Shown: piece after piece, positions 1 through 64,000 of the stretch
How the letters are laid out: each line of letters begins with the position of its first letter
Position numbering within the stretch: position 1 is the first letter of the stretch
Origin: Telopea speciosissima
Lineage: Eukaryota > Streptophyta > Magnoliopsida > Proteales > Proteaceae
NCBI RefSeq assembly: GCF_018873765.1
Contig: NC_057925.1
Coordinates: 5,405,568-5,469,567, forward strand
DNA: 64,000 bases
Direction of reading: 5' to 3'
Position numbers and translations under genes: made by a program
The notes under the pieces: model-generated
Told to the model about the DNA's origin: nothing
Database searches by the model: none
Seen by the model: the letters and a program-made list of their open reading frames with translations, nothing else

Positions 1-1067
1 CGATCAAGGGTCAACGTGCTGACTGGTCAACCAAGTCAGACCGGGTCAAAATTTGGGTCGGCATCCGGGCTACCGGATCGGGTTTTCGGGTCGACCCCAA
101 CCCTGGTGCATGTTAGCAAACCCTGCCGATGCACGATAGCAAAACCCATTTACTTTACACTTTTCCTTTTCAACCCTTTTTTTTTACTATTATTTTTAAT
201 CCTTTTGACCGTTGTACTTTACTTTTTGACTTTTCCCTTTTGTTTTTTTTGTTTTTTTTTTTTAAATACTTAATGGGGGAATCAGATGGGGAATATTCCC
301 CCATCTTCTTCCCCAAAACAAACCAGAGAACGTTAAAACAGGGTTTTTTGGGTTTTAAGAAAAAATGGAAATCCACCACTGCCGGTGACCAAGACAGGGT
401 CCAACAATCAGAAAAAATACCGGTGAAGACTGCCCTCCCTCCGACGACCTCAACCCCGGCCTCAATGGCTGGTAAAAAAAAAACCCACTGCCAAAACTTT
501 AGGGTTTCAAAAATACCATATACTCCACTTGCGGCGGCCAAAATAGAGGCCGATGGCATCAAAACTGCCAGCAAACGATCGCCAGGCCCTGGTGGTCATG
601 ACTCCGGTTTCAAAACTCGAAGAAGAACCAACGACGACCACGATTTAGTAGAAAATCCACCATCCCTATAATCTGAGAACCCTTGCGGGTTACAGTGTTT
701 TCAAATAAAATTTTTTTTTTGTTGCCATATTGATCGCGGCCAACACAGCCAACCGGCTGCGTAAAACTTTACGGCGAAGAACCACCAAGTAAACAAATGG
801 GTTTAATTACTGCAAGCTGCAGCCATGGTTTCGGCCATAGTTGCGGCAGATTTTTTTTTTAATTTTAAATTGTGCCCAAAAAAAAAACTTCATAGAATTC
901 ATTGTGTTTGGCTTGCGGTTCCCTGAGCATAAAAGCCACGGCCATGGTTTCGGCCATGGCCGATGCAAATTTTTTTTTTTCTTATATCTACTGGATGGAT
1001 TCACATACAACCAAAATAAAAAAAATTGCAACCCCATTGATCAACCATGATCAGCTCTGATACCATT
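1..1067 (-). mobile_element. Ty1/copia 5' leader region, continuing off the window edge
   Basis: The complement of 1052-1063 reads TGGTATCAGAGC, the initiator-Met tRNA primer-binding site used by many plant copia elements, directly inside the LTR at 1068-1561. The rest of 1-1051 would be the untranslated leader running toward the window start. It holds C/T- and A-rich runs and short repeats of a CCATGGTTTCGGCCAT-type motif near 820-965. No capsid or polymerase coding is recognisable here. The reading frames in this stretch (for example 129-671 +) have low-complexity composition and I do not treat them as genes. Confidence 0.5.
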
Positions 1068-1561
1068 GATAGAAATATTATGCGGAACACTCATGGAGAT
1101 CAATGAGCATACGATAAATCTAGTGGTGTGATTGGCGTACCTGGATCCGTGGTTGTGGCAATCGAATTTTTTACGATCCCTGTCGCACACGAACTGTTGG
1201 TTTGGTCTGCCGTCTTCCACTCAACTTTAGGTTTTCTCATTAGTTGTTACTTAATGGGTCAGTGACAACTATTTATAGTGGTGAGGGTAGGGACCAACCC
1301 TGCATAGAAACTAGGGTTTCCTTCCCATTAAGGAAACAATATTTTAGGTCCACACATAGTAACTGGACTCATACCATTAAGGCAGCCCACATCAACACAA
1401 CTAAACTGGTTTTATTAAAAACAAAAGTGGGACGATGTAAGCCCACCTTATGGAAATCTTACAATTGCATCTCAAGAAATCATATCAAATGCAGTCTTAA
1501 TCTTCTACCCATGATATTAAATATATGGATTCAGTATTTGTTTAACGTATAGTTGTCAACA
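1068..1561 (-). mobile_element. Copia-type LTR, minus strand
   Basis: On the plus strand this stretch begins TGATAG and ends GTCAACA, so on the minus strand it runs TG to CA. It abuts the primer-binding site at 1052-1063. A TATA-like box (CTATAAATAG on the minus strand) lies near 1268-1280. The outer boundary is uncertain: a short motif near 1491-1516 recurs at 1616-1640, so the LTR may extend to about 1720. No partner LTR is inside the window. Confidence 0.5.
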
Positions 1562-1894
1562 AAGTATCCCTTAAAGATCTCAACTCCAAATCATGGCTAA
1601 ATATGATGAATTATACAGTCTTAATCTTCCACCTATGATCCAATTGTGATTCGACGCTATGATTGGACTCTGGGCTCATCAGTAAATCCCACCGCTATCT
1701 ATTAAGGACCAAAATACCCTTTTTTAGTCCAATCATCAGGTCATATCAAGTGAATGAAGAGATCCTCTTTCCACCATGGGTGGAGAGAACTTGAGTCTAC
1801 CACAGGGTTTTAAAGAGAGGAATTAGGATCCAAATCGGTCCTGACCGATTCCAAAACCTACAGATCAGGAATCAGTTGCAATTGACCACATTCT

Positions 1895-1970
1895 GCCCTA
1901 TAACGGAATATTCAAATGTTCAAAATTTGAATTCCCAACTGAACGAGTCAAGAGAAGAGGAAGCCGTTCT
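1895..1970 (+). repeat. Inverted copy of 3391-3480
   Basis: The roughly 75-90 bases here reappear almost unchanged as the reverse complement at about 3391-3480, including AACGGAATATTCAAATG. The two copies bracket the copia gag remnant, so the remnant sits in a loop between inverted arms. The outer flanks on both sides also carry a CAGGGTTTTAAA motif. Confidence 0.7.
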
Positions 1971-3360
1971 AGAAGTAAAACATCATTAAGAGTAAAATGT
2001 TGAATATAAGAAGTGCCAGTATTTTTGATAACCAAACCTGCACCATTTCCAACCCGTACTTGGTCAAAACCTGTGTAAGGAGAACTGATGTTCAAGTTGC
2101 CCAGGTCGAAAGTAATATGATGAGTAGCACTCGAGTCGGGGTACCACGCTGAGTCAAAAGACGCAGATGGAGTTGCTAATAATGCTTCAATTTGGGTTGA
2201 TCCAGTTGATGGTGAAGGAGGTTGATAGTTTGGATTAAACTTGTTGTAACAAGTTGCTGCCGTATGATTGGTTCTATGGAAGATTTGACACCCGAAACCG
2301 ACAGTTGATGGTGCTTGATTATTCTGCTGGTTGGAACCGCGGCCTCCATTGTTGTAGTAGTTCCTGCGGCCACCACGTCGTCCTCCAGTATTGTAAGAGC
2401 CACGGCCACGGTTGGAGTTGAAAGAGGAATTGTTGGAGTTCTTTGTAGCCATATTGGCTTCCACCGTGGGTAGGTCAGGCTGTGAAGTGTGCTGACCTTT
2501 GAAAATCTCCTGGCTGAGAAGCATGCCCGTGAAATCCTCCTATGGTAGTGGCTCAACACGAGTTGTAATGGACGTTGCAAAGGACTCATAGTCCGGTCCT
2601 AACCCTTGTAGGGTACTGAGAATAACATCAGAATCAGGCATAGGATTGGCTGCTGCAGCAAGGTTGTCAACCAAGCTTTTCACTCGTTGAAGATACTCCG
2701 TCATTGTAAGTGTGCCTTTCTTTAATTGAAGAAGTTGATATTTGAGTTGCATCACGCGTGCTTGCAACTGCGATGCATAAGTTCGTTCAAGAATTTTCCA
2801 TGCAGCGGCTGATGATGTTGCACCAATAATTTGGCCAAGTGCACTCTCGGTTAAGGAAGAAATGATCCAACTTAAGATGATCTGGTCTTGTCTCCGCCAA
2901 GTCAAATATGTTGGATTAGGAGTTGGATCAGTGGATGAAGAGGTTGGAGTGGTGGACAACGTCTGAGGTGGGCATGGATGAGTTCCATCGACAAACCCAT
3001 AGAGATCATATTCATGGAGAAGGGGAATAAATTGAGACTTCCACAGCAGGTAGTTGGTGCGATCGAGTTTCACTGGCAGCAAGGAAACAATATTCGTGGG
3101 AGAAATGGTGGTGGGCTGGGTAGCAGTAGCTTAGGTGACAGTGGCGGAGTCGTCTAAGTTTGTCATGGTGGTGGTGAGAGACGTGTGTCAAGGGCGACTG
3201 ATACCAAGATAGAACTGAGAAACCAAATTGAAGTTGAATAGTGGTATTTCCCCTTATCGTCTTTATCGACTTGGGGTTTAATTTTTATTGATTCAAAGTG
3301 TACAACGTTACACAAAACTTGTTACAAGGATAGAAATTGATTTCATGTAAACTCTCCTAA
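1895..3360 (-). mobile_element. Ty1/copia gag-protease remnant (fossil)
   Basis: Minus-strand translation gives a copia gag (UBN2-type) region at about 2540-3082 with the typical LVDNLAAA and LQGLGPDYESF blocks. It is followed by a Gly/Arg/Asn-rich stretch, a CCHC-like zinc knuckle and the start of the protease/pre-integrase region near 2050-2180. A TGGTATCAG-like primer site lies near 3200-3212 and LTR-like sequence follows it to about 3360. Integrase, reverse transcriptase and RNase H are absent. The element is a broken 5' portion, moderately old. Confidence 0.75.
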
Positions 3361-3390
3361 CTTGTAGGGATAACTCTTATCCTTAACTTC

Positions 3391-3480
3391 TGGAACGGCT
3401 TCCTCTTCTCTTGACTCGTTCAGTTGGGAATTCAAATTTTGAACATTTGAATATTCCGTTATATGCCCTAACCCTAGAAA
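3391..3480 (-). repeat. Inverted copy of 1895-1970
   Basis: Reverse-complement partner of 1895-1970, on the other side of the copia remnant. It shares the same target-like sequence and differs by only a few bases by eye. Confidence 0.7.
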
Positions 3481-3654
3481 TGCAGTATGGATTGGTAGCT
3501 CTGGACTGACCGGAATTGAGATTAGCTCCAGCCTCTTGATTTCAATTTGAATTTGCCAATCCAATCGATTTGATCCTGCGTTTTAAAACCCTGGTCCGTC
3601 GTGTATCCATTACATATATTCTTTGTAATACGTGGCACAACTTTTATTGGTTAA

Positions 3655-3760
3655 ACTTTAGCCTACCTGTAATGAGTCTCATATGCTATGCGAAATGATC
3701 CATGACATGGCTTCTACATTGGCTGGCTTTTATGAATTATCAGGGAAAGGTAAGTGATCT
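3655..3760 (+). other. Exon-like orphan segment
   Basis: A pyrimidine/TAG acceptor-like end near 3660 is followed by about 90 bases readable as NESHMLCEMIHDMASTLAG and further residues, then AAAG followed by a consensus donor GTAAGT near 3753. I recognise no protein family and found no companion exons. It may be a single exon from a broken host gene or a chance reading. Confidence 0.25.
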
Positions 3761-3859
3761 AGTTTTGGCTGTTCATTTTAGGATATGTTTCTATGCTTAT
3801 TCAAACCTGACCCCTCATGGCCATTTTTTGGTTCTAAGTTCAATTATTTCCTGATCTAC

Positions 3860-4025
3860 CAGAGAGAGATCACATGAGGCAATTAGAAGTGAGAGAGAGA
3901 GAGAGAGGTTCACATGAGGCTATTAGAAGGGGCAGTCCTGTTCACATGAGGGCATGAAAGGTTATTAGAAGAGAGGGAGAGAGAGGTTCACATGAGGCAT
4001 TGAGGCAATTAGAAGGGGCGGTTCT
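3860..4025 (+). repeat. Degenerate minisatellite with GA runs
   Basis: The block TTCACATGAGGC followed by ATTAGAAG recurs four times at irregular spacing, mixed with GAGAGAGA tracts. It is a short local tandem repeat with no coding sense. Confidence 0.7.
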
Positions 4026-5095
4026 GTACTTTGCAGTTTTGTTCTGTTACTTGTTACCAGTTAGTTAGCCATTCAAGGCTAAGATGTGACTGCGCACCAT
4101 ATTATTCTGTTCACTGGAGGTTATCAGACGGGACCACCACTTCTTCTTACTTCTGTTAACACTTTACCATTACATGACAAAGATGATAGTGACTAGCAAC
4201 TAAATTATTCCAAGGTTCCATTTATAGTTTGAGATAGTTTTACCTATTCGACTGTGCCAAATATGACTTTCGTGTTATGTTGGGATGTTTGGTATTTCTT
4301 GATAATTGGAATTAAAATCCTAAATTCCGATTTATTTGACTTCAAATTTTTAAATCAATATTAATAAAAGGACAGGAGATCGTTGTCTAGGCATGTAATA
4401 TTTACATCAGTGTAGAAGCCAATAAAAGTACATGTAGCGAATCATTTGGAAACTTAGAATGAAATTTTTTGAGTTCTTTGAGGACTAAACGCTAAAAATC
4501 GTAATCTTATGTCTTAGGTCAGGAACTACACGATCGATTAGCATTCTTTTTACTTAAAGAAAAATATATAATACTATCATTGTCTCACATGTTTTTTTCC
4601 CCCTTTCTCTCGCTTATCCTAATCATGTGGATCCCATGTAGATTACATCATTTCCCGAACTACCATTGGTGTAGTATTGGAAAATTCCTTCACACGAGTG
4701 TCCTGACAAATCAACCTTAGAAGAAATACATTATAGGATACTTTAAGGTATAATTGGAAATCTAAATACAACAAATTGGTGGCTCTTGTTACATGACACT
4801 GACGGATGTGGTTGGGTGGACATGATGTGTACCCAAAACTCATCTCAATAATTAAATTTTAGCTTAGAAGGCAAACATGAGAAATAGTTACAAGATAAGA
4901 TTAAAATTTTGAGGCGAGATAAGTATTTCATAAATGAAGAATTGCATAATTTTTTCCACAAATTATAAGGCCATCTCGGTACAACCAAGTACTCTGTTTG
5001 CTTACTTCTTTCTACCTTGACTTAAAAAAATGGCCGAATAAAAAAGGGTTGCAACATTTTACTGTTTCCAAGCCTTTTGAATACTCTACTGAAGA
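4026..5095. other. Unannotated intergenic stretch
   Basis: AT-rich sequence with only short random reading frames. I see no gene, RNA or clear element end. Confidence 0.6.
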
Positions 5096-5099
5096 ACAT

Positions 5100-5290
5100 A
5101 ATAATAGGTATTGGCATCCATGTCGGTCTCTGCCGATATCAATATCGATATCGATACAAATCAACCATATCAGACTGCCTCAAGTCGATTCCATATATAT
5201 AAAAAACCACTTTTGTTACCATATTTTGGTGGATTCAACGATACTCAATATCGATACGACCATGCGATATCGATACCATGACTCTACTAT
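5100..5290. repeat. Cryptic simple repeat rich in TATCGATA
   Basis: Many overlapping GATATC, TATCGATA and CGATACC words occur between 5126 and 5280. The same vocabulary fills the TIR element at 48453-49166 and the patch at 47490-47640, so this is probably a fragment of that repeat family. Confidence 0.5.
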
Positions 5291-5765
5291 AATGTAGGAG
5301 TGTTAATTTGTCGGGCCTAATTGATCCCTACCAATTTAAGGTCTCGCACCATTTTCATCCGTTTAAGTAATTGATCCTTGTAGGTCAGGTCATTTACATG
5401 TTTCTATTCGGTTGACCGATTACTGGTCCATAATCGGCCTTTAAATGAGTTAATTGACTAATGGAGTTATAAATTGTTCTTAAACAGATCATAAACGAGC
5501 TTTAATCAAGCTATAAATGGTCAATTTATCAGTCGGTCAAGGTACAGGTTTGGTTTAGGGACCATCGGGCTACTATTTTGCATTAGAAATATTCGATTAT
5601 TAATCAATCAGTGCTCGAGCTCGACACGTTTAGTAACTAATCAAACCAATGCTGAACTTCAACCGGTCGGCTCTGGTCAAATCTACCAATTTTTTTTAAC
5701 AAAGTTCTAACATCCCTATTATTTGAACAAAAAAGGGAAATAGGATGGGTATGCTAATTGTATAT

Positions 5766-7216
5766 TTTTTTTTTTTTGCTAAAGTACACGTACCCCCTAT
5801 AATGCACCCAATATTTCTCATACCCCCTAAGGTTCTGAAAAGTCCACGTACCACCCTTACTTTACCCCCTAATTCCAGATAAATCCAAACCGTTAAGTTT
5901 AGCCGTCAAGTGCTAAAAACTTGACCATTTTACCCTTTCTTATATGTTTATAAATTTGAAAAGACCTAATTGTCTTGACCTATTTGTTCATAATATAAAA
6001 AGATCTTTTTGCCCTAACCTAATTTGATAAGACCCTTTTACCCTCATTATTTATTCTTAAGAACCTACCCAACCTAATTACTAAAATGCCTTTACTAAGG
6101 CATAATTACCAAAATACCCTCATCTTCCCCAAATCTCATCTTCCCCAAAATCCATCTTCCATTTCTGAAACTTCTCTCAAAAGATTCAACATTAATCTAT
6201 CTCGATTTTGTTTCCTCAAGGTGTTAGGTGTTTCACCCGTGAATTCTATTCCAAACTATTCCAGTTCTATTGGATATCTTTAGATTTCGAGCTTTATGAA
6301 CCCTAGCTTTGGAATTCTGCTTCCTGCGAATTCTTCCCATGGGAATTCAGGTATAGAGATTCCTTTAATCTAACTCCTGGAACAGTAATCGTGAAAAATA
6401 CTGATGTTAACTACCTTACCACTACGCCCAAAAGACATAGGGCTTGATTAAAATACATAAAGACCACTTGAGTATTGCATGCTAGCCTTCCCAATTATGT
6501 AAATAGTGTTTCTTTGCTGATTCACTGAATTGATTGCTTTCACAGAACTCCGTATGTTCAAGAACAGGTTAATATAGGATCTGGGCCACCGGGTTCTAGG
6601 ATCAGGTGGTTTCGTTCTTCAAGTGATGAACCTAGGTGTATCAATAAAGTTACAGTCGACAGTAAGGATGGTTCTCCCACACTTGTTATGGTGCTTCTCA
6701 AGGGTTCTTCTTCCGGAATTTTGATACTGTTGCTAGTCGTTTCAGGGTCATTGCTATTGTTATGGAATAGAATAATGTTGAATCTTTTGAGAGAAGTTTC
6801 AAAAATGGAAGACGGATTTTGGGGAAGATGAGGGTATTTTGATAATTATGCCCTAGCAAGGGCATTTTAGTAATTAGGTTGGGTTAGGTTCTTAAGAACA
6901 AATAGTGGGGGTAAAAGGGTCTTATCAAATTAGGTCAGGGCAAAAAGATCTTTTCATATTATGAACAAATGGATCAAGGCAATTAGGTCTTTTCAAATTT
7001 ATAAACATATAAGAAAGGGTAAAATGGTCCAGTTTTTAGCAATTAACGGCTAAACTTAATGGTTTGGATTTATCTGGAATTAGGGGGGTAAAGTAGGGGT
7101 GGTACGTGGAATTTGCAGGGGTGGTACGTGGACTTTTCAAAACCTTAGGGAGGTACGAGGAATATTGGGTGCATTATAGGGGGTACGTGTATACCACTAT
7201 TTACCAAAAAAAAAAA
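5766..7216. mobile_element. Non-autonomous DNA transposon with ~0.4 kb terminal inverted repeats
   Basis: The left arm (about 5776-6140) and right arm (about 6810-7205) are inverted copies along roughly 370-400 bases. Both outer ends carry GTACCCCCTATAATGCACCC-type sequence next to a T-run (left) or A-run (right), and both inner ends reach the motif CATCTTCCCCAAA. The centre (6140-6800) is unique and has no recognisable transposase. Such long arms suit a Mutator-like or foldback non-autonomous element. No clear target duplication was seen. Confidence 0.7.
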
Positions 7217-7385
7217 AAGGGTAAGATGTTCTGTACACCACAGTGCACGGGATGCAAGCTATGCCCAAACACATGGGGCGAGGCAAGACGGGAATTTTGG
7301 CCATTTAGAATGGGAGGGTGATCATTTTGCTCATCCCCATGTTTATGGGTGCAACCTACGCTGCCAATGCAGAGAATATTTTCTA
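7217..7385. mobile_element. MITE-like hairpin
   Basis: The left end ATGTTCTGTACACCACAGTG and the right end (complement begins TATTCTCTGCATTGGCAG) form imperfect inverted termini around an internal GCCATTTAGAATGGGAGGGT-like core. A similar core occurs in the elements at 29015-29210 and 58773-58920, suggesting one loose family. Confidence 0.45.
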
Positions 7386-7410
7386 TTTTTTTAAATGATT
7401 TTACATTGGA

Positions 7411-7577
7411 AAAAAGATCTTTGTCCGGGAGTGTGGCCTACGTCAACATTACCATGAGTCTATCTCTCTCCTCCCCATGTGAAAAGACACCTCTGTCTCC
7501 TAATTTTAAGTAGGAGAGAGATAGACACATGGGAGTGCTGGGGTAGACCGCACTCCCGTACAGGAAACTGCTTCCCA
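7411..7577. mobile_element. MITE, family A (copy 1)
   Basis: The arm starting TTGTCCGGGAGTGTGGCCTA pairs with the right arm ending CCGCACTCCCGTACAGGAAA. Inside, a second hairpin pairs CTCTCTCCTCC with a GGAGAGAGATAG-type sequence. A clear relative lies at 16010-16171 and a more distant one at 33845-33980. Confidence 0.75.
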
Positions 7578-7589
7578 CTTTTACATTTT

Positions 7590-8200
7590 ACTAGTTGAAT
7601 TATACCAACAACGGCTAACAATCAATTGAGAGTTGAGACCATAAGGCAAATAAGGAAGTAGCAAGCAATAGAAGTTAATCGGATTATGATAACTTTCATT
7701 TTCGATCATCCCTCTTGTGATATGATTTATCCTCTTCTCTGGTGTTTTTTCCTCTGGAGCTCCGACTCTGACATCTGTTTTTGCCAAAAAGCTGGAATGA
7801 GTTCTTCTTTTTATCCTTTTTGACGCAAGATCGGATAAATTATACCAAAAACAAAACTAACGGAGTAAAGCCCTCCCCACTTAACCCACTTCAGCTGATG
7901 GAGATGTCCCTACAATACCATTTCTACAGCTTCATCTATATTTACACCAAAACCGTGAATTCGACCTGTCGTTCTCTCGCTCCTCTCTTCAAATTCCTGT
8001 TTTTTTATTTCATTTGACGCGAAATCTTTCTTACCTTTCACGAGATGGTTTAAGAGCCTGCTCTTACCTGGATGAAAGCCATAAGTTGTTCTTTAAGTGT
8101 TCAACCGATTGCTTCTCTGCTTTGGAGCTGAGTTTTGAACTAAATGTTTGAAGCTTGAACCTTGTTCATGTTCAATTTAGTGAGATTTGGGATCTAAAAA
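7590..8200 (+). promoter_or_regulatory. Upstream region and 5' UTR of the GH127 gene
   Basis: Sequence between the MITE and the ATG at 8201. A TATA-like patch occurs near 7935-7945 and a pyrimidine-rich tract near 7975-8015. No transcription start can be fixed by eye, so this is only the likely promoter and leader. Confidence 0.35.
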
Positions 8201-11200
8201 ATGGAGAAATCCAAGTTCTTTGTGTTCTTCTTCCTACTCTTGTCTGTGTTCTATTCTGGTTGTGTATGTGGAAAAAAGTGCACGAACAAACCGACACAGA
8301 TTTCGTCCCACAGTTATCGGTATGAGCTCTTGTCTTCCAATAATGAAACTTGGAGGGAAGAGATGTTTTCGCATTATCATCTAACTCCAACAGATGAATC
8401 CGCATGGGCCAATTTGCGTCCTCGGAAGGTTTTGAAGGAAGATGGGGAGGAACTCAGTTGGGCGATGATGTATAGAAGAATGAAGCATTCTAATGAGCAT
8501 AATAAGGGTCAAGAGGTGGGGAATTTCCTCAAGGAAGTCTCGCTACACAACGTGAGATTGAACCCACATTCTTTACACGGTCGTGCTCAGCAGACAAACT
8601 TGGAGTACTTGTTGATGTTGGATGTGGATAGCTTGGTCTGGAGTTTTAGAAAGACGGCAGGTTTGCCAACTCTTGGAAAGCCCTATGGAGGATGGGAGGA
8701 CCCAACTTGCGAGCTTCGGGGTCATTTCGTGGGTTAGTTCAGTTTTTTTTTTGTGGATGAATTAGCTCAGTTTGTTAATCTTGTTTATTTATGGTTGTGC
8801 CTTTATCCTTTCATTTCCATATATTGATTGGGGGCTGGTCGTATTGTTAGCTTCACTTATTAGGGCTTCATTGACAATGAGAATATTAGTATGGTGTAAT
8901 ATATAGGCTTTTGCAGACCCTCTTTTTTTTTTTTTTTTTTTATTTTTTAAAAGTTTACTTTGGCAGAGTTTTACTACAACTAACTTGTTTGTTTGATGTC
9001 AATACAACAAATATAAAAGAAAAAAAAAAGAAGAAGCAGAATGATACTAGGTAAACAGTAGATGGGAGCATGAGTTCATAGTACTAAAATATGAAGAGTA
9101 GTATAGTTCCTAGGCTTTAAGAGAACTCCATGACACCATCCATATTTGCCACCCTTTTATTTAGCCATAGTTATCTCTTATATATTCCTACTTAATTGTA
9201 GGATATTCTAGGAAGCAACCAAATCATGCTTTAGTTTCTTTCTTTGACTTGCAGTCAAGTGTGCCATTTACAAAGTTTAGTTTTTTCAGAGCTCAGCAAA
9301 AAGATTTTAAAATTTTTTTTTCAGGGGAATGGAAAATACATATCCTGTCCTACCCACTGAATTTCTTAGGTTTCCAGAATAGTTTATGAAACCAATTAAT
9401 TCTTTTGGACTCCATAATTGATTTTTGTTGACTTTAGATTGGACTTGTAGAATAATCAGCGATCTTGGTAATTATGCATGTTTATTCTACACCACCCCAT
9501 TCATTTGTTGGTTTATGCATGTTTAGTTGGTAGTATCAGAGATCTGCATAGAACTAATATTTTCTGTGGCCATAAGATCCATTTTTTTTCACAAAATTGT
9601 AAACTGGGCTAGCCAGCCTTGGTTTCTATTGACTGTCTTCCATGATGAACAGGAAAAGGCTTAGGATACCATTACAGGTTTCTTATTGAACCTGTAATTA
9701 TCCATGTATGTACGACAATAGTTCAGGCTGGGATCGAAAAAAGAAAGGAGAAAAAGAAGTGAGAAAAGAAAAATTAGAGGGTTGGCAGATCAGATTAAGG
9801 ACTATCTCACTATCATTTCAGGGAGTACCTTTTAAATGATTGATCTTTTCTAGAATCTATTTTATTGGGTCTATGTGGGATTATATTCAAGAGTGCAACT
9901 GCGGCTGCATTCATGCTCAACTTTGAACCCAACCGGGCTGAGGTGCAATTTGGTTTAAAATTTAGGGGCAATTTCCTAGATCTACTAGATAAGAAAAGTA
10001 TTACAAAACAAGTAGGTTTACAAAAAAATTAAGTGTAAACAAAGTCAAACCTACTTGTTTTGTAATACTTTTTCTTATCTAGTGGATTTTGGTAATTTTC
10101 CTTAAAATTTATCAATTTCCCAATCCAGGCTCACCTCAGTTGCACCCCCTATTCCTATGCCCTTTCCTTTGTCAAGTCTAAGCTGATTTTTTTACCATAA
10201 AAGTTGAATGACTTGTGTGCTGGACCATCTCAACTTTTGTGATTGAACTCATCATGAACCTCAAAATGGTTGTATTTTCCTAGAATTTCTTCCTTGTTTC
10301 TAGTTTCTCAAAGGTTTTATCTGTATGTTTTATGACAACCTGCTTTCTGTTGGCATCTTGAAGGGCATTACTTGAGTGCTTCAGCACAAATGTGGGCTAG
10401 CACTCACAATGACACTCTACATGGGAAAATGTCTGCTGTGGTTTCTGCACTTGATGCCTGTCAGAAGAAAATGTCCTCGGGTTACCTATCAGCTTTCCCA
10501 TCTGAGCTATTTGACCGTTTTGAAGCTATAAAACCAGTGTGGGCGCCATACTACACCATTCATAAGGTAGCATCGTCCTAATTCAAGAATCTTATCATGT
10601 GGGTTCAATTTCAGTAGTTGCAGGATGTTGGGTATCATAAATATTATTCATATTTACTTTGACAGATCTTGGCGGGCCTTTTGGATCAATACATATTAGC
10701 TGATAATGCTCGAGCTTTAAAAATGGTGGTCAGTATGGTTGAGTACTTCTACCACCGTATCCAAAATGTCATATCAAAATTTTCTATTGAAAGGCATTGG
10801 CTGTCACTTAATGAAGAAACTGGCGGCATGAATGATGTCCTTTATAAGCTATACAGCATAACGGTAAAACTTATATATCTGTGCATCTCATATTATTTTC
10901 TTAGTGTGTTATCTACTCAGAAAATTGTTAGTGTGGACATTGTATCATTTATGATTCATTTCTTGCTTGGTGGCCTTCACTCAACTGTTGTTTTACCATT
11001 TCCACACCATCTTGGTTTTCAAACCAGACAGCTGCCATCTTCTCCTATTTGTTGGTCACTCACCAGGTAGTGTTTCAGGCACAAATTTTGACCTTACATG
11101 TATAGCATAATTTATATCTGCCTCAGCCACCCTGTCATCTTGCAATAGTTTGCTAAAGAGATACATGTACTATAAAGACCACCAACTTCAGTGTATAAGA

Positions 11201-14200
11201 CAAGTTCTTATAACTTAATGATAAGATTAGTTACAAATTTGTCTTGCACCAAAAGAAAAGAAAAAAAAGTTACAAATTTGTCATTTGTAGCTTGACAAAC
11301 TTTGAAGGCAATTTGTTTATTGGATCTTTTGATTGCCTATTGATACTTGAAGTTCAATTATGTTTCTGACTAGGATTTATTTTAAAATCTGCAGGGAGAT
11401 CAGAAGCATTTGATGTTAGCCCACCTTTTTGATAAACCATGCTTTCTAGGTTTGCTTGCAGTGAAGGTAATTATTATTTTCATACAGTCATCTTCTTTAG
11501 TTTTCTTTATCTTGTAGAAATTCTTTGCTTCATCATACTATTACAAGATCCCTCCCTCCCCACCCACCCCTAAATTTTTTTTTATTTTAAGAGACAATGA
11601 TCCTTAAGCTAGGGTAAGGCTTAGTTAAGGTTGCTCCATTGTGACCTAGTGGTTGCAGGTTCAAGTCAGGAAACAGCCTCTCCACAAAATGGGGTAAGGC
11701 TGCGTACATTATGTTCCCCCCCAGACCCCACAGTGGCGGGAGCCTCGTGCACTGGGTATGCCCAGTCATGAGAGAGAGAGAAGACGGATGTGCTTTCCTT
11801 TTTATTTTATAAACATGTCATAATTGTTCATTTCATTAAAATTTATGAAATGTTTCTTTTTCCTGGGTGTTTGCCTGCAGGCGGATAGTATTTCCGGCTT
11901 TCATGCCAATACACATATTCCAGTTGTCATTGGATCTCAAATACGATATGAAATTACTGGTGATCCACTTTACAAGGTAAATTGTCTCATTTGTTTAATA
12001 AACCACTTTGTTTTTTGAGTTCAAGTACTTATCTTTTGTTACATCTTGCGTTTACGTTTGTTTTTACTTTTTGTATAATGCAATTTCTCATGGTAAATCT
12101 TTTCGTTTGAAAGAAGGGCTTTTCTTTCACCTTGAAGAAATTTCTCAGTCTAAAATTACAGATAGGAATGCAGAGTTTGCAAAACATTATGTTGCCTGTA
12201 TTTGAGGCTTGGGTACTCATTATTCTTGAGGGATTCCTATTATAACATGCCTCTTTTTTCTGTATGAGTTTATGTTTAATTTTGAAGTTCCTCTTTCCAT
12301 GGTAAATAAATGTGAACTCTTTTTTTCTCACTGTATGGGGCCATGTACAATTTGTTCAGAATTTAAGTTAATTTTTGTTTTCCAATCTGGAAATGGACAA
12401 TATGCTAAACTAGAATTTTAGAATAGACTCATAGGTTATCAAAACAGGCTTTAACCTCTACTTAGGGTCAGTTACTTGGCTGCTATTTACTGAAATTTCT
12501 ATTACGTGTTGCTTCTTATTTGTTTATCAGTGCCCAATAATTCTAGTAGGAAGCTTCTCAATTGAAATGTACATAGTAAATTTTTGTATGTTACCATTTG
12601 TCTATAAGTTTATTATTTTAGTTGTTTTATTTGGTGTTGCAGGAAATAGGGAGATTTTTTATGGATATCGTGAATTCTTCGCACAGCTATGCAACAGGTG
12701 GAACATCAGTTGATGAGTTCTGGTAATATTGGGCATCCTTCTGTTTTATGCATCAAATGTCCTTAGATAAGTTTTTCCTGGCACCTAATGCTGTTGGCTG
12801 TGATGGGACATGAAGCATAATTTTGAGATTTACTTTTAACCCTTCAAGGCATCAATTTGATGATGCAGGATTTAGCATTGTTTTACACCGTTCCCTCTTG
12901 ATCTGTGTGCAGGTCTAACCCAAAACGCCTTGCAGACACGCTGCAGACAGAGAATGAAGAATCTTGCACTACATACAACATGCTAAAGGTATACCCATTT
13001 GTATTTTGATTTAATTGTTCCAAGTGAGAACATGGAACGCATAAGGTTGGTGTTCTCTGAAAGAGCTACCATATGATAGACCAGATGTCTGTGAAGCATG
13101 GTGTGCTACAGATGTGAAATCCATCTGCACCTGGCTTCCTACAGACCGTGGACCAAGAGATTTGGGGATAAAAATGAAATCCATAGTAAGCAGAGGTGGA
13201 TGGTTGATCCCAATTGAGTTTGTGGATCTTGATTGGCCTTCGGAAATTGTATATTCACATTCTTTTGCAAACAGAACAACTTGATTTGTTTTTATATTTT
13301 GTATATTATTTGTATATTTACAGTAAATATACATGTTTCATGCTCATTCTTTTCTGTGTAGGTTTCTCGTCACCTATTTAGATGGACCAAGGAAATGTCA
13401 TATGCAGACTATTATGAGCGTGCCCTGACGAATGGTGTTCTTAGTATCCAGAGAGGAAGGGAGCCTGGGGTAATGATCTACATGCTTCCTCAGGGCCGTG
13501 GGGTTTCAAAGGCCCACAGTAACCTTGGTTGGGGAACAAAGTTCAACTCTTTCTGGTGTTGTTATGGGACAGGTCTATACTTGAGGCCCATAGTGTTTAA
13601 CTTGTATGCATATTCAAAATTTTTATTGTTCCACATATCTCCTACATGCCTTTATTTTAAATTTTTACAGAGGGTGTGCCCCTCCCCCGCTAACCCTTAT
13701 TTGGGGTGTAGATCATCTTGATCTACTCACACTGACACAAATAGTTTTGATGATGGCAAAAACAAAGAACCAGCTTCTGAGAGAAAAGAAGAAAAAAAAG
13801 GGGGGGGGGGGGGGAGGGGTGGAAATGAAAATTGAAATTTTCCATTACTATTTTTTTTTTAATCATTTTAATTCAACTGTGGTTGCTTTATAATTGTATA
13901 ATTTCCTAATCCTTCATCTTGCTTCTCTAGGAATTGAATCTTTCTCAAAGTTAGGAGATTCGATATACTTTGAGGAGGAGGGAAAACTTCCCGGGCTTTA
14001 CGTGATCCAGTTTATGTCAAGCAATCTTGATTGGAAATCTGGACAGATTGTGATAAATCAGACAGTAGAACCTGTTGTTTCATGGGATCCTTACCTTCGT
14101 GTCACTTTGGCATTTTTTACGAAGGAGGTATTTCAAAGCCAGTATACTATCTCATGAAGAACTTTAAAGGATATATTTCATTTTAGTCCTACTTCCAATG

Positions 14201-15770
14201 TTGTGGAATTTCTTTAAATTTCTTTATTGTTTTTGCAAATTTTTCTTGCAAGTGGGCCGGCAATTTGTTTCTCTAGTTACATAGGATTTGATTTACTTTG
14301 GCAAATGGTTTCGATGAATTTGGTCGTGTCTATTTTATGAAGAGAGCAGGCCAATCATCAACATTGAATTTGCGGATTCCACTTTGGACGTATTCAAATG
14401 GTGTCAAGGCAGCATTAAATGCGCAGATTTTGGATTTACCTCAGCCAGGTTTGGATTATGGTATAGTTTTCTCTTTGATTTCGTCTCTTTAATTTGTGTG
14501 TGTGTCATTTTCTCCCCCATAATGTATCTTAATTATGGCGGGAGCCTTGTGCACTGGGTACGCCCCTTCTTTCTCCCCCATAATGTACCTTAATTATGGC
14601 AGGAGCCTTGTGCACTGGGCACGCCCCCTTCTTTCCCCCCCATAATGTATCTTAAGCATTTTATTAGTACATATTTTTAACATGTTAATTCATTTATATG
14701 CATGTATGTGTTACTTATGTAACAGAATTAAGCATGGCAAAAACAGTGGTTGGTAACTCTTCAATTTTCCCATGACCAGGTAATTTCCTGTCGGTGATGA
14801 GACAATGGAGTGCTGGAGACGAATTGACCCTTCGGCTACCTATTGGTCTACGGACAGAGGCCATACAAGGTAACATGACTGGAACTTCTCAATGTTCTAT
14901 TTATATCTTAAGCTGATGCACCTGGCTGAGTATGATATATATTAGTACTTGCATTGATAGCACACATACTAGTATATTTTGCCCTTTGAGACAACTGACT
15001 ATCTCTTTGTATGTATTTTAGATGACCGACCTGAGTATGCTTCTATTCAGGCAATCCTTTATGGGCCCTACCTTCTGGCAGGTTTGACTAGTGGTGACTG
15101 GGACATTAAAACAGGAACTGCAAGCTCTCCCTCAGAGTGGATAACAGCAATCCCAAAAGCTTATAATTCTCAGCTGATCTCTCTTTCCCAGGTGGTCGGC
15201 AAGGTGAAGATAGTCTTAATGAACACAAACAATACTATCACAATGGAGAGGTTGCCGGAATCAGGCACAGATTCTGCTGTCCATGCCACCTTCAGACTTA
15301 TCGCAAAAGACAAGAAATCCTCTCATTTCTCATCACCAATGGATGCTATTGGCAAATCTGTTATGCTAGAGCCATTTAATCTTCCTGGGATGAAGGTGTT
15401 GCAACAAGGCCCGAATAGCAACCTCATTGTGGCAAGTGCTATTAGTGACGAAGGGATGTCCACTTTTAGGGTGGTGGCTGGATTAGATGGGAAGGATAAC
15501 TCAGTTTCCTTGGAGTCAGAGAGCCATCAGGGATGTTTTGTTCATAATGGGCTGAACAACAATGCAGGCACAAGTGCTAAGCTTAGCTGCCAGTCAGGGA
15601 CGGCCGATGCTGGATTCCCACAGGCAGTGAGTTTTAGCATGAATAGTGGAAGGAGTGAATATCATCCCATCAGCTTTGTGGCAAAAGGAGCAAGCCGGAA
15701 TTTCTTACTGATGCCATTGCTGAGCTTGAGAGATGAATCTTACACTGTTTATTTCAACATTACATCTTAG
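8201..15770 (+). CDS. GH127/DUF1680 beta-L-arabinofuranosidase-like secreted protein, 12 exons
   Basis: Exons: 8201-8732, 10364-10566, 10666-10863, 11395-11466, 11881-11976, 12643-12722, 12913-12988, 13362-13572, 13931-14127, 14343-14448, 14780-14869, 15022-15770. All junctions are GT-AG and the frame stays open for 869 codons. Residues 1-25 form a hydrophobic signal peptide, so the product should be secreted or enter the secretory pathway. The GH127 domain follows, with HYLSASAQMWASTHN near residue 180. The Zn-site pattern ESC (Glu410, Cys412) and CC (Cys485, Cys486) matches the Glu/Cys and Cys-Cys ligands and nucleophile known from bacterial HypBA1. The last ~130 residues resemble an AbfB arabinose-binding domain. 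The likely role is removal of arabinofuranose from cell-wall glycoproteins or arabinan; substrate is inferred from family. The start codon is the first ATG before the signal peptide. Exon 10's acceptor is the least certain junction. Confidence 0.93.
9890..10155. mobile_element. MITE in intron 1 of the GH127 gene
   Basis: Outer arms GAGTGCAACT / AGTTGCACCC and inner arms AGATAAGAAAAGTATTACAA / TTGTAATACTTTTTCTTATC fold into a nearly perfect hairpin of about 260 bases around a short loop near 10020-10045. It has no coding capacity and lies wholly within the intron. Confidence 0.8.
11615..11770 (+). mobile_element. Au-like SINE in intron 4 of the GH127 gene
   Basis: A tRNA-related head with a B-box-like GGTTCAAGTC is followed by GGGTAAGGCTGCGTACATTA and GCGGGAGCCTCGTGCACTGG, the conserved body and tail of plant Au SINEs. 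It inserts in sense orientation. Related pieces lie at 14530-14645 (+) and 62430-62530 (-). Confidence 0.8.
14530..14645 (+). repeat. Two tandem Au-SINE tail fragments in intron 10
   Basis: A unit of about 61 bases containing GGCGGGAGCCTTGTGCACTG or its GGCAGG variant, plus CCCCATAATGTA, occurs twice and starts a third time. It is the 3' tail of the SINE family amplified locally. Confidence 0.7.
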
Positions 15771-16005
15771 GTTTAGGTAGGTTAGAGGTGCCCAATGACA
15801 TGTAGAAGTTCAAGTGATCTAATAATTTATATTTTTCCTTTTCTTTCTTAGCTTTGTGGGGGGGGGGGGGGGGCAAAGAGTTGGTGCTAGATTGGCCTTT
15901 GACCCTGAATAGGGTTTGTTTGCTTTTTTTTTTCAAATCTCTTTACCTTTGGTCTTAAAATTTCTTTTATTAAGCTTTAAGTTTGACTCTGTTTTTTCTA
16001 AGGGA
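15771..16005 (+). other. 3' flank of the GH127 gene
   Basis: Probable 3' UTR with a G-run near 15857-15873 and T-rich stretches. No unambiguous polyadenylation signal can be chosen by eye. Confidence 0.4.
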
Positions 16006-16009
16006 AAAA

Positions 16010-16171
16010 GAACTCTGGCTAGGAGTGTGGCCTACATCAGCACTCCCATGAGTCTACCTCTCTCCTCCCCCAAGTAAAAGACACCTCTGCCCCCTTGTTT
16101 TAAGGAGGAGAGAGATAGACACATGAGAGTGCTGACGCAGGCCACACTCCCAGTCAGATTACTACTTCCCG
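16010..16171. mobile_element. MITE, family A (copy 2)
   Basis: GGAGTGTGGCCTACATCAGC at the left pairs with GCAGGCCACACTCCCAGTCA at the right, with the same inner CTCTCTCCTCC hairpin as the copy at 7411-7577. It lies just after the GH127 3' flank. Confidence 0.75.
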
Positions 16172-16750
16172 TTTTTTTAATTTTACCATCTTTTAGTGTG
16201 GGACCTTATCTTCTTGCCCGAAAGATTTTGTTATTGGATTTTAATGCTTACAATATTTGATCTGATTAAATTGACCTCTAGATCAAGGTTGAACTATGTA
16301 GAATACATAATTTTGTCTACCAGCGTGGTTCAATGGGAGCATGCCGCATAAGCATCGATAGAGGTGGGATTATTGGGATTTCTTTCTTTCATGGGGATGG
16401 GGCAATTATTTCATCCCATCTTGTGTCTGGACTATGGATGTATTTCTTTGAGCAATGGCAATAGTTCTAATTCGTTGTAGGCCAGTAGTTCTCATCCGGG
16501 CCTGCTTGAACTTAGACCAATTATCAAGTTTGGCTCTCTTAAGACGATGATTAAATGGGCTGAACTTGAGCATGGCCCTGTGCCTGATGGGCTACTGTGC
16601 TCCTTTAGCTGATCTGAACTCTGATCCCACCGGGTCCATCTGATGTTCATGGGCTGCCCAAAATTGTTCAAATCAGGCTGACATCGCTTGAGCGTAGATA
16701 CAAATTTTCAATTGTCACTTCATTTGGGCACTAGAAGTTTCTACAAAAAA
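16172..16750. other. Unannotated intergenic stretch
   Basis: I see no gene or element with clear ends here. Confidence 0.5.
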
Positions 16751-16756
16751 ATAATT

Positions 16757-16975
16757 AAAAAAAAATTTAAGGGGAAGAGAACACTACCCGGTCGTATGTG
16801 GCATGTGGCCTCTATGCCCAGACGTAGGGCTACACAAAATGATTGTTGCGCCCTCAAGGATTTCCGCCTTTCCATGGGAGCGTGGCTGTCATTTTGCATG
16901 GCCCTCTGTCTAGGCATAGGGGCTGCACACGTCCAAGTAGCGTTCTTTCTCCCAATTCGAAGTATTGATCCCAAG
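16757..16975. mobile_element. MITE-like hairpin
   Basis: The left arm GAGAACACTACCCGGTCGTA and the complement of the right arm (GAGAAAGAACGCTACTTGGA) match imperfectly. The match continues into CCTCTATGCCCAGAC on one side and CCCCTATGCCTAGAC on the other. About 215 bases, non-coding. Confidence 0.6.
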
Positions 16976-17255
16976 ATCTCTTGCTCACATGACAAATTTA
17001 GAATAATTTAAGTTTACCAAGTGGCAAATGCACAAGACTACAATTGGGTGCCTGGACATATATTGGAGGGTATGACGACATTTGGGAAGCCTGACACAAG
17101 GTTAGAATTCTAGCTCTTCCAGAGTGGTATCTCACTTATGGCTCGGGCCCCCCGGAAGGAGGCATTTTCCGCCCTCCACCTAAGCTGCGCATGAAAGGCC
17201 CAAAGCCAATCCCTAGGAACAGTAGAGCTTCATTGGATCTTTTTGTCCAGGTGCA

Positions 17256-17650
17256 AGGTTCTTTTTTTTTTTTTTTATGGGAAGAAAAATTTTATAAATT
17301 AAAAAGAGGAATATACAAGAGAGTTGGAGTCCAGGGCCTTTATGGCCAAATTAGAAATTACTGCAGAACAGTAAGGATCCCTTATCATACTAAACTTTAA
17401 GTCTAAGTCATGGGCAATAGAGCTGATATATAAAAGGTGTTGAAGGAGATGCCACGGCCAAGGATTGGTAGTTGGAGATGCAAGAAGATCGGGGATCAAC
17501 TGATTCGAACACTACACTTCCTTTATCTTCAAATCTAAATTGGAGGCATGATCTAGCCCTCTACGAATACAAACTAGCTCTGGTTCCAACTCGTGGGAAG
17601 ATTTGGTCGAGCCTGTAGCAAACAACTTAAACTTGCCATCTATCAAAAGG
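17256..17650 (-). mobile_element. LINE (L1-type) 3' end, minus strand
   Basis: A T-run at 17261-17276 is the poly(A) tail of a minus-strand non-LTR element. Upstream on that strand is a degraded C-terminal RNase H-like segment with the block NPWPWHLLQHLLYI (about 17420-17470). The same block in a better state (HSPWPWYLIKDLLYV) occurs in the LINE end at 61539-61850. It is 5'-truncated, as usual for LINEs. Confidence 0.6.
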
Positions 17651-18552
17651 AGATAAGCCCATCTTGCTATTTCTGTCCAGATGTAGGTTGGTCAGATCTA
17701 TAATGGATCGTACATGGATGGTAGTTGGAGTTGGCGGCTCTCCTAGGATTTCCTCATCTGGGATCCCTAGGGAAGAAGATCAAGTTGGTCCTTGCGAACA
17801 GCTTGACGCACTATCTCTCTTCATGATTGAATTTGAGGTTGAATTCTTAGATATCCAACAATAATTCTCAAAAAAAGTTGTGTGGGTTCGTTCCCTCACT
17901 ATATTTTATTGAGAAGGCAATAAAATGCATTTTCCAAAACTTTTTGTTTTTTTGAAATAAAATGTTTTGAAAAAAGTGAAAGGTATTTCCTTTTGGACTT
18001 GGTTTTCCTACATAAAGATTAAGGAAAGAATCTCTTTAATAGACATAGCTCTACCATGTGGTGGACCCTGTAGGGCTGAAAATTTTTTGGACATGTATAC
18101 CCCAAGGTACCTTACATGTATAATTTCTATCTAATTTTAGTTTGTCAAGTGGAAAAAAAAAAAAAAACAAAGAATTGAAAATTTTAGGACCATCAAGAGA
18201 ATGCACAAGACTACAATGGGGGCTCGTATGGACAAACACGAGAAGGTATGTCATTAGATGGAAGGGTAAATGATCGTATCTCCCAAAGATTTAGGTTAGG
18301 AATTGAGCCTTGGTTAGATCACCCAAACTATGCCCTAACCAAATATATTTAGTTTAAGCTTGGTTTCCTCTTTTAATATTCTTCATGGAGAAACAAATGC
18401 AACAAAAATGTAGACTACTATTCAAATGATCCAAATTCATATTAAAAAAAAAAAAATTCTTTTAAACAACATGTGTAACATAGAAAGGCAGTGGATATCC
18501 ATAGTATGGTCAATTCTCATACGGTGTGTCAATGTATGCTATTTATGCTATG
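17651..18552. other. Unannotated repeat-derived stretch
   Basis: A motif near 17025-17055 (GCACAAGACTACAAT) recurs near 18200, so part of this area is duplicated. No gene is visible. Confidence 0.45.
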
Positions 18553-19139
18553 TGTCACACCCCGAAACCCCCTGGGAGGATTCGACGGTTGACCCGAATA
18601 CTCGAAATATTCAGACACCTCCAGGATCCAGATGCAGTAAATACACGTCATAAGCACCACACAATATCGAGATAACAAGTGTTACATTGATCAGAGTGCA
18701 GGGAAAGTAAATATTTACAAGTCCTATATATATAATTTACATTAAAGTTTCAACGGCTCGATATTCCCAAGATCATGACCATCGAACCAACACACAACTA
18801 TTCTAAAATATAAACAGTAGAAATTCTTCCACAAAAAAGGATAGTACTAAACGAAAGAAAATAAAAATAAAAAAAAATAACGCCACATCATCAGTTCCTG
18901 TTCTCCAAATAATCATTTCTGCCATAAATGCATTCACCTGCAGGATCATCTAAAAAGAGAAAATTCCACAGGGGCGAGCTCCACTGAGCCCAGCAAGTAA
19001 AGCATAGACCACACACACAAGCATGCATCCTAAATGCATGGGTTCAATTTTAATATTAAATCCACCTAACAAACAAATGCCTAAGTCAGGTTTGTGCTAC
19101 AGCAACACCTTAGGTAGCATCCCCTCTGTTGGCGATGTC

Positions 19140-19445
19140 AAGCCCGAGTTGCGCTGGAAGCCTGCCGGTCCCGGTCCTCAATCGGACATCGCCGGTCCCA
19201 ATACCTTCGTTGGTAACGGCTGGTTTTCCGATCCTCAATCGACAATCGCCAATTCCAGTACCTCCGTTGGTAACGGCTGGTTTACTCAGCAAACCCCCAA
19301 GATTTAGTCCTCTACCACAGTTCCTATCCTCAGTCGAAAATCGCCGTTCCCAGTACCTCCGTTGGTAACGACTGGTTTCCCGGTCCTCAATCAGACATCG
19401 TCGGTTCCAGTACCTCAGTTGGTAACGGTTGGTTTCCCCAGGCAG
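19140..19445 (+). repeat. Minisatellite, ~62-base unit, about five copies
   Basis: GTTGGTAACGGCTGGTTT plus a TCCTCAATCG...CATCGCC block repeats about five times with small changes and one longer spacer (19285-19320). It lies inside the probable gypsy LTR. Confidence 0.75.
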
Positions 19446-20204
19446 GACTATCCAACACGTAAACTCCTGTTGGTAAGGGTTGTAGCACTAGGGAGTGACA
19501 TTCCTAGCCATATGCAAACTAATGGCATAGTACGAGGTGTATAGTGCTCCTGCATCCCATACTACGACACACCATACCTCTCGTTTTCAAGCCGACTACG
19601 GCATCTATTCTAACACAAAGATTCACATTTCAAACCATCATCTCAACATCACTCCACATTTCCATATCCATAACCATAACCATCAGCCAAAAGATAATTT
19701 TCGAATAAAGACAATATTCATTTATATGCATGATTTCTAACAACATTCTAAATGAAATAAACATTCCCAAAATAAATCAAAGCATATCCCCACTTACCTT
19801 GTTATGCTTGCGTTTGCGAGATTGAAATAATCCTTGAGACGGTTGCCGATAGGTTTCGATGACCAAATGATTATTCCTTATAATTATTAAGGCATACACA
19901 AGTATTATGATATGTTTGAGTGTTGGTGAGATCCTAGGGTAGCCTTAGGATTAGGTTAGATTAGGTTTAGAATCACCTTTAGGCTTAACGGTAGTTACAA
20001 GAATTTAAAGGAATAAAGGGGAATTTTGTATGTAAATTTCAGATTACACAGGAGTTATACCATTTTACTAAACAGGGATCAATCTCCCAGAATAGAAGAC
20101 AGAACATGCTACCTAGCTCGAAGTGGTATTTTAACCCATTTATGTAGAGGCACAGTGCTTGGGCCAACCGGGGTAAAATGCCCAAAAACCTGAACTGGAC
20201 TCTT

Positions 20205-20435
20205 GGGTGGATGCTGGTCTGAGTCCACCTCTAGGTTCACCTGAAAACAACATAAGTGTGGACTCTTGTTATGGATTCTGGCCTAAGTCCACCTCTGGGT
20301 CCACCTGTAAACAACATAGGTGTGGACTCTTGTTGTGGATTCTGGCCTGAGTCCACCTCTGAGTCCACCTGAAAACAGAATAGGTGTGAGCTTTTATTAT
20401 GAATTCTAGCGCGAGTCCACCACTGGGTCCACATC
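20205..20435 (+). repeat. Minisatellite, ~67-base unit, 3-4 copies
   Basis: The unit contains GAGTCCACCTCTGGGTCCAC, an ACAACATAGGTGTGGACTCT block and ATTCTGGCCTGAGTCCACC. Copies are head to tail and degrade toward 20420. It lies inside the probable gypsy LTR. Confidence 0.8.
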
Positions 20436-21559
20436 TGCTGAATCTGAATTTTTAAGGTTTAAGCTTTCCAACTTGATTTCACTTGGGTTTTAAGCCATAT
20501 GAGCTTGGGGAAAAATGTCACTAAGTCTAGGATCATTACATACCCTACTCTTATCAAGGGATTTGTTGGGTTTAATGAACAAATCATCCAAAAAGACCTA
20601 AATCTAGGGTTTGCCATTAAAATTCCTAGATTCAAGTGAGGGATTAAATAGAAGGTCAAGAGTGGTCTTAGAGGTAAGCATCAAGTTCCCCATAGAGTGA
20701 TTTAGCTCAATTTCCATAGATTCCTAAAGGAACTATCAAGAATTAAAATTGGATAATAGAATAGGTTAAACAAATCAGCCATAGACTTTAAATAAAATGG
20801 AAGAGAGAGTGGAGTCCCTACCTTCAAATCAAAGATGGGATCTCAAGTTCTTCCTCCACTTCTTCTTCTTCTTCTTCTCTTTTTCCTTTCAATTTTTGCA
20901 AAACTGTTTCATTCGTTGGGTCTCTAGATTAATTAGGAAAGATATGCTAAGTCTCTAGAGTAATTAGGATAATAATGCTAAGTCCCATTAGGTGACACCT
21001 CCCCTTGCATGTGCTAGGTGGCTTTGTCCACCAACCATTATCTCCCTTCTTAGCCACCTCCTACTTCACTATTGGTCCAACATGTCACAACATGCTCCCT
21101 TGGCCACCTCATATTCCACTATTTATTTATGTAATACTATATTACCCATGTGCTACATGAATAAATAAATCATATATATACATATACATAGATATAAATA
21201 TAAACACCATATTATTATATTGTATATAGCCTATATTAAATTAATATGATAATACTTCTTAGTTTATAGTAACATTATTATAATATAATCCATTTAAATA
21301 ACATATAATAATATATTACATATAATTTTTAAAATTTCGTATCCGACCCGCATCGGATACAAGGCCGGATCCAAGCCTGGATGTGAATCCGTGCGTGAAT
21401 CCGATGTACCCTGTTGTTCAGCCCACACTGGACTCAAGGCTGGACCCAAGACTGTGCTTGCATCCATTCTTGCCTCAGATGCCTTATTTATGGCTTTTTA
21501 CTTATGAAATCCTAGGGTTCTTCTTTGGGGATCTTCCCCACTTTCTCTAACACATTCTC

Positions 21560-22040
21560 GCAAAAAATATTTAAGTTTAAAATATCAAACACGGCTTATG
21601 CTTGTCGGTTAGTGGAACCTACCGTGATTCATACGTCTATCGATGGGTCTTGCAACTACACAGGGAGGTATCCGTCATTTTTCTGATATGTGACGCATTG
21701 CTGAAAAAGGTTTTTCTTCACCATCTACCCATTCGAACACCCAACTAACATTCCATAATGTACTCGATGCCCTGACTTTGGGTTTCGGATCTATAATCGG
21801 ATTCGGGTAATAAAAAAAAAATGCCAAGCCGTAACTCTATGTGCTATTGCTGAGTCCTCAAAGTGTGCAGGAGAGTGACAGCAGTAGGTGTGGGAGCACT
21901 AGTATAATATATACTTTCAAAATTAAATATGGAAAGGGATCTACTCCTTTATATTACATGCCTAGAGGAGGGAGAGGAGTTTTGTTGGCTAACGATTCAT
22001 ATACAGGGGCTCATGTTTTATTAAATGAGGAGCGTGGAGA
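21560..22040. other. Unannotated stretch
   Basis: No gene or element with clear ends is seen between the LTR-like block and the MITE at 22041. Confidence 0.4.
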
Positions 22041-22208
22041 GAAAAGAATTAGGTTCCTCTCTCCTGTGGATAACCATCCCGCCCCAACTCACACCATCTA
22101 TCGGGTATTATCCCCACACCCCAAAAAGTGGTTCCCACACTCCATGGATGGTATGACGGGGGTGGGTGGTTATCCACAGGGGAGGGGATTCGGATTTGAG
22201 AGAAAACC
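22041..22208. mobile_element. MITE-like hairpin
   Basis: CTCTCCTGTGGATAACCATC on the left pairs with GGTGGTTATCCACAGGGGAG on the right, extending outward into GAGAGAAAA-type ends. Non-coding, about 165 bases. Confidence 0.65.
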
Positions 22209-22501
22209 TATTGACGTGTACACCACAATCATGTGCCCCCCTTTTTCCCGTTAAATAATTTTTTAAAGTCAAGACTAGATTTAAGGCATATTTATATGTA
22301 TATATTGATGTATATATATATATGATTTGAAGCTTCAATGAATTAGAGAAATAAAAAATGGTAAACATAATCCATATGATTTTTTTAAGTGTAGAATTGA
22401 CCAAATGAGTAAAAACTTTAAGTTCATCACAAATATACTCTTAACCTTTTTTTGTTTCGTAGTACAAAGGGGATTGGGTGGGGGACAAGGGATAAAGGGG
22501 A

Positions 22502-22640
22502 GTCCGGCTTAGGTCCTCGTACGAGGATGGTCCTTGGGACTTGAGCACCACCCATATGAAATCCACTGCCTCCTCTGGATTCCATGTGGGTGGTGCTTAG
22601 GTCCCAAGGACCGTCCTCATACGAGGACCTTAGCCACGCT
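22502..22640. mobile_element. Near-perfect palindromic MITE
   Basis: Arms of about 62 bases pair almost fully: GGTCCTCGTACGAGGATGGT against ACCGTCCTCATACGAGGACC, with a loop of a few bases near 22570. About 139 bases in all. Confidence 0.8.
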
Positions 22641-22796
22641 AGATAAAGGTGAGGGGGATCCTAGATGAGGTAACAGGGGATTTTGAAACTGAGACCTCCT
22701 GGCGGGTTAGGCTCAATTGAACTAGCCCCCAACTAGCTGCGCTAGCTGTTGTTCTCCAAACACACTCTTAACCCTAAGAGTGATTTTTTATTTTCT

Positions 22797-23646
22797 TGGC
22801 ACCTAGTACTCGGACATTAGCTCGAGGCATTTTCTCTACCCCTTCTTAACCTGAATAAGCAAGGTCACCTTGCATCCTTTAACCGATAACCATCTTTCAG
22901 CTAACCTAGCCTCCTTCATCCTTCAGGACCAACAAATGTTACTATAGGAATATTCACATATTAGGCCATGACTCACCCTCCATGGAAGAACCTTGCGGAG
23001 GAACCCTTAGGTTTTTTGGGCATTGGATTCTCATCAATGTTTACATTTCTCAAGCCGACATTTTCGCTTCCACTTTGTCTACACCTGCTCGCATGGGGGC
23101 CTCTAAAGCGGAACGCTCCCCTAGTAATGCATTTTTACATCCCACAGCTTCGGCAGATCGCTTAGCCCCGTTCATCTTCAGCGCAAGAATGCTCAAATAC
23201 AGTGAGTTATTATGCACTCTTTCAAGGGTAACTACTTTTAGGCAAACCTTCTAGTTGTCTCTACACCCCTACCTCTTTATCACTGAGCAGTCATTTAGGG
23301 GCCTTAGTTGGTGATCTGGGCTGCTTTCTTCTAGACGATGAAGCCTATCCCATCGTCTCACTGGCGGACCTTGACCCATTTTTTTTGGGGGGGGGGGGTG
23401 TCATACCCAGTATTCAGAGTTTGCCTCGATTTGGCATCGCTCTAGCCGCCTGCACCGAAACAATGCTTTACCCCTAGATGCCCAGTCAATTGCTACACCT
23501 CAATGCATTTCAGGGAGAACCAGCTAGCTTTGGGTTCAAGTGGCATTTCACCCCTAACCACAACCCATTTGCTGGTTCTTCAACATTAGTTGGTTCAGAC
23601 ATCCACTTAGCTTCATCTTGGTCATGGATAGATCACCTAGGTGCAA
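22797..23646 (-). pseudogene. Plastid 23S rRNA fragment in nuclear DNA (NUPT)
   Basis: The complement of this stretch is about 850 bases of plastid large-subunit rRNA. On the plus strand the antisense of familiar blocks is visible: CATCCCACAGCTTCGGCAGA near 23138, TGCCTCGATTTGGCATCGCT near 23423, and GGAGAACCAGCTAGCTTTGG near 23515. It is scattered with substitutions and a G-run near 23388-23400, as expected after transfer to the nucleus with no constraint. The reading frames at 22968 and 22982 are shadows of it. It cannot act as an rRNA gene. Confidence 0.93.
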
Positions 23647-23885
23647 ATTAATCTGTATCTATGGTGAGGGTGAGATCGAGCAAAGTATATCCGAAGAAAA
23701 TGAATTCAAGAATTGAGAGTAGGACTGTTAGACCATATCAGGAATATTCCATCACTAAGCCTTAGATGTGGCAAAATTTTATTGGATCAAAAGTATGGTT
23801 GTTTGAATTAGTCTGTAATTTCGATTGGCCCAATTCTTTAGAATTCTAAGCTAATGTTGTACATGTGCAAAACATGGTTTGAGTT

Positions 23886-24690
23886 AAGGGTGTCAATCGG
23901 TTCAATGATAGTTAGTCGGTTCGCTTTTAGATACAGAACACATAAATCAAACGAATCGAACTATAAATAAGAACACATCTTCAAAACCAAAGCCGGAACT
24001 AGTTTGATTTTAGTCGGTTTCGTATTTGGTTCCTTATTTAGTTTCATTTTTAGTTTAGGTCCTATCACCCACAAAGACATCTCTCCAATAAATAATGTAG
24101 AATATGGAATTCAACTTGAATACAATGCACAATCCATAGAAAAAAATAACAGGTTCTAGTATCTTGTTTTGGGAAGAATCAAAGAAATTATATTTCAAAG
24201 TTTTTTGGTAAACAATGTATATTTCAAAGGTTCTAGTATCTTGTTTTGAAATTACATTTCAAAGTTAAGAGTGCATATTTAATCAGTTGGATTCATAAGG
24301 ATGGATATGCAACAAATGTCCCAAAGTTGCTTGTGACTTAATGATGATTTATGCCTTTATCTTTGAAAACTCAACTAGTTCTTTTCTTTACTATATCTGA
24401 TCAAACTGTAGGTCGAATTTGTACCACATAAAATTTTACTTTGTGCATTAGTGCTTTTATAAGTTATATTGTATATGGTTTTTTTCAATTTGTTTTGAAA
24501 ATAGTAAATTCGATTGAGTTTGGTTTTAACCGAATGATTTCACCCTTTAAACCGAAACATAACCAAATCGAGAATAGCTATGGATTCCTTGTTTTGAAAC
24601 CAAAGTTGAATCGATTTTTCTCAGTTCGATTCAGAATTCAGATTAAAATTAAACAGCCGATTTTGGTTTCGGTTCCGAATTGACACCCTT
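23886..24690. mobile_element. Non-autonomous TIR element with GGGTGTCAAT ends
   Basis: The left end AAGGGTGTCAATCGGTTC and right end GGTTCCGAATTGACACCCTT are inverted repeats. The body is rich in CGGTT/AACCG and has no coding region. This terminal type is common in plant hAT-like non-autonomous elements. An 8-base target duplication is not evident. Confidence 0.6.
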
Positions 24691-24899
24691 GCTAGTACTT
24701 CGAGTGGTACCCAGTGGTCCAGTGGAGTTTGGACAACAAGATTGAAGCTGACTTGCTGGTGGCATCCCAAACCTGGCCCGGATCTGTCAACCCATCAGCC
24801 CAAATGAATAAATTTGAGATGATGGCATTTTTGAAGTTTTCTGTGAAAGACGAGGTTACTTTTTCGATTATGGGTTTGCTAATATATATTCCCGAATCG

Positions 24900-25066
<167 letters not shown>

Positions 25067-25849
25067 TAAGGGTGTATTCCCATCACAAAATAGTTTCATT
25101 TTTTGAATCTTATTTTTTGTCTGTATTGTTAGACCAGAAACGGTTTAGATTTGTATGTATTTGAATCTAAAGCTTACGGTTCTCGCTGAGTCTGAGTACT
25201 GGTTATTGCTGTTCGTTCCATGATTTCTTTTGTTATTTTTATATTCGTTGCAGGTTCTTGATTGTTGGTAATTTTTTTTTTAGTTGCATAATGCATCCTG
25301 TTCCTTCTTTGTGCTTGCGTTAGCAAGCTGAGGTGTCATGTAGTTAGATTAATGATGTCGTGCTTAACATTAAGCTCGACCTTTTCTTCTCTATCGTTAA
25401 ATTCTTTTAGCTACGTTGTTTCCTCCATTGGTTTATGTTTGAGTTTTCAGAAAATCGTGAATTGTTGCTATTAACTAATCTTACAGACTTCCAGCGGTTG
25501 AATTTTTGTTTTCTTGGCTCTGGTTCTGTTTCTTGTTCGGCTGCTCAAAGATATATTGAGAGAATTTATTATTGAATGAGGTTGGAAGTGAACAGTTAGA
25601 CACTGTCATTGTCTGTGTTTTATCTGTGAGAAATATAACTTAAGGATGTAGCAGAACTTACCTCTGTCGGGATCTGTAATCCCACCTTGCTGTCCAATGC
25701 AATAATGCAATGCATTTCATCTTTGCCCGTGGTTTCCCTGGTTTCTATCTTTGCAGAGTTTCTTATGTGACAGGATTTTGGCTTCTTCATTCTCTCTCAG
25801 ACAAGTAGAGTTTGATGGAATTGTACTACCAGTATTGTTGGCGGTATGG

Positions 25850-26035
25850 GTGTAACCTGGCCTGGCTGTGCCGGATTTTTTAAAAACCCATCCCTACCCT
25901 AAGTTCTTTTAACTCAGCCCCCGTCCCAGTTCAAGCTGGGATATCTCAGCCCAACTCAGCTCGGCCCTGATTGACCCTCTCAACCTCTAATTTTTGCCAT
26001 TTCAGGGCCGGGCTAGCCCTGATTGACCCTGGCTG
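25850..26035. repeat. CCC-AGC-GGGCTGG-rich dispersed repeat fragment (RPL31 intron)
   Basis: GC-rich text dominated by GGCCTGGCTGTGCCGG, CAGCCC and GGCCGGGCTAGCCC words. Similar text, each starting near GGGTGTCA, occurs at 29530-29650, 29985-30125 and 30200-30310. These look like scattered fragments of one non-autonomous element family. Confidence 0.45.
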
Positions 26036-26039
26036 CCCC

Positions 26040-27585
26040 TTTATTTTTCCATGTGTGTCCTTATATGTCCTATTATTTTAGAAATACAAAGTTTAAACAC
26101 ACACCGTCACAATGATTGTGATGTAACTAACATACTATATTATCTTGAAGTAGTGGCATACAAACAGTTAATGGGTCCCTTCATCAATTATTTTTTTCTT
26201 TAAAAATAAATCCAATAAAAGTTCCAAACACACCATGAGTGAGAAACAGCAAATGGTTAATGGTTCCCTTCATCAATTATATGTATATTTTTTGATGAAC
26301 AACTGAAATAAATTAGCTAGTAAAAGAAGCATATATTAAGGTCGGCTGAGTCTGGTAGTGCATACCATGTCTAATGTAGTCCTAGGTAGGAAAAGTCCCA
26401 CTAGGAACCAGGGCAATAGGGTTATGTAATAGGGCTGGCCGAATGGACAGATTTAGGTGATTAGGTCAAAAACTAGGGTTAGGGTTAGGGTTTCGAACTA
26501 GGGTTTATTTGGTATTGAAGTGCAGGTTGTTATGAGTCTAATGGTATAAGTTCAATCGAATTTGGTTGAGGTTGAAAATCTAGGGTTTCGGGTAGGATGC
26601 CTTATGAAAATGGACTGTTTGTGAGATCTAGGGTTTAGGGGCAGATTTTAGGAAAGGGGCTTATAGGGTTTTAATATGCAGGTTTAGGGGATCCTAATGA
26701 TGTAAAGAGGTTAGGGTTTGGATAGGTTTTCAAATTCTGCTGTAGGGGGCAGAATTAAGTTGCAGGTTTAATGGAGGTCTAATGTTGATGGGAGAAAGGG
26801 TATAGATCAGGTTTAAATAGGAGAAAACAAAGTGCAGCAAGTTAACTTACTGTAATGCAGAGATAAGGCAGCAGCTTGAAGATTGATAGAGCCTCCTGAC
26901 CTTCACAGTGCAAGGAGTCGCAGGAGTCCACCCACCCTTCACCACCTTGAGTCCACACGGATGCAAGCTCGCAGAGGAGCAGAGACAGCAGCACGCAGGC
27001 AGCAGTTTCAGATTGAAACAAGAGTTTTTTTATGCAAAAATTAGTGGGGGAGCCTGCCCACGATCCATCTATTTATAATGAAAAGAGGACCAAAGGCCTT
27101 GCACAAATAACCAGATTTGAACTAGGAATCCTAGTTCCAAATCCTAAATCCAATCCTAGTCAGATTAGGACTAATGGTTCCTAACCTGAATTCTAATAAC
27201 AAAACATAAAAAAACATAGCATACTTGTACTCTAAATTGGAGTATAAGTTTAAACAAATAAACACTCATCCCTCTAAAATCATGGAGGGGAATAACTAAG
27301 AAAATAAAAGTAAAAAGACTGTTTTAACCTTACTAATTAAAACACTAAAAACTAAAGGCTCCAACGAAATCAGCCTAGTCAAGGCTCTTCTTCTTTCGCA
27401 TGCTTGGACCTACATCAATGTCCCACTAGACTCGTATGTGAAACATTGTGATGTAGTCATGGTTGGAATAACAGGACCTTGATACTTGATTGGCCAAGAG
27501 CATCAAGTGAGGGAGACCCACACCGCCAAAGGATGAAGGCCACCAAAGTAGCCCAATAATATTGGGTATCGATGACACATAAAAA
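26040..27585. other. RPL31 intron segment with possible LTR-like promoter
   Basis: It contains three GGGTTA units near 26475-26490 (interstitial telomere-like). A TATA-like TATAAATAGATGG on the minus strand near 27063-27078, with downstream purine/GCAGCA-rich text to 26830, could be a degraded minus-strand LTR. Ends could not be defined, so I leave it unclassified. Confidence 0.3.
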
Positions 27586-27589
27586 CTAA

Positions 27590-28195
27590 ATAGGATGGAC
27601 CAATCATAAATAAAGGTGATATGGTGGATGATGTTTCACAAATAATTAAAATAAGATGGATGAAGTGGAGAGGTGAGTCTGGAGTGTTGTATCATTAACG
27701 TATTCCTTTAAAACTTAAAAGGAGATTTTTATAAAGTAGTCATACGACCATTTATGATGTATGGTGCGGAATGTTGGGCAGTTAAGCAACATCATATTGA
27801 TAAATTCAGTGTATCAGAGATGAGGATGTTGACATGGATGTGTAGCAAAACTAGGAAAGATAAAGTAAGGAATAACTATATTATAGCTGTTTTGGGAGTA
27901 GCTCCGATTCATTTTAAGCTATGAGAGTGTCGTTTGAGGTGGCATGCCCATGTTCAATGGAGGCCTTTGGATGCTATAGTACAGAGGAGTGATTTGATTC
28001 AGATTGAAGGAGCTAAGAGAGTTGGGGCAGGCGTAAAATGACTTTAGGAGAAGTTGTGAGGAAAGACATGTATAGTTAGGCTTTGTATCATGTATGACCT
28101 CAAATAGAGCTGATTGGAGGGTAAGGATCCATGTAGCCAACCCCATTTAGTTGGGATAAGCTGAGTAGTTGTATCGATAACAATTAAAGCAAGTT
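27590..28195 (+). mobile_element. RTE-type LINE 3' end (reverse transcriptase C-terminus)
   Basis: The frame starting near 27719 reads RPFMMYGAECWAVKQHHI, then EMRMLTWMCSKTRKDKVRNN and a stop at 27921, then ECRLRWHAHVQWRPLDAIV. This is the conserved tail of plant RTE reverse transcriptases (usual form MLYGAECWAVKKQH...RWFGHVQRRP). The end ATTTAGTTGGGATAAGCTGA and ATCGATAACAATTAAA match the short 3' tails of this clade. 5'-truncated, with stops and frame changes; it lies in the RPL31 intron in sense. Confidence 0.8.
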
Positions 28196-28728
28196 CCTGA
28201 GATTTGGCTGTACAATTCGGGAAAAATAAAAGCATTCAGAAGTAAACACACACACACACACAACAAATTGGCAAGGTAGGCAGTGGGAGAGAATCCTCAA
28301 GGGTGGAGAGAAAGCCCTAAAGAGCCTAAAGGAGATGAGAGAGGGCGTTCAAAGTGATAATCTCAACAAACCCTTGGCAGGAAATTCAAATCTTAAAACC
28401 CTAAATTTCTTGGCACATTAAAATGTTGTTGCCAAAAGGGTGTGACTTATGAGACTTAAGAGGAGCAGAGAGAAATTGAGATAGAAAGAGGCAAGTAGAA
28501 GTTCTTTAGGTTGTTTTTTTTGGTCGAAAGGTTCTTTAGGATTTAGTATGTTCTGTCCTAAGAACATAGTATGGTGTCGTGGATTATAAAAAGAGTGTAC
28601 AATTTTATATATTATATATACTTATATGCATGTTCCTAGGAAGAATTAAATATGGAAACGTAAAGAGAGGTGGGTGGTGTTTTTGGAGATGATAAAAAAA
28701 AGAGTGAAACTTTCTAGGGAAAAATCTT

Positions 28729-28970
28729 GGTTACAACAAGATTTTAATCTTAAATTTTTACCCCTTGTCTTATTCCCAAAAGTTATTTAATGCAGTATTT
28801 AATGCAAGGGTAAAAGGGGGGCTTTTAAAAAGTTCAAAGTCATTTAAGGCAACATTTAACATAGTTCTTAACTTCCTATGTGAAATGACAGATTTACCCT
28901 CATTGAAAAACTGCATTAAATGTTTTTGGGAGTAAGACAAGGGGCAAAATGGTAAGGTTGTAACTTGTTA
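28729..28970. mobile_element. MITE in RPL31 intron
   Basis: TTACCCCTTGTCTTATTCCC with the following AAAAGTTATTTAATGCAGT pairs with AACTGCATTAAATGTTTTTG and GGAGTAAGACAAGGGGC at the other end. Outer termini carry GTTACAAC / GTTGTAAC. About 240 bases. Confidence 0.7.
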
Positions 28971-29014
28971 GTTCGTTACTTTGGCAACAGGTTATTCTCA
29001 ATTTTATAATTTTG

Positions 29015-29210
29015 TAATATATATAAGGGCAAGAGATTGTTGCTTGGTTGTGTAGCCCCTGCAACAACACGGGGGTCAATGATGGCGCACACATGGGCAT
29101 CAACACGAATGGGCCATTTTATTTTAGGAGGGGTTGGGTGGTAATTTTGCTCATTTCTGTCTTTGTGTGTAGGAGCCACACGACCAAGCAAAGTTCTTTT
29201 TCCCTATATA
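29015..29210. mobile_element. MITE-like hairpin in RPL31 intron
   Basis: The left TTGCTTGGTTGTGTAGCCCC and the right GGAGCCACACGACCAAGCAA are inverted copies. The core GGCCATTTTATTTTAGGAGG resembles that of the element at 7217-7385. Confidence 0.65.
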
Positions 29211-29529
29211 ATATATATACATAGGGTAGGGTTGGGTCAGGCTGGGTTAAGCCCTGACCTTGGCTGGGCTCGGGTTGGTCAAGCCAAACTAACACCCGTA
29301 GGTGGTGGCGGTGGTCGGGAATGCGTGACAAAAATTTTCCATTCCCCCCCATTGTGGAAAGTGCAATGTAGGTTTGAACAAATGCACACAAGAAGGGTTT
29401 AGGTTAACCTTAATCCACAAGTGCAGTTTCTTCAAAGGATTGCAACACTTGAATTGGCTACTCTTCATGGGTAACAAAGATCAATTCAATGGAAATGTTC
29501 TTCCCAAAATTAGGGATTCACAAGCTAAG

Positions 29530-30310
29530 GGTGTCAGTTTGGCCCCGCCAAACCGAGCTAGCCCTGAGGCCGAATGGGGCATGGGTTGAGCTTTTCAGCC
29601 TGCAAGATGGGCTTGGCCTTAGCCCGACCTGGCCCAGCCCAACCATGTGTATATAAATGAATATATTATAATATGGGAAGGGATTTGTGCACATGAATTA
29701 TCCCCCATTGACGATTCATAAAATAGGGGTTGGTTTTTGTATTTTGATGGAGACCATTCCCCATTTGGCTATATATTTATGGGAGAAAGTTGGCATGCTG
29801 TTATCTTACTGAAAGCTGGTGGCATACCCAACCTTCTCCCAAATATTATATAATATTTAGGATTCCACTCTTTTTTAATCATCTCCACCGACACCGTCCA
29901 CTTTTCTTTTTTCCTTTTTTTCCCCTTATCTCAGTTTCTTTGTCCGCATGAGTCTCACAAGTCACACCTCATATCTATCACTAGGGGTGTCAATTTGGCC
30001 CGACCAACCCAAGCTCGGACAGGGCCTGAGCTGAGCTGAGCTTTTCAGCCTGCAGGGTGGGCCTGGGCTGAAATTTTCAGGGGCGAGCTGGGCTTGGGCC
30101 AGCTCAGCCTGGCTGAGCCTGACCCTATGTACTACCTGTAGAAATCATTTATAAATATATACAACTACATCCAAAGACACCACCTCATTCTTTATACTAG
30201 GGGTGTCAAATGGGCAGGATGGGCTGGGTTTTTAAAATCCTAGCCGAAGCCCAGCTCAATCACGATTAAACCTGGGCCAGGCTGGGTTGGACTGAGCACG
30301 ACAGAGCTTG
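29530..30310. repeat. Three GGGTGTCA-led GC-rich repeat fragments
   Basis: Segments 29530-29650, 29985-30125 and 30200-30310 each begin AGGGTGTCAGTTTGG, AGGGGTGTCAATTTGG or AGGGGTGTCAAATGG and continue as GGGCTGGGC/CAGCCC text. They belong with the fragment at 25850. No complete element with both ends was found. Confidence 0.5.
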
Positions 30311-30829
30311 GATATCCCAATTCAAGATCTCGAAATCATCTATATCATCCTTCTAAACCGCCTCCACCAAATAACGATCCAACTTGGAAACTCCCCTCTT
30401 CTTCCAATGTTTTCAAACCTTTACTAACATTCTAAGTTCCCCTCTTATCTGTGCTATCCCGTTATATCTTAAAGTTTTCCTTTATTGCCAATTACATATT
30501 ACATAACATAGCATCTTTACTTCTTGGCCAATTGTTTAAGACTAATTCAATCACATAAACCTCTTTAAAATAGACATTTACAATAGCATAAAGAGACACA
30601 AACAACCTTATTGTGGCATTGTAAAAGAACTCTAAAACTCTTTATCTCAATCTTGATTAGTTGGGATCCCATCCTTGCAAGCCTTCGTAAAGTTTAATTC
30701 TCTAATTTTTAGGCATTCAAAAGCCTTTCTAAGTCTAAAATTGTTTGTAAGTTTGTAACATAAAATACGTAGAGTTCAAACGAGTGGGAACATCTAAACA
30801 TAGAGCCTCCTCTTAAATTGTTGTGATCT

Positions 30830-31300
30830 TGCTGGTGAACTCTTTACATAGCTCATTGCAGAACAAACTTTAGATATAGAATCCCCAACACATTTAAGAT
30901 TTGTCTTGACAAAATCAAAACATGTGCACAACACCTCATATGGAAGAACTCACCATCTAACAATAAACCATTTTTCATATTGAACCTTCTCTTTTAATTT
31001 CAAATCACAATCTCATTATTAAATGTATTATCCACAGCAATAGTGTATAACTTCTCCAAACCCCAATCTATCAAACACAACTCAAAAACATTATCAATAA
31101 CTTCATCAATGTGGTAATGGGACTACACAAAAATTAATGTTTCCTTTGTTGCAACCTCTAATTTTGTTTAATGTAATGTTCCACGAGGCACAAATAACCA
31201 AGATTTTGGTGGTAAGGCATACTCGTCGATAAAGGATTGAATTTAGGTTGTGAAGCCTTGCAAAACCTTCTAAACCCCTCTTGCTGAAGTATTTCATCAA
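30830..31300 (-). mobile_element. hAT-family transposase fragment (RICESLEEPER-like)
   Basis: On the minus strand successive blocks read EGFRRFCKASQPKFN (about 31225-31275), NINFCVVPLPH (31106-31140), ELCLIDWGLEKLYTIAVDNT (31030-31085), RRFNMK and LLDGEFFHMRCCAHVLIL (30905-30965). These are the conserved order in plant zf-BED/hAT transposases. Stops and frame changes are present (for example TGA after the PLPH block and two stops between the DNT and RRF blocks). The BED finger and the C-terminal dimerisation domain are not seen. Plain DNA transposon debris in the RPL31 intron. Confidence 0.8.
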
Positions 31301-31485
31301 CTGTAGCGATGACAGACTCGGTCTGTAACAATGTCTGATGAATAATTTAAAAGAAATGCAGAAGATCCCATATGTGCTTGTGGGATGCAATTAATGTATG
31401 CTCAGGTCTGCACAAGGCCTGCTTTCCTAGTGGGAGTATTCAAAAGATTTTAGTATAACGTTTTTTTTGTACCTTAGAAGTTATG

Positions 31486-31617
31486 GCGTGCTATGAGGTT
31501 GTCTCTTATGCATTATGGTTAAAGCTAGGGCGTGCTATGAGGTTGTCTCTTATGCATTATGGTTAAAGCTAGGGCGTGCTATGAGGTTGTCTCTTATGCA
31601 TTATGGTTAAAGCTTTT
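31486..31617 (+). repeat. 44-base tandem repeat, three identical copies
   Basis: The unit beginning GCGTGCTATGAGGTTGTCTC and ending ATTATGGTTAAAGCTAGG occurs three times head to tail. The copies are essentially identical, so the expansion is recent or maintained. Confidence 0.9.
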
Positions 31618-32218
31618 GGTCACTAATCTAAAGTTTGTTCCGGGAAGCCAATACGTATTTGTGACAATTCTACAACGAATTTCTCTAACAACATGTGCTT
31701 AGTGTAATACATGGACTGGAGTAGCCTACATATTACACTTGTACTGATATGATTCTTGGGTTAGAATTTTCATTTTTAGCATAATCCATAAAGATTGAGT
31801 CTAAATGTTATAGCATGTCCATATATCAAGTTTGCAACTAAAGACATTTTCTTGGTATGTGGCAATATGGGCCAAATGGGAGAATGTTGGCTGATGTAGC
31901 TTAGATTGTCACGTCAACCTGTCCACTTGTTTTGATTGTTGCAGTTTAGGGCGCATATGGGACTGGTGGTTAACTAAGAATTTATAGCTACCCTTTCCTA
32001 CCTCGATGGGTGGTGGTTGGGTGTAGTTATGGTATTGAGACCTTAGCTTCTCATTATAAGGGGTAGAATAATCAATCTTCCGCTACCCCATCTGAGGGAA
32101 AACTGAAGCTGCCAAAATCCTGCCATATAGTGATTAGACATTGTGATTTTTAGTGTGTGCCGACAACTGGAAACTCAAGTTACACTTGCGTTGGACAACA
32201 AGGCAGGGGTGTGATCCT

Positions 32219-32292
32219 CAGTTTTTGCAACCTCCATTAAGTGTCAGCTTCTTACGCCACATATAAGAGAGCAACTTAATGGAGGTTGCAAA
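32219..32292. repeat. Hairpin with 19-base arms
   Basis: TTTTGCAACCTCCATTAAG and CTTAATGGAGGTTGCAAAA are exact inverted repeats separated by about 36 bases inside the RPL31 intron. It could be a tiny MITE or a fixed hairpin. Confidence 0.75.
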
Positions 32293-33552
32293 ACTTACCT
32301 TCGGTGAAGATTGGCAATCCCACCATGCTGTCCAATGTGATTGTGATGCCTGATCTCCAATAACCCATTGCCTGTGAACACTTAAAAGAACTAGACAATG
32401 TTCATCTCTAATGGGCTTCTTCATTCTTTCTTAGACGGGTATAGTTTGTTGGAATTCAACTGTCCTTGTATGCGAAACCAAGGACCCTTTTGGCACCAAA
32501 GATGACTACCCCACCTCCTACCATCAGAGAATGTGAGGGTGGTATAACTCAACCACTATAGTCTGCACCTGAACAACAACTACAATGTTATGATGATGTG
32601 GCAATTGGGGCCACATCAGACAGTATTTTTGTCAGTATCTACAGCTGTGACAAGTTCCTGACATCCCTGGTTTGTTTCTTACTAATTTGATTTTTTTAGC
32701 CGAACATATATGATATTGGACAACCTTATGTTGGATTCGTCTTGTCTTTCAAATCATTCTCACCTTTATAGGCTAGTCGGGTATGGATGGCTGTTGCACA
32801 TGTGTTGTCCATTCAAATGTAAGATCTGTATCCATGTATCACACGAGGAAATGTGTTTTTCTTTACGTCATTCTTTTCACTCTTAAATGGATGATGGTTC
32901 TATCTTTAGGGTTTATCCAACCTCATTTTAATCAATCACATTCTGATTGTTCCCCCAACCATAATTACCCATCTGGCTGGAGAAGGAAGCATGCCTATAG
33001 GTAATAAAATTTTTGCTGTTCTTGAAATCATAATTATTGTCACCTAATTTGCTTTCAAGTATCCTGAATCATACCATAGGTTATAGAACAGATGGTGCAG
33101 CTGATATACCATGGATGGGTATTTTCATCCCTTGGATGGTTGGACCCTTCCGTCTCCTATTCCTTGCATTGACATCTTTCTTGTTGTTGGGGGGGGGGGT
33201 GTTTGTGGTGTTGTGTTTTGGTTAAGATTACTTCAGAGACTTTGATATGAATGATGATTGCATGTTCTTGTTTACAGCACATTCAAGAAGATGGCTCCCA
33301 AGGCCATAAAAGAAATCAGGAAGTTTGCCCAGAAAGCAATGGGGACAACTGATGTTAGAGTTGATGTGAAGCTGAATAAGCACGTATGGAGCAGGGGGAT
33401 CAGGAGTGTGCCAAGGCCGTGTGCGCATTGCACGAAATAGGAATGATGAGGAAGACGCCAAAGAGGAGCTCTACTCATTAGTTACTGTTGCAGAAGTTCC
33501 ACCTGAGGGGCTGAAGGGTTTGGGAACCAAGGTCATTGAAGAAGGGGAGTGA

Positions 33553-34480
33553 ACTACCCTGTTCTGGTGTTTTTTAGGTAATTTTTTGGTTTTTGATCAT
33601 ATTTATGTATTTCAGAAACTGTCCTTGTTTTGGATTTTGTGACAATTTTTTCTACTAGGATGTGGATGTAATTTGAATTATAGGGCATCATCATCCTCCT
33701 TACAGAGTTCTTTTCTTGATTGAGAGTTGTTATCTCCTTGAAGATTATTGCTCAGTTGGCAAATACTACGACACCTCACAATTAAAAGAGGTCATGAGTT
33801 CAACTCTTTACAGGCTGCCTATCTACTAGAAAAAACAAGGGAAAAAGTTGTGAGCCCGGGAGTGCAGCTCCTGACCACTCAGTAGGTCGAAATCTCACTA
33901 CTGTTGCTTTCTCGTTTGCTCTCATTAGCCCTTGTGTAGGTGCAGTGGCCACGCTCCCGGACAGAAAACTCTCCCAAAGGATAAGATTTCTGTGCCCATA
34001 AAATCTTTGGCATGAGAATGAGTCAGCGACTATCAAGTTTACCTTACTGTAGAAAGTAAAAATCTGGTATACGTGCAGAGAATTAAGTACTTAGATTAGT
34101 TGGTTCGATATGGCCTATATATTAAACAGCCCTTACCATAAAAAGTGGGCATGGTACAGAATGTCTTGGATTCTTAATAGTGATTTTGATTTTTGAAATT
34201 GTTTGGTTTGATTTTTATATCAAATTTCAGCGAAACAGAAATCAAATGAAAGAGAAGTAGAGAACTTAAGAAATATGTCAGAAGTTATTGCAATTTTAAA
34301 ATTGAAATTGCATTCACGCTATTTCACGTTGATCATTAATAAACACATGTTGAATAAATGCTCTTTTGATGGGTAAAGAAGTAATTTTGATCTTATAAAA
34401 CAAAAACACAAAAAGAGCTGCTGTCTTGTTCTCCTCCTCCGTACATTACCTAACACAAAAAGAGTCACAAGACCATCTTC
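33553..34480. other. 3' flank of RPL31 and intergenic stretch
   Basis: Probable RPL31 3' UTR to about 33720, then the MITE relative at 33845-33980, then AT-rich sequence with no gene. Confidence 0.45.
33845..33980. mobile_element. MITE distantly related to family A
   Basis: CCCGGGAGTGCAGCTCCTGA at the left and CACGCTCCCGGACAGAAAAC at the right are inverted and share the TGTCCGGGAG terminus of the elements at 7411 and 16010. Confidence 0.5.
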
Positions 34481-34659
34481 ATGCCTCACGAACCATGTTG
34501 CCCATGCTCCTATGCAGCAGCAGTCACATATCTGCAATCTTTGTCAGATAATGGGCTCGAGAACAAGACCAAAGACTTCAATTTCAATACTCTTCCTGAT
34601 TTCTTTACTTTTTCCCGTCATGTTGAAAGCTTGTAATGATCTAGGCGGAAGCGGGAAGA

Positions 34660-35320
34660 TTCATTGTTGGATTTTGAACTTGGGCTCGTGGGTGATGCCC
34701 ATATGTTGGTTGATAAAATGCCTCATTGAGATTTGGGGTCATGGAATGCAATAATTTCTGGATTTTGTCAAATTGGGACGGCTGCAGAGGCGTTGGATGT
34801 GTTGAGGATATGAGCTGGGAAGGGTTGAAGAGGGACTTGGTTATGTGTATGTTGTCAACCATAGGTTGGAGTTTGATTGATGTGTTTGTGTCCAATGCTT
34901 TGATTAACATGTATGCCAAATTAGGCTGCTTGGGTTCTGCAAGTCGTATCTTTGATTAAATGGTGGTGAGGGATTTGGTATAATCGAACTGAATCATTAC
35001 TGTGAATGAGTAGAACAATAGACCTTTTTGTTGAGATGATGAAGAACAATTTTCAACCCGATGTGTAACTTTAGTGAACTTAGCATCCATAATTGCTCAA
35101 TCTTGGGGATTGTTAAAAACAGCAGAGCCGTACATGGTTTTATCATGAGGCGGGGTTGGCCGGCTTACAGAAGACACTGTTATTTTGGCAATGCAATTGT
35201 TGATATGTACGCTAAATTGAGCAATATTAAAGGTCTTTCAAGGAATGCAGGTCAAACATGTGATTTCGTAGAAGTCTCTACTCATAGGCAATACTCCCAA
35301 AGAAATATATTCAATTAAGA
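34660..35320 (+). pseudogene. PPR (PLS-type, EMB2758/At4g33990-like) pseudogene fragment
   Basis: Blocks in order and mostly in one direction: HMLVDKMPH, stop, DLGSWNAIISGFCQIGTAAE and ALDVLR (34672-34810); DVFVSNALINMYAKLGCLGS and ASRIFD (34878-34959); MVVRDLV; NNFQPDV; LASIIAQS; VHGFIMRRGW (35118-35160); GNAIVDMYAKL (35183-35220). These are consecutive 35-residue PPR motifs of an organelle RNA-binding protein. Stops are visible after MPH (TGA), after ALDVLRI (TGA) and after RIFD (TAA), and there are frame changes, so the copy is dead. Both ends of the usual ~800-residue gene are missing. The best match by memory is the Arabidopsis EMB2758 type. Confidence 0.8.
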
Positions 35321-35940
35321 GAGAATTTATTCTCAGAAATTGATCTACCAATTGGATTTCTTATTCTTAAATATTTTAGATTGATGTAACCAAAACAATT
35401 TCGTTTTCTTGACTGAAAATCTATTTGTTGATTATTTTATGAAATCAATTTGAAAATGAAATTGAAATTATGCCAAATCAGCCCTTAGTCTATTCACGTT
35501 TCTGTTGAGGTTCTTATGGTCACCACAACCATGGATGTGGCGTCCTTTCTAGTTCGAGGTGAGACTAGATCAGACTCAGCCTAATTCGGCTGGATTCTGT
35601 ATCTTCGTATATAATATATCGCAGACTCCATTCCACATCAGCAGCGTGTAGATATTTCTTCTTTTTTTTCTTTCTTTCCAGCCAAGAAGTTGATGAAATT
35701 TTGGCTGTAGAAAAAGCAATTCCCTGTCTAGGGAGACTTACTTTTATGGCAACCCAGATAGACTTGCAAGAGGAAAAATGATCGAGAGTCTGGGAATTGC
35801 TCCTCTCCCTCTCCATATTTTGTTTATCATAGCCTTTCTCCTATTATTTAGTTCTTCGATTGTTAATACATCTTTTAATTGCTGCAAATTACCATAATTG
35901 TGGTTTCCATTGTTGGAATGAACGTGTAAATAAGAGGAAG
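35321..35940. other. Unannotated intergenic stretch
   Basis: No gene or element with clear ends is seen between the PPR remnant and the start of the LTR array. Confidence 0.45.
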
Positions 35941-36639
35941 TGTTGAGACGTTGAGAGTATAAGTATAGTTCCACATTGGTTATTTGGTCTTTGTCCGGTT
36001 ATTGTTCTTCTTAAATTATGTTACACGTGTAGAGATAGTTATGCTGAAACTACATGTGAAGGGGAGTGTTGAAATGTTGAGAGTTATAGAGGTATAAATC
36101 GGTTAAGTTCGGTCTTTGGTGCTTTCATATATATACTTGAGTAGCTATCTCTACCTAATGCTTAGCCTTTCTTTGGGCTCAAGGAGCAACAAAGACAAGA
36201 AAAGGAAATGGTGGTACCCTCATATTTTTCGCTAATTCCTACCGGAAATGGTAGAACTTTGAAGAAGGATGGGGTGGATCCACATAAGTTTACATGGTCT
36301 CTTTAATTAATACATGTTGTCCGTTAGTTTATCATGCTAGGGAATCAAACAATTGTGGTTTTTGGAATTTTATGAAAAATCAAAGTATCCACACCTTTAT
36401 TCACACCCCAATTTTTTTCTGTCTAACAAAGGTTTTGAGTTGAACCCCTGTTTAATTGTTTAAACAAATATTTTAAAAGGGAGAGGGTGGGGCTCATCAC
36501 CCACTCCAAGTGAGCAAGCGATCTTGCGCAGTGGAAGGAGTTGGGTGGTCCTTTCCCATTACAAGGGAGGAGAGATGCCCCTGCGACATGTCCACCTTTT
36601 CCCATTTTTAAATTTGAAAAATTCAAAATACATTATGTT

Positions 36640-37338
36640 TTGTGTGTTTTCATTTTTAATTGTCAATATTTTCATCTTCTTTTATGACCTTTCATTTGTC
36701 TATCTTTTTTTAATTATCACATGACCTTTTATGTATTTACTAGGTATATTTGTCTTATCTAGAAAGTTTTTAGACTTTGTCACTTCATGTATGAGACTAT
36801 ATCTATTTAATTTCTCTTGAGTCTTTGTCTCTTTATTTTAGAGACTTTTATTACTTCATCTTCTTGAGACTTTGTCTCTTTATCTCTTCTTTAGAAGTCT
36901 CCCTTCCTCTATATATAGAGGGGACTTCTCCGCATTGTGATTACGAAGTTCTCTCAAGTCATTATTGTGAAAGTTGAAATCTTGTTTCTCTTATTTTGAG
37001 TGTCAAATTAAATTTGTTTTAAGTGTTTTACTTTTAGTTTGAGCACAACGATGCAATACTCGAAAGGGGGTTAATTAGTCCAGTGTACGACTTGGAGTGT
37101 CAGTGGGTTGTTTTATCTTAGAGGTTGATTCAGAATTCACCCGATTGCGACATTGGGGGATGTTTATAATCTTAAAGAGTGTCAAGTGGAACGATTTAGC
37201 TCATCTGTTTTGCTAACATAATGTTTGTTACAAGATCTCTAAGAATTCGTGGAACAAAGATCTTTTGAAGAATCAACAACTTGAAGATAAATGTATTCTC
37301 TCAATATTTTAACATATATTTTCTAACACCCTCCAACA
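36640..37338 (+). mobile_element. Longer LTR variant with TATA box (part of array)
   Basis: This block carries CTATATATAGAGGGG (36909-36925) and an R/U5-like end reaching the primer site at 37339. The same U5-like end recurs at about 47650-47859 before another primer site. It may be the LTR of the larger partner that mobilised the short elements, or a longer relative. Confidence 0.5.
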
Positions 37339-40300
37339 TGGTATCAGAGCTAAAGTCCATTTGTTATCCTTTCTAAATTATTTGTTCACGTATAGAGTCA
37401 AGTATGCTGAGATACACGCAGGGGGAAGTGTTGAGAGATAGAAAGTTATAGAGGTATAATCTCACATAAGTTTGATCATTGGGTGCCTTCATATACATGA
37501 TGAACTATTTCCACCTAATGCCTTAGGCCTCGTTTGTTTGGTAGGAAAAAAATGGGTGGTAAAAGAAAAGTCATGTACCCCCATATAATGAGGTCAGAGA
37601 CCAAAAAAGGCAAGGAAAAAAAAACAGTGATAAAAAATGAAATTTAAAATAAGTCATTCTCACAAAATCCTACTGAAAATGGTAAAGGATCGTTTGTTTG
37701 ACGGGGACTTATGTGAGGTGGGAGAGTTAGGATGAGAAAATGTTGATGTGGCACTTCAAAATTCCACCCCAACCTTGTTTGGTTAACCTGTGGTGATGAA
37801 CTTATAAAAGCTTAGGGAATAGCATTAAATGCTTTGTTTGCTGACGTGACACTTGAAACCCACCCTTATCCTATCCAAAGTCTACCGAATGGTTATTATT
37901 TATGAAAAAAAATAAAAATCTCACCCCTATTACCTAACCCACTACATTGTGAGACTCAGTCCCATAACATTCCCACCCCCATCCTCCCAATCAAACAAAT
38001 GGGCCCTAAGACTGTAAGGAAGAATGGGGTAGGATAATTTCCTTACCATATAAGTCAATATGATTTTTTTTAATCAATGCATGTTTTCAGTTAGTTTTTC
38101 ACCCTAGCCAACCAAACAACTATGGTTTTTTAAATTCTATAGAAAACCTTTAAAGTATGTCACATTTTGTCTTCATCTTTTATTTTTTAAGTTAAACACA
38201 CATGGTCTGAAGTTTTTGGATGGGACACTCTAACATGGTATCAAAAATCAAGTTTGTTTGTTGTTCTCCTAAAATTATTTGTCCACGTGTAGATTTAGGT
38301 ATGCCAAAAATACACGTGAGGAGAAATGTTGAGATGTTAAAAATTATAGAGGTATAGTCTCACATCGGTTAAGTTCAATCCTTGGGTGCCTTCATATACT
38401 TGATGAGCTATTTCCACCTAATATCTTAGGCCTCGTTTATTTGATAGAAAAAAAAAGAAGTGAGAATGAAAAAGTCATGGGTTCCACATATAATGAGACC
38501 AAGGAACAGCAAAGGTAAGGAAAGAAAAAGTGGTAAACAATAAATTTCAAAATAAATTAATTTATATCCCCGTCATTCTCACAAATGAAAAATTGTGATA
38601 GAAAAATATTGATGTGACACTTCAAAATCCCAGATGAACTTACAAAAGCTCAGGGAACAACATTAAATGTTTTGTTTGCTGATGTGACACTTAAAAATCC
38701 ATTCCTATCCTATCTAAAGTCCTACCAAATTAGTGGGACTTTGAGTACTATTCATGAAAAAAATAAAAATCTAATCATAATTTTCTCCAACCCATTACAC
38801 TGTGGGATCCAGTCTAATAACATTCACACATCATCCTTTCCGTTAAACAAATGATCATTTAGCAAAAGAAAAGGGGTGGGATAGTAGAAGAGATGGGTTC
38901 CATGTGTAATGGAGTAGCTCAACAGAAAATAGAAGTAAAGGAAACGATGACAAAAATTGTTTTTCTAAGCCTCAAATCAATAAAATAACCAATTCTCCCT
39001 TTCCCCACAAAAATCCTACTTACGAGGGTGAAAAAATTTGACTACCACGTAAGTCGACAATCCCCTTAAATTATGGATAGTTGTCTCATCAGTTCTCCTA
39101 GCACAGCAACCAAACAAACATGAGTTTTGGTATTTTATGGAAAACTTACATTTTTTTACCCAAATTTTTTCCAACAAACAAACAGGCCGTAAGACTTTGA
39201 AAAATGATGGGGTAGAATAATTCTCTTGTCATATAAATTGATAGTGTCTTTTTAATCAATACATGTTTTCGGTTAGTTAACCACCCCAGGAAACCAAACA
39301 ATTGTGATGTTTAAAATTTTACGAAAAATCTTTAAAGTTTCTCACCATTTATCTTCATCCTACATTTTTCCGTCAAATGAACAAGGCCTGAAGGTTTTTG
39401 GTAGGACACTTCAACATGGTATCAGAGAGTGTTGAGATGCTGAAAATTATAAAGGTATAATCTCACATCGATTAAGTTCAATCTTTGAACCTTCTAATAT
39501 TTTTCTCAAAACATAACCAACTGATTTTACAAGTGAATGTTAAATCTTTAGAGTAGTCAGGTCTATTCTCTCCCACAATTTGCATAGAAAAAATAAAGGA
39601 AAATACTATGTAACAAATATTAGGTACTATAAGTGCATTTATTATGCAAACATCAATCAACAGTTAGCAGAACTCAGTGCCATGAGAAAAAGTACCAAAT
39701 CTTTACCATGTGAAATCTTATCAAACTTGAGTTTTAGAGTCAGTTGATATCCTCCTTTAGGGGTTCAACGATCTCAATAATGCTAGCACAAGTTCTTTGT
39801 ACAATCTGTAAAATCCTAGATGGAAGTCCATCACAGAGTAAGATCCCTTTTAACAATATTGGAGTTGATACTGACAAGTAGACATGATGATGATCTAATT
39901 GAGGAGCATGCACAACATTTACCTTATGAGAGACAATATATGTTTCATGCATGTAACTATTTAGTGAAAAAATAATGCAGTTGATTATGTTCAGTATTTG
40001 TGTGTGAATAAGAGGAATCGTAAAAAAAGAAAAAGACGTACAATACAAAGAGAAATAACAAGAGGATGAGGCAGAGTAACCCCAAAAGGCCTTGCAGAGA
40101 GCCACCAAAACATTGTCTAACAGAAGAACACCATGACTATTTCGAGGAAGAGATCACCAAGCACCAGCGGTAACAGCAAGAAAATAGGATGGAGGTGACC
40201 CATTTGATGAGCGGGAAAACACGGACTCGGATATATAAAATCGCGGGTCGATTGCAAGCCAATATAACTTTCCACAAAAAACATGTACAAAAAAACATAA

Positions 40301-40343
40301 CATTTTGTAAGTCTGGATTAATAGAAAACACAAAGTTGTTTAT

Positions 40344-40574
40344 TATTTTCTCGGAGATCGAGGTGCTTGAACGTTAAACAATGTTCGTGATCAATGGCTT
40401 TAGAACATTCCTGTACCAGCTGATGTCTACCGATCAAGCAGTGCGATTGTCCGCAGAGCAAGTTCTTCAGCTCATTAAAGAGAGGAGACCTAATAAGTAT
40501 TGTCAACACTTCATTGTTACTGTTTCTCCCTTATATAACAATGACCGCTACACAAGGGTCATGACGGCAAGGTT
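40344..40574 (+). pseudogene. Importin-5 (IPO5/KETCH1) gene fragment, copy 0
   Basis: Reads IEVLER, FRTFLYQLMS, SAEQVLQLIKERRPNKYCQH and YNNDRYTRVM. It matches the N-terminal HEAT repeats of plant importin-5 (FETLISHLMSS...RSSAEALF...). It ends where the SOBIR1 fragment begins (40574/40575), and the importin sequence resumes at 42118 with about 25 shared bases. Confidence 0.65.
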
Positions 40575-41700
40575 TTGATTTTAGATCGGATTTGCCGTAG
40601 CTTCTTATTGAGGAATTTGCTATCTTTGTCTGCAAGCTCAGTTGTAGCGGTGGGCTGCTGAAGATGAGGTTGAAGTATCTTCTTAATGGCAATGATCTTG
40701 TCGTTGCTTCCTGGAAGCTCGGTCTTGTAAACTTCTTCGCAGCCTCCTTTTCCGATGAGCTCTAGCTAAGACAATCCATCTACTTTCTCGAGGAAGGCTA
40801 TGGCCTCGACGTCCTTGATCAATGAGGAACTGAAGATCATTACTGGGCTCGAGTCTTTCACTTTGCGTCTGATGCACACCCAGAGCTTCTTGAACAAAAA
40901 CGTTAGTATCAACCACGATATTATCCCTGCAGCAGCACCACAAAAGAAGCTGGAGGTCGACCTTTTGAGCTTTCTTTTGCTCGTATGATGTTTGTGGGAT
41001 GCAGAAGGGGATGGAGCCTCGGCATTGGAGGATTTTAATTTACTAGTGGCCGATGGTGATGGTGCGATGGCAACCCCTCCTATTCCATGATTACTCTTTG
41101 AGGAATTCTCGGCCAATATGTAGCGCTTGGGGAGACTTATAGTTCTGGTTTTGATCTTCAACCTGGGGGAGTTGAAATAGCCAACTTGATTCATTGTTGG
41201 GACGGGACCTTAGAGGTAATTATTTCTTGAAAGATTCAGGTATTGGAGACTTCGGAAAGATCGTAGTGAATTTGGTATTCTTTCATAGAAAAGATTATCG
41301 GCGAGGGAGAGGTTCTCAAGATTGGAGAAATATCTTAAGAAACTCAGGTCACCAGAAAATCTATTTAAAGAGAGATCAAGGGAGTGGAGATGTACGAGGG
41401 AGGACACCTCCGACGGAACCTTACCGAAAAAGCGATTATTCTGGAGATCTAAGATCTCAAGTTTCTGGCAGTCAACGATATGGGACAATGAGGTTGTTGT
41501 TCGACAAGAAGAGCTCTTTGAGTTCCGACAATCGTCTGATGGAAGGAGAGAGAGATCCGTTGAGGCCTTGAGAGTGAGGACGATCCGAGTGACTCGAAGA
41601 ACCGACGGTGACTCAGTGGAGATTCTATTCTCTCAATGAATACATGTGATCTCATGGCAGGGATTTCCATTTCTTAAAGCTAAACTATGGAGTTGAGGAG
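40575..41700 (-). pseudogene. SOBIR1: SOBIR1-like LRR receptor kinase fragment
   Basis: Minus-strand blocks in SOBIR1 order: LSPSIRRLSELKELFLSNNN (about 41500-41560); an LRR run LEILDLQNNRFFGKVPSEVS through LENLSLADNLF and LQYLNLSRNNYL (41215-41488); KRYILAENSS; a Ser/Pro and Lys-rich juxtamembrane stretch; the transmembrane helix AAAGIISWLILTFLFKKLWV (about 40905-40965); FSSSLIKDVEAIAFLEKVDG; and the kinase start LIGKGGCEEVYKTELPGSND with IAIKKI. SOBIR1 is the adaptor kinase for receptor-like proteins in plant immunity. The copy stops after the alpha-C region at RQIRSKIKT, so it lacks the catalytic loop and most of the kinase. It has an in-frame TAG at 40766-40768 and a frame change near 41200. 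It appears intron-free, as the parent gene is. Confidence 0.88.
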
Positions 41701-41749
41701 TGGAAAAACTGAAATTGGTCCAGACTTGGATGCTCTCTCCACACTTTAC

Positions 41750-42117
41750 ATGTGGATAAATAATTTATATAGAATCACACATTTATAACTCCTAACATCT
41801 CAACACTCCTATCACGTGTATCTTCGATATACCTGACTCTACTCGTGGATAAAAAATTTAGGAATGACAACAAACAGATCTAGTCTCTGATATATGTTAA
41901 AGGGTTTAACCCAAAATCTTAAGTTCAGTTTATTGACGGAAAAATACTTTAATATTTTCTATAATATTATAAAAATCATAGTTATTTGGTTGCCTAAGGT
42001 AGTAAAATAATCGGCAACATACATTAATTAAACGGACCATGTCAATTTATGTGGCAAGGGAGTTATTCCACCCCACCCTTTTTTATGGTTCATTATTATT
42101 CTAAATTTTATTTTTTA
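41750..42117 (-). repeat. Inverted arm of the TRIM LTR
   Basis: The reverse complement of this stretch matches 42770-43130: LTR 3' part, decayed primer site (TATATCAGAG on the minus strand near 41885-41896), short internal region and next LTR start. With the forward copy it forms a large palindrome whose loop holds the importin remainder. Confidence 0.8.
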
Positions 42118-42540
42118 TCATCATTTTCATGACCGCTACGCACGGGTTATGGCGGCGATCTTGATACGATAATTTTTCATATGGGATGTTACTGATTTTT
42201 GTTTATGACTGCGATTTTACCATTTTAACCAGAAAACCTAAAGAGTGCCCTTTTTTTCTGTGTTAGACATGAATCGAACACTTTGATAACCAAATGTTTT
42301 TGAAAAATCATGGGGTGGCATCCGTCTTCATCATTCGCTCTTCGAATTAGTTGGAACTACTTCCCCTTCTCTTCAGCTGCGCCCGTTTTGATCATTTATT
42401 GTGTAAATTGGTTGTCAAAGTTGTTGATTTTCCTCCTTTCCTCATTTGAATTTTTTTTTATTCTTCTTAAATTTTGCTTCAACGGTAATTTCTTGACAGA
42501 TATCTCAATCTTAAGACAGTTATAACCGCCTAAAAAATAG
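42118..42540 (+). pseudogene. Importin-5 fragment, continuation/copy A
   Basis: It starts inside the exon at the bases for DRYARVMAAILIR and continues through the same downstream sequence as copy B, spaced 1398 bases from it. Only the later part of the exon is present. Confidence 0.65.
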
Positions 42541-43180
42541 TAACTCCTTATTTGACATCTGTAAATTGACCGTTCTTTAGTTTTTCGATCAAAATATTTT
42601 CTTATGAACTATCCTGATCGAAACTCTTAACACAACATTTTCAGTAATGTTTTTCGATCACCTATCTCCACCTAATGCCTTAAGTCCCGTTGGTTTGACA
42701 GAATAGAAAAAAGTTATGGACTTCATATGTAATGGGCTCAAAGAGTACTAAAGGTAAGGAAATAAAATGATGGTAAACAATAAATTTTAGAATAATAATG
42801 AACCATAAAGAAGGGTGGGGTGTAATAATTCCCTTGCCACATAAGCTGACATGGTCCGTTTAATTAATGCATGTTGTCGATTATTTTACTACCTTAAGCA
42901 ACCAAATAACTATGATTTCTACAATATTATAGAAAACCTTAAAGTATTTTTTCGTCAATAAACAGAACTTAAGGTTTTGCGTTAAACCATTTAACATAGT
43001 ATCAGAAACTAGATCTGTTTGTTATCATTCCTAAATTATTTATCCATGAGTAAAGTCAGGTATACCGAAGCTACACGTGATAGGAGTGTTGAGATGTTAG
43101 GAATTATAAATGTATGGTTCTATATAAATTATTTGTCCACATGTAGAGCTAGGTATGCCGAAGATACACATTAGAGAACG

Positions 43181-44573
43181 TGTTGAGATGTTGAAACTTA
43201 TAAAGGTATAATCCCACATTGGTTAAGTTCAGTCTTTGATGCCTTAAAAAACATATACAAAAAGACATAACATTTTGTAAGTCTGGATTAATAGAATTAA
43301 ACATAAATTTGTTTATTATTTTTTCAGGGATCGAGGTGCTTGAACGTCAAACAATGTTCGTGACCATCGATTTTAGAACATTTTTGTACCACCTGATGTC
43401 TATCGATCAAGCAATGCGGTCGTCCGCAGAGCAAGTTATTCAGCTCATTAAAGAGGGGAGACCGAATAAGTATTGTCAACACCTTATTGACACTGTTTCT
43501 TCCTTGTATAACAATGACTGCTACACACGGGTTATGGCGACGATCTTGATACGACAGTTTTTCATACGGGAAGTTAATGATTTTTGTTTATGGCTGCGAC
43601 TTTACCATTTTAACCAGGAAAACCTAAAGAGTGCCCTTCTTTTCTGTGTTAGACATAAATCGAACACTTTGATAACCAAATGTCTTTGAAAAACCGTGGA
43701 GGTGGCATCCGTCTTCATCCTTCGCTCTTCAAATTGGCCGGAACTACTTCCTTTTCTCTTCAGCTACGTCCGTTTTGATCATTTATTGTGTAAATTGGTT
43801 GTCAAAGTTGTTGATTGTCCTCATTTTCTCATTTGAATTTTTCTTTTATTCTTCTTAAATTTCGCTTCAACGGTAATTTCTTGACAGATATCTCAATTTT
43901 AAGGCAGTTATAACCGCTTAAAAAATAGTAACTGCTTATTTGACATCTGTACATTGACCGTTCTTCAGTTTTTTTATCAAAACATTTTCTTATGAACTAT
44001 CTTAACCGAAACTCTTGACACAACCTTTTCAGTAATATTTTTCAGTCACCTATCTCCACCTAATGCCTTAAGCCCCGCCCCGTTGGTTTGGCAGAATAGA
44101 AAAAAATTATGGACTTCACATGTACTGGGCTCAAAGAGTAATAAAGGTAAAGAAATAAAATGATAGTAAATAATGAAATTTAAAATAATAATTAACCATA
44201 AAGAAGGGTGGGGTGTAATAACTCCCTTGCCACATAAGCTGACATGGTCCGTTTAATTAATGTATGTTGTCAATTATTTTACTATCTTAAGCAACCAAAT
44301 AACTATGGTTTCTACAATATTATAGAAAACCTTAAAGTATTTTTCCGTCAATAAACATAACTTAAGGTTTTGAGTTAAACCCTTTAACATAGTATCAGAA
44401 ACTAGATCTGTTTGTTGTCATTCCCTAATTATTTATCCATGAGTAGAGTTAGGTATACGAAAGCTACACGTGATAGGAGTGTTGAGATGTTAGGATTTAT
44501 AAATGTGTGGTTCTATATAAATTATATGTCCACATGTAGAGCTAGGTATGCCGAAGATACACATTAGAGAACG
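43181..44573 (+). repeat. Tandem unit 2 (1393 bases): LTR carrying an importin insert
   Basis: The unit begins TGTTGAGATGTTGAAACTTA, enters the importin insert at about 43247, returns to LTR sequence at about 44040 (CACCTATCTCCACCTAATGC), meets a decayed primer site near 44390 and ends at the next start. Unit 3 (44574-45856) matches it closely but is about 110 bases shorter. Confidence 0.8.
43323..43800 (+). pseudogene. Importin-5 (IPO5/KETCH1) gene fragment, copy B
   Basis: The best preserved copy: FRTFLYHLMSIDQAM, RSSAEQVIQLIKEGRPNKYC, YTRVMATILIRQFF, NDFCLWLRLYHFNQENLKSA and LLFCVRHKS. Then, in another frame near 43731, NWPELLPFLFSYVRF. Arabidopsis importin-5 has the same chain (LLRKLL...DDAYLWPRL...SLKSSMLYCIQH...GWPELLPF), so the assignment is firm. 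Importin-5 carries cargo such as ribosomal proteins into the nucleus. A pyrimidine-rich tract ending in CAG just before the fragment looks like the parent intron acceptor, meaning genomic DNA rather than spliced mRNA was captured. The fragment is not functional. Confidence 0.8.
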
Positions 44574-45856
44574 TGTTGAGATGTTGAAACTTATAAAGGT
44601 ATAATCCCACATTGGTTAAGTTCAGTCTTTGATGCCTTAAAAAATATATACAAAAAGACATAACATTTTGTAAGTTTGGATTAATAGAATTAAACACAAA
44701 TTTGTTTATTATTTTTCCAGAGATCGAGGTACTTGAACGTCAAACAATGTTCGTGACCATCGGCTTTAGAACGTTCTTGTACCACCTGATGTCTATCGAT
44801 CAAGCAATGCGGTAGTCCGCAGAGTAAGTTATTCAGCTCATTAAAGAGGGGAGACCGAATAAGTATTGTCAACACCTTATTGACACTGTTTTTCCCTTGT
44901 ATAACAATGACCACTACACATGGGTTATGGCGACGATCTTGATACGACAGTTTTTCATACGAGATGTTAATGATTTTTGTTTATGATTGCGACTTTATCA
45001 TTTTAACCAGAAAAACCTAAAGAGTGCCCTTCTTTTGTGTGTTAGACATGAATCGAACACATTGAGAACCAAATGTCTTTGAAAAATCGTGGAGGTGGCA
45101 TCCGTCTTCATCCTTTGCTCTTCAAATTGGTCGGACTACTTCCCCTTCTCTTCAGCTGTGTCTGCTTCGATCATTTATTGTGTAAATTGGTTATCAAAGC
45201 TGTTGATTGTCCTTTTTTTCTCATTTGACTTTTCTTTTTATTCTTCTTAAATTTCCCTTCAATGGTAATTTCTTGACAGATATCTCAATCTTAAGACAGT
45301 TAATCCAGATAGAAACTCTTAATATAACATTTTCAATAATATTTTTCGGTCACCTATCTCTACCTAATGCCTTAAGCCCCGTTGGTTTGACAGAATAGAA
45401 AAAAGTTATGGATTTCACATATAATGGGTTCAGAGAGTATCAGGAAAAAAATGATGATAAACAATGAAATTTAGAATAATAATGAACCATAAAGAATGGT
45501 GAGGTGGAATAACTCCTTGCCACATAAGTGACATGGTCTTTAATTAATGCATGTTGTCGATTATTTTACTACCTTAAGCAACCAAATAACTATGGTTTTT
45601 ACAATATTATAGAAAACCTTAAAGTATTTTTGTCAATAAGGAACTTAAGGTTTTGGGTTAAACCCTTTAACATAGTATCAGAGACTAGATCTGTTTGTTG
45701 TCATTTCTGAATTATTTATCTAAGAGTAAAGTCAGGTATACCGAAGCTACACGTGATAGGAGTGTTGAGATGTTAGGAGTTATAAAGGTGTAGTTCTATA
45801 TAAATTATCTGTCCACATATAAAGCTAGGTATGTCGAAGATACACATGAGAGAACG
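44574..45856 (+). repeat. Tandem unit 3 (1283 bases): LTR carrying an importin insert
   Basis: Same order as unit 2: LTR start, importin fragment (copy C, about 44716-45180), LTR remainder from about 45345, primer site near 45673, short internal region. By eye the two units differ at roughly one base in fifteen to twenty, apart from gaps. Confidence 0.8.
44716..45180 (+). pseudogene. Importin-5 gene fragment, copy C
   Basis: Same segment as copy B at the same place in the next tandem unit, including FRTFLYHLMSIDQAM, IKEGRPNKYCQHLI and MATILIRQFF. It is more decayed than copy B. It arose by duplication of the LTR unit, not by a separate capture. Confidence 0.75.
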
Positions 45857-46308
45857 TGCTGAGATGTTAAAACTTATAAAGGTATAATCCCACATTGGTT
45901 AAGTTCAGTCTTTGGTGCCTTCATATACTTGAGAAGTTATCTCCACCTAATGTCATAAACTTTATTTGTTTGACGAAAAAAATGGTGAAAAAAAAATTCA
46001 TAGATTCCACATGTACTGCGGTCAAAGAACAGCAAAAACAAAGAAAGAAAACGACGATTAAGGATGAAATTTATAATAAAATAATAGGTCTTGAAGAAGA
46101 GTGTGGTTGGATAATTCTCTTGTCACTTAAGCCAACAAAGTCTTTTTAATTAATGTATACTATCAGTTAATTTATCACCTCGAGCAACCAAATAACTATG
46201 ATTTTTGAAAATTTATAGAAAACTTTTAAAGTGTTCAACCCTTTTATCCCACCCACTTTTTTCTGTCAAACACACAAGGCTTAAGATTTTGAGTTAGGCC
46301 TTCCAACA

Positions 46309-46685
46309 TAGTATCAGAGCCTAGGTCCATTTGTTATTCTTCTTTAAATTATTTATCAATGTATAGAACTAGGTCCACATTATGTGGTCGTTTCATATGT
46401 TTGGCTTTTGGCGACGTCGTACAAAATTACCTCATATGTCATGCTCCAATAGTCTTCCATTTAAGGTTATATCCATAGGACATTCTTACACAAGTTTTTC
46501 TACATGTTTTTTTTTAGACTGACCTTAGTTACTAACATGGTACCAGAGCGTAGGTCCGTTTGTTATCCTTCTTTAAATTATTTATCAATGTGTAGAACTA
46601 GTCCACATTATGTGGTCATTTGACATGCTTGGCTTGTGACGACGTCGTACAAAGTTGGCACATATGTTGTTGATGCAAGACAAAC
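46309..46685 (+). repeat. Doubled primer-site leader, ~230-base spacing
   Basis: About 135 bases beginning at the primer site (46309) and containing TTATTTATCAATGT, CACATTATGTGGTC and GACGTCGTACAAA recur from 46538. The second copy has TGGTACCAGAGC as its primer site. It is a local duplication of the element leader. Confidence 0.75.
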
Positions 46686-46689
46686 CCTA

Positions 46690-47640
46690 AAAACTAAGGT
46701 ATCCCGCATTAGGATAGGATCACAGGTTGTAGCACCTAATATGGACTTAAAACAAGGACTGGAATTTGCACAACGTTACATTCAGCATTAGAACTAAATA
46801 ACAGAATTTTTCAATAGCAAGATAACATCATAAATCAAATGAATAAATACCTTAAGCTTTAGGAAATAATTTAGCAACAAGTATGGTTAGTTCCACAAAG
46901 CTAGGTAAGAAAATTCAGGGCATTGCGTTCAAAGAATCATTAAACATGAATGACAGTCATATAGATTAATAAACTACTAATTAGAAGCACTAGAAATATA
47001 TTTAATATCATGAAAATTCAGCCATTTCAAAATAGGTATTGTTTCGAGACTGAAAAGGGTGGAAACACTATGCAAACAAAAATATAAAATTTTGTTTCAA
47101 GGTTAAGAAGAAATGATAGAATGTAGGGGTTGAGCTAAGGTTAGGGTTTTTAAGATAAACTAAGGAATGTGGTTGAGATGGCTAATGATAGGGTTAGGAT
47201 GGGGAAGAAGGGGATTTCGATTGGGAGAGATGGAGAGGAAAGGCGCTTTGGTTGGGGAGATGGAGGGGAATGGCGATAATGGGGTCTGGAGAGTTTCGGC
47301 CATAAGGGACAAGAGGGGAAGGGGTTTTGGTATCAGGGAATGGGAAGGGTATTCAAACCTAAGAAAGATGCCTTGATTTTAGTGCATTTTGATTTTCAAA
47401 ATTCAAAGCACAACACTCATTGTCTCCACTACCTCGATTTACACGCCCATTTAAAAAATTAACTCTAAGACTTTAAATATCATATAATTATACCATACTG
47501 AATTCATACCGAATATACCATATATCAAACCGATATAATATGGTACGGTATCGGTATGGTCAAGTCACCCCTACACCCGGTATAGTACGGTTTCGATATG
47601 GGGTGTGTGACTTCGATACCGTACCAAAAACCGATATCGT
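46690..47640. other. Segment of unknown origin inside the LTR array
   Basis: It includes a purine-rich stretch (47100-47380) and, at 47490-47640, the CGGTATCGGTAT-type repeat seen elsewhere in the window. No gene recognised. Confidence 0.4.
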
Positions 47641-48016
47641 ACCAAATTGACATCTATACCCGATTGTGTCATTGGAGATGTCTATGATCTTAAGGAGAGT
47701 ATCAAGTGAAACGAATTAGTCTTTCAGTTTTGCTAACATAGTTTATGCTATAGGATTCCTAAGAGTTTGTGGAACGGAGATCGTTCAAAAGATCAACAAC
47801 TTGAAGATAATTGTATTCTATTAATATTCTAACATATACTTTTCTAACACCTTCCAATATGGTATCAGAGCTCAGGTCCATTTGCTGTCCTCCTTAAATT
47901 ATTTTCACATATGGAGCCAAGTATACTGAAGTTACACGTAAGAGTTAGTATTGAGATGTTAGGGTTATAGAGGTGTAGTCCCACATCGGTTAAGTTTGGT
48001 CTTTAGTGCCTTCATA

Positions 48017-48335
48017 TTGTTAGAAAAACAATGCAACAGAATGACGATTTTATAAAAGAAAAACAAAGAGAGAAAAATCAAGCACACAAGCCAATGATTT
48101 TACGTGGTTCACCCCCACGAAGGAAGGCTACATCCACAGCCGAGCGATAGTCCGAATTCACTATTTCTGTGAAGAAAATACAAACTCTCTCTTCCATCTC
48201 TCAAAGAGATAACCACAATATATAAGAAAACCCTAACCCACAAAAGTACAAAATTTGCCCCCAGAAATCCACTTGGTCTGATCCGAATCACCATAGGGCG
48301 AAATACATATCAAATCAAAGTTCTCGATGACTTCA
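48017..48335. mobile_element. LTR-like fragment of another element
   Basis: It starts TTAGAAAAACAATGCAACAG and contains GATTTTACGTGGTTCACCCC, a sequence style common in plant copia LTRs. Neither end nor a primer site could be fixed. Confidence 0.35.
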
Positions 48336-48452
48336 AAACAATGCGAAGGCATACAGTGATACAGTCAAGTTTCAAAACATAGAATTGTGGATCGAATCGG
48401 TAGGAATTAGTTGGAAAATGATCAAAATTGTCTGCAATCAGTAGGAATCAGC

Positions 48453-49166
48453 AAGGTTTAAAATATCGGTATCAAGTACCCTATTAGAAGGGTGATTTTA
48501 AGAGACGTATCGTATTGTATCATATCGAAGATATGTATTGTACGGTACAAATACACATGGAAATATATTTTTTGAACAAAAAAAATATATATAAATAAAC
48601 AATATATAACATGTATAATGCATAAATATTGAAATGAAAAACAACGTATAACGAGATAAGAAACTTTCATTGATTTGAATACAAATCCTTACAAATGATC
48701 AAGTTTGATGCATCAACTAACTTAGTTTTACCTAAATCTATCGATTTATAGCACAAAATAAGATTAAAAAACATGATTTAAATTTTAAACACAAAGATCA
48801 TGTTTTTCTGAAACCTACTTTTTTTTTTTTTTCTGTAAAATCTCTTTTTTCTATGAAAAATCCTCCAATCTCTTAACTCAAAAACAAAATCAGTCTGATA
48901 GTCATATAGGCCTTTAATGGCTAAATCAACATGTATCGGTTGGTATCAACCATATTAGTATGTATCGGTCTGTATCGAACGGCCGATACGTATCGATACT
49001 CTCACAGAACTCTTAACATACGTATCATATCGTAACAAACTATATCAGCTGATACAATATGATACCAACCCAGACACGCCATTTTCTATAATAAAAAAGA
49101 AGAGATATGTGTCGTATTGGTACCAATCGATACCGATATGTATCATATCAGCCGATATTTTAAACC
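48453..49166. mobile_element. Non-autonomous TIR element with TTTAAAATATCGG ends
   Basis: GGTTTAAAATATCGGTATC at the left and GCCGATATTTTAAACC at the right are inverted termini. The body is filled with TATCGGTA/GTATCGAT words and an AT-rich centre. It has no coding region. Patches at 5100-5290 and 47490-47640 are relatives. Confidence 0.65.
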
Positions 49167-49169
49167 ATG

Positions 49170-49664
49170 GGAATCGGTTATGGCCGATTCAACCGTTCAG
49201 ATTTTAATTTTTGAGACTGCGTATACAGCCGAAAAGGCCATGTCGAAATAGGCTGATTCAACTGATCCGATTCCGGTTTTTTAAATTATGCATACAATCG
49301 CAAAGGCCAGGCAGAGGGGATTTTCAAGCCCTTTCACCATTTCCAATGAGTCCATTTGTATGACGATCTGTTCCATTCCTTATCCTTTGTCTTTTCCTGG
49401 TCCCTTGTTGGATAGCTTTAGCCTTAGCTTCAGCTTCAGTGTTTAGAGTTGATCAACAGAAATCTGAATAACTAATGTCATGTTACACATGTACAGGCCT
49501 CCTGTGTTGGAATTTATATATAAGAGGGGATTTTCAAGAGCCAGTTTTGTTTTAATACATATTTGCAGAAATATTATATTCTTTTCCTCTTTCTAAATCC
49601 ACTTTTAAGTCTGTACATACATAAACAAGAGATACCCATATACGCATACATAATTTAGTATCAC
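49170..49664. other. 3' flank of the DIL-like gene
   Basis: Includes CGATTCAACCG-type repeat text near 49185-49280 and the likely 3' UTR of the minus-strand gene from about 49450. No other gene seen. Confidence 0.45.
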
Positions 49665-52600
49665 TCATACAGACCAGACCTCCCGGAGTAGCCCGTATCT
49701 CACGAGCCCTCCACTGTAACCTGTATCTTGTTTATGCTTTCCATTTCCATTCCCATTTCCTATTGTTGGAGATGGTGGCATTTTGTCAATGATGGATGTT
49801 AGAGGGGACTCCAATTCATCCAGTTCTTCATCACTGGTATATCCTTTTCTTTGAACCATTGACATATTCCTCTCCAACTGTGATTTCCCTCCAACATCTC
49901 CGATTTTCTCAGTGGCATCGAGTAGGGAAGGAGGAGTATAAACAACTGGAGCTGCTGTACATGGGAAGTTACCGACTAACTCCCCATCTGATAATCTTCG
50001 TTCCACAAAACTCTGAAAGCACATCGAAGACAATGCCATTCATCAATCACAATAAATACTTTAAAAAGAACTCCCCCCAAAAAAAGGTTACAAAACTTTG
50101 GATGAACTCAATGAAAACCTGGTGGGTGAACTCAACCAAGTAAAACACAAGGTAGCGAGTCATGATAATACTCAGCTGTCTAAAAACAAGATGAAGGTGA
50201 CTCAACTAGGGTCCCAGGAAATTATTGTCCCAAATTGACAAAGCAGATGATAATACCCACCCCTTGCAATTGTTTTTATTGGGGGTCCTAAGTTATGTTC
50301 CCTGGTAATCCAGAAGAACATGCTACTTTGGATGTGCTTATAACCATCCTATTGGACATTGGCAAGCAAACACCTTTGATGGGGACACGAGATGTGGGAA
50401 ACTTGAGCCTAAACTGCACTACAGGGTCCTTCCCATATATTTTAACAGGTAGCTACTCTCTGCTACAATGACAAGAAACTTAAATGTAGTGTAGTAAATA
50501 GTACCTCAGCATTCATGAACTCCAGGACAGCTCCTGGGACAGGTTCGGGGCAGAACTCATCAGGAGTAAAATTGCATAGTATCCGCTTAACTAAGGGAAG
50601 ACCAATGGAGGGACATACCTGAAAAACATGAAATAGGGAACTAACGGCATTTAGGGCTTTAATGAAAATACTGAAACGTACATCTTGCAATAATAATAAA
50701 AAATAGCAAAATCTACCTGTTTCCTGATGGATCTTTCCATAAGCATGTCTTTTGGGAGCATCAGAAGATCACTCAATTCATTTAGTAGACGGAAGGATTT
50801 GAGCTCAGTATCCCTGCATCGTCCGTTTTCATCGTAGCCGTTGACCTTATCTTCCTTCAGGGACTCATCAGTGTCCATACCAAACATATCTGTTAGCCAT
50901 CTAGACCAATTGCCAATCTGCGAGGGGAATTGTATCCTCTGGTTTTAGCATCAATAAACTCGAAGAAAAGGTGTACAATCAGAAGGTGTGTCATCCAGGG
51001 GGTGTAAAGGAAAGCGTTTTTCTTCAGTGTACATGACTAATGCAGAAGAAACGAATGCAAATATGTGATACATACAGAATTTTTGAGTTGTGCACCAGAT
51101 CCAAAGCTGAGGTCGCCAGCTGGAATAGGCAGCACCTTGGGATCAATAATGGGATCTGATACAGGATCAGTTGGAATCTCATGGGCTGATTCACGCAGAA
51201 TAGCATTAAACATTGCCACATCCAGCCTGGCCACACACTGTTCCATTACCTGAAACGAAAAGGAGCAGAGTATGACATTCCAAAACAGGTGAAAATCTAA
51301 TTAAAAGCTTTTCCCTCTTGCAGAAGGGTATTAATCTGTAGGCAAGAGCCTGCTGAAGGGATGTTTTGCCTTTGTTTTGCAACATCTCTTTTCTACCATC
51401 AATGTACAACACATGGGATATGCTTGCTCCATCTATTATTTAGAAAGGAGACTAGATTGCAAGTAAAATTCCATGGTGAATCGATTGCTCACCATTCTTG
51501 CCAACACTGGCAAGCAACCGCACTCATGCCCTCCTGCTCGGACAGGACACAGTTTTTGTAAAGCATCCTGGAAAGCACTTTTCCAAAGGTTAATGGAAAA
51601 GCTTCCCTGCTGCTGATCACCCAAAGCTGGTCCCAACAGTCTTCCAAACGTTTTGTTGGCATACAAATCCTCAACTGGAGATTGCATGTGCGGAGTTAAG
51701 GTCTGAAACCAAATTATTTCGGTTAACTCAAGGAGAAAATCCAATAAAAAATCAACTATGATACTAAATTTAAATATGAAACAATAACTTGTACATAACC
51801 AGGTTGGAGAGTTATCAAATTGAAAGTTGGAGTTCATGTCAGAAAAAATAGTCAGTTGATTGCTTCATTTAGAAGAGGACTATATCTAGTCTTAAACCAT
51901 ATTAACTTATAAACCTTCATACAGCACTTAGATCAATTTTTACCTGCCACCACACTGACTCAATAATCCGAGAGAAAATCCAGCATTCCACCTTTTCTAG
52001 GGCAGCTGTAAATGTGGTTGTTTCCTGCCAGTCATCAACAAGTTGGATGAAACCAAGCTTCTTCACTTGTTTACTTCCAGAAATCCCTTTCCACTTCAAT
52101 GACGAAGGTTTGCTTTCACTTATCTTGCTGACACCATTTAACTCAATGACCCTTGGTACTGAATGATGCAGATTGCCAAATGCTTGAGAGATAATCTCTC
52201 TTAGGACTATGGCGTTTGACAACCAGAAGGCCAATCTTATGGAGTAAAAAGGAAAAGGGGTTGGGGTGAGACAAAACAGAAACAGAGAGATATTTGCATT
52301 AGTTAAAGAGAAAGAAAAACTTGCATTTGAACTCAGAAATTCAATTCTTTTTACCTTGGGACATCGTTACCACAAGACTTGGCTATCAGTACAAGCCCTG
52401 AGACTGTGTTTCTAGCAACGCTCGCTCGCTTGTCTTGCGTCCAATGCTTGCATGCATGAATATACAGTCTTGAAAGGCGTCGAGCAGGAGTGTGCACCTT
52501 ATGGGCTGAGCTCCCATGCTCTGGTACAATAGAATAAAGTGAGATCTCAAGAGCAGCAATTTCTCTTACCTCTTCTTCAAGTTTCTCTATTCGTAGTTCC

Positions 52601-53430
52601 ATTTCTTCAATCGTTTGATTTAGAACTTCGTTTTCTTCATCCACACCATTTCCTTCTGCATCAACAGATTCATTGTCGCTACCAATGCTCTGAGTACCAT
52701 TTGGTGCCTCATCCAAGATATCCATCTCCCTTACCTCTTCAATGGACTTATCATCAACTCCTTCAGATGATTCTGATGAAGGCCTAGGATAAACTTTCAT
52801 GTTCTTTGATTTGTCATCATCAATGGTTTTAGCAGTCACTTTAGATGACACGCTTTTAGATTTCACTGATTTCTTTGTACCATGTGAAGCTTTGATTTGT
52901 GTTTTATTCGCTTCATGCCGATCAGTTCTTGCTCTTGATGCACGGGGACAGCTTTCAGAGGAGTCCTTTTTCACAAGCTTTTTAGGAACCCTTGAAGCTC
53001 TTTCTACCTTGTCATCCTCAGTTGTTTGCGCATCCCCTTGAGATGATACAGAATCTTTCACAGTCTCACAGTCAGATTCTTCTTCCTTAACTTGCTTACA
53101 ATCCTTTTCCGTATCGCTTGAATGATCTTCTAAATCATCTTTGTTCTCTTTGGCAGCCATTTCCTGGGTTACCGAATCTACTGCCGCCTCCTCAGACCTG
53201 TAGATATCATCCACATAATCTATAACCATGTTTTCATATACTTCAGTTGAATCACTAACTGAGATGGTGGAACCTGGCCTAGCGTCTAAAATTTTAGATT
53301 CAACTTCTTTTGCATTCAACTTTTTGCAGGTATTTTCTTGAGACGGCTTACGTTCTCCCTGATCCCCTCTTCCAGCATGTTTTACATGATTTTTGTTTGG
53401 CAAAGCTTTCTTCTTTTCAGTCTCTCTCAT
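49665..53430 (-). CDS. DIL-like, gar2-related coiled-coil protein, 7 exons
   Basis: Coding exons (minus strand, 5' to 3'): 53430-52355, 52235-51944, 51702-51493, 51249-51076, 50917-50717, 50618-50505, 50012-49665. All junctions are GT-AG and join in frame to 804 residues. Residues 1-260 are charged, Ser/Lys/Glu-rich and probably disordered. Residues ~265-300 form a coiled coil (ENEVLNQTIEEMELRIEKLE). From ~306 a helical domain begins RRLSRLYIHACKHWTQDKRA and continues LAFWLSNAIVLREIISQAFG, resembling the dilute (DIL) tail fold of class V/XI myosins. The C-terminus carries KGYTSDEELDELESPLTSI. Arabidopsis relatives (AT2G42320, AT3G57780) are labelled nucleolar or gar2-related; their role is not established, so I assign none. 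The first Met is preceded by a 5' UTR intron. Confidence 0.9.
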
Positions 53431-56400
53431 GCTTTATCTACTTCACCTTTTCCAACTGTAATATCAAAAGCACAAGCTATTGAGGAGAAAAATAACAAAA
53501 GGATTCCTCAGAAACCTCTTCAATTTCTGTTCTACTTATTAACACCTATGCACAAGACACTTATTCACACCTAAGTTTTCTGGATGACTGCATCCATCGT
53601 TCATGGTAGTGCTTCTATATGAAAGATGGGCTTCCTCTGAGGGTTTCTGCTATTAAAGAGCAAAGCAAATCAGCAAGAGTTTATTCCAGACAGAGCAAAA
53701 GATGCACTATTATAAAAAAAAAGGATATGTTTAACTTAGTGCAATCAAACCGTAGATGTCTAAACAACAAGTATTTCCATGTAAAACCAAATTTCAAATG
53801 TGAACCAGCCACAAGTCCGTAGAAATTTTTAAATTTACCGCATAAAGCATATAACTTAGTGGATTGAGACACTGATGAGACTTAGAAATTATAATCAAGC
53901 AATCCCAACAATTAGCATCCTCATTTAAGCTTCCTGAATCATATCAAGTACCAACCATCGACAACTAATTGAACCTAACCATTCATTCATAGAATTCTAG
54001 TACTGTAGTGATCCTCAAATCAATCAACTGTTGCTCAACTCAAGGTTAAAGTGAAATGGCCCATAAGAACTCCACAAAGTAGCAGCGATGTTAAAAACTC
54101 CAAAGTGTGTCTGTGTAAACTATACTTATTTAGACACATTTCTATCAGGTGCTATATTTTTTTACATTGTTAATGGATGAGCTTACTACCTTATTGCTGG
54201 AATTTCATATTTAAGTATCATCTATTCAGATAATGCTACAATTAGGAATATTATTATGCTGTGAAATAAAAGCCAAGTGCTCTTAAAGAGTTGATAATAG
54301 ATGAAACTTGACTATGTTAACCATGAAAAAAGAGGGGGAAAAAAAGAGGCAGGTGTAAATCAACATGAATGAATTAGGAAAAGGGTCTTGGCATGGTGGG
54401 ATGTGTGTGTGTGTTGGGGGAAGGGGGAGAGAGAATGATTCAGGAACAATGAGATAGCATTCTCAATAAGCTCTCTTCATCTCTCAGGGATAAGACAACC
54501 ACACACAGGAGATTTCTGCAACATCCAATGTGCAATACACTCAACCAATTCTGCAGACACCACAGTTGCTGCGTTCTGTCTGCAAGTGTTGTCACCACAG
54601 ATCAGGGTCTGAAATCAATCTTTAAGCACTTATTCAAGTACTAAAACAGCACAAAGTCTAGAATTGTGCAACCTAAAAGGACTAAAGCAAAGAAGAATGC
54701 AACACATGAAGGAAACTTCTGAGATATCAGATCCACCAAGGCTGTGCTGGAGTATCAACAAATATTGATATCGAAATCCGTGCATTTGCAATAACCCATC
54801 CAACAAGTGGATATTAAAAACCCCACATCCGCCCCTTTTTTTTTGGAAGGGGGGGGGGGTGTGGAGGAGGGGGTGGGGTGTGTGGAGAAGAAGAAAGCAG
54901 AAAAGGCTAGAGGGAATTTCTGAATCAGATCCTTGTGATAATCCATTAAGTCTACGTTTCTCATGGGAGACCTCCCAAATGAGAACCAGAAATTATTCAA
55001 ATTTCAAAATGAAACCAACCACCCTGTGTGTTTGCGTTAGACACAGGTATACTTTTCATTGACCTTAATAGAGAATAAAAATCAGAGATGGTTCAACTAA
55101 TGAAAACCAACGACTCCCCATATTTCTTGTAGACAGAGTTGAGCTGTTCATGGCCCTTAAATTAAATAAACATTAGACAATCTCACAAGTGAGGAAATTC
55201 CATCCAAGGGTCACACAATTAACAGTCAATTGAGTCATTCCAAATCCAGGATGCACAAATATTAAGAATCATATGAGAAGACTAAGGCAACGGACATGCT
55301 TCTTTTAACTCAGAAACCCAGTACTAACTGTAGAAAGTCAACAGAAAAAATGAGACAAGTTTGGAATGTTAGCTAAGAGGCTTAATGTAAACTTTAACAA
55401 GCAGTAAAGAACACAACCAACCACTGTTGCGACCCATAAATTTGCACTGTTGAGCGGCTTGAGCCACAAACTATGGTCAGCAATCGGAATAAAATCTTTA
55501 AATCAACAATACATCAAATTTGGGAACTATCCTCTCTGAATTTTGAGATCGGAACCCAGCTTAAGAGCTTCATTAAACTGAAGCATTGGACGTTCACGGT
55601 TTGCTAAAGCTTTCTTTTCACATGAACGGCAACATAATTGGATCTACTTAATTCATCAGTACCAACTAACAACAGCAAAACCATGAATGGAACTACTAAA
55701 TAAGTTAAAACTAGATCTCGGTACTAAAGGAACCTGTAAATGTCATCTGAATCCACCTGACGCGATTTCAGAGAGCTCCAATTACTAGCAAGATGTAGAA
55801 TGAGTGTCTAATATTAACAATGGAAAACGACTTCCAGGAGCTCAAATTCCTCGTAAACTCACGATTGAGCATTGTTCCAACACCAAAAACAAGCAACTTT
55901 AGTCTTCCTCCACCGAATCTAACAAGAAGAGCTTTAACCTATTCACTAATTAAAAAAAAAAACAAACAAACAAACAAAGGCAGCTCACATATGGTAATGC
56001 CACATTAATAAAACCATATAAGCACAGAGAAAGGGCAAATTATTAGAGAAAAGCCATGAAAAACCTTTACAGAGCATCAGATCAGAACGGTTTCAGTACG
56101 AATCAAGAAAGACGACTAGGACTAAAAAGTTACTGACAAAACGATGTCATTGATATCATGCAAGAGAAAGTGAAGAACAGAACTCACAGAGGCTATCTTA
56201 TTCAGTAAACTCGGTCTTCGAGGCTTAAAGGTTCAAATGCGAGCCTCCTTTATCGCCATTTGTATCTGCTAGAGTTGCAGAAGGAAAAGCTCCGGGATTG
56301 CCAGAGTTCCCTTATTTTGAGAATTTGAGATTGATTTTGCCTTGAATCAATGCTCCTTCTTCTCGAGGAGAATATCGGATTCGGAGCTTATTTTAATTCG

Positions 56401-56460
56401 AGGCTTCGAACTTCGAATCATCTCTGTTTCTGTCTTCCTCTTCTTCTCTCTTTTAAGTCC
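53431..56460 (-). other. 5' UTR exon and long leader intron of the DIL-like gene
   Basis: On the minus strand TTACAG|TTGGAAAAGG (acceptor, exon from 53455) lies 25 bases before the ATG. A purine/pyrimidine-rich leader at about 56188-56460 ends in CCTCT|GTGAGTT, a good donor. This implies a non-coding first exon and an intron of about 2.7 kb (53456-56187). The intron holds simple repeats (G-run near 54849, AAAC repeats near 55955-55975) and short chance reading frames. Confidence 0.55.
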
Positions 56461-58770
56461 TGAAAGCTAGTGAAAGCAAGGAAAGTGACCGTACGGGCGG
56501 TTTCAGGTGACCGAGGAGAGCTGTCGGTGGCCGAAATCTACCGGGAACTCCCGGTCACTTACCCATCACCGGATGTAAAATCGTGCATTTTACCTTCTTA
56601 CTCCACACACCAACCAATGACGAATTCTAGTTCTAGGCATTGGACGATTCCAGATGAATAAACACAATGTGGTTAAGAACTAAGAACCACTGGATTAGAA
56701 TTTTTTTGGAATGTAAAGTGAACTGACACGTAGAATCGCCTGATTTAAACACAAAGCAGTCCTTTCAAATTCCCATGCACGCGGTTTCATTGGTTAGTTG
56801 GGTGTCCTTTCAAAGGAGACCGTACGATTGCTATCCAGGAGACTCATGCAGACACGAAACGGTGGCTTATGGTGTTACACTGGTTACATTATCTTTTTAT
56901 GTTCCAAAATGTACGGTTCAAAACACGCCACGTTCCTCATCATTCCCATATGATGGGAATGAGAGGCCTGATAATCCAAATTTACACCGGATTACAGATA
57001 GAATCAGGGGTATTAATGTAATTTCATGTCATCATGGGGCACCGTTTCTGTCACTGTCCAGTGTCCAGACGGACAACCCGCACCGACACGTGACACCTTT
57101 TGTGGGTCGGAGCTAGTAGAATTTTTTTTTGTCCCAGGGACCCCTCCAAGAAGAATCCACTTTTTGTCGTCAGCTTTACACAAGAGCAAAAAAATAAAAA
57201 TCATCAATGTCACCACCCTAAACTTTTTGTTTCTCAAATTACCAAATTAACCTCAACTACAACATAAACTCCCGATCTTTCCTATACCAACTCGTTAGAT
57301 ACGATCTATGCATCTCCTCTGTAGGATTGGAACCTTTCTCGTAAGTCGTAACCATTAATTTATCTATCATTCTCTATTTTGGACTTCGAGGTTTGGGAGA
57401 TTGTGAGGCCCAAGTTGATGAGGTGGGGGCCCAGTCAAAGCAAACACCGTATGGTACACCGTACATTGGTAGGCGACAGGGGTAACATCATAATCAAATC
57501 ATTAATAATGAGATCAGAAAGTGGGCCCATACTGAAATAATGGAATAATGGTTCTATTATTTTTATCGGGATCAAAATTAAACCCTTTTTTTTTAAGTTC
57601 TAAGCATTAATTAAATAATAATTAAGTACTTATCTAAATTCCTTCCTTTGAATGGCACATCTCGTTGCCACGTCATCATGGGGAGTGGGTAGTTGAAGAC
57701 AACACCATTAACGTTGCAGGCTTGCAGCTATGTCTACCTGTATAATTTAGTGCACAACTGCTGCAAGTTCGTCAGGTTTTGGATTTTTCTGGAAGTAGGG
57801 GCCACTGGGCCAGCTTTGAGTGGACCACATTAATGGTTTGACCCGTAGTCAAGTGTCCTCTATCCTGTTAGATCTAATTATAAGTCTAAAATCTAGTCCA
57901 TAATAAGATAGATCTCAAGTTTGCTTAGCCAGCCAGCCAGCCAGCCCAGTATACAAGTGCATTCCACTTTTTTTTTTCGGTGAATTACAAGTGCATTCCA
58001 CTTAAGAGAAAGGGAAATGGGAAATGTCTCACATGAAATGTCGTTTCTGCTCTTCACTCTATACATATGATACACTTTTACACCACTTTATAGTTGGTTT
58101 TTTCGGTGCCACTTGCTCACAAAACCCTATCCTCAAAAGAAAATAATAATAAAATAAATATTGCATGATTGCATGGCCATGCATCAAAACATAGGAGTGC
58201 GTAAAATTATTTTTCTTATTTTATAAAATAAAAAATTCTATCTATATTGATGTCCCTACGTGCACTCATTGCTAGGCCACGCAACTAGATAGCAATCTCT
58301 TACTTACCATACCTAACGAGAGAACCTTTTCCCTATTTTTATAATCAGATAAATAGCGATGACTATAAGATTTAATGACTTAAAAGGTTTAACCCTTTAA
58401 TGTGACAGTAAAATATGGAAAAATGGAGCCTATGCCAAACATAAGAAGGGTGAAAATGTGAAATGACCTTTCTATCTCTCATGAAATGAAAAATCTTACC
58501 CCTAATGGATGCCTTTGTCTCTATGCTGATCTAAGGGCCACGCAGCCTAACTCTCTTTGATTTGCATTTTTTTCTTAGAACTTTGAACTCGTTTTGTATT
58601 AAAAAGATGGATAGATTATCTCGCATCCCATGCCAAATATTGGAAGCTAAATAAATACATTAAAGACGATATAACAGATCTTCTCTTTCATCTCTTAGTA
58701 GGTTAATGAATTTCTCTTCTTTCATTTAGAAAAAACTAAAACAAAATACAATTTGTTAGCACCTATAAAT
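56461..58770. other. Intergenic stretch with probable promoter of the DIL-like gene
   Basis: The first few hundred bases should hold the minus-strand promoter. Further on are a (CAGC)n-like AGCC repeat at 57928-57948 and a doubled AAGTGCATTCCACTT near 57953 and 57988. I see no gene, and the frame at 56775-57116 has no recognisable family. Confidence 0.45.
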
Positions 58771-58772
58771 CT

Positions 58773-58920
58773 TTTGGGTTAATGTTCTCTATGCCGCAGC
58801 GCAGCCTTCGCCCAGACACATGAGCCTGCCATTTAAGGAGATAGAGTGGTCATTTCACCCACCCCCATGTGCCTGGGCTCAGCCTGCGCCATCGGCATAG
58901 AAAACATTCTCCCAATTTTT
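58773..58920. mobile_element. MITE-like hairpin
   Basis: AATGTTCTCTATGCCGCAGC at the left and GCCATCGGCATAGAAAACAT at the right are inverted. The inner CCCAGACACATG / CATGTGCCTGGG arms also pair. Similar outline to 7217-7385. Confidence 0.7.
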
Positions 58921-59121
58921 TTTTTAAGAACAAACATGCAATCTATTTGGGGGTGTGTCTAGAATCCGTAACCAGACTCTTATGCCCTTTATAAAATGAT
59001 GTGGCAGTATATTAAAAAGACCAAATAAGTAATTTCGTACTGGGAGAGAGATAGATGGAGATCAGGGTCGAGCGGGCACCATAGACATACTTCTTCTACC
59101 GCTGCAACCCAGACTGCGGCC

Positions 59122-59570
59122 ATGGCTTCGTCCATCTCAACAGCAAGTGGATTCCTGCAGTCATGGGCATATCCGACTCCTATCCAATCTTGTCTCCCTC
59201 GGAGTCCCCTGCAAGTCCCAATTCCTCCTCCTTTCCACGCTTAATGCTGGCGGAGCTACCTTTTTTCTTGAATACACCACAAAACCATGGACGAAATCAG
59301 AGATTCTTTTTCCTTGTCAAAGGTGATTTGGATTTTTTTTTTCCCCCCTTTTATCTTCTCTGTTTTAAGATAGGAAAAATGTGTTTTGCAAATTCTGGTC
59401 AAAGATCGTGGTTTCGTTGGAGGACACTTGACGGGGTATGGGAGGAGAAGAAAGAGATCTTGGTGAGGGTTCCGACGAAGGTCGAGAGCAAGGAATCCAC
59501 AACGATTCAGTCCATCTTGGAAGTGGAGATGGGTCGTTTAGCTGGGACTGAAAGCTTATATTGTTAACAT
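59122..59570 (+). other. Orphan reading frames, possible gene remnant
   Basis: ATG at 59122 opens MASSISTASGFLQSWAYPTP, Ser-rich and transit-peptide-like, and stops after about 40 codons. An overlapping frame (59163-59567) runs 134 codons. Neither resembles a family I know. A remnant of a plastid-protein gene or chance are both possible. Confidence 0.2.
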
Positions 59571-60290
59571 ATCAATGGTGATGATGGCAGTAATGACAAC
59601 AGTGAGCCCAAATTTAAACAAAATCATTTGATCTGAGCAGCATTTTAGGTCCTAAAACTTGAAGTTCGAGATGGATATTTGGAGATGAAAGCCTACAAAT
59701 TTATTGTCAGGAATACAATAAAGTAATATAGCTCAATTCAGATGACATTCTTGGTTTGCATCCATCCCAGCAGTAACCGATATAACTTTTGCTTCACAAT
59801 TTGCAATGTATTCGTCTTCTGCGCCAAATCAGTGGCGGGGGAGAGAGAGAGAGAGAACAACGGGGGTGAGGGTCGCAGGGTCAAGGTCAGGGTGGAGGTG
59901 GGGGTGGGGGCAAGGTTCGGAAGCATGGGCGGGGAGAGGGAGAAGGAGAAGGGAAGGAGGAGCCGGAGATTGAGAAGAAGGGGAAAGGGAGAAGGCAGAG
60001 GAGGGAAATTACGAAACACACCCATTTTAAAAGAAGAATGATATATAAAATGAAGGATATAAATGGAAAACAAAACATGGTTACAACAATAACTTGTAAC
60101 CATGGTAGTTACAAACAGCTTTTCCCATCTATTAATATAGTTAATTAAATTTCTGAATCTTTTACCAACAAAAAGATCAAATTTCTGAATCCCCAGCAAA
60201 ATATTTTTTGAGCTGACTGGAGAGTTATTGATGAAGACGTTGGGGAATTACTCAACAAACCAACCGTGCTTTAGATTTTTATATATTTTT
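59571..60290. repeat. Purine-rich low-complexity stretch
   Basis: GAGAGAGAGAGAG at 59841-59853 followed by GGG/GAA-rich text to 60010. The long frames on both strands here are composition artefacts. The remainder is AT-rich with no gene. Confidence 0.6.
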
Positions 60291-60295
60291 TTTTT

Positions 60296-61538
60296 GGGTT
60301 TTTGTTAAATGCTCATTTGTCCAAATGTCCCCTTACAATTTTTTTAATTATAAATTTCTCCTTATTTTCAACAAATTATAGCATTTTGATCCAGACCGTT
60401 AATTTGGGATATTAGACGTTAGTTAATAATGACCAAAATACCCTTATGACATAAACCAATAAAAACTAAAAAGTAAAATAACCAAATTGCCCTCATCTTC
60501 CCCAAATGGTTTAAGATTTGAAACTGAAAATTAAACCCTAAACCATTTGGGAAAGATGAACCCTAAAATCACCTGTTTATCCTACGCACTCCACACGTCT
60601 CTGCAGAGAAACTTGAAACGAAATACCCTAATGAAAAGAGGCGGAAAATACGATATAAGGGCCACCCACTTCGGTGGAGCAGAAATTTTGGAGACACATA
60701 TTACCTGTGGAGAATTTGCAAAGAGAGGATCCACCCACATTTTAATGTTGGGGATTAACGTCAACTCCTTTGGGCTGGAATTGCAGTTCCAGTATGTGGG
60801 TTTAAGATGGGGCTCAATGAGGCCTACCACTGTTTTGGCTGTTTAAATGTTTGTTTCCACTTGAGGTGTGTGGGAAACCCAATTAGGTGTAAGATACAGA
60901 TCTGAAATGGAAACTAAAGAAACACACACCTGCTCGTTCGATGGTAGTCTGATTGGAGTTGTAAATCAGGGTATCTGTGACAACTTGAATACCTTTGCCG
61001 GTTCTCTAGCATCAGCTGTAACAAGGATGAAGGTAATTTTGACTCCAAGTCCTATTGCTTTCAAGTTTCAAGACGAAATTTCCGTTTCAAGTTCAGCGTT
61101 AATCAACTCTATGCTTCTCCCGCACCAAATTCGTTTAGGATTCTTAATTAAATTGTATTGAATACGGTGGATTGATTTCATAATTTTTTTTTCAAACCCT
61201 AAATTTTACAAATTTTTGTCTTGATTCTTGGGAAATTTTCTTCACTTCAACTTCAATTTTAGAGGTTTGATTTTAGGGTTCATCTCAGTTTCAAACCCTA
61301 AACCATTTGGGGAAGATGAGGGTAATTTGATCACTTTACTTTTTAATTTTTGTTGGTTTTTGTCACAAGGGCATTTTGGTCATTACACTTCCTAAAACTA
61401 ACTTCTAACGTCCCAAATTAGAGGACTAGACCAAAATGCTCCAATTGGTTGAAAATAGGAGGGAGTTTACAATTAGAAAAGTTGTAAAGAGGCATTTAGA
61501 CAAATGGGCATTTTCAAGGGAGCATTTGACAAAAACCC
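60296..61538. mobile_element. Non-autonomous Mutator-like element with ~240-base terminal inverted repeats
   Basis: The left arm begins GGGTTTTTGTTAAATGCTC and reaches CCCTCATCTTCCCCAAATGG near 60505. The right arm is its inverted copy (CCATTTGGGGAAGATGAGGG near 61305, ending GCATTTGACAAAAACCC). Both sides are flanked by T-runs in the same orientation, consistent with a 9-base TTTTTTTTT target duplication. The centre (60540-61290) has no recognisable transposase. It shares the CCTCATCTTCCCCAAA arm motif with 5766-7216. Confidence 0.75.
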
Positions 61539-61850
61539 TTTTTTTTTTTTTTTTTTATGAGAAGAGGAAAAAATATATTAAGCAAAGGTGAAAGATACAT
61601 TGTTCTTTAAATTATATTTGGCCAGATTTAGCGCTACTATTAAGCAGAAATGATCCACTATATATTTATAAGTAATGTTTGGATCCAAGTAGTTGACATA
61701 TAATAAGTCTTTAATTAGATACCACGGCCAGGGGGAGTGAGTTGGAGATGGAGAGACATCAATGACCATGTGATTAAAACACCATATTTCTTTAATCTCC
61801 AACTCAGATTCAAAAGCTTGCGTAGCCACAATTCCTTAGGCAGCTTTTGG
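61539..61850 (-). mobile_element. LINE (L1-type) 3' end, minus strand
   Basis: The T-run at 61539-61556 is the poly(A) tail of a minus-strand element. The minus-strand frame 61578-61829 reads VIDVSPSPTHSPWPWYLIKD, then LLYVNYLDPNITYKYI and ALNLAKY, a decayed RNase H-like C-terminus of plant L1 elements. A second copy of the same family is at 17256-17650. 5'-truncated. Confidence 0.65.
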
Positions 61851-62429
61851 TATGCATTTTAAGTAGATTTTGTATTCTCAAATGATAAAATAGTTGTTTT
61901 TATCGTTGGAGAATGTAAAATCGACCTAGAATGGCCTTAATCTTTGTGGTAGTGGTTATATAACATACACAAGTGCAGAACCAAGGCCATTATTGTTTAC
62001 TTGGAATTCAAACTTCGTTTAAATCCGTTGGAGGTTCTAAGGTCTATTTTCAAAGTAAATAATGGATGGTAAAACGTAGGACATCAAATACCAAATACAT
62101 TAATGTTACAAGAAAGAATCTGAGAGAAATGATCCAGATTTGGCAAGAATCTGAAAGAGAGTCAAGATAGATACCTATAGAGAAGGGAGAAACAAGAATA
62201 TCAAACAGACTTAAATCATTAACCCATTTAGACACATTGTTAAAAATAAGTAAAGGATTAGAAGAGGTGCAAAAATAACTTGATTCCTATGATTTCAAAT
62301 GAAATATAAAGTGATAATAGATACACTAAAAAACCACTTACATTCCAAGTAGGATGAGAAAATAGCAAATGGAGGGTTAAAGAGAGATTGGAAAAGAGCC
62401 AAGAGGGAATCATTGGACAAAAATTCAGT

Positions 62430-62535
62430 ACGAACTCCAAGGTGCACAAGGCTCCCACCACAGCAGGGTCTGGGGAGAGTCATAATGTATGCAGCCTTAC
62501 CCCTGCTTTCGCAGAGAAGCTGTTTACAGACTCGA
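62430..62535 (-). mobile_element. Au-like SINE fragment, minus strand
   Basis: On the plus strand GGTGCACAAGGCTCCCACCA and CATAATGTATGCAGCCTTAC, then the AGAGAAGCTGTTTACAGACT region and GACTCGAACCTGTGA, are the complement of the SINE tail, body and B-box-like head. Same family as 11615-11770. Confidence 0.75.
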
Positions 62536-62539
62536 ACCT

Positions 62540-64000
62540 GTGAAATACAAATATCAGATGGTGGAGAATTTTATGATCATACTATGTCTGCCCTATGCAA
62601 TCTTCTATGGGCCAAAGACAACATATGGTTTCAGCAAGCCCAAGCCAAAAATGCTCCTTTGTTTCTGTAAGTATGTAATATGGAAAGATAGAAATGAGTG
62701 AAGAGGGGAAAAACTGCACAAGTCCATGCTGTGGTTGGGGTCAGTTGATGGGTGGATTTATATAATAGGCAAAAGTAATATGAAGAAGAAAAGGATAATT
62801 TAGACATAATAACAAAAGAAAGGGGGCTGTGCCAATGGGTTTTCATAGAAATGGAGCAATAACTACAAAAAAAAACAAATACAATCAAAATAAGCAATGG
62901 CTTAAATAAGAAACCCTTGTGAAGCCAACTCTACATATGAACTATTCAACCCAACCCCCAAAAAAAGAAAAATCTAGATATGAATTGACAATAAGGTTAC
63001 ATAGTTTTATAAAGGAAAATGGCTGAAAAGATTTCCAACTCCATACTCAAGTAACAGTTCACAAGATTTCTGTGAGCCTCCAAGGACCCCATAACCTTTG
63101 TAGACACCAAAGAGATCACATGAAAGGGGTAGCCTTCTGCCAACATAAGAACCAAATAGGGTATCCATCACTTAAAACTTTCCAAAGATTCCCTTTCTTT
63201 CACATTCTAGATCCCTTGATACTGCTAGGCCAAAAGAAAACCTTGATGCTTCTGTCCTTTCTAAAAATACCTCCTATTACAACTGGCTTCACTATTGCTG
63301 ATAGATAATGTGGCTGCCTGAATCCAAATTGTTTAGATTCCAACAGCATATAAAAATTGAGTAAGCTTTATCCGGCCTCAAATGGCTTAGAATGACAAAG
63401 AAGATAGCTTTGACAGCAGAATGGACTAAACTGCAAAGGTGAAGTTACAAAAGCAAATTCTCTTCTTCACTCTGAAATAATTTGTCAATCTTTAAAGGAA
63501 GCTTTGCAGAATGAAAGAGAAGATCAAAATAGGAATCATAATGAGGCATTGCATCAGATTTAAGTGGGGAAAAAAAAACCGAACTATGGTGAAGAGGTTG
63601 CATAAAAACGAGAGAGGCTATGCAAAAACAATTTTTGAAACTGAAAATAAAGGAGTAAATCTTTTGGAATGACTCGTAAAAACCTAATCACTTCTATGAA
63701 GAAGGTAAGTAGCCAACAAAACTGGTCCTGTAAGGTCTCTGGCTATCTCCAATAACCAGTGACCAAGTTGGTAATGGGACCGTAATCATAGAATGTATCC
63801 ACAACATAACAGAAATCAACTTCATACATAAAATAAAACTTTCCGTGAACGGCATATCAATCCGCCAGCTAAGAATACATACAGGTGAGGATGCTATTCT
63901 TGTGAAAACCCTGCAATTAATATGACGTGCCAAAACATCAATATGCCACACCATAAATGACTAGCTAGAGAAGCTACTTTTCATATAAAAAACAGAAAAC
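62540..64000. other. Unannotated stretch to window end
   Basis: Short frames occur on both strands, the longest at 63694-63954 (-) and 63072-63308 (+), with no family I recognise. They may belong to a decayed repeat or to UTR or introns of a gene beyond the edge. Confidence 0.4.

Follow-up and report, generated by a model that had tools for sequence, protein, structure and literature searches.

Host DNA related to importin-5 probably (at a rough probability of 0.6) entered one LTR of a TRIM-type element in Telopea speciosissima, was then amplified locally together with it by unequal recombination, and is now dead. The LTR units lie in a window (the whole stretch of DNA analysed) of 64,000 nt (NC_057925.1, positions 5,405,568-5,469,567, forward strand), and their parts are listed in Table 1.

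Structure of the array

The units at 43181-44573 and 44574-45856, given as head-to-tail repeats in a preliminary description, were borne out as such by self-comparison of the window, in which the best match (42129-43910 against 43514-45302) reached 92.5% over 1790 columns. The whole LTRs of these units, D (43181-44389) and E (44574-45672), are consecutive, and D, E and F are joined only by the primer site, internal region and purine-rich stretch; the order is head to tail, with a primer site and a purine-rich stretch at each joint. The truncated and the split copy described earlier also exist, but not with the starts of 42118 and 40344: self-match placed the start of the former at 42129 (U1), and the latter, a left part of the insert, at 40276-40566 (C). 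The overlapping ends of these two pieces differ at 5 of 26 bases (by-eye count), so that C and U1 look like parts of two copies. The broken gene fragment on the minus strand between them matched Pfam LRR_4 (5.3e-9) and, by phmmer against PDB, GSO1 (4.5e-52) and the SOBIR1 chain 7ctv_A (7.7e-26, query residues 237-329).

Table 1. Features of the LTR array, in window coordinates
Feature	Positions	Strand	Basis
LTR O, diverged, unfilled family member	36068-36450 (right end approximate)	+	head-tail junction uninterrupted in sequence; tail outside filled clade
LTR A, importin site unfilled, a different extra segment further downstream	37429-38235	+	alignment, junction listing
LTR B, importin site unfilled; extra segment akin to that of A, with additional sequence	38327-39416	+	self-match, alignment
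Copy C LTR head, directly after primer site, intervening internal region missing	39430-39488	+	motif scan, head distances
Segment X (787 bp) between C head and importin piece	39489-40275	.	no other match in window
Copy C, left part of importin insert	40276-40566	+	BLAST 87.8% to unit 2; K2P 0.126
LRR receptor-kinase gene fragment (LRRs to kinase start), broken	40581-41743 (left boundary approximate)	-	Pfam, PDB phmmer
Inverted copy I: LTR tail of a filled unit, primer site, part of double internal region	41744-42127	-	91.4% to 42764-43148
Copy U1, right part of importin insert	42129-42661	+	self-match, segment distances
U1 LTR tail	42662-42996	+	93.3% to D tail
U1 primer site and double internal region (int1, LTR-head remnant at 43087, int2)	42997-43180	+	
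Unit 2 (D) LTR head	43181-43245	+	alignment
LTR D insert, 800 bp	43246-44045	+	hmmsearch
D LTR tail	44046-44389	+	
D primer site and double internal region	44390-44573	+	
Unit 3 (E) LTR head	44574-44638	+	identical to D head over 65 bp
LTR E insert, 714 bp	44639-45352	+	alignment
E LTR tail	45353-45672	+	
E primer site and double internal region	45673-45856	+	
LTR F, unfilled, 452 bp	45857-46308	+	head 95.4% to D/E, tail 70-71%

Position of the insert within the LTR

In an alignment of five LTRs, the insert is confined to D and E, where it occupies one common point between the LTR head (TGTTGAGATG..GCCTT) and tail (..CTATCTCCACC..AACA), while A, B and F are uninterrupted there; LTR O, as read from its sequence, is also unbroken at this point. 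The LTR parts around the insert fit together with at most ~16 bp missing of ~450, and therefore the insert lies inside the LTR, its border being placed to within ~16 bp only. Thus the earlier claim of a host fragment set in an LTR and copied together with it holds for both complete copies, and the importin segment does not fall outside the LTR ends. The empty form reported at 45857-46308 is likewise present as an uninterrupted LTR (F), from which the insert is absent at the same point. The insert of E carries a ~90 bp deletion relative to that of D. The insert may at first have extended further, since in copy C the segment X stands between the head and the importin piece; the longest minus-strand ORF of this segment had no Pfam match above the cut-off. 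Close to each end of the insert there is a 7-bp match (TTCAGTC), which may be due to chance.

Type of the element

The LTR termini are TGTTGAG..AACA in A, B, D and E, and F begins with TGCTGAG; as in TRIM elements, at least two similar LTRs with TG..CA ends are present. Each complete LTR (A, B, D, E, F) has a purine-rich stretch before it and, directly after it, a TGGTATCAGAGC-like primer site, which we take to be of the initiator-Met type. According to the junction listing, LTR A is preceded by AGGGGGAAG and followed by primer-site-like sequence; the purine stretch is GAGGAGAAA before B and the weaker, less clean TTAGAGAACG before D and E. The internal region is short and non-coding (~90 bp before A and B, 184 bp in the double form of the filled units), which, with the primer site and purine tract, is also TRIM-like. 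At least three LTRs follow each other head to tail with internal regions in common, as in tandemly arrayed TRIMs. Of the 5-bp target-site duplication that marks TRIM elements, the junction listing revealed none between units. TRIM LTRs are very short, ~100-250 bp. Those of this family exceed that range (F 452 bp, A ~0.8 kb and B ~1.1 kb, part of which may be secondary insertion), and the family is therefore regarded as TRIM-like rather than as a strict TRIM.

The D head contains a box one mismatch away from the plant snRNA element RTCCCACATCG. Rfam gave no matches with E up to 1 in 35800-48200 and ARAGORN found no tRNAs in the window, ruling out that the filled LTR is a Cassandra or Helenus with 5S rRNA- or tRNA-derived LTR sequence. 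Viral contigs scanned for the exact pattern of the LTR head yielded 0 stretches. A candidate MITE-like inverted repeat inside the LTR tail was compared in 7 tails with 200 shuffles: B and F beat all of them, U1 and E were just below the shuffle maximum, and A, D and O did not beat the shuffles.

Identity and decay of the importin piece

The D insert comprises a decayed block (~43327-43771) of the type of importin-5, a nuclear-import protein, with AT-rich flanks. Small profiles were used for its identification because phmmer against PDB gave no importin match for the block and Pfam gave no importin family, whether the block itself or three readings with stops replaced by X were used. With a profile of two importin-5 sequences, one of them an Arabidopsis sequence not derived from PDB, the unit-2 block ranked first among 1610 ORF fragments of the window (hmmsearch, E 1.8e-11), and ranks 2-4 (E 0.0074, 0.012 and 0.031) were other pieces of the insert. 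With PDB-derived sequences only, the same block was again first (E 0.0037), followed by its own continuation (rank 2, E 0.14) and by unrelated fragments at ranks 3-4; human IPO5 alone gave E 0.46. By this ranking, the N-terminal HEAT repeats of the importin-5 family can be aligned to the block, and the profiles support, at the family level, the reading of the insert ORF as a putative, decayed importin-5 member. The previous label "IPO5/KETCH1" can be kept for the family; identity to the Arabidopsis sequence of the profile is 36%, and because of this low value the direct parent was probably a diverged importin-5-like copy. Before the frame opens, D and E have a T-rich stretch and CAG (changed in C), which is only plausible as a candidate intron acceptor. 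On its 3' side the insert has a T-rich flank (0.44-0.46 T), in line with intron DNA.

The block has one in-frame stop in 148 codons in D and four in E, up to and including one common to D. Differences at the three codon positions were 11/149, 8/147 and 12/148 between D and E, 10/71, 7/71 and 10/71 between C and D, and 13/85, 6/84 and 5/85 between U1 and D, with a clear third-position excess in none of the pairs. Since the copies have diverged without such an excess, the importin piece is considered dead; the stops together with these counts rule out a coding function.

Relationships among the copies

The copies differ by 5-12% over segments >100 bp and have unit-specific indels, and the K2P distances among units ranged by segment from 0 to 0.135. 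The lowest values (D-E head 0, U1-D int2 0.028, U1-D internal 0.055, D-E left insert 0.061) suit patchy exchange. U1, D, E and I all have the double internal region, and in a tree of 8 tails (~200 bp) they form one clade with a long stem and an ultrafast bootstrap of 100; their tails have a single origin. Because these four share both the double internal region and the tail lineage, one filled unit appears to have been amplified locally. The tree of the heads unites D, E and F with a support of 71. Informative sites (U1=D 49, U1=E 33, D=E 29) do not strongly favour any order of duplication. LTR F as a recent empty progenitor is unsupported, its tail differing by 29-30% despite the 95.4% identity of its head; the low divergence of its head (3/65), read as a sign of exchange, is not significantly below that of the B head (9/65, P = 0.13). 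The window contains no unfilled progenitor of the filled tail lineage.

Proposed origin and amplification

The starting point would have been an old head-to-tail array of LTRs and internal regions of a small non-autonomous TRIM-type element having a short internal region, a Met-initiator-type primer site and no genes. One of its LTRs may have gained ~0.8 kb of host DNA with the importin-5-like gene piece at a TATA-like box that immediately follows the LTR head, losing at most ~16 bp in the process, the capture most likely occurring at the DNA level as filler in break repair. Unequal recombination among adjacent LTRs and units would then have multiplied the filled LTR with its double internal region, yielding units D and E, the truncated U1 and C and the inverted piece, after which the importin piece presumably drifted as dead DNA. 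We infer the break-repair capture, the unequal recombination and this order of events; the insert bears no specific mark of the break-repair step. The local amplification of one filled unit is best explained by unequal recombination, and formation of TRIM arrays by recombination has been published (PMC4528315, PMC7215508, in the sections available). The preliminary wording, taken to mean an active element that carries and multiplies the fragment, was not upheld: a single insertion and subsequent duplication in tandem at the locus fit the evidence.

Capture could also have taken place at the RNA level, by template switching, giving rise to a transposing filled TRIM subfamily, with the array formed by concatemer reverse transcription or by later recombination. 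The available text on BARE-2 ascribes LTR-borne foreign sequence to template switching (PMC13317346), that on Cassandra discusses this process as one route to arrays (PMC7215508), and the inverted piece I likewise belongs to the filled tail lineage and has the double internal region. Such an origin is nevertheless unlikely: no filled LTR with target duplications occurs in the window, where the filled units join directly, the ORF block lies between AT-rich flanks that look non-coding, and the TATA-like region of the LTR is broken up by the insert. Moreover, the published TRIM captures, as far as the accessible part of PMC4717578 goes, are exons only and lie in the internal region. That two independently truncated LTRs came to flank a host pseudogene piece and the composite was then duplicated is quite improbable, since a fit of the LTR parts with at most ~16 bp missing of ~450 is not expected from independent breaks, even if the region holds many truncated or rearranged LTR pieces. 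Pack-MULE ends carry terminal inverted repeats and an 8-10 bp duplication, and Helitrons have their own end rules. By eye, the insert ends show neither terminal inverted repeats, nor an 8-10 bp target duplication, nor Helitron-type ends, and a jump of a Helitron or Pack-type DNA transposon with the importin piece into the LTR is thus very unlikely, although Pack-MULEs do carry exon plus intron pieces (PMC4717578, available part). An assembly artefact, named earlier as a possible refutation and favoured only by the general risk in repeats, is extremely improbable; a duplicated contig was rejected on account of the 5-12% divergence over >100-bp segments and the unit-specific indels.

Comparison with known elements and significance

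In the available portions of the sources, TA-TRIM (PMC4717578) and Wukong (PMC4528315) are likewise short non-autonomous LTR elements with head-to-tail arrays of LTRs and internal regions, one published TRIM array also showing inverted TRIMs like the inverted piece here. Their captured gene pieces are exon-only and reside in the internal region, whereas here the piece is in the LTR and has non-coding-looking flanks; the empty LTR (452 bp) is also longer than theirs. Host-derived sequence in a TRIM LTR is described in the portions seen of Cassandra (PMC7215508, PMC10853983) and Helenus/Ajax (PMC10886601), the former also with long tandem arrays (PMC7215508). In comparison, these widespread elements carry a small-RNA gene, and with it a promoter, while the cargo here is a dead protein-gene piece and the filled LTR is known from one window. 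The excerpts on BARE-2 and VejuL (PMC13317346, PMC1950507) likewise describe how foreign sequence, once acquired, altered an LTR or element, but that sequence is retrotransposon-derived or of unknown source and ascribed to template switching, as opposed to the host gene piece here. Hence, "unusual" in the preliminary description applies to a protein-gene fragment in an LTR, but not to the arrays, common in print (PMC4717578, PMC7215508), or to foreign or host LTR sequence as such, with Cassandra, Helenus and BARE-2 as precedents. Each part is of a known kind; their arrangement, with a piece of a protein gene inside the LTR of an array, is uncommon and of modest novelty.

The locus adds a small case of gene-fragment amplification in TRIM arrays and suggests that the repeats themselves can serve to multiply, in place, a piece of a protein gene that has settled in an LTR; its importance depends on filled copies existing elsewhere in the genome. 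As distinct from cargo of the internal region, LTR cargo would be copied into the two ends whenever the element transposes, and it would be open to LTR-LTR recombination as well. It is highly doubtful that a transposing filled LTR subfamily exists with the importin piece as a fixed component, in which a new box replaces the TATA-like one and possibly alters LTR transcription; if so, a fragment of a protein gene would now serve a mobile element as promoter DNA. The new box is CATATAC in D and TATATAC in E and lies, counted by eye, ~31 bp after the snRNA-type upstream element, the corresponding spacing in the unfilled LTR F being 25 bp.

LTR array and position of the insert

Self-comparison and motif scanning of the 64-kb window, whose gene and element content we read as plant DNA, showed that the region of 36–48 kb is occupied by related LTR units arranged head-to-tail in a single orientation, together with one inverted piece. 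The family LTR heads start with TGTTGAGATG or its variants, most of them holding a box near RTCCCACATCG, and the tails finish with AACA, directly followed by a primer site of the TAGTATCAGA/TGGTATCAGAGC type (motif scan, junctions). The purine-rich stretches before the heads are clean at the unfilled LTRs A and B (AGGGGGAAG, GAGGAGAAA) and weaker before the insert-bearing (filled) LTRs D and E (TTAGAGAACG). The internal regions preceding A and B measure ~90 bp; that of the filled units, 184 bp long, consists of two internal regions with an LTR-head remnant between them. No 5-bp duplications between units were found at the array junctions.

Family LTRs and snRNA-type boxes in the window
Feature	Position	Remark
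LTR O	36068 on	uninterrupted at insert site
LTR A	37429-38235	unfilled at insert site
LTR B	38327-39416	unfilled at insert site
LTR D	43181-44389	filled, insert 800 bp
LTR E	44574-45672	filled, insert 714 bp
LTR F	45857-46308	unfilled at insert site
Box near RTCCCACATCG	38357, 39460, 43211, 44604, 45887, 47978	perfect at 47978

In the alignment with A, B and F, the extra DNA of D and E lies between GCCTT and CTATCTCCACC, with ~16 bp of LTR sequence replaced at most (CATATACTTGAGAAGT in F). Because both LTR parts fit together around it, the insert is inside one LTR, not between two, which bears out the host fragment within an LTR proposed in the preliminary description; A, B, F and O are uninterrupted. 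The normal heads and tails described for units 2 and 3 also held, while the truncated copy placed at 42118 starts at 42129, and the split copy claimed at 40344 exists as a left-hand insert part extending over 40276–40566.

These two are the right-hand (U1) and left-hand (C) insert parts of further copies. The interval separating them contains a minus-strand fragment of a broken LRR receptor-kinase gene (Pfam LRR_4, 5.3e-9; PDB phmmer GSO1, 4.5e-52, and SOBIR1 kinase chain, 7.7e-26) and the inverted piece I, which stems from the tail and internal region of the filled unit. At 40581–42127, this second host gene piece is fused to the element's inverted copy on the internal-region side, where TRIM captures are usually reported. 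In copy C, a 787-bp segment (39489–40275) with the LTR head on one side and the importin piece on the other contains a minus-strand open frame of 137 codons, for which Pfam gave no family match above cut-off.

Identity of the insert

One frame of the unit 2 insert is open across 148 codons except for one stop; the remaining five contain 4–13 stops. Neither a Pfam search nor a direct PDB search with this block gave an importin. A two-sequence importin-5 profile (one a provisional Arabidopsis sequence) ranked the block first among 1,610 ORF fragments of the window (E 1.8e-11), followed at ranks 2–4 by other insert pieces, each weak (E 0.0074–0.031). With a PDB-only profile (IPO5, Kap123, IPO4), the block was again first (E 0.0037) and its continuation second (0.14), ranks 3–4 being unrelated fragments; human IPO5 as sole query gave E 0.46. 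Identity was 48/133 (36%) to the provisional Arabidopsis sequence and 34/136 (25%) to human importin-5. We assign the block to the importin-5 family and regard its parent as probably diverged: the IPO5/KETCH1 identity suggested previously is upheld at family level by the profiles, but not by Pfam or the direct PDB search. The AT-rich flanks (5′ flank, 81 bp; 3′ flank, 44–46% T) are in keeping with candidate intron DNA.

The stop following KCL/KCF is common to D, E and U1 and therefore predates amplification; E has three more in-frame stops upstream. Differences by codon position were 11/149, 8/147 and 12/148 (D–E), 10/71, 7/71 and 10/71 (C–D), and 13/85, 6/84 and 5/85 (U1–D), with no clear third-position excess and therefore no sign of protein-level selection.

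Relationship among copies and origin of the array

A tree of eight tails, which excludes C and G as copies without a tail, groups U1, D, E and I together (ultrafast bootstrap 100); a long stem (0.163) separates this clade from F, O, A and B. The double internal region is common to the same four copies. Kimura distances were 0 for the D–E heads; 0.061 (D–E), 0.126 (C–D) and 0.130 (C–E) for the left insert; and 0.092 (U1–D), 0.135 (U1–E) and 0.121 (D–E) for the right insert. Among U1, D and E, they were 0.070–0.092 for tails and 0.055–0.103 for internal regions. By the tail clade, shared double internal region and distances, one filled unit thus gave rise to the rest, either on separate occasions or with exchange in patches. 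Since informative sites among U1, D and E split 49/33/29, the duplication order shows a weak U1–D affinity at most. Plant substitution rates are 0.65–1.3e-8 per site per year, and assuming them, distances of 0.06–0.13 would correspond to roughly 2–10 million years.

LTR F is 95.4% identical to D/E in the head and 70–71% in the tail (F–D differences 3/65 and 93/324; Fisher P 6.5e-6), which exchange within heads would suit. D, E and F also group in the head tree (support 71), but family heads are conserved in general, and the head differences F–D and B–D do not differ significantly (P 0.13).

We favor, at a probability of about 0.6, a reading in which host DNA would have entered one LTR as a break was repaired, the filled unit then multiplying by LTR-mediated unequal recombination. 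Recombination is given as the cause of Wukong arrays of up to seven LTRs (PMC4528315); long arrays are also described for Cassandra (PMC7215508), and tandem TRIM arrays in a survey reporting them for 129 TRIM subfamilies in 35 of 43 genomes (PMC4717578). Capture at the RNA level, with the filled subfamily transposing, seems unlikely; the TRIM gene captures described (30 elements, seven subfamilies) are exon-only and in internal regions (PMC4717578). Host or foreign sequence within LTRs is mentioned for Cassandra, Helenus and Ajax (PMC10886601) and BARE-2 (PMC13317346). Among the matches listed from the open-licence literature, none described a piece of a protein gene that sits within TRIM LTRs and has multiplied as an array. 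As far as we can tell, such a piece in arrayed LTRs is therefore of modest novelty, its parts being of known kinds.

Other features of the family LTRs

Plant U6-type promoters follow a spacing rule for their boxes. In the unfilled B and F, the head box lies ~25 bp ahead of a CATATAC-like box, a layout that resembles such promoters. Six LTR heads carry this box with 0–1 mismatch from the plant snRNA upstream element consensus RTCCCACATCG (PMC9845283). At ≤2 mismatches, the window has 32 sites vs 18.2 in shuffles, the counts in heads not being independent as the heads are homologous; two more 1-mismatch sites lie outside heads.

Inverted-repeat (MITE-like) segments occur in LTR tails at 45953–46286, 38424–39194 and 37522–38010, exceeding all shuffles in only two of seven tails, and the alignment shows a further segment elsewhere in A and B. 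The family LTRs may have acquired foreign DNA on more than one occasion. A second LTR-tail-like type with a primer site at its end stands ahead of two family heads (37139–37494 and 47658–48017; 78.7% alike over 366 columns in self-comparison, heads included), suggesting hybrid LTRs. A separate LTR element with a Copia-type gag (Pfam Retrotran_gag_2, 4e-19) is located at 1898–3130 on the minus strand.
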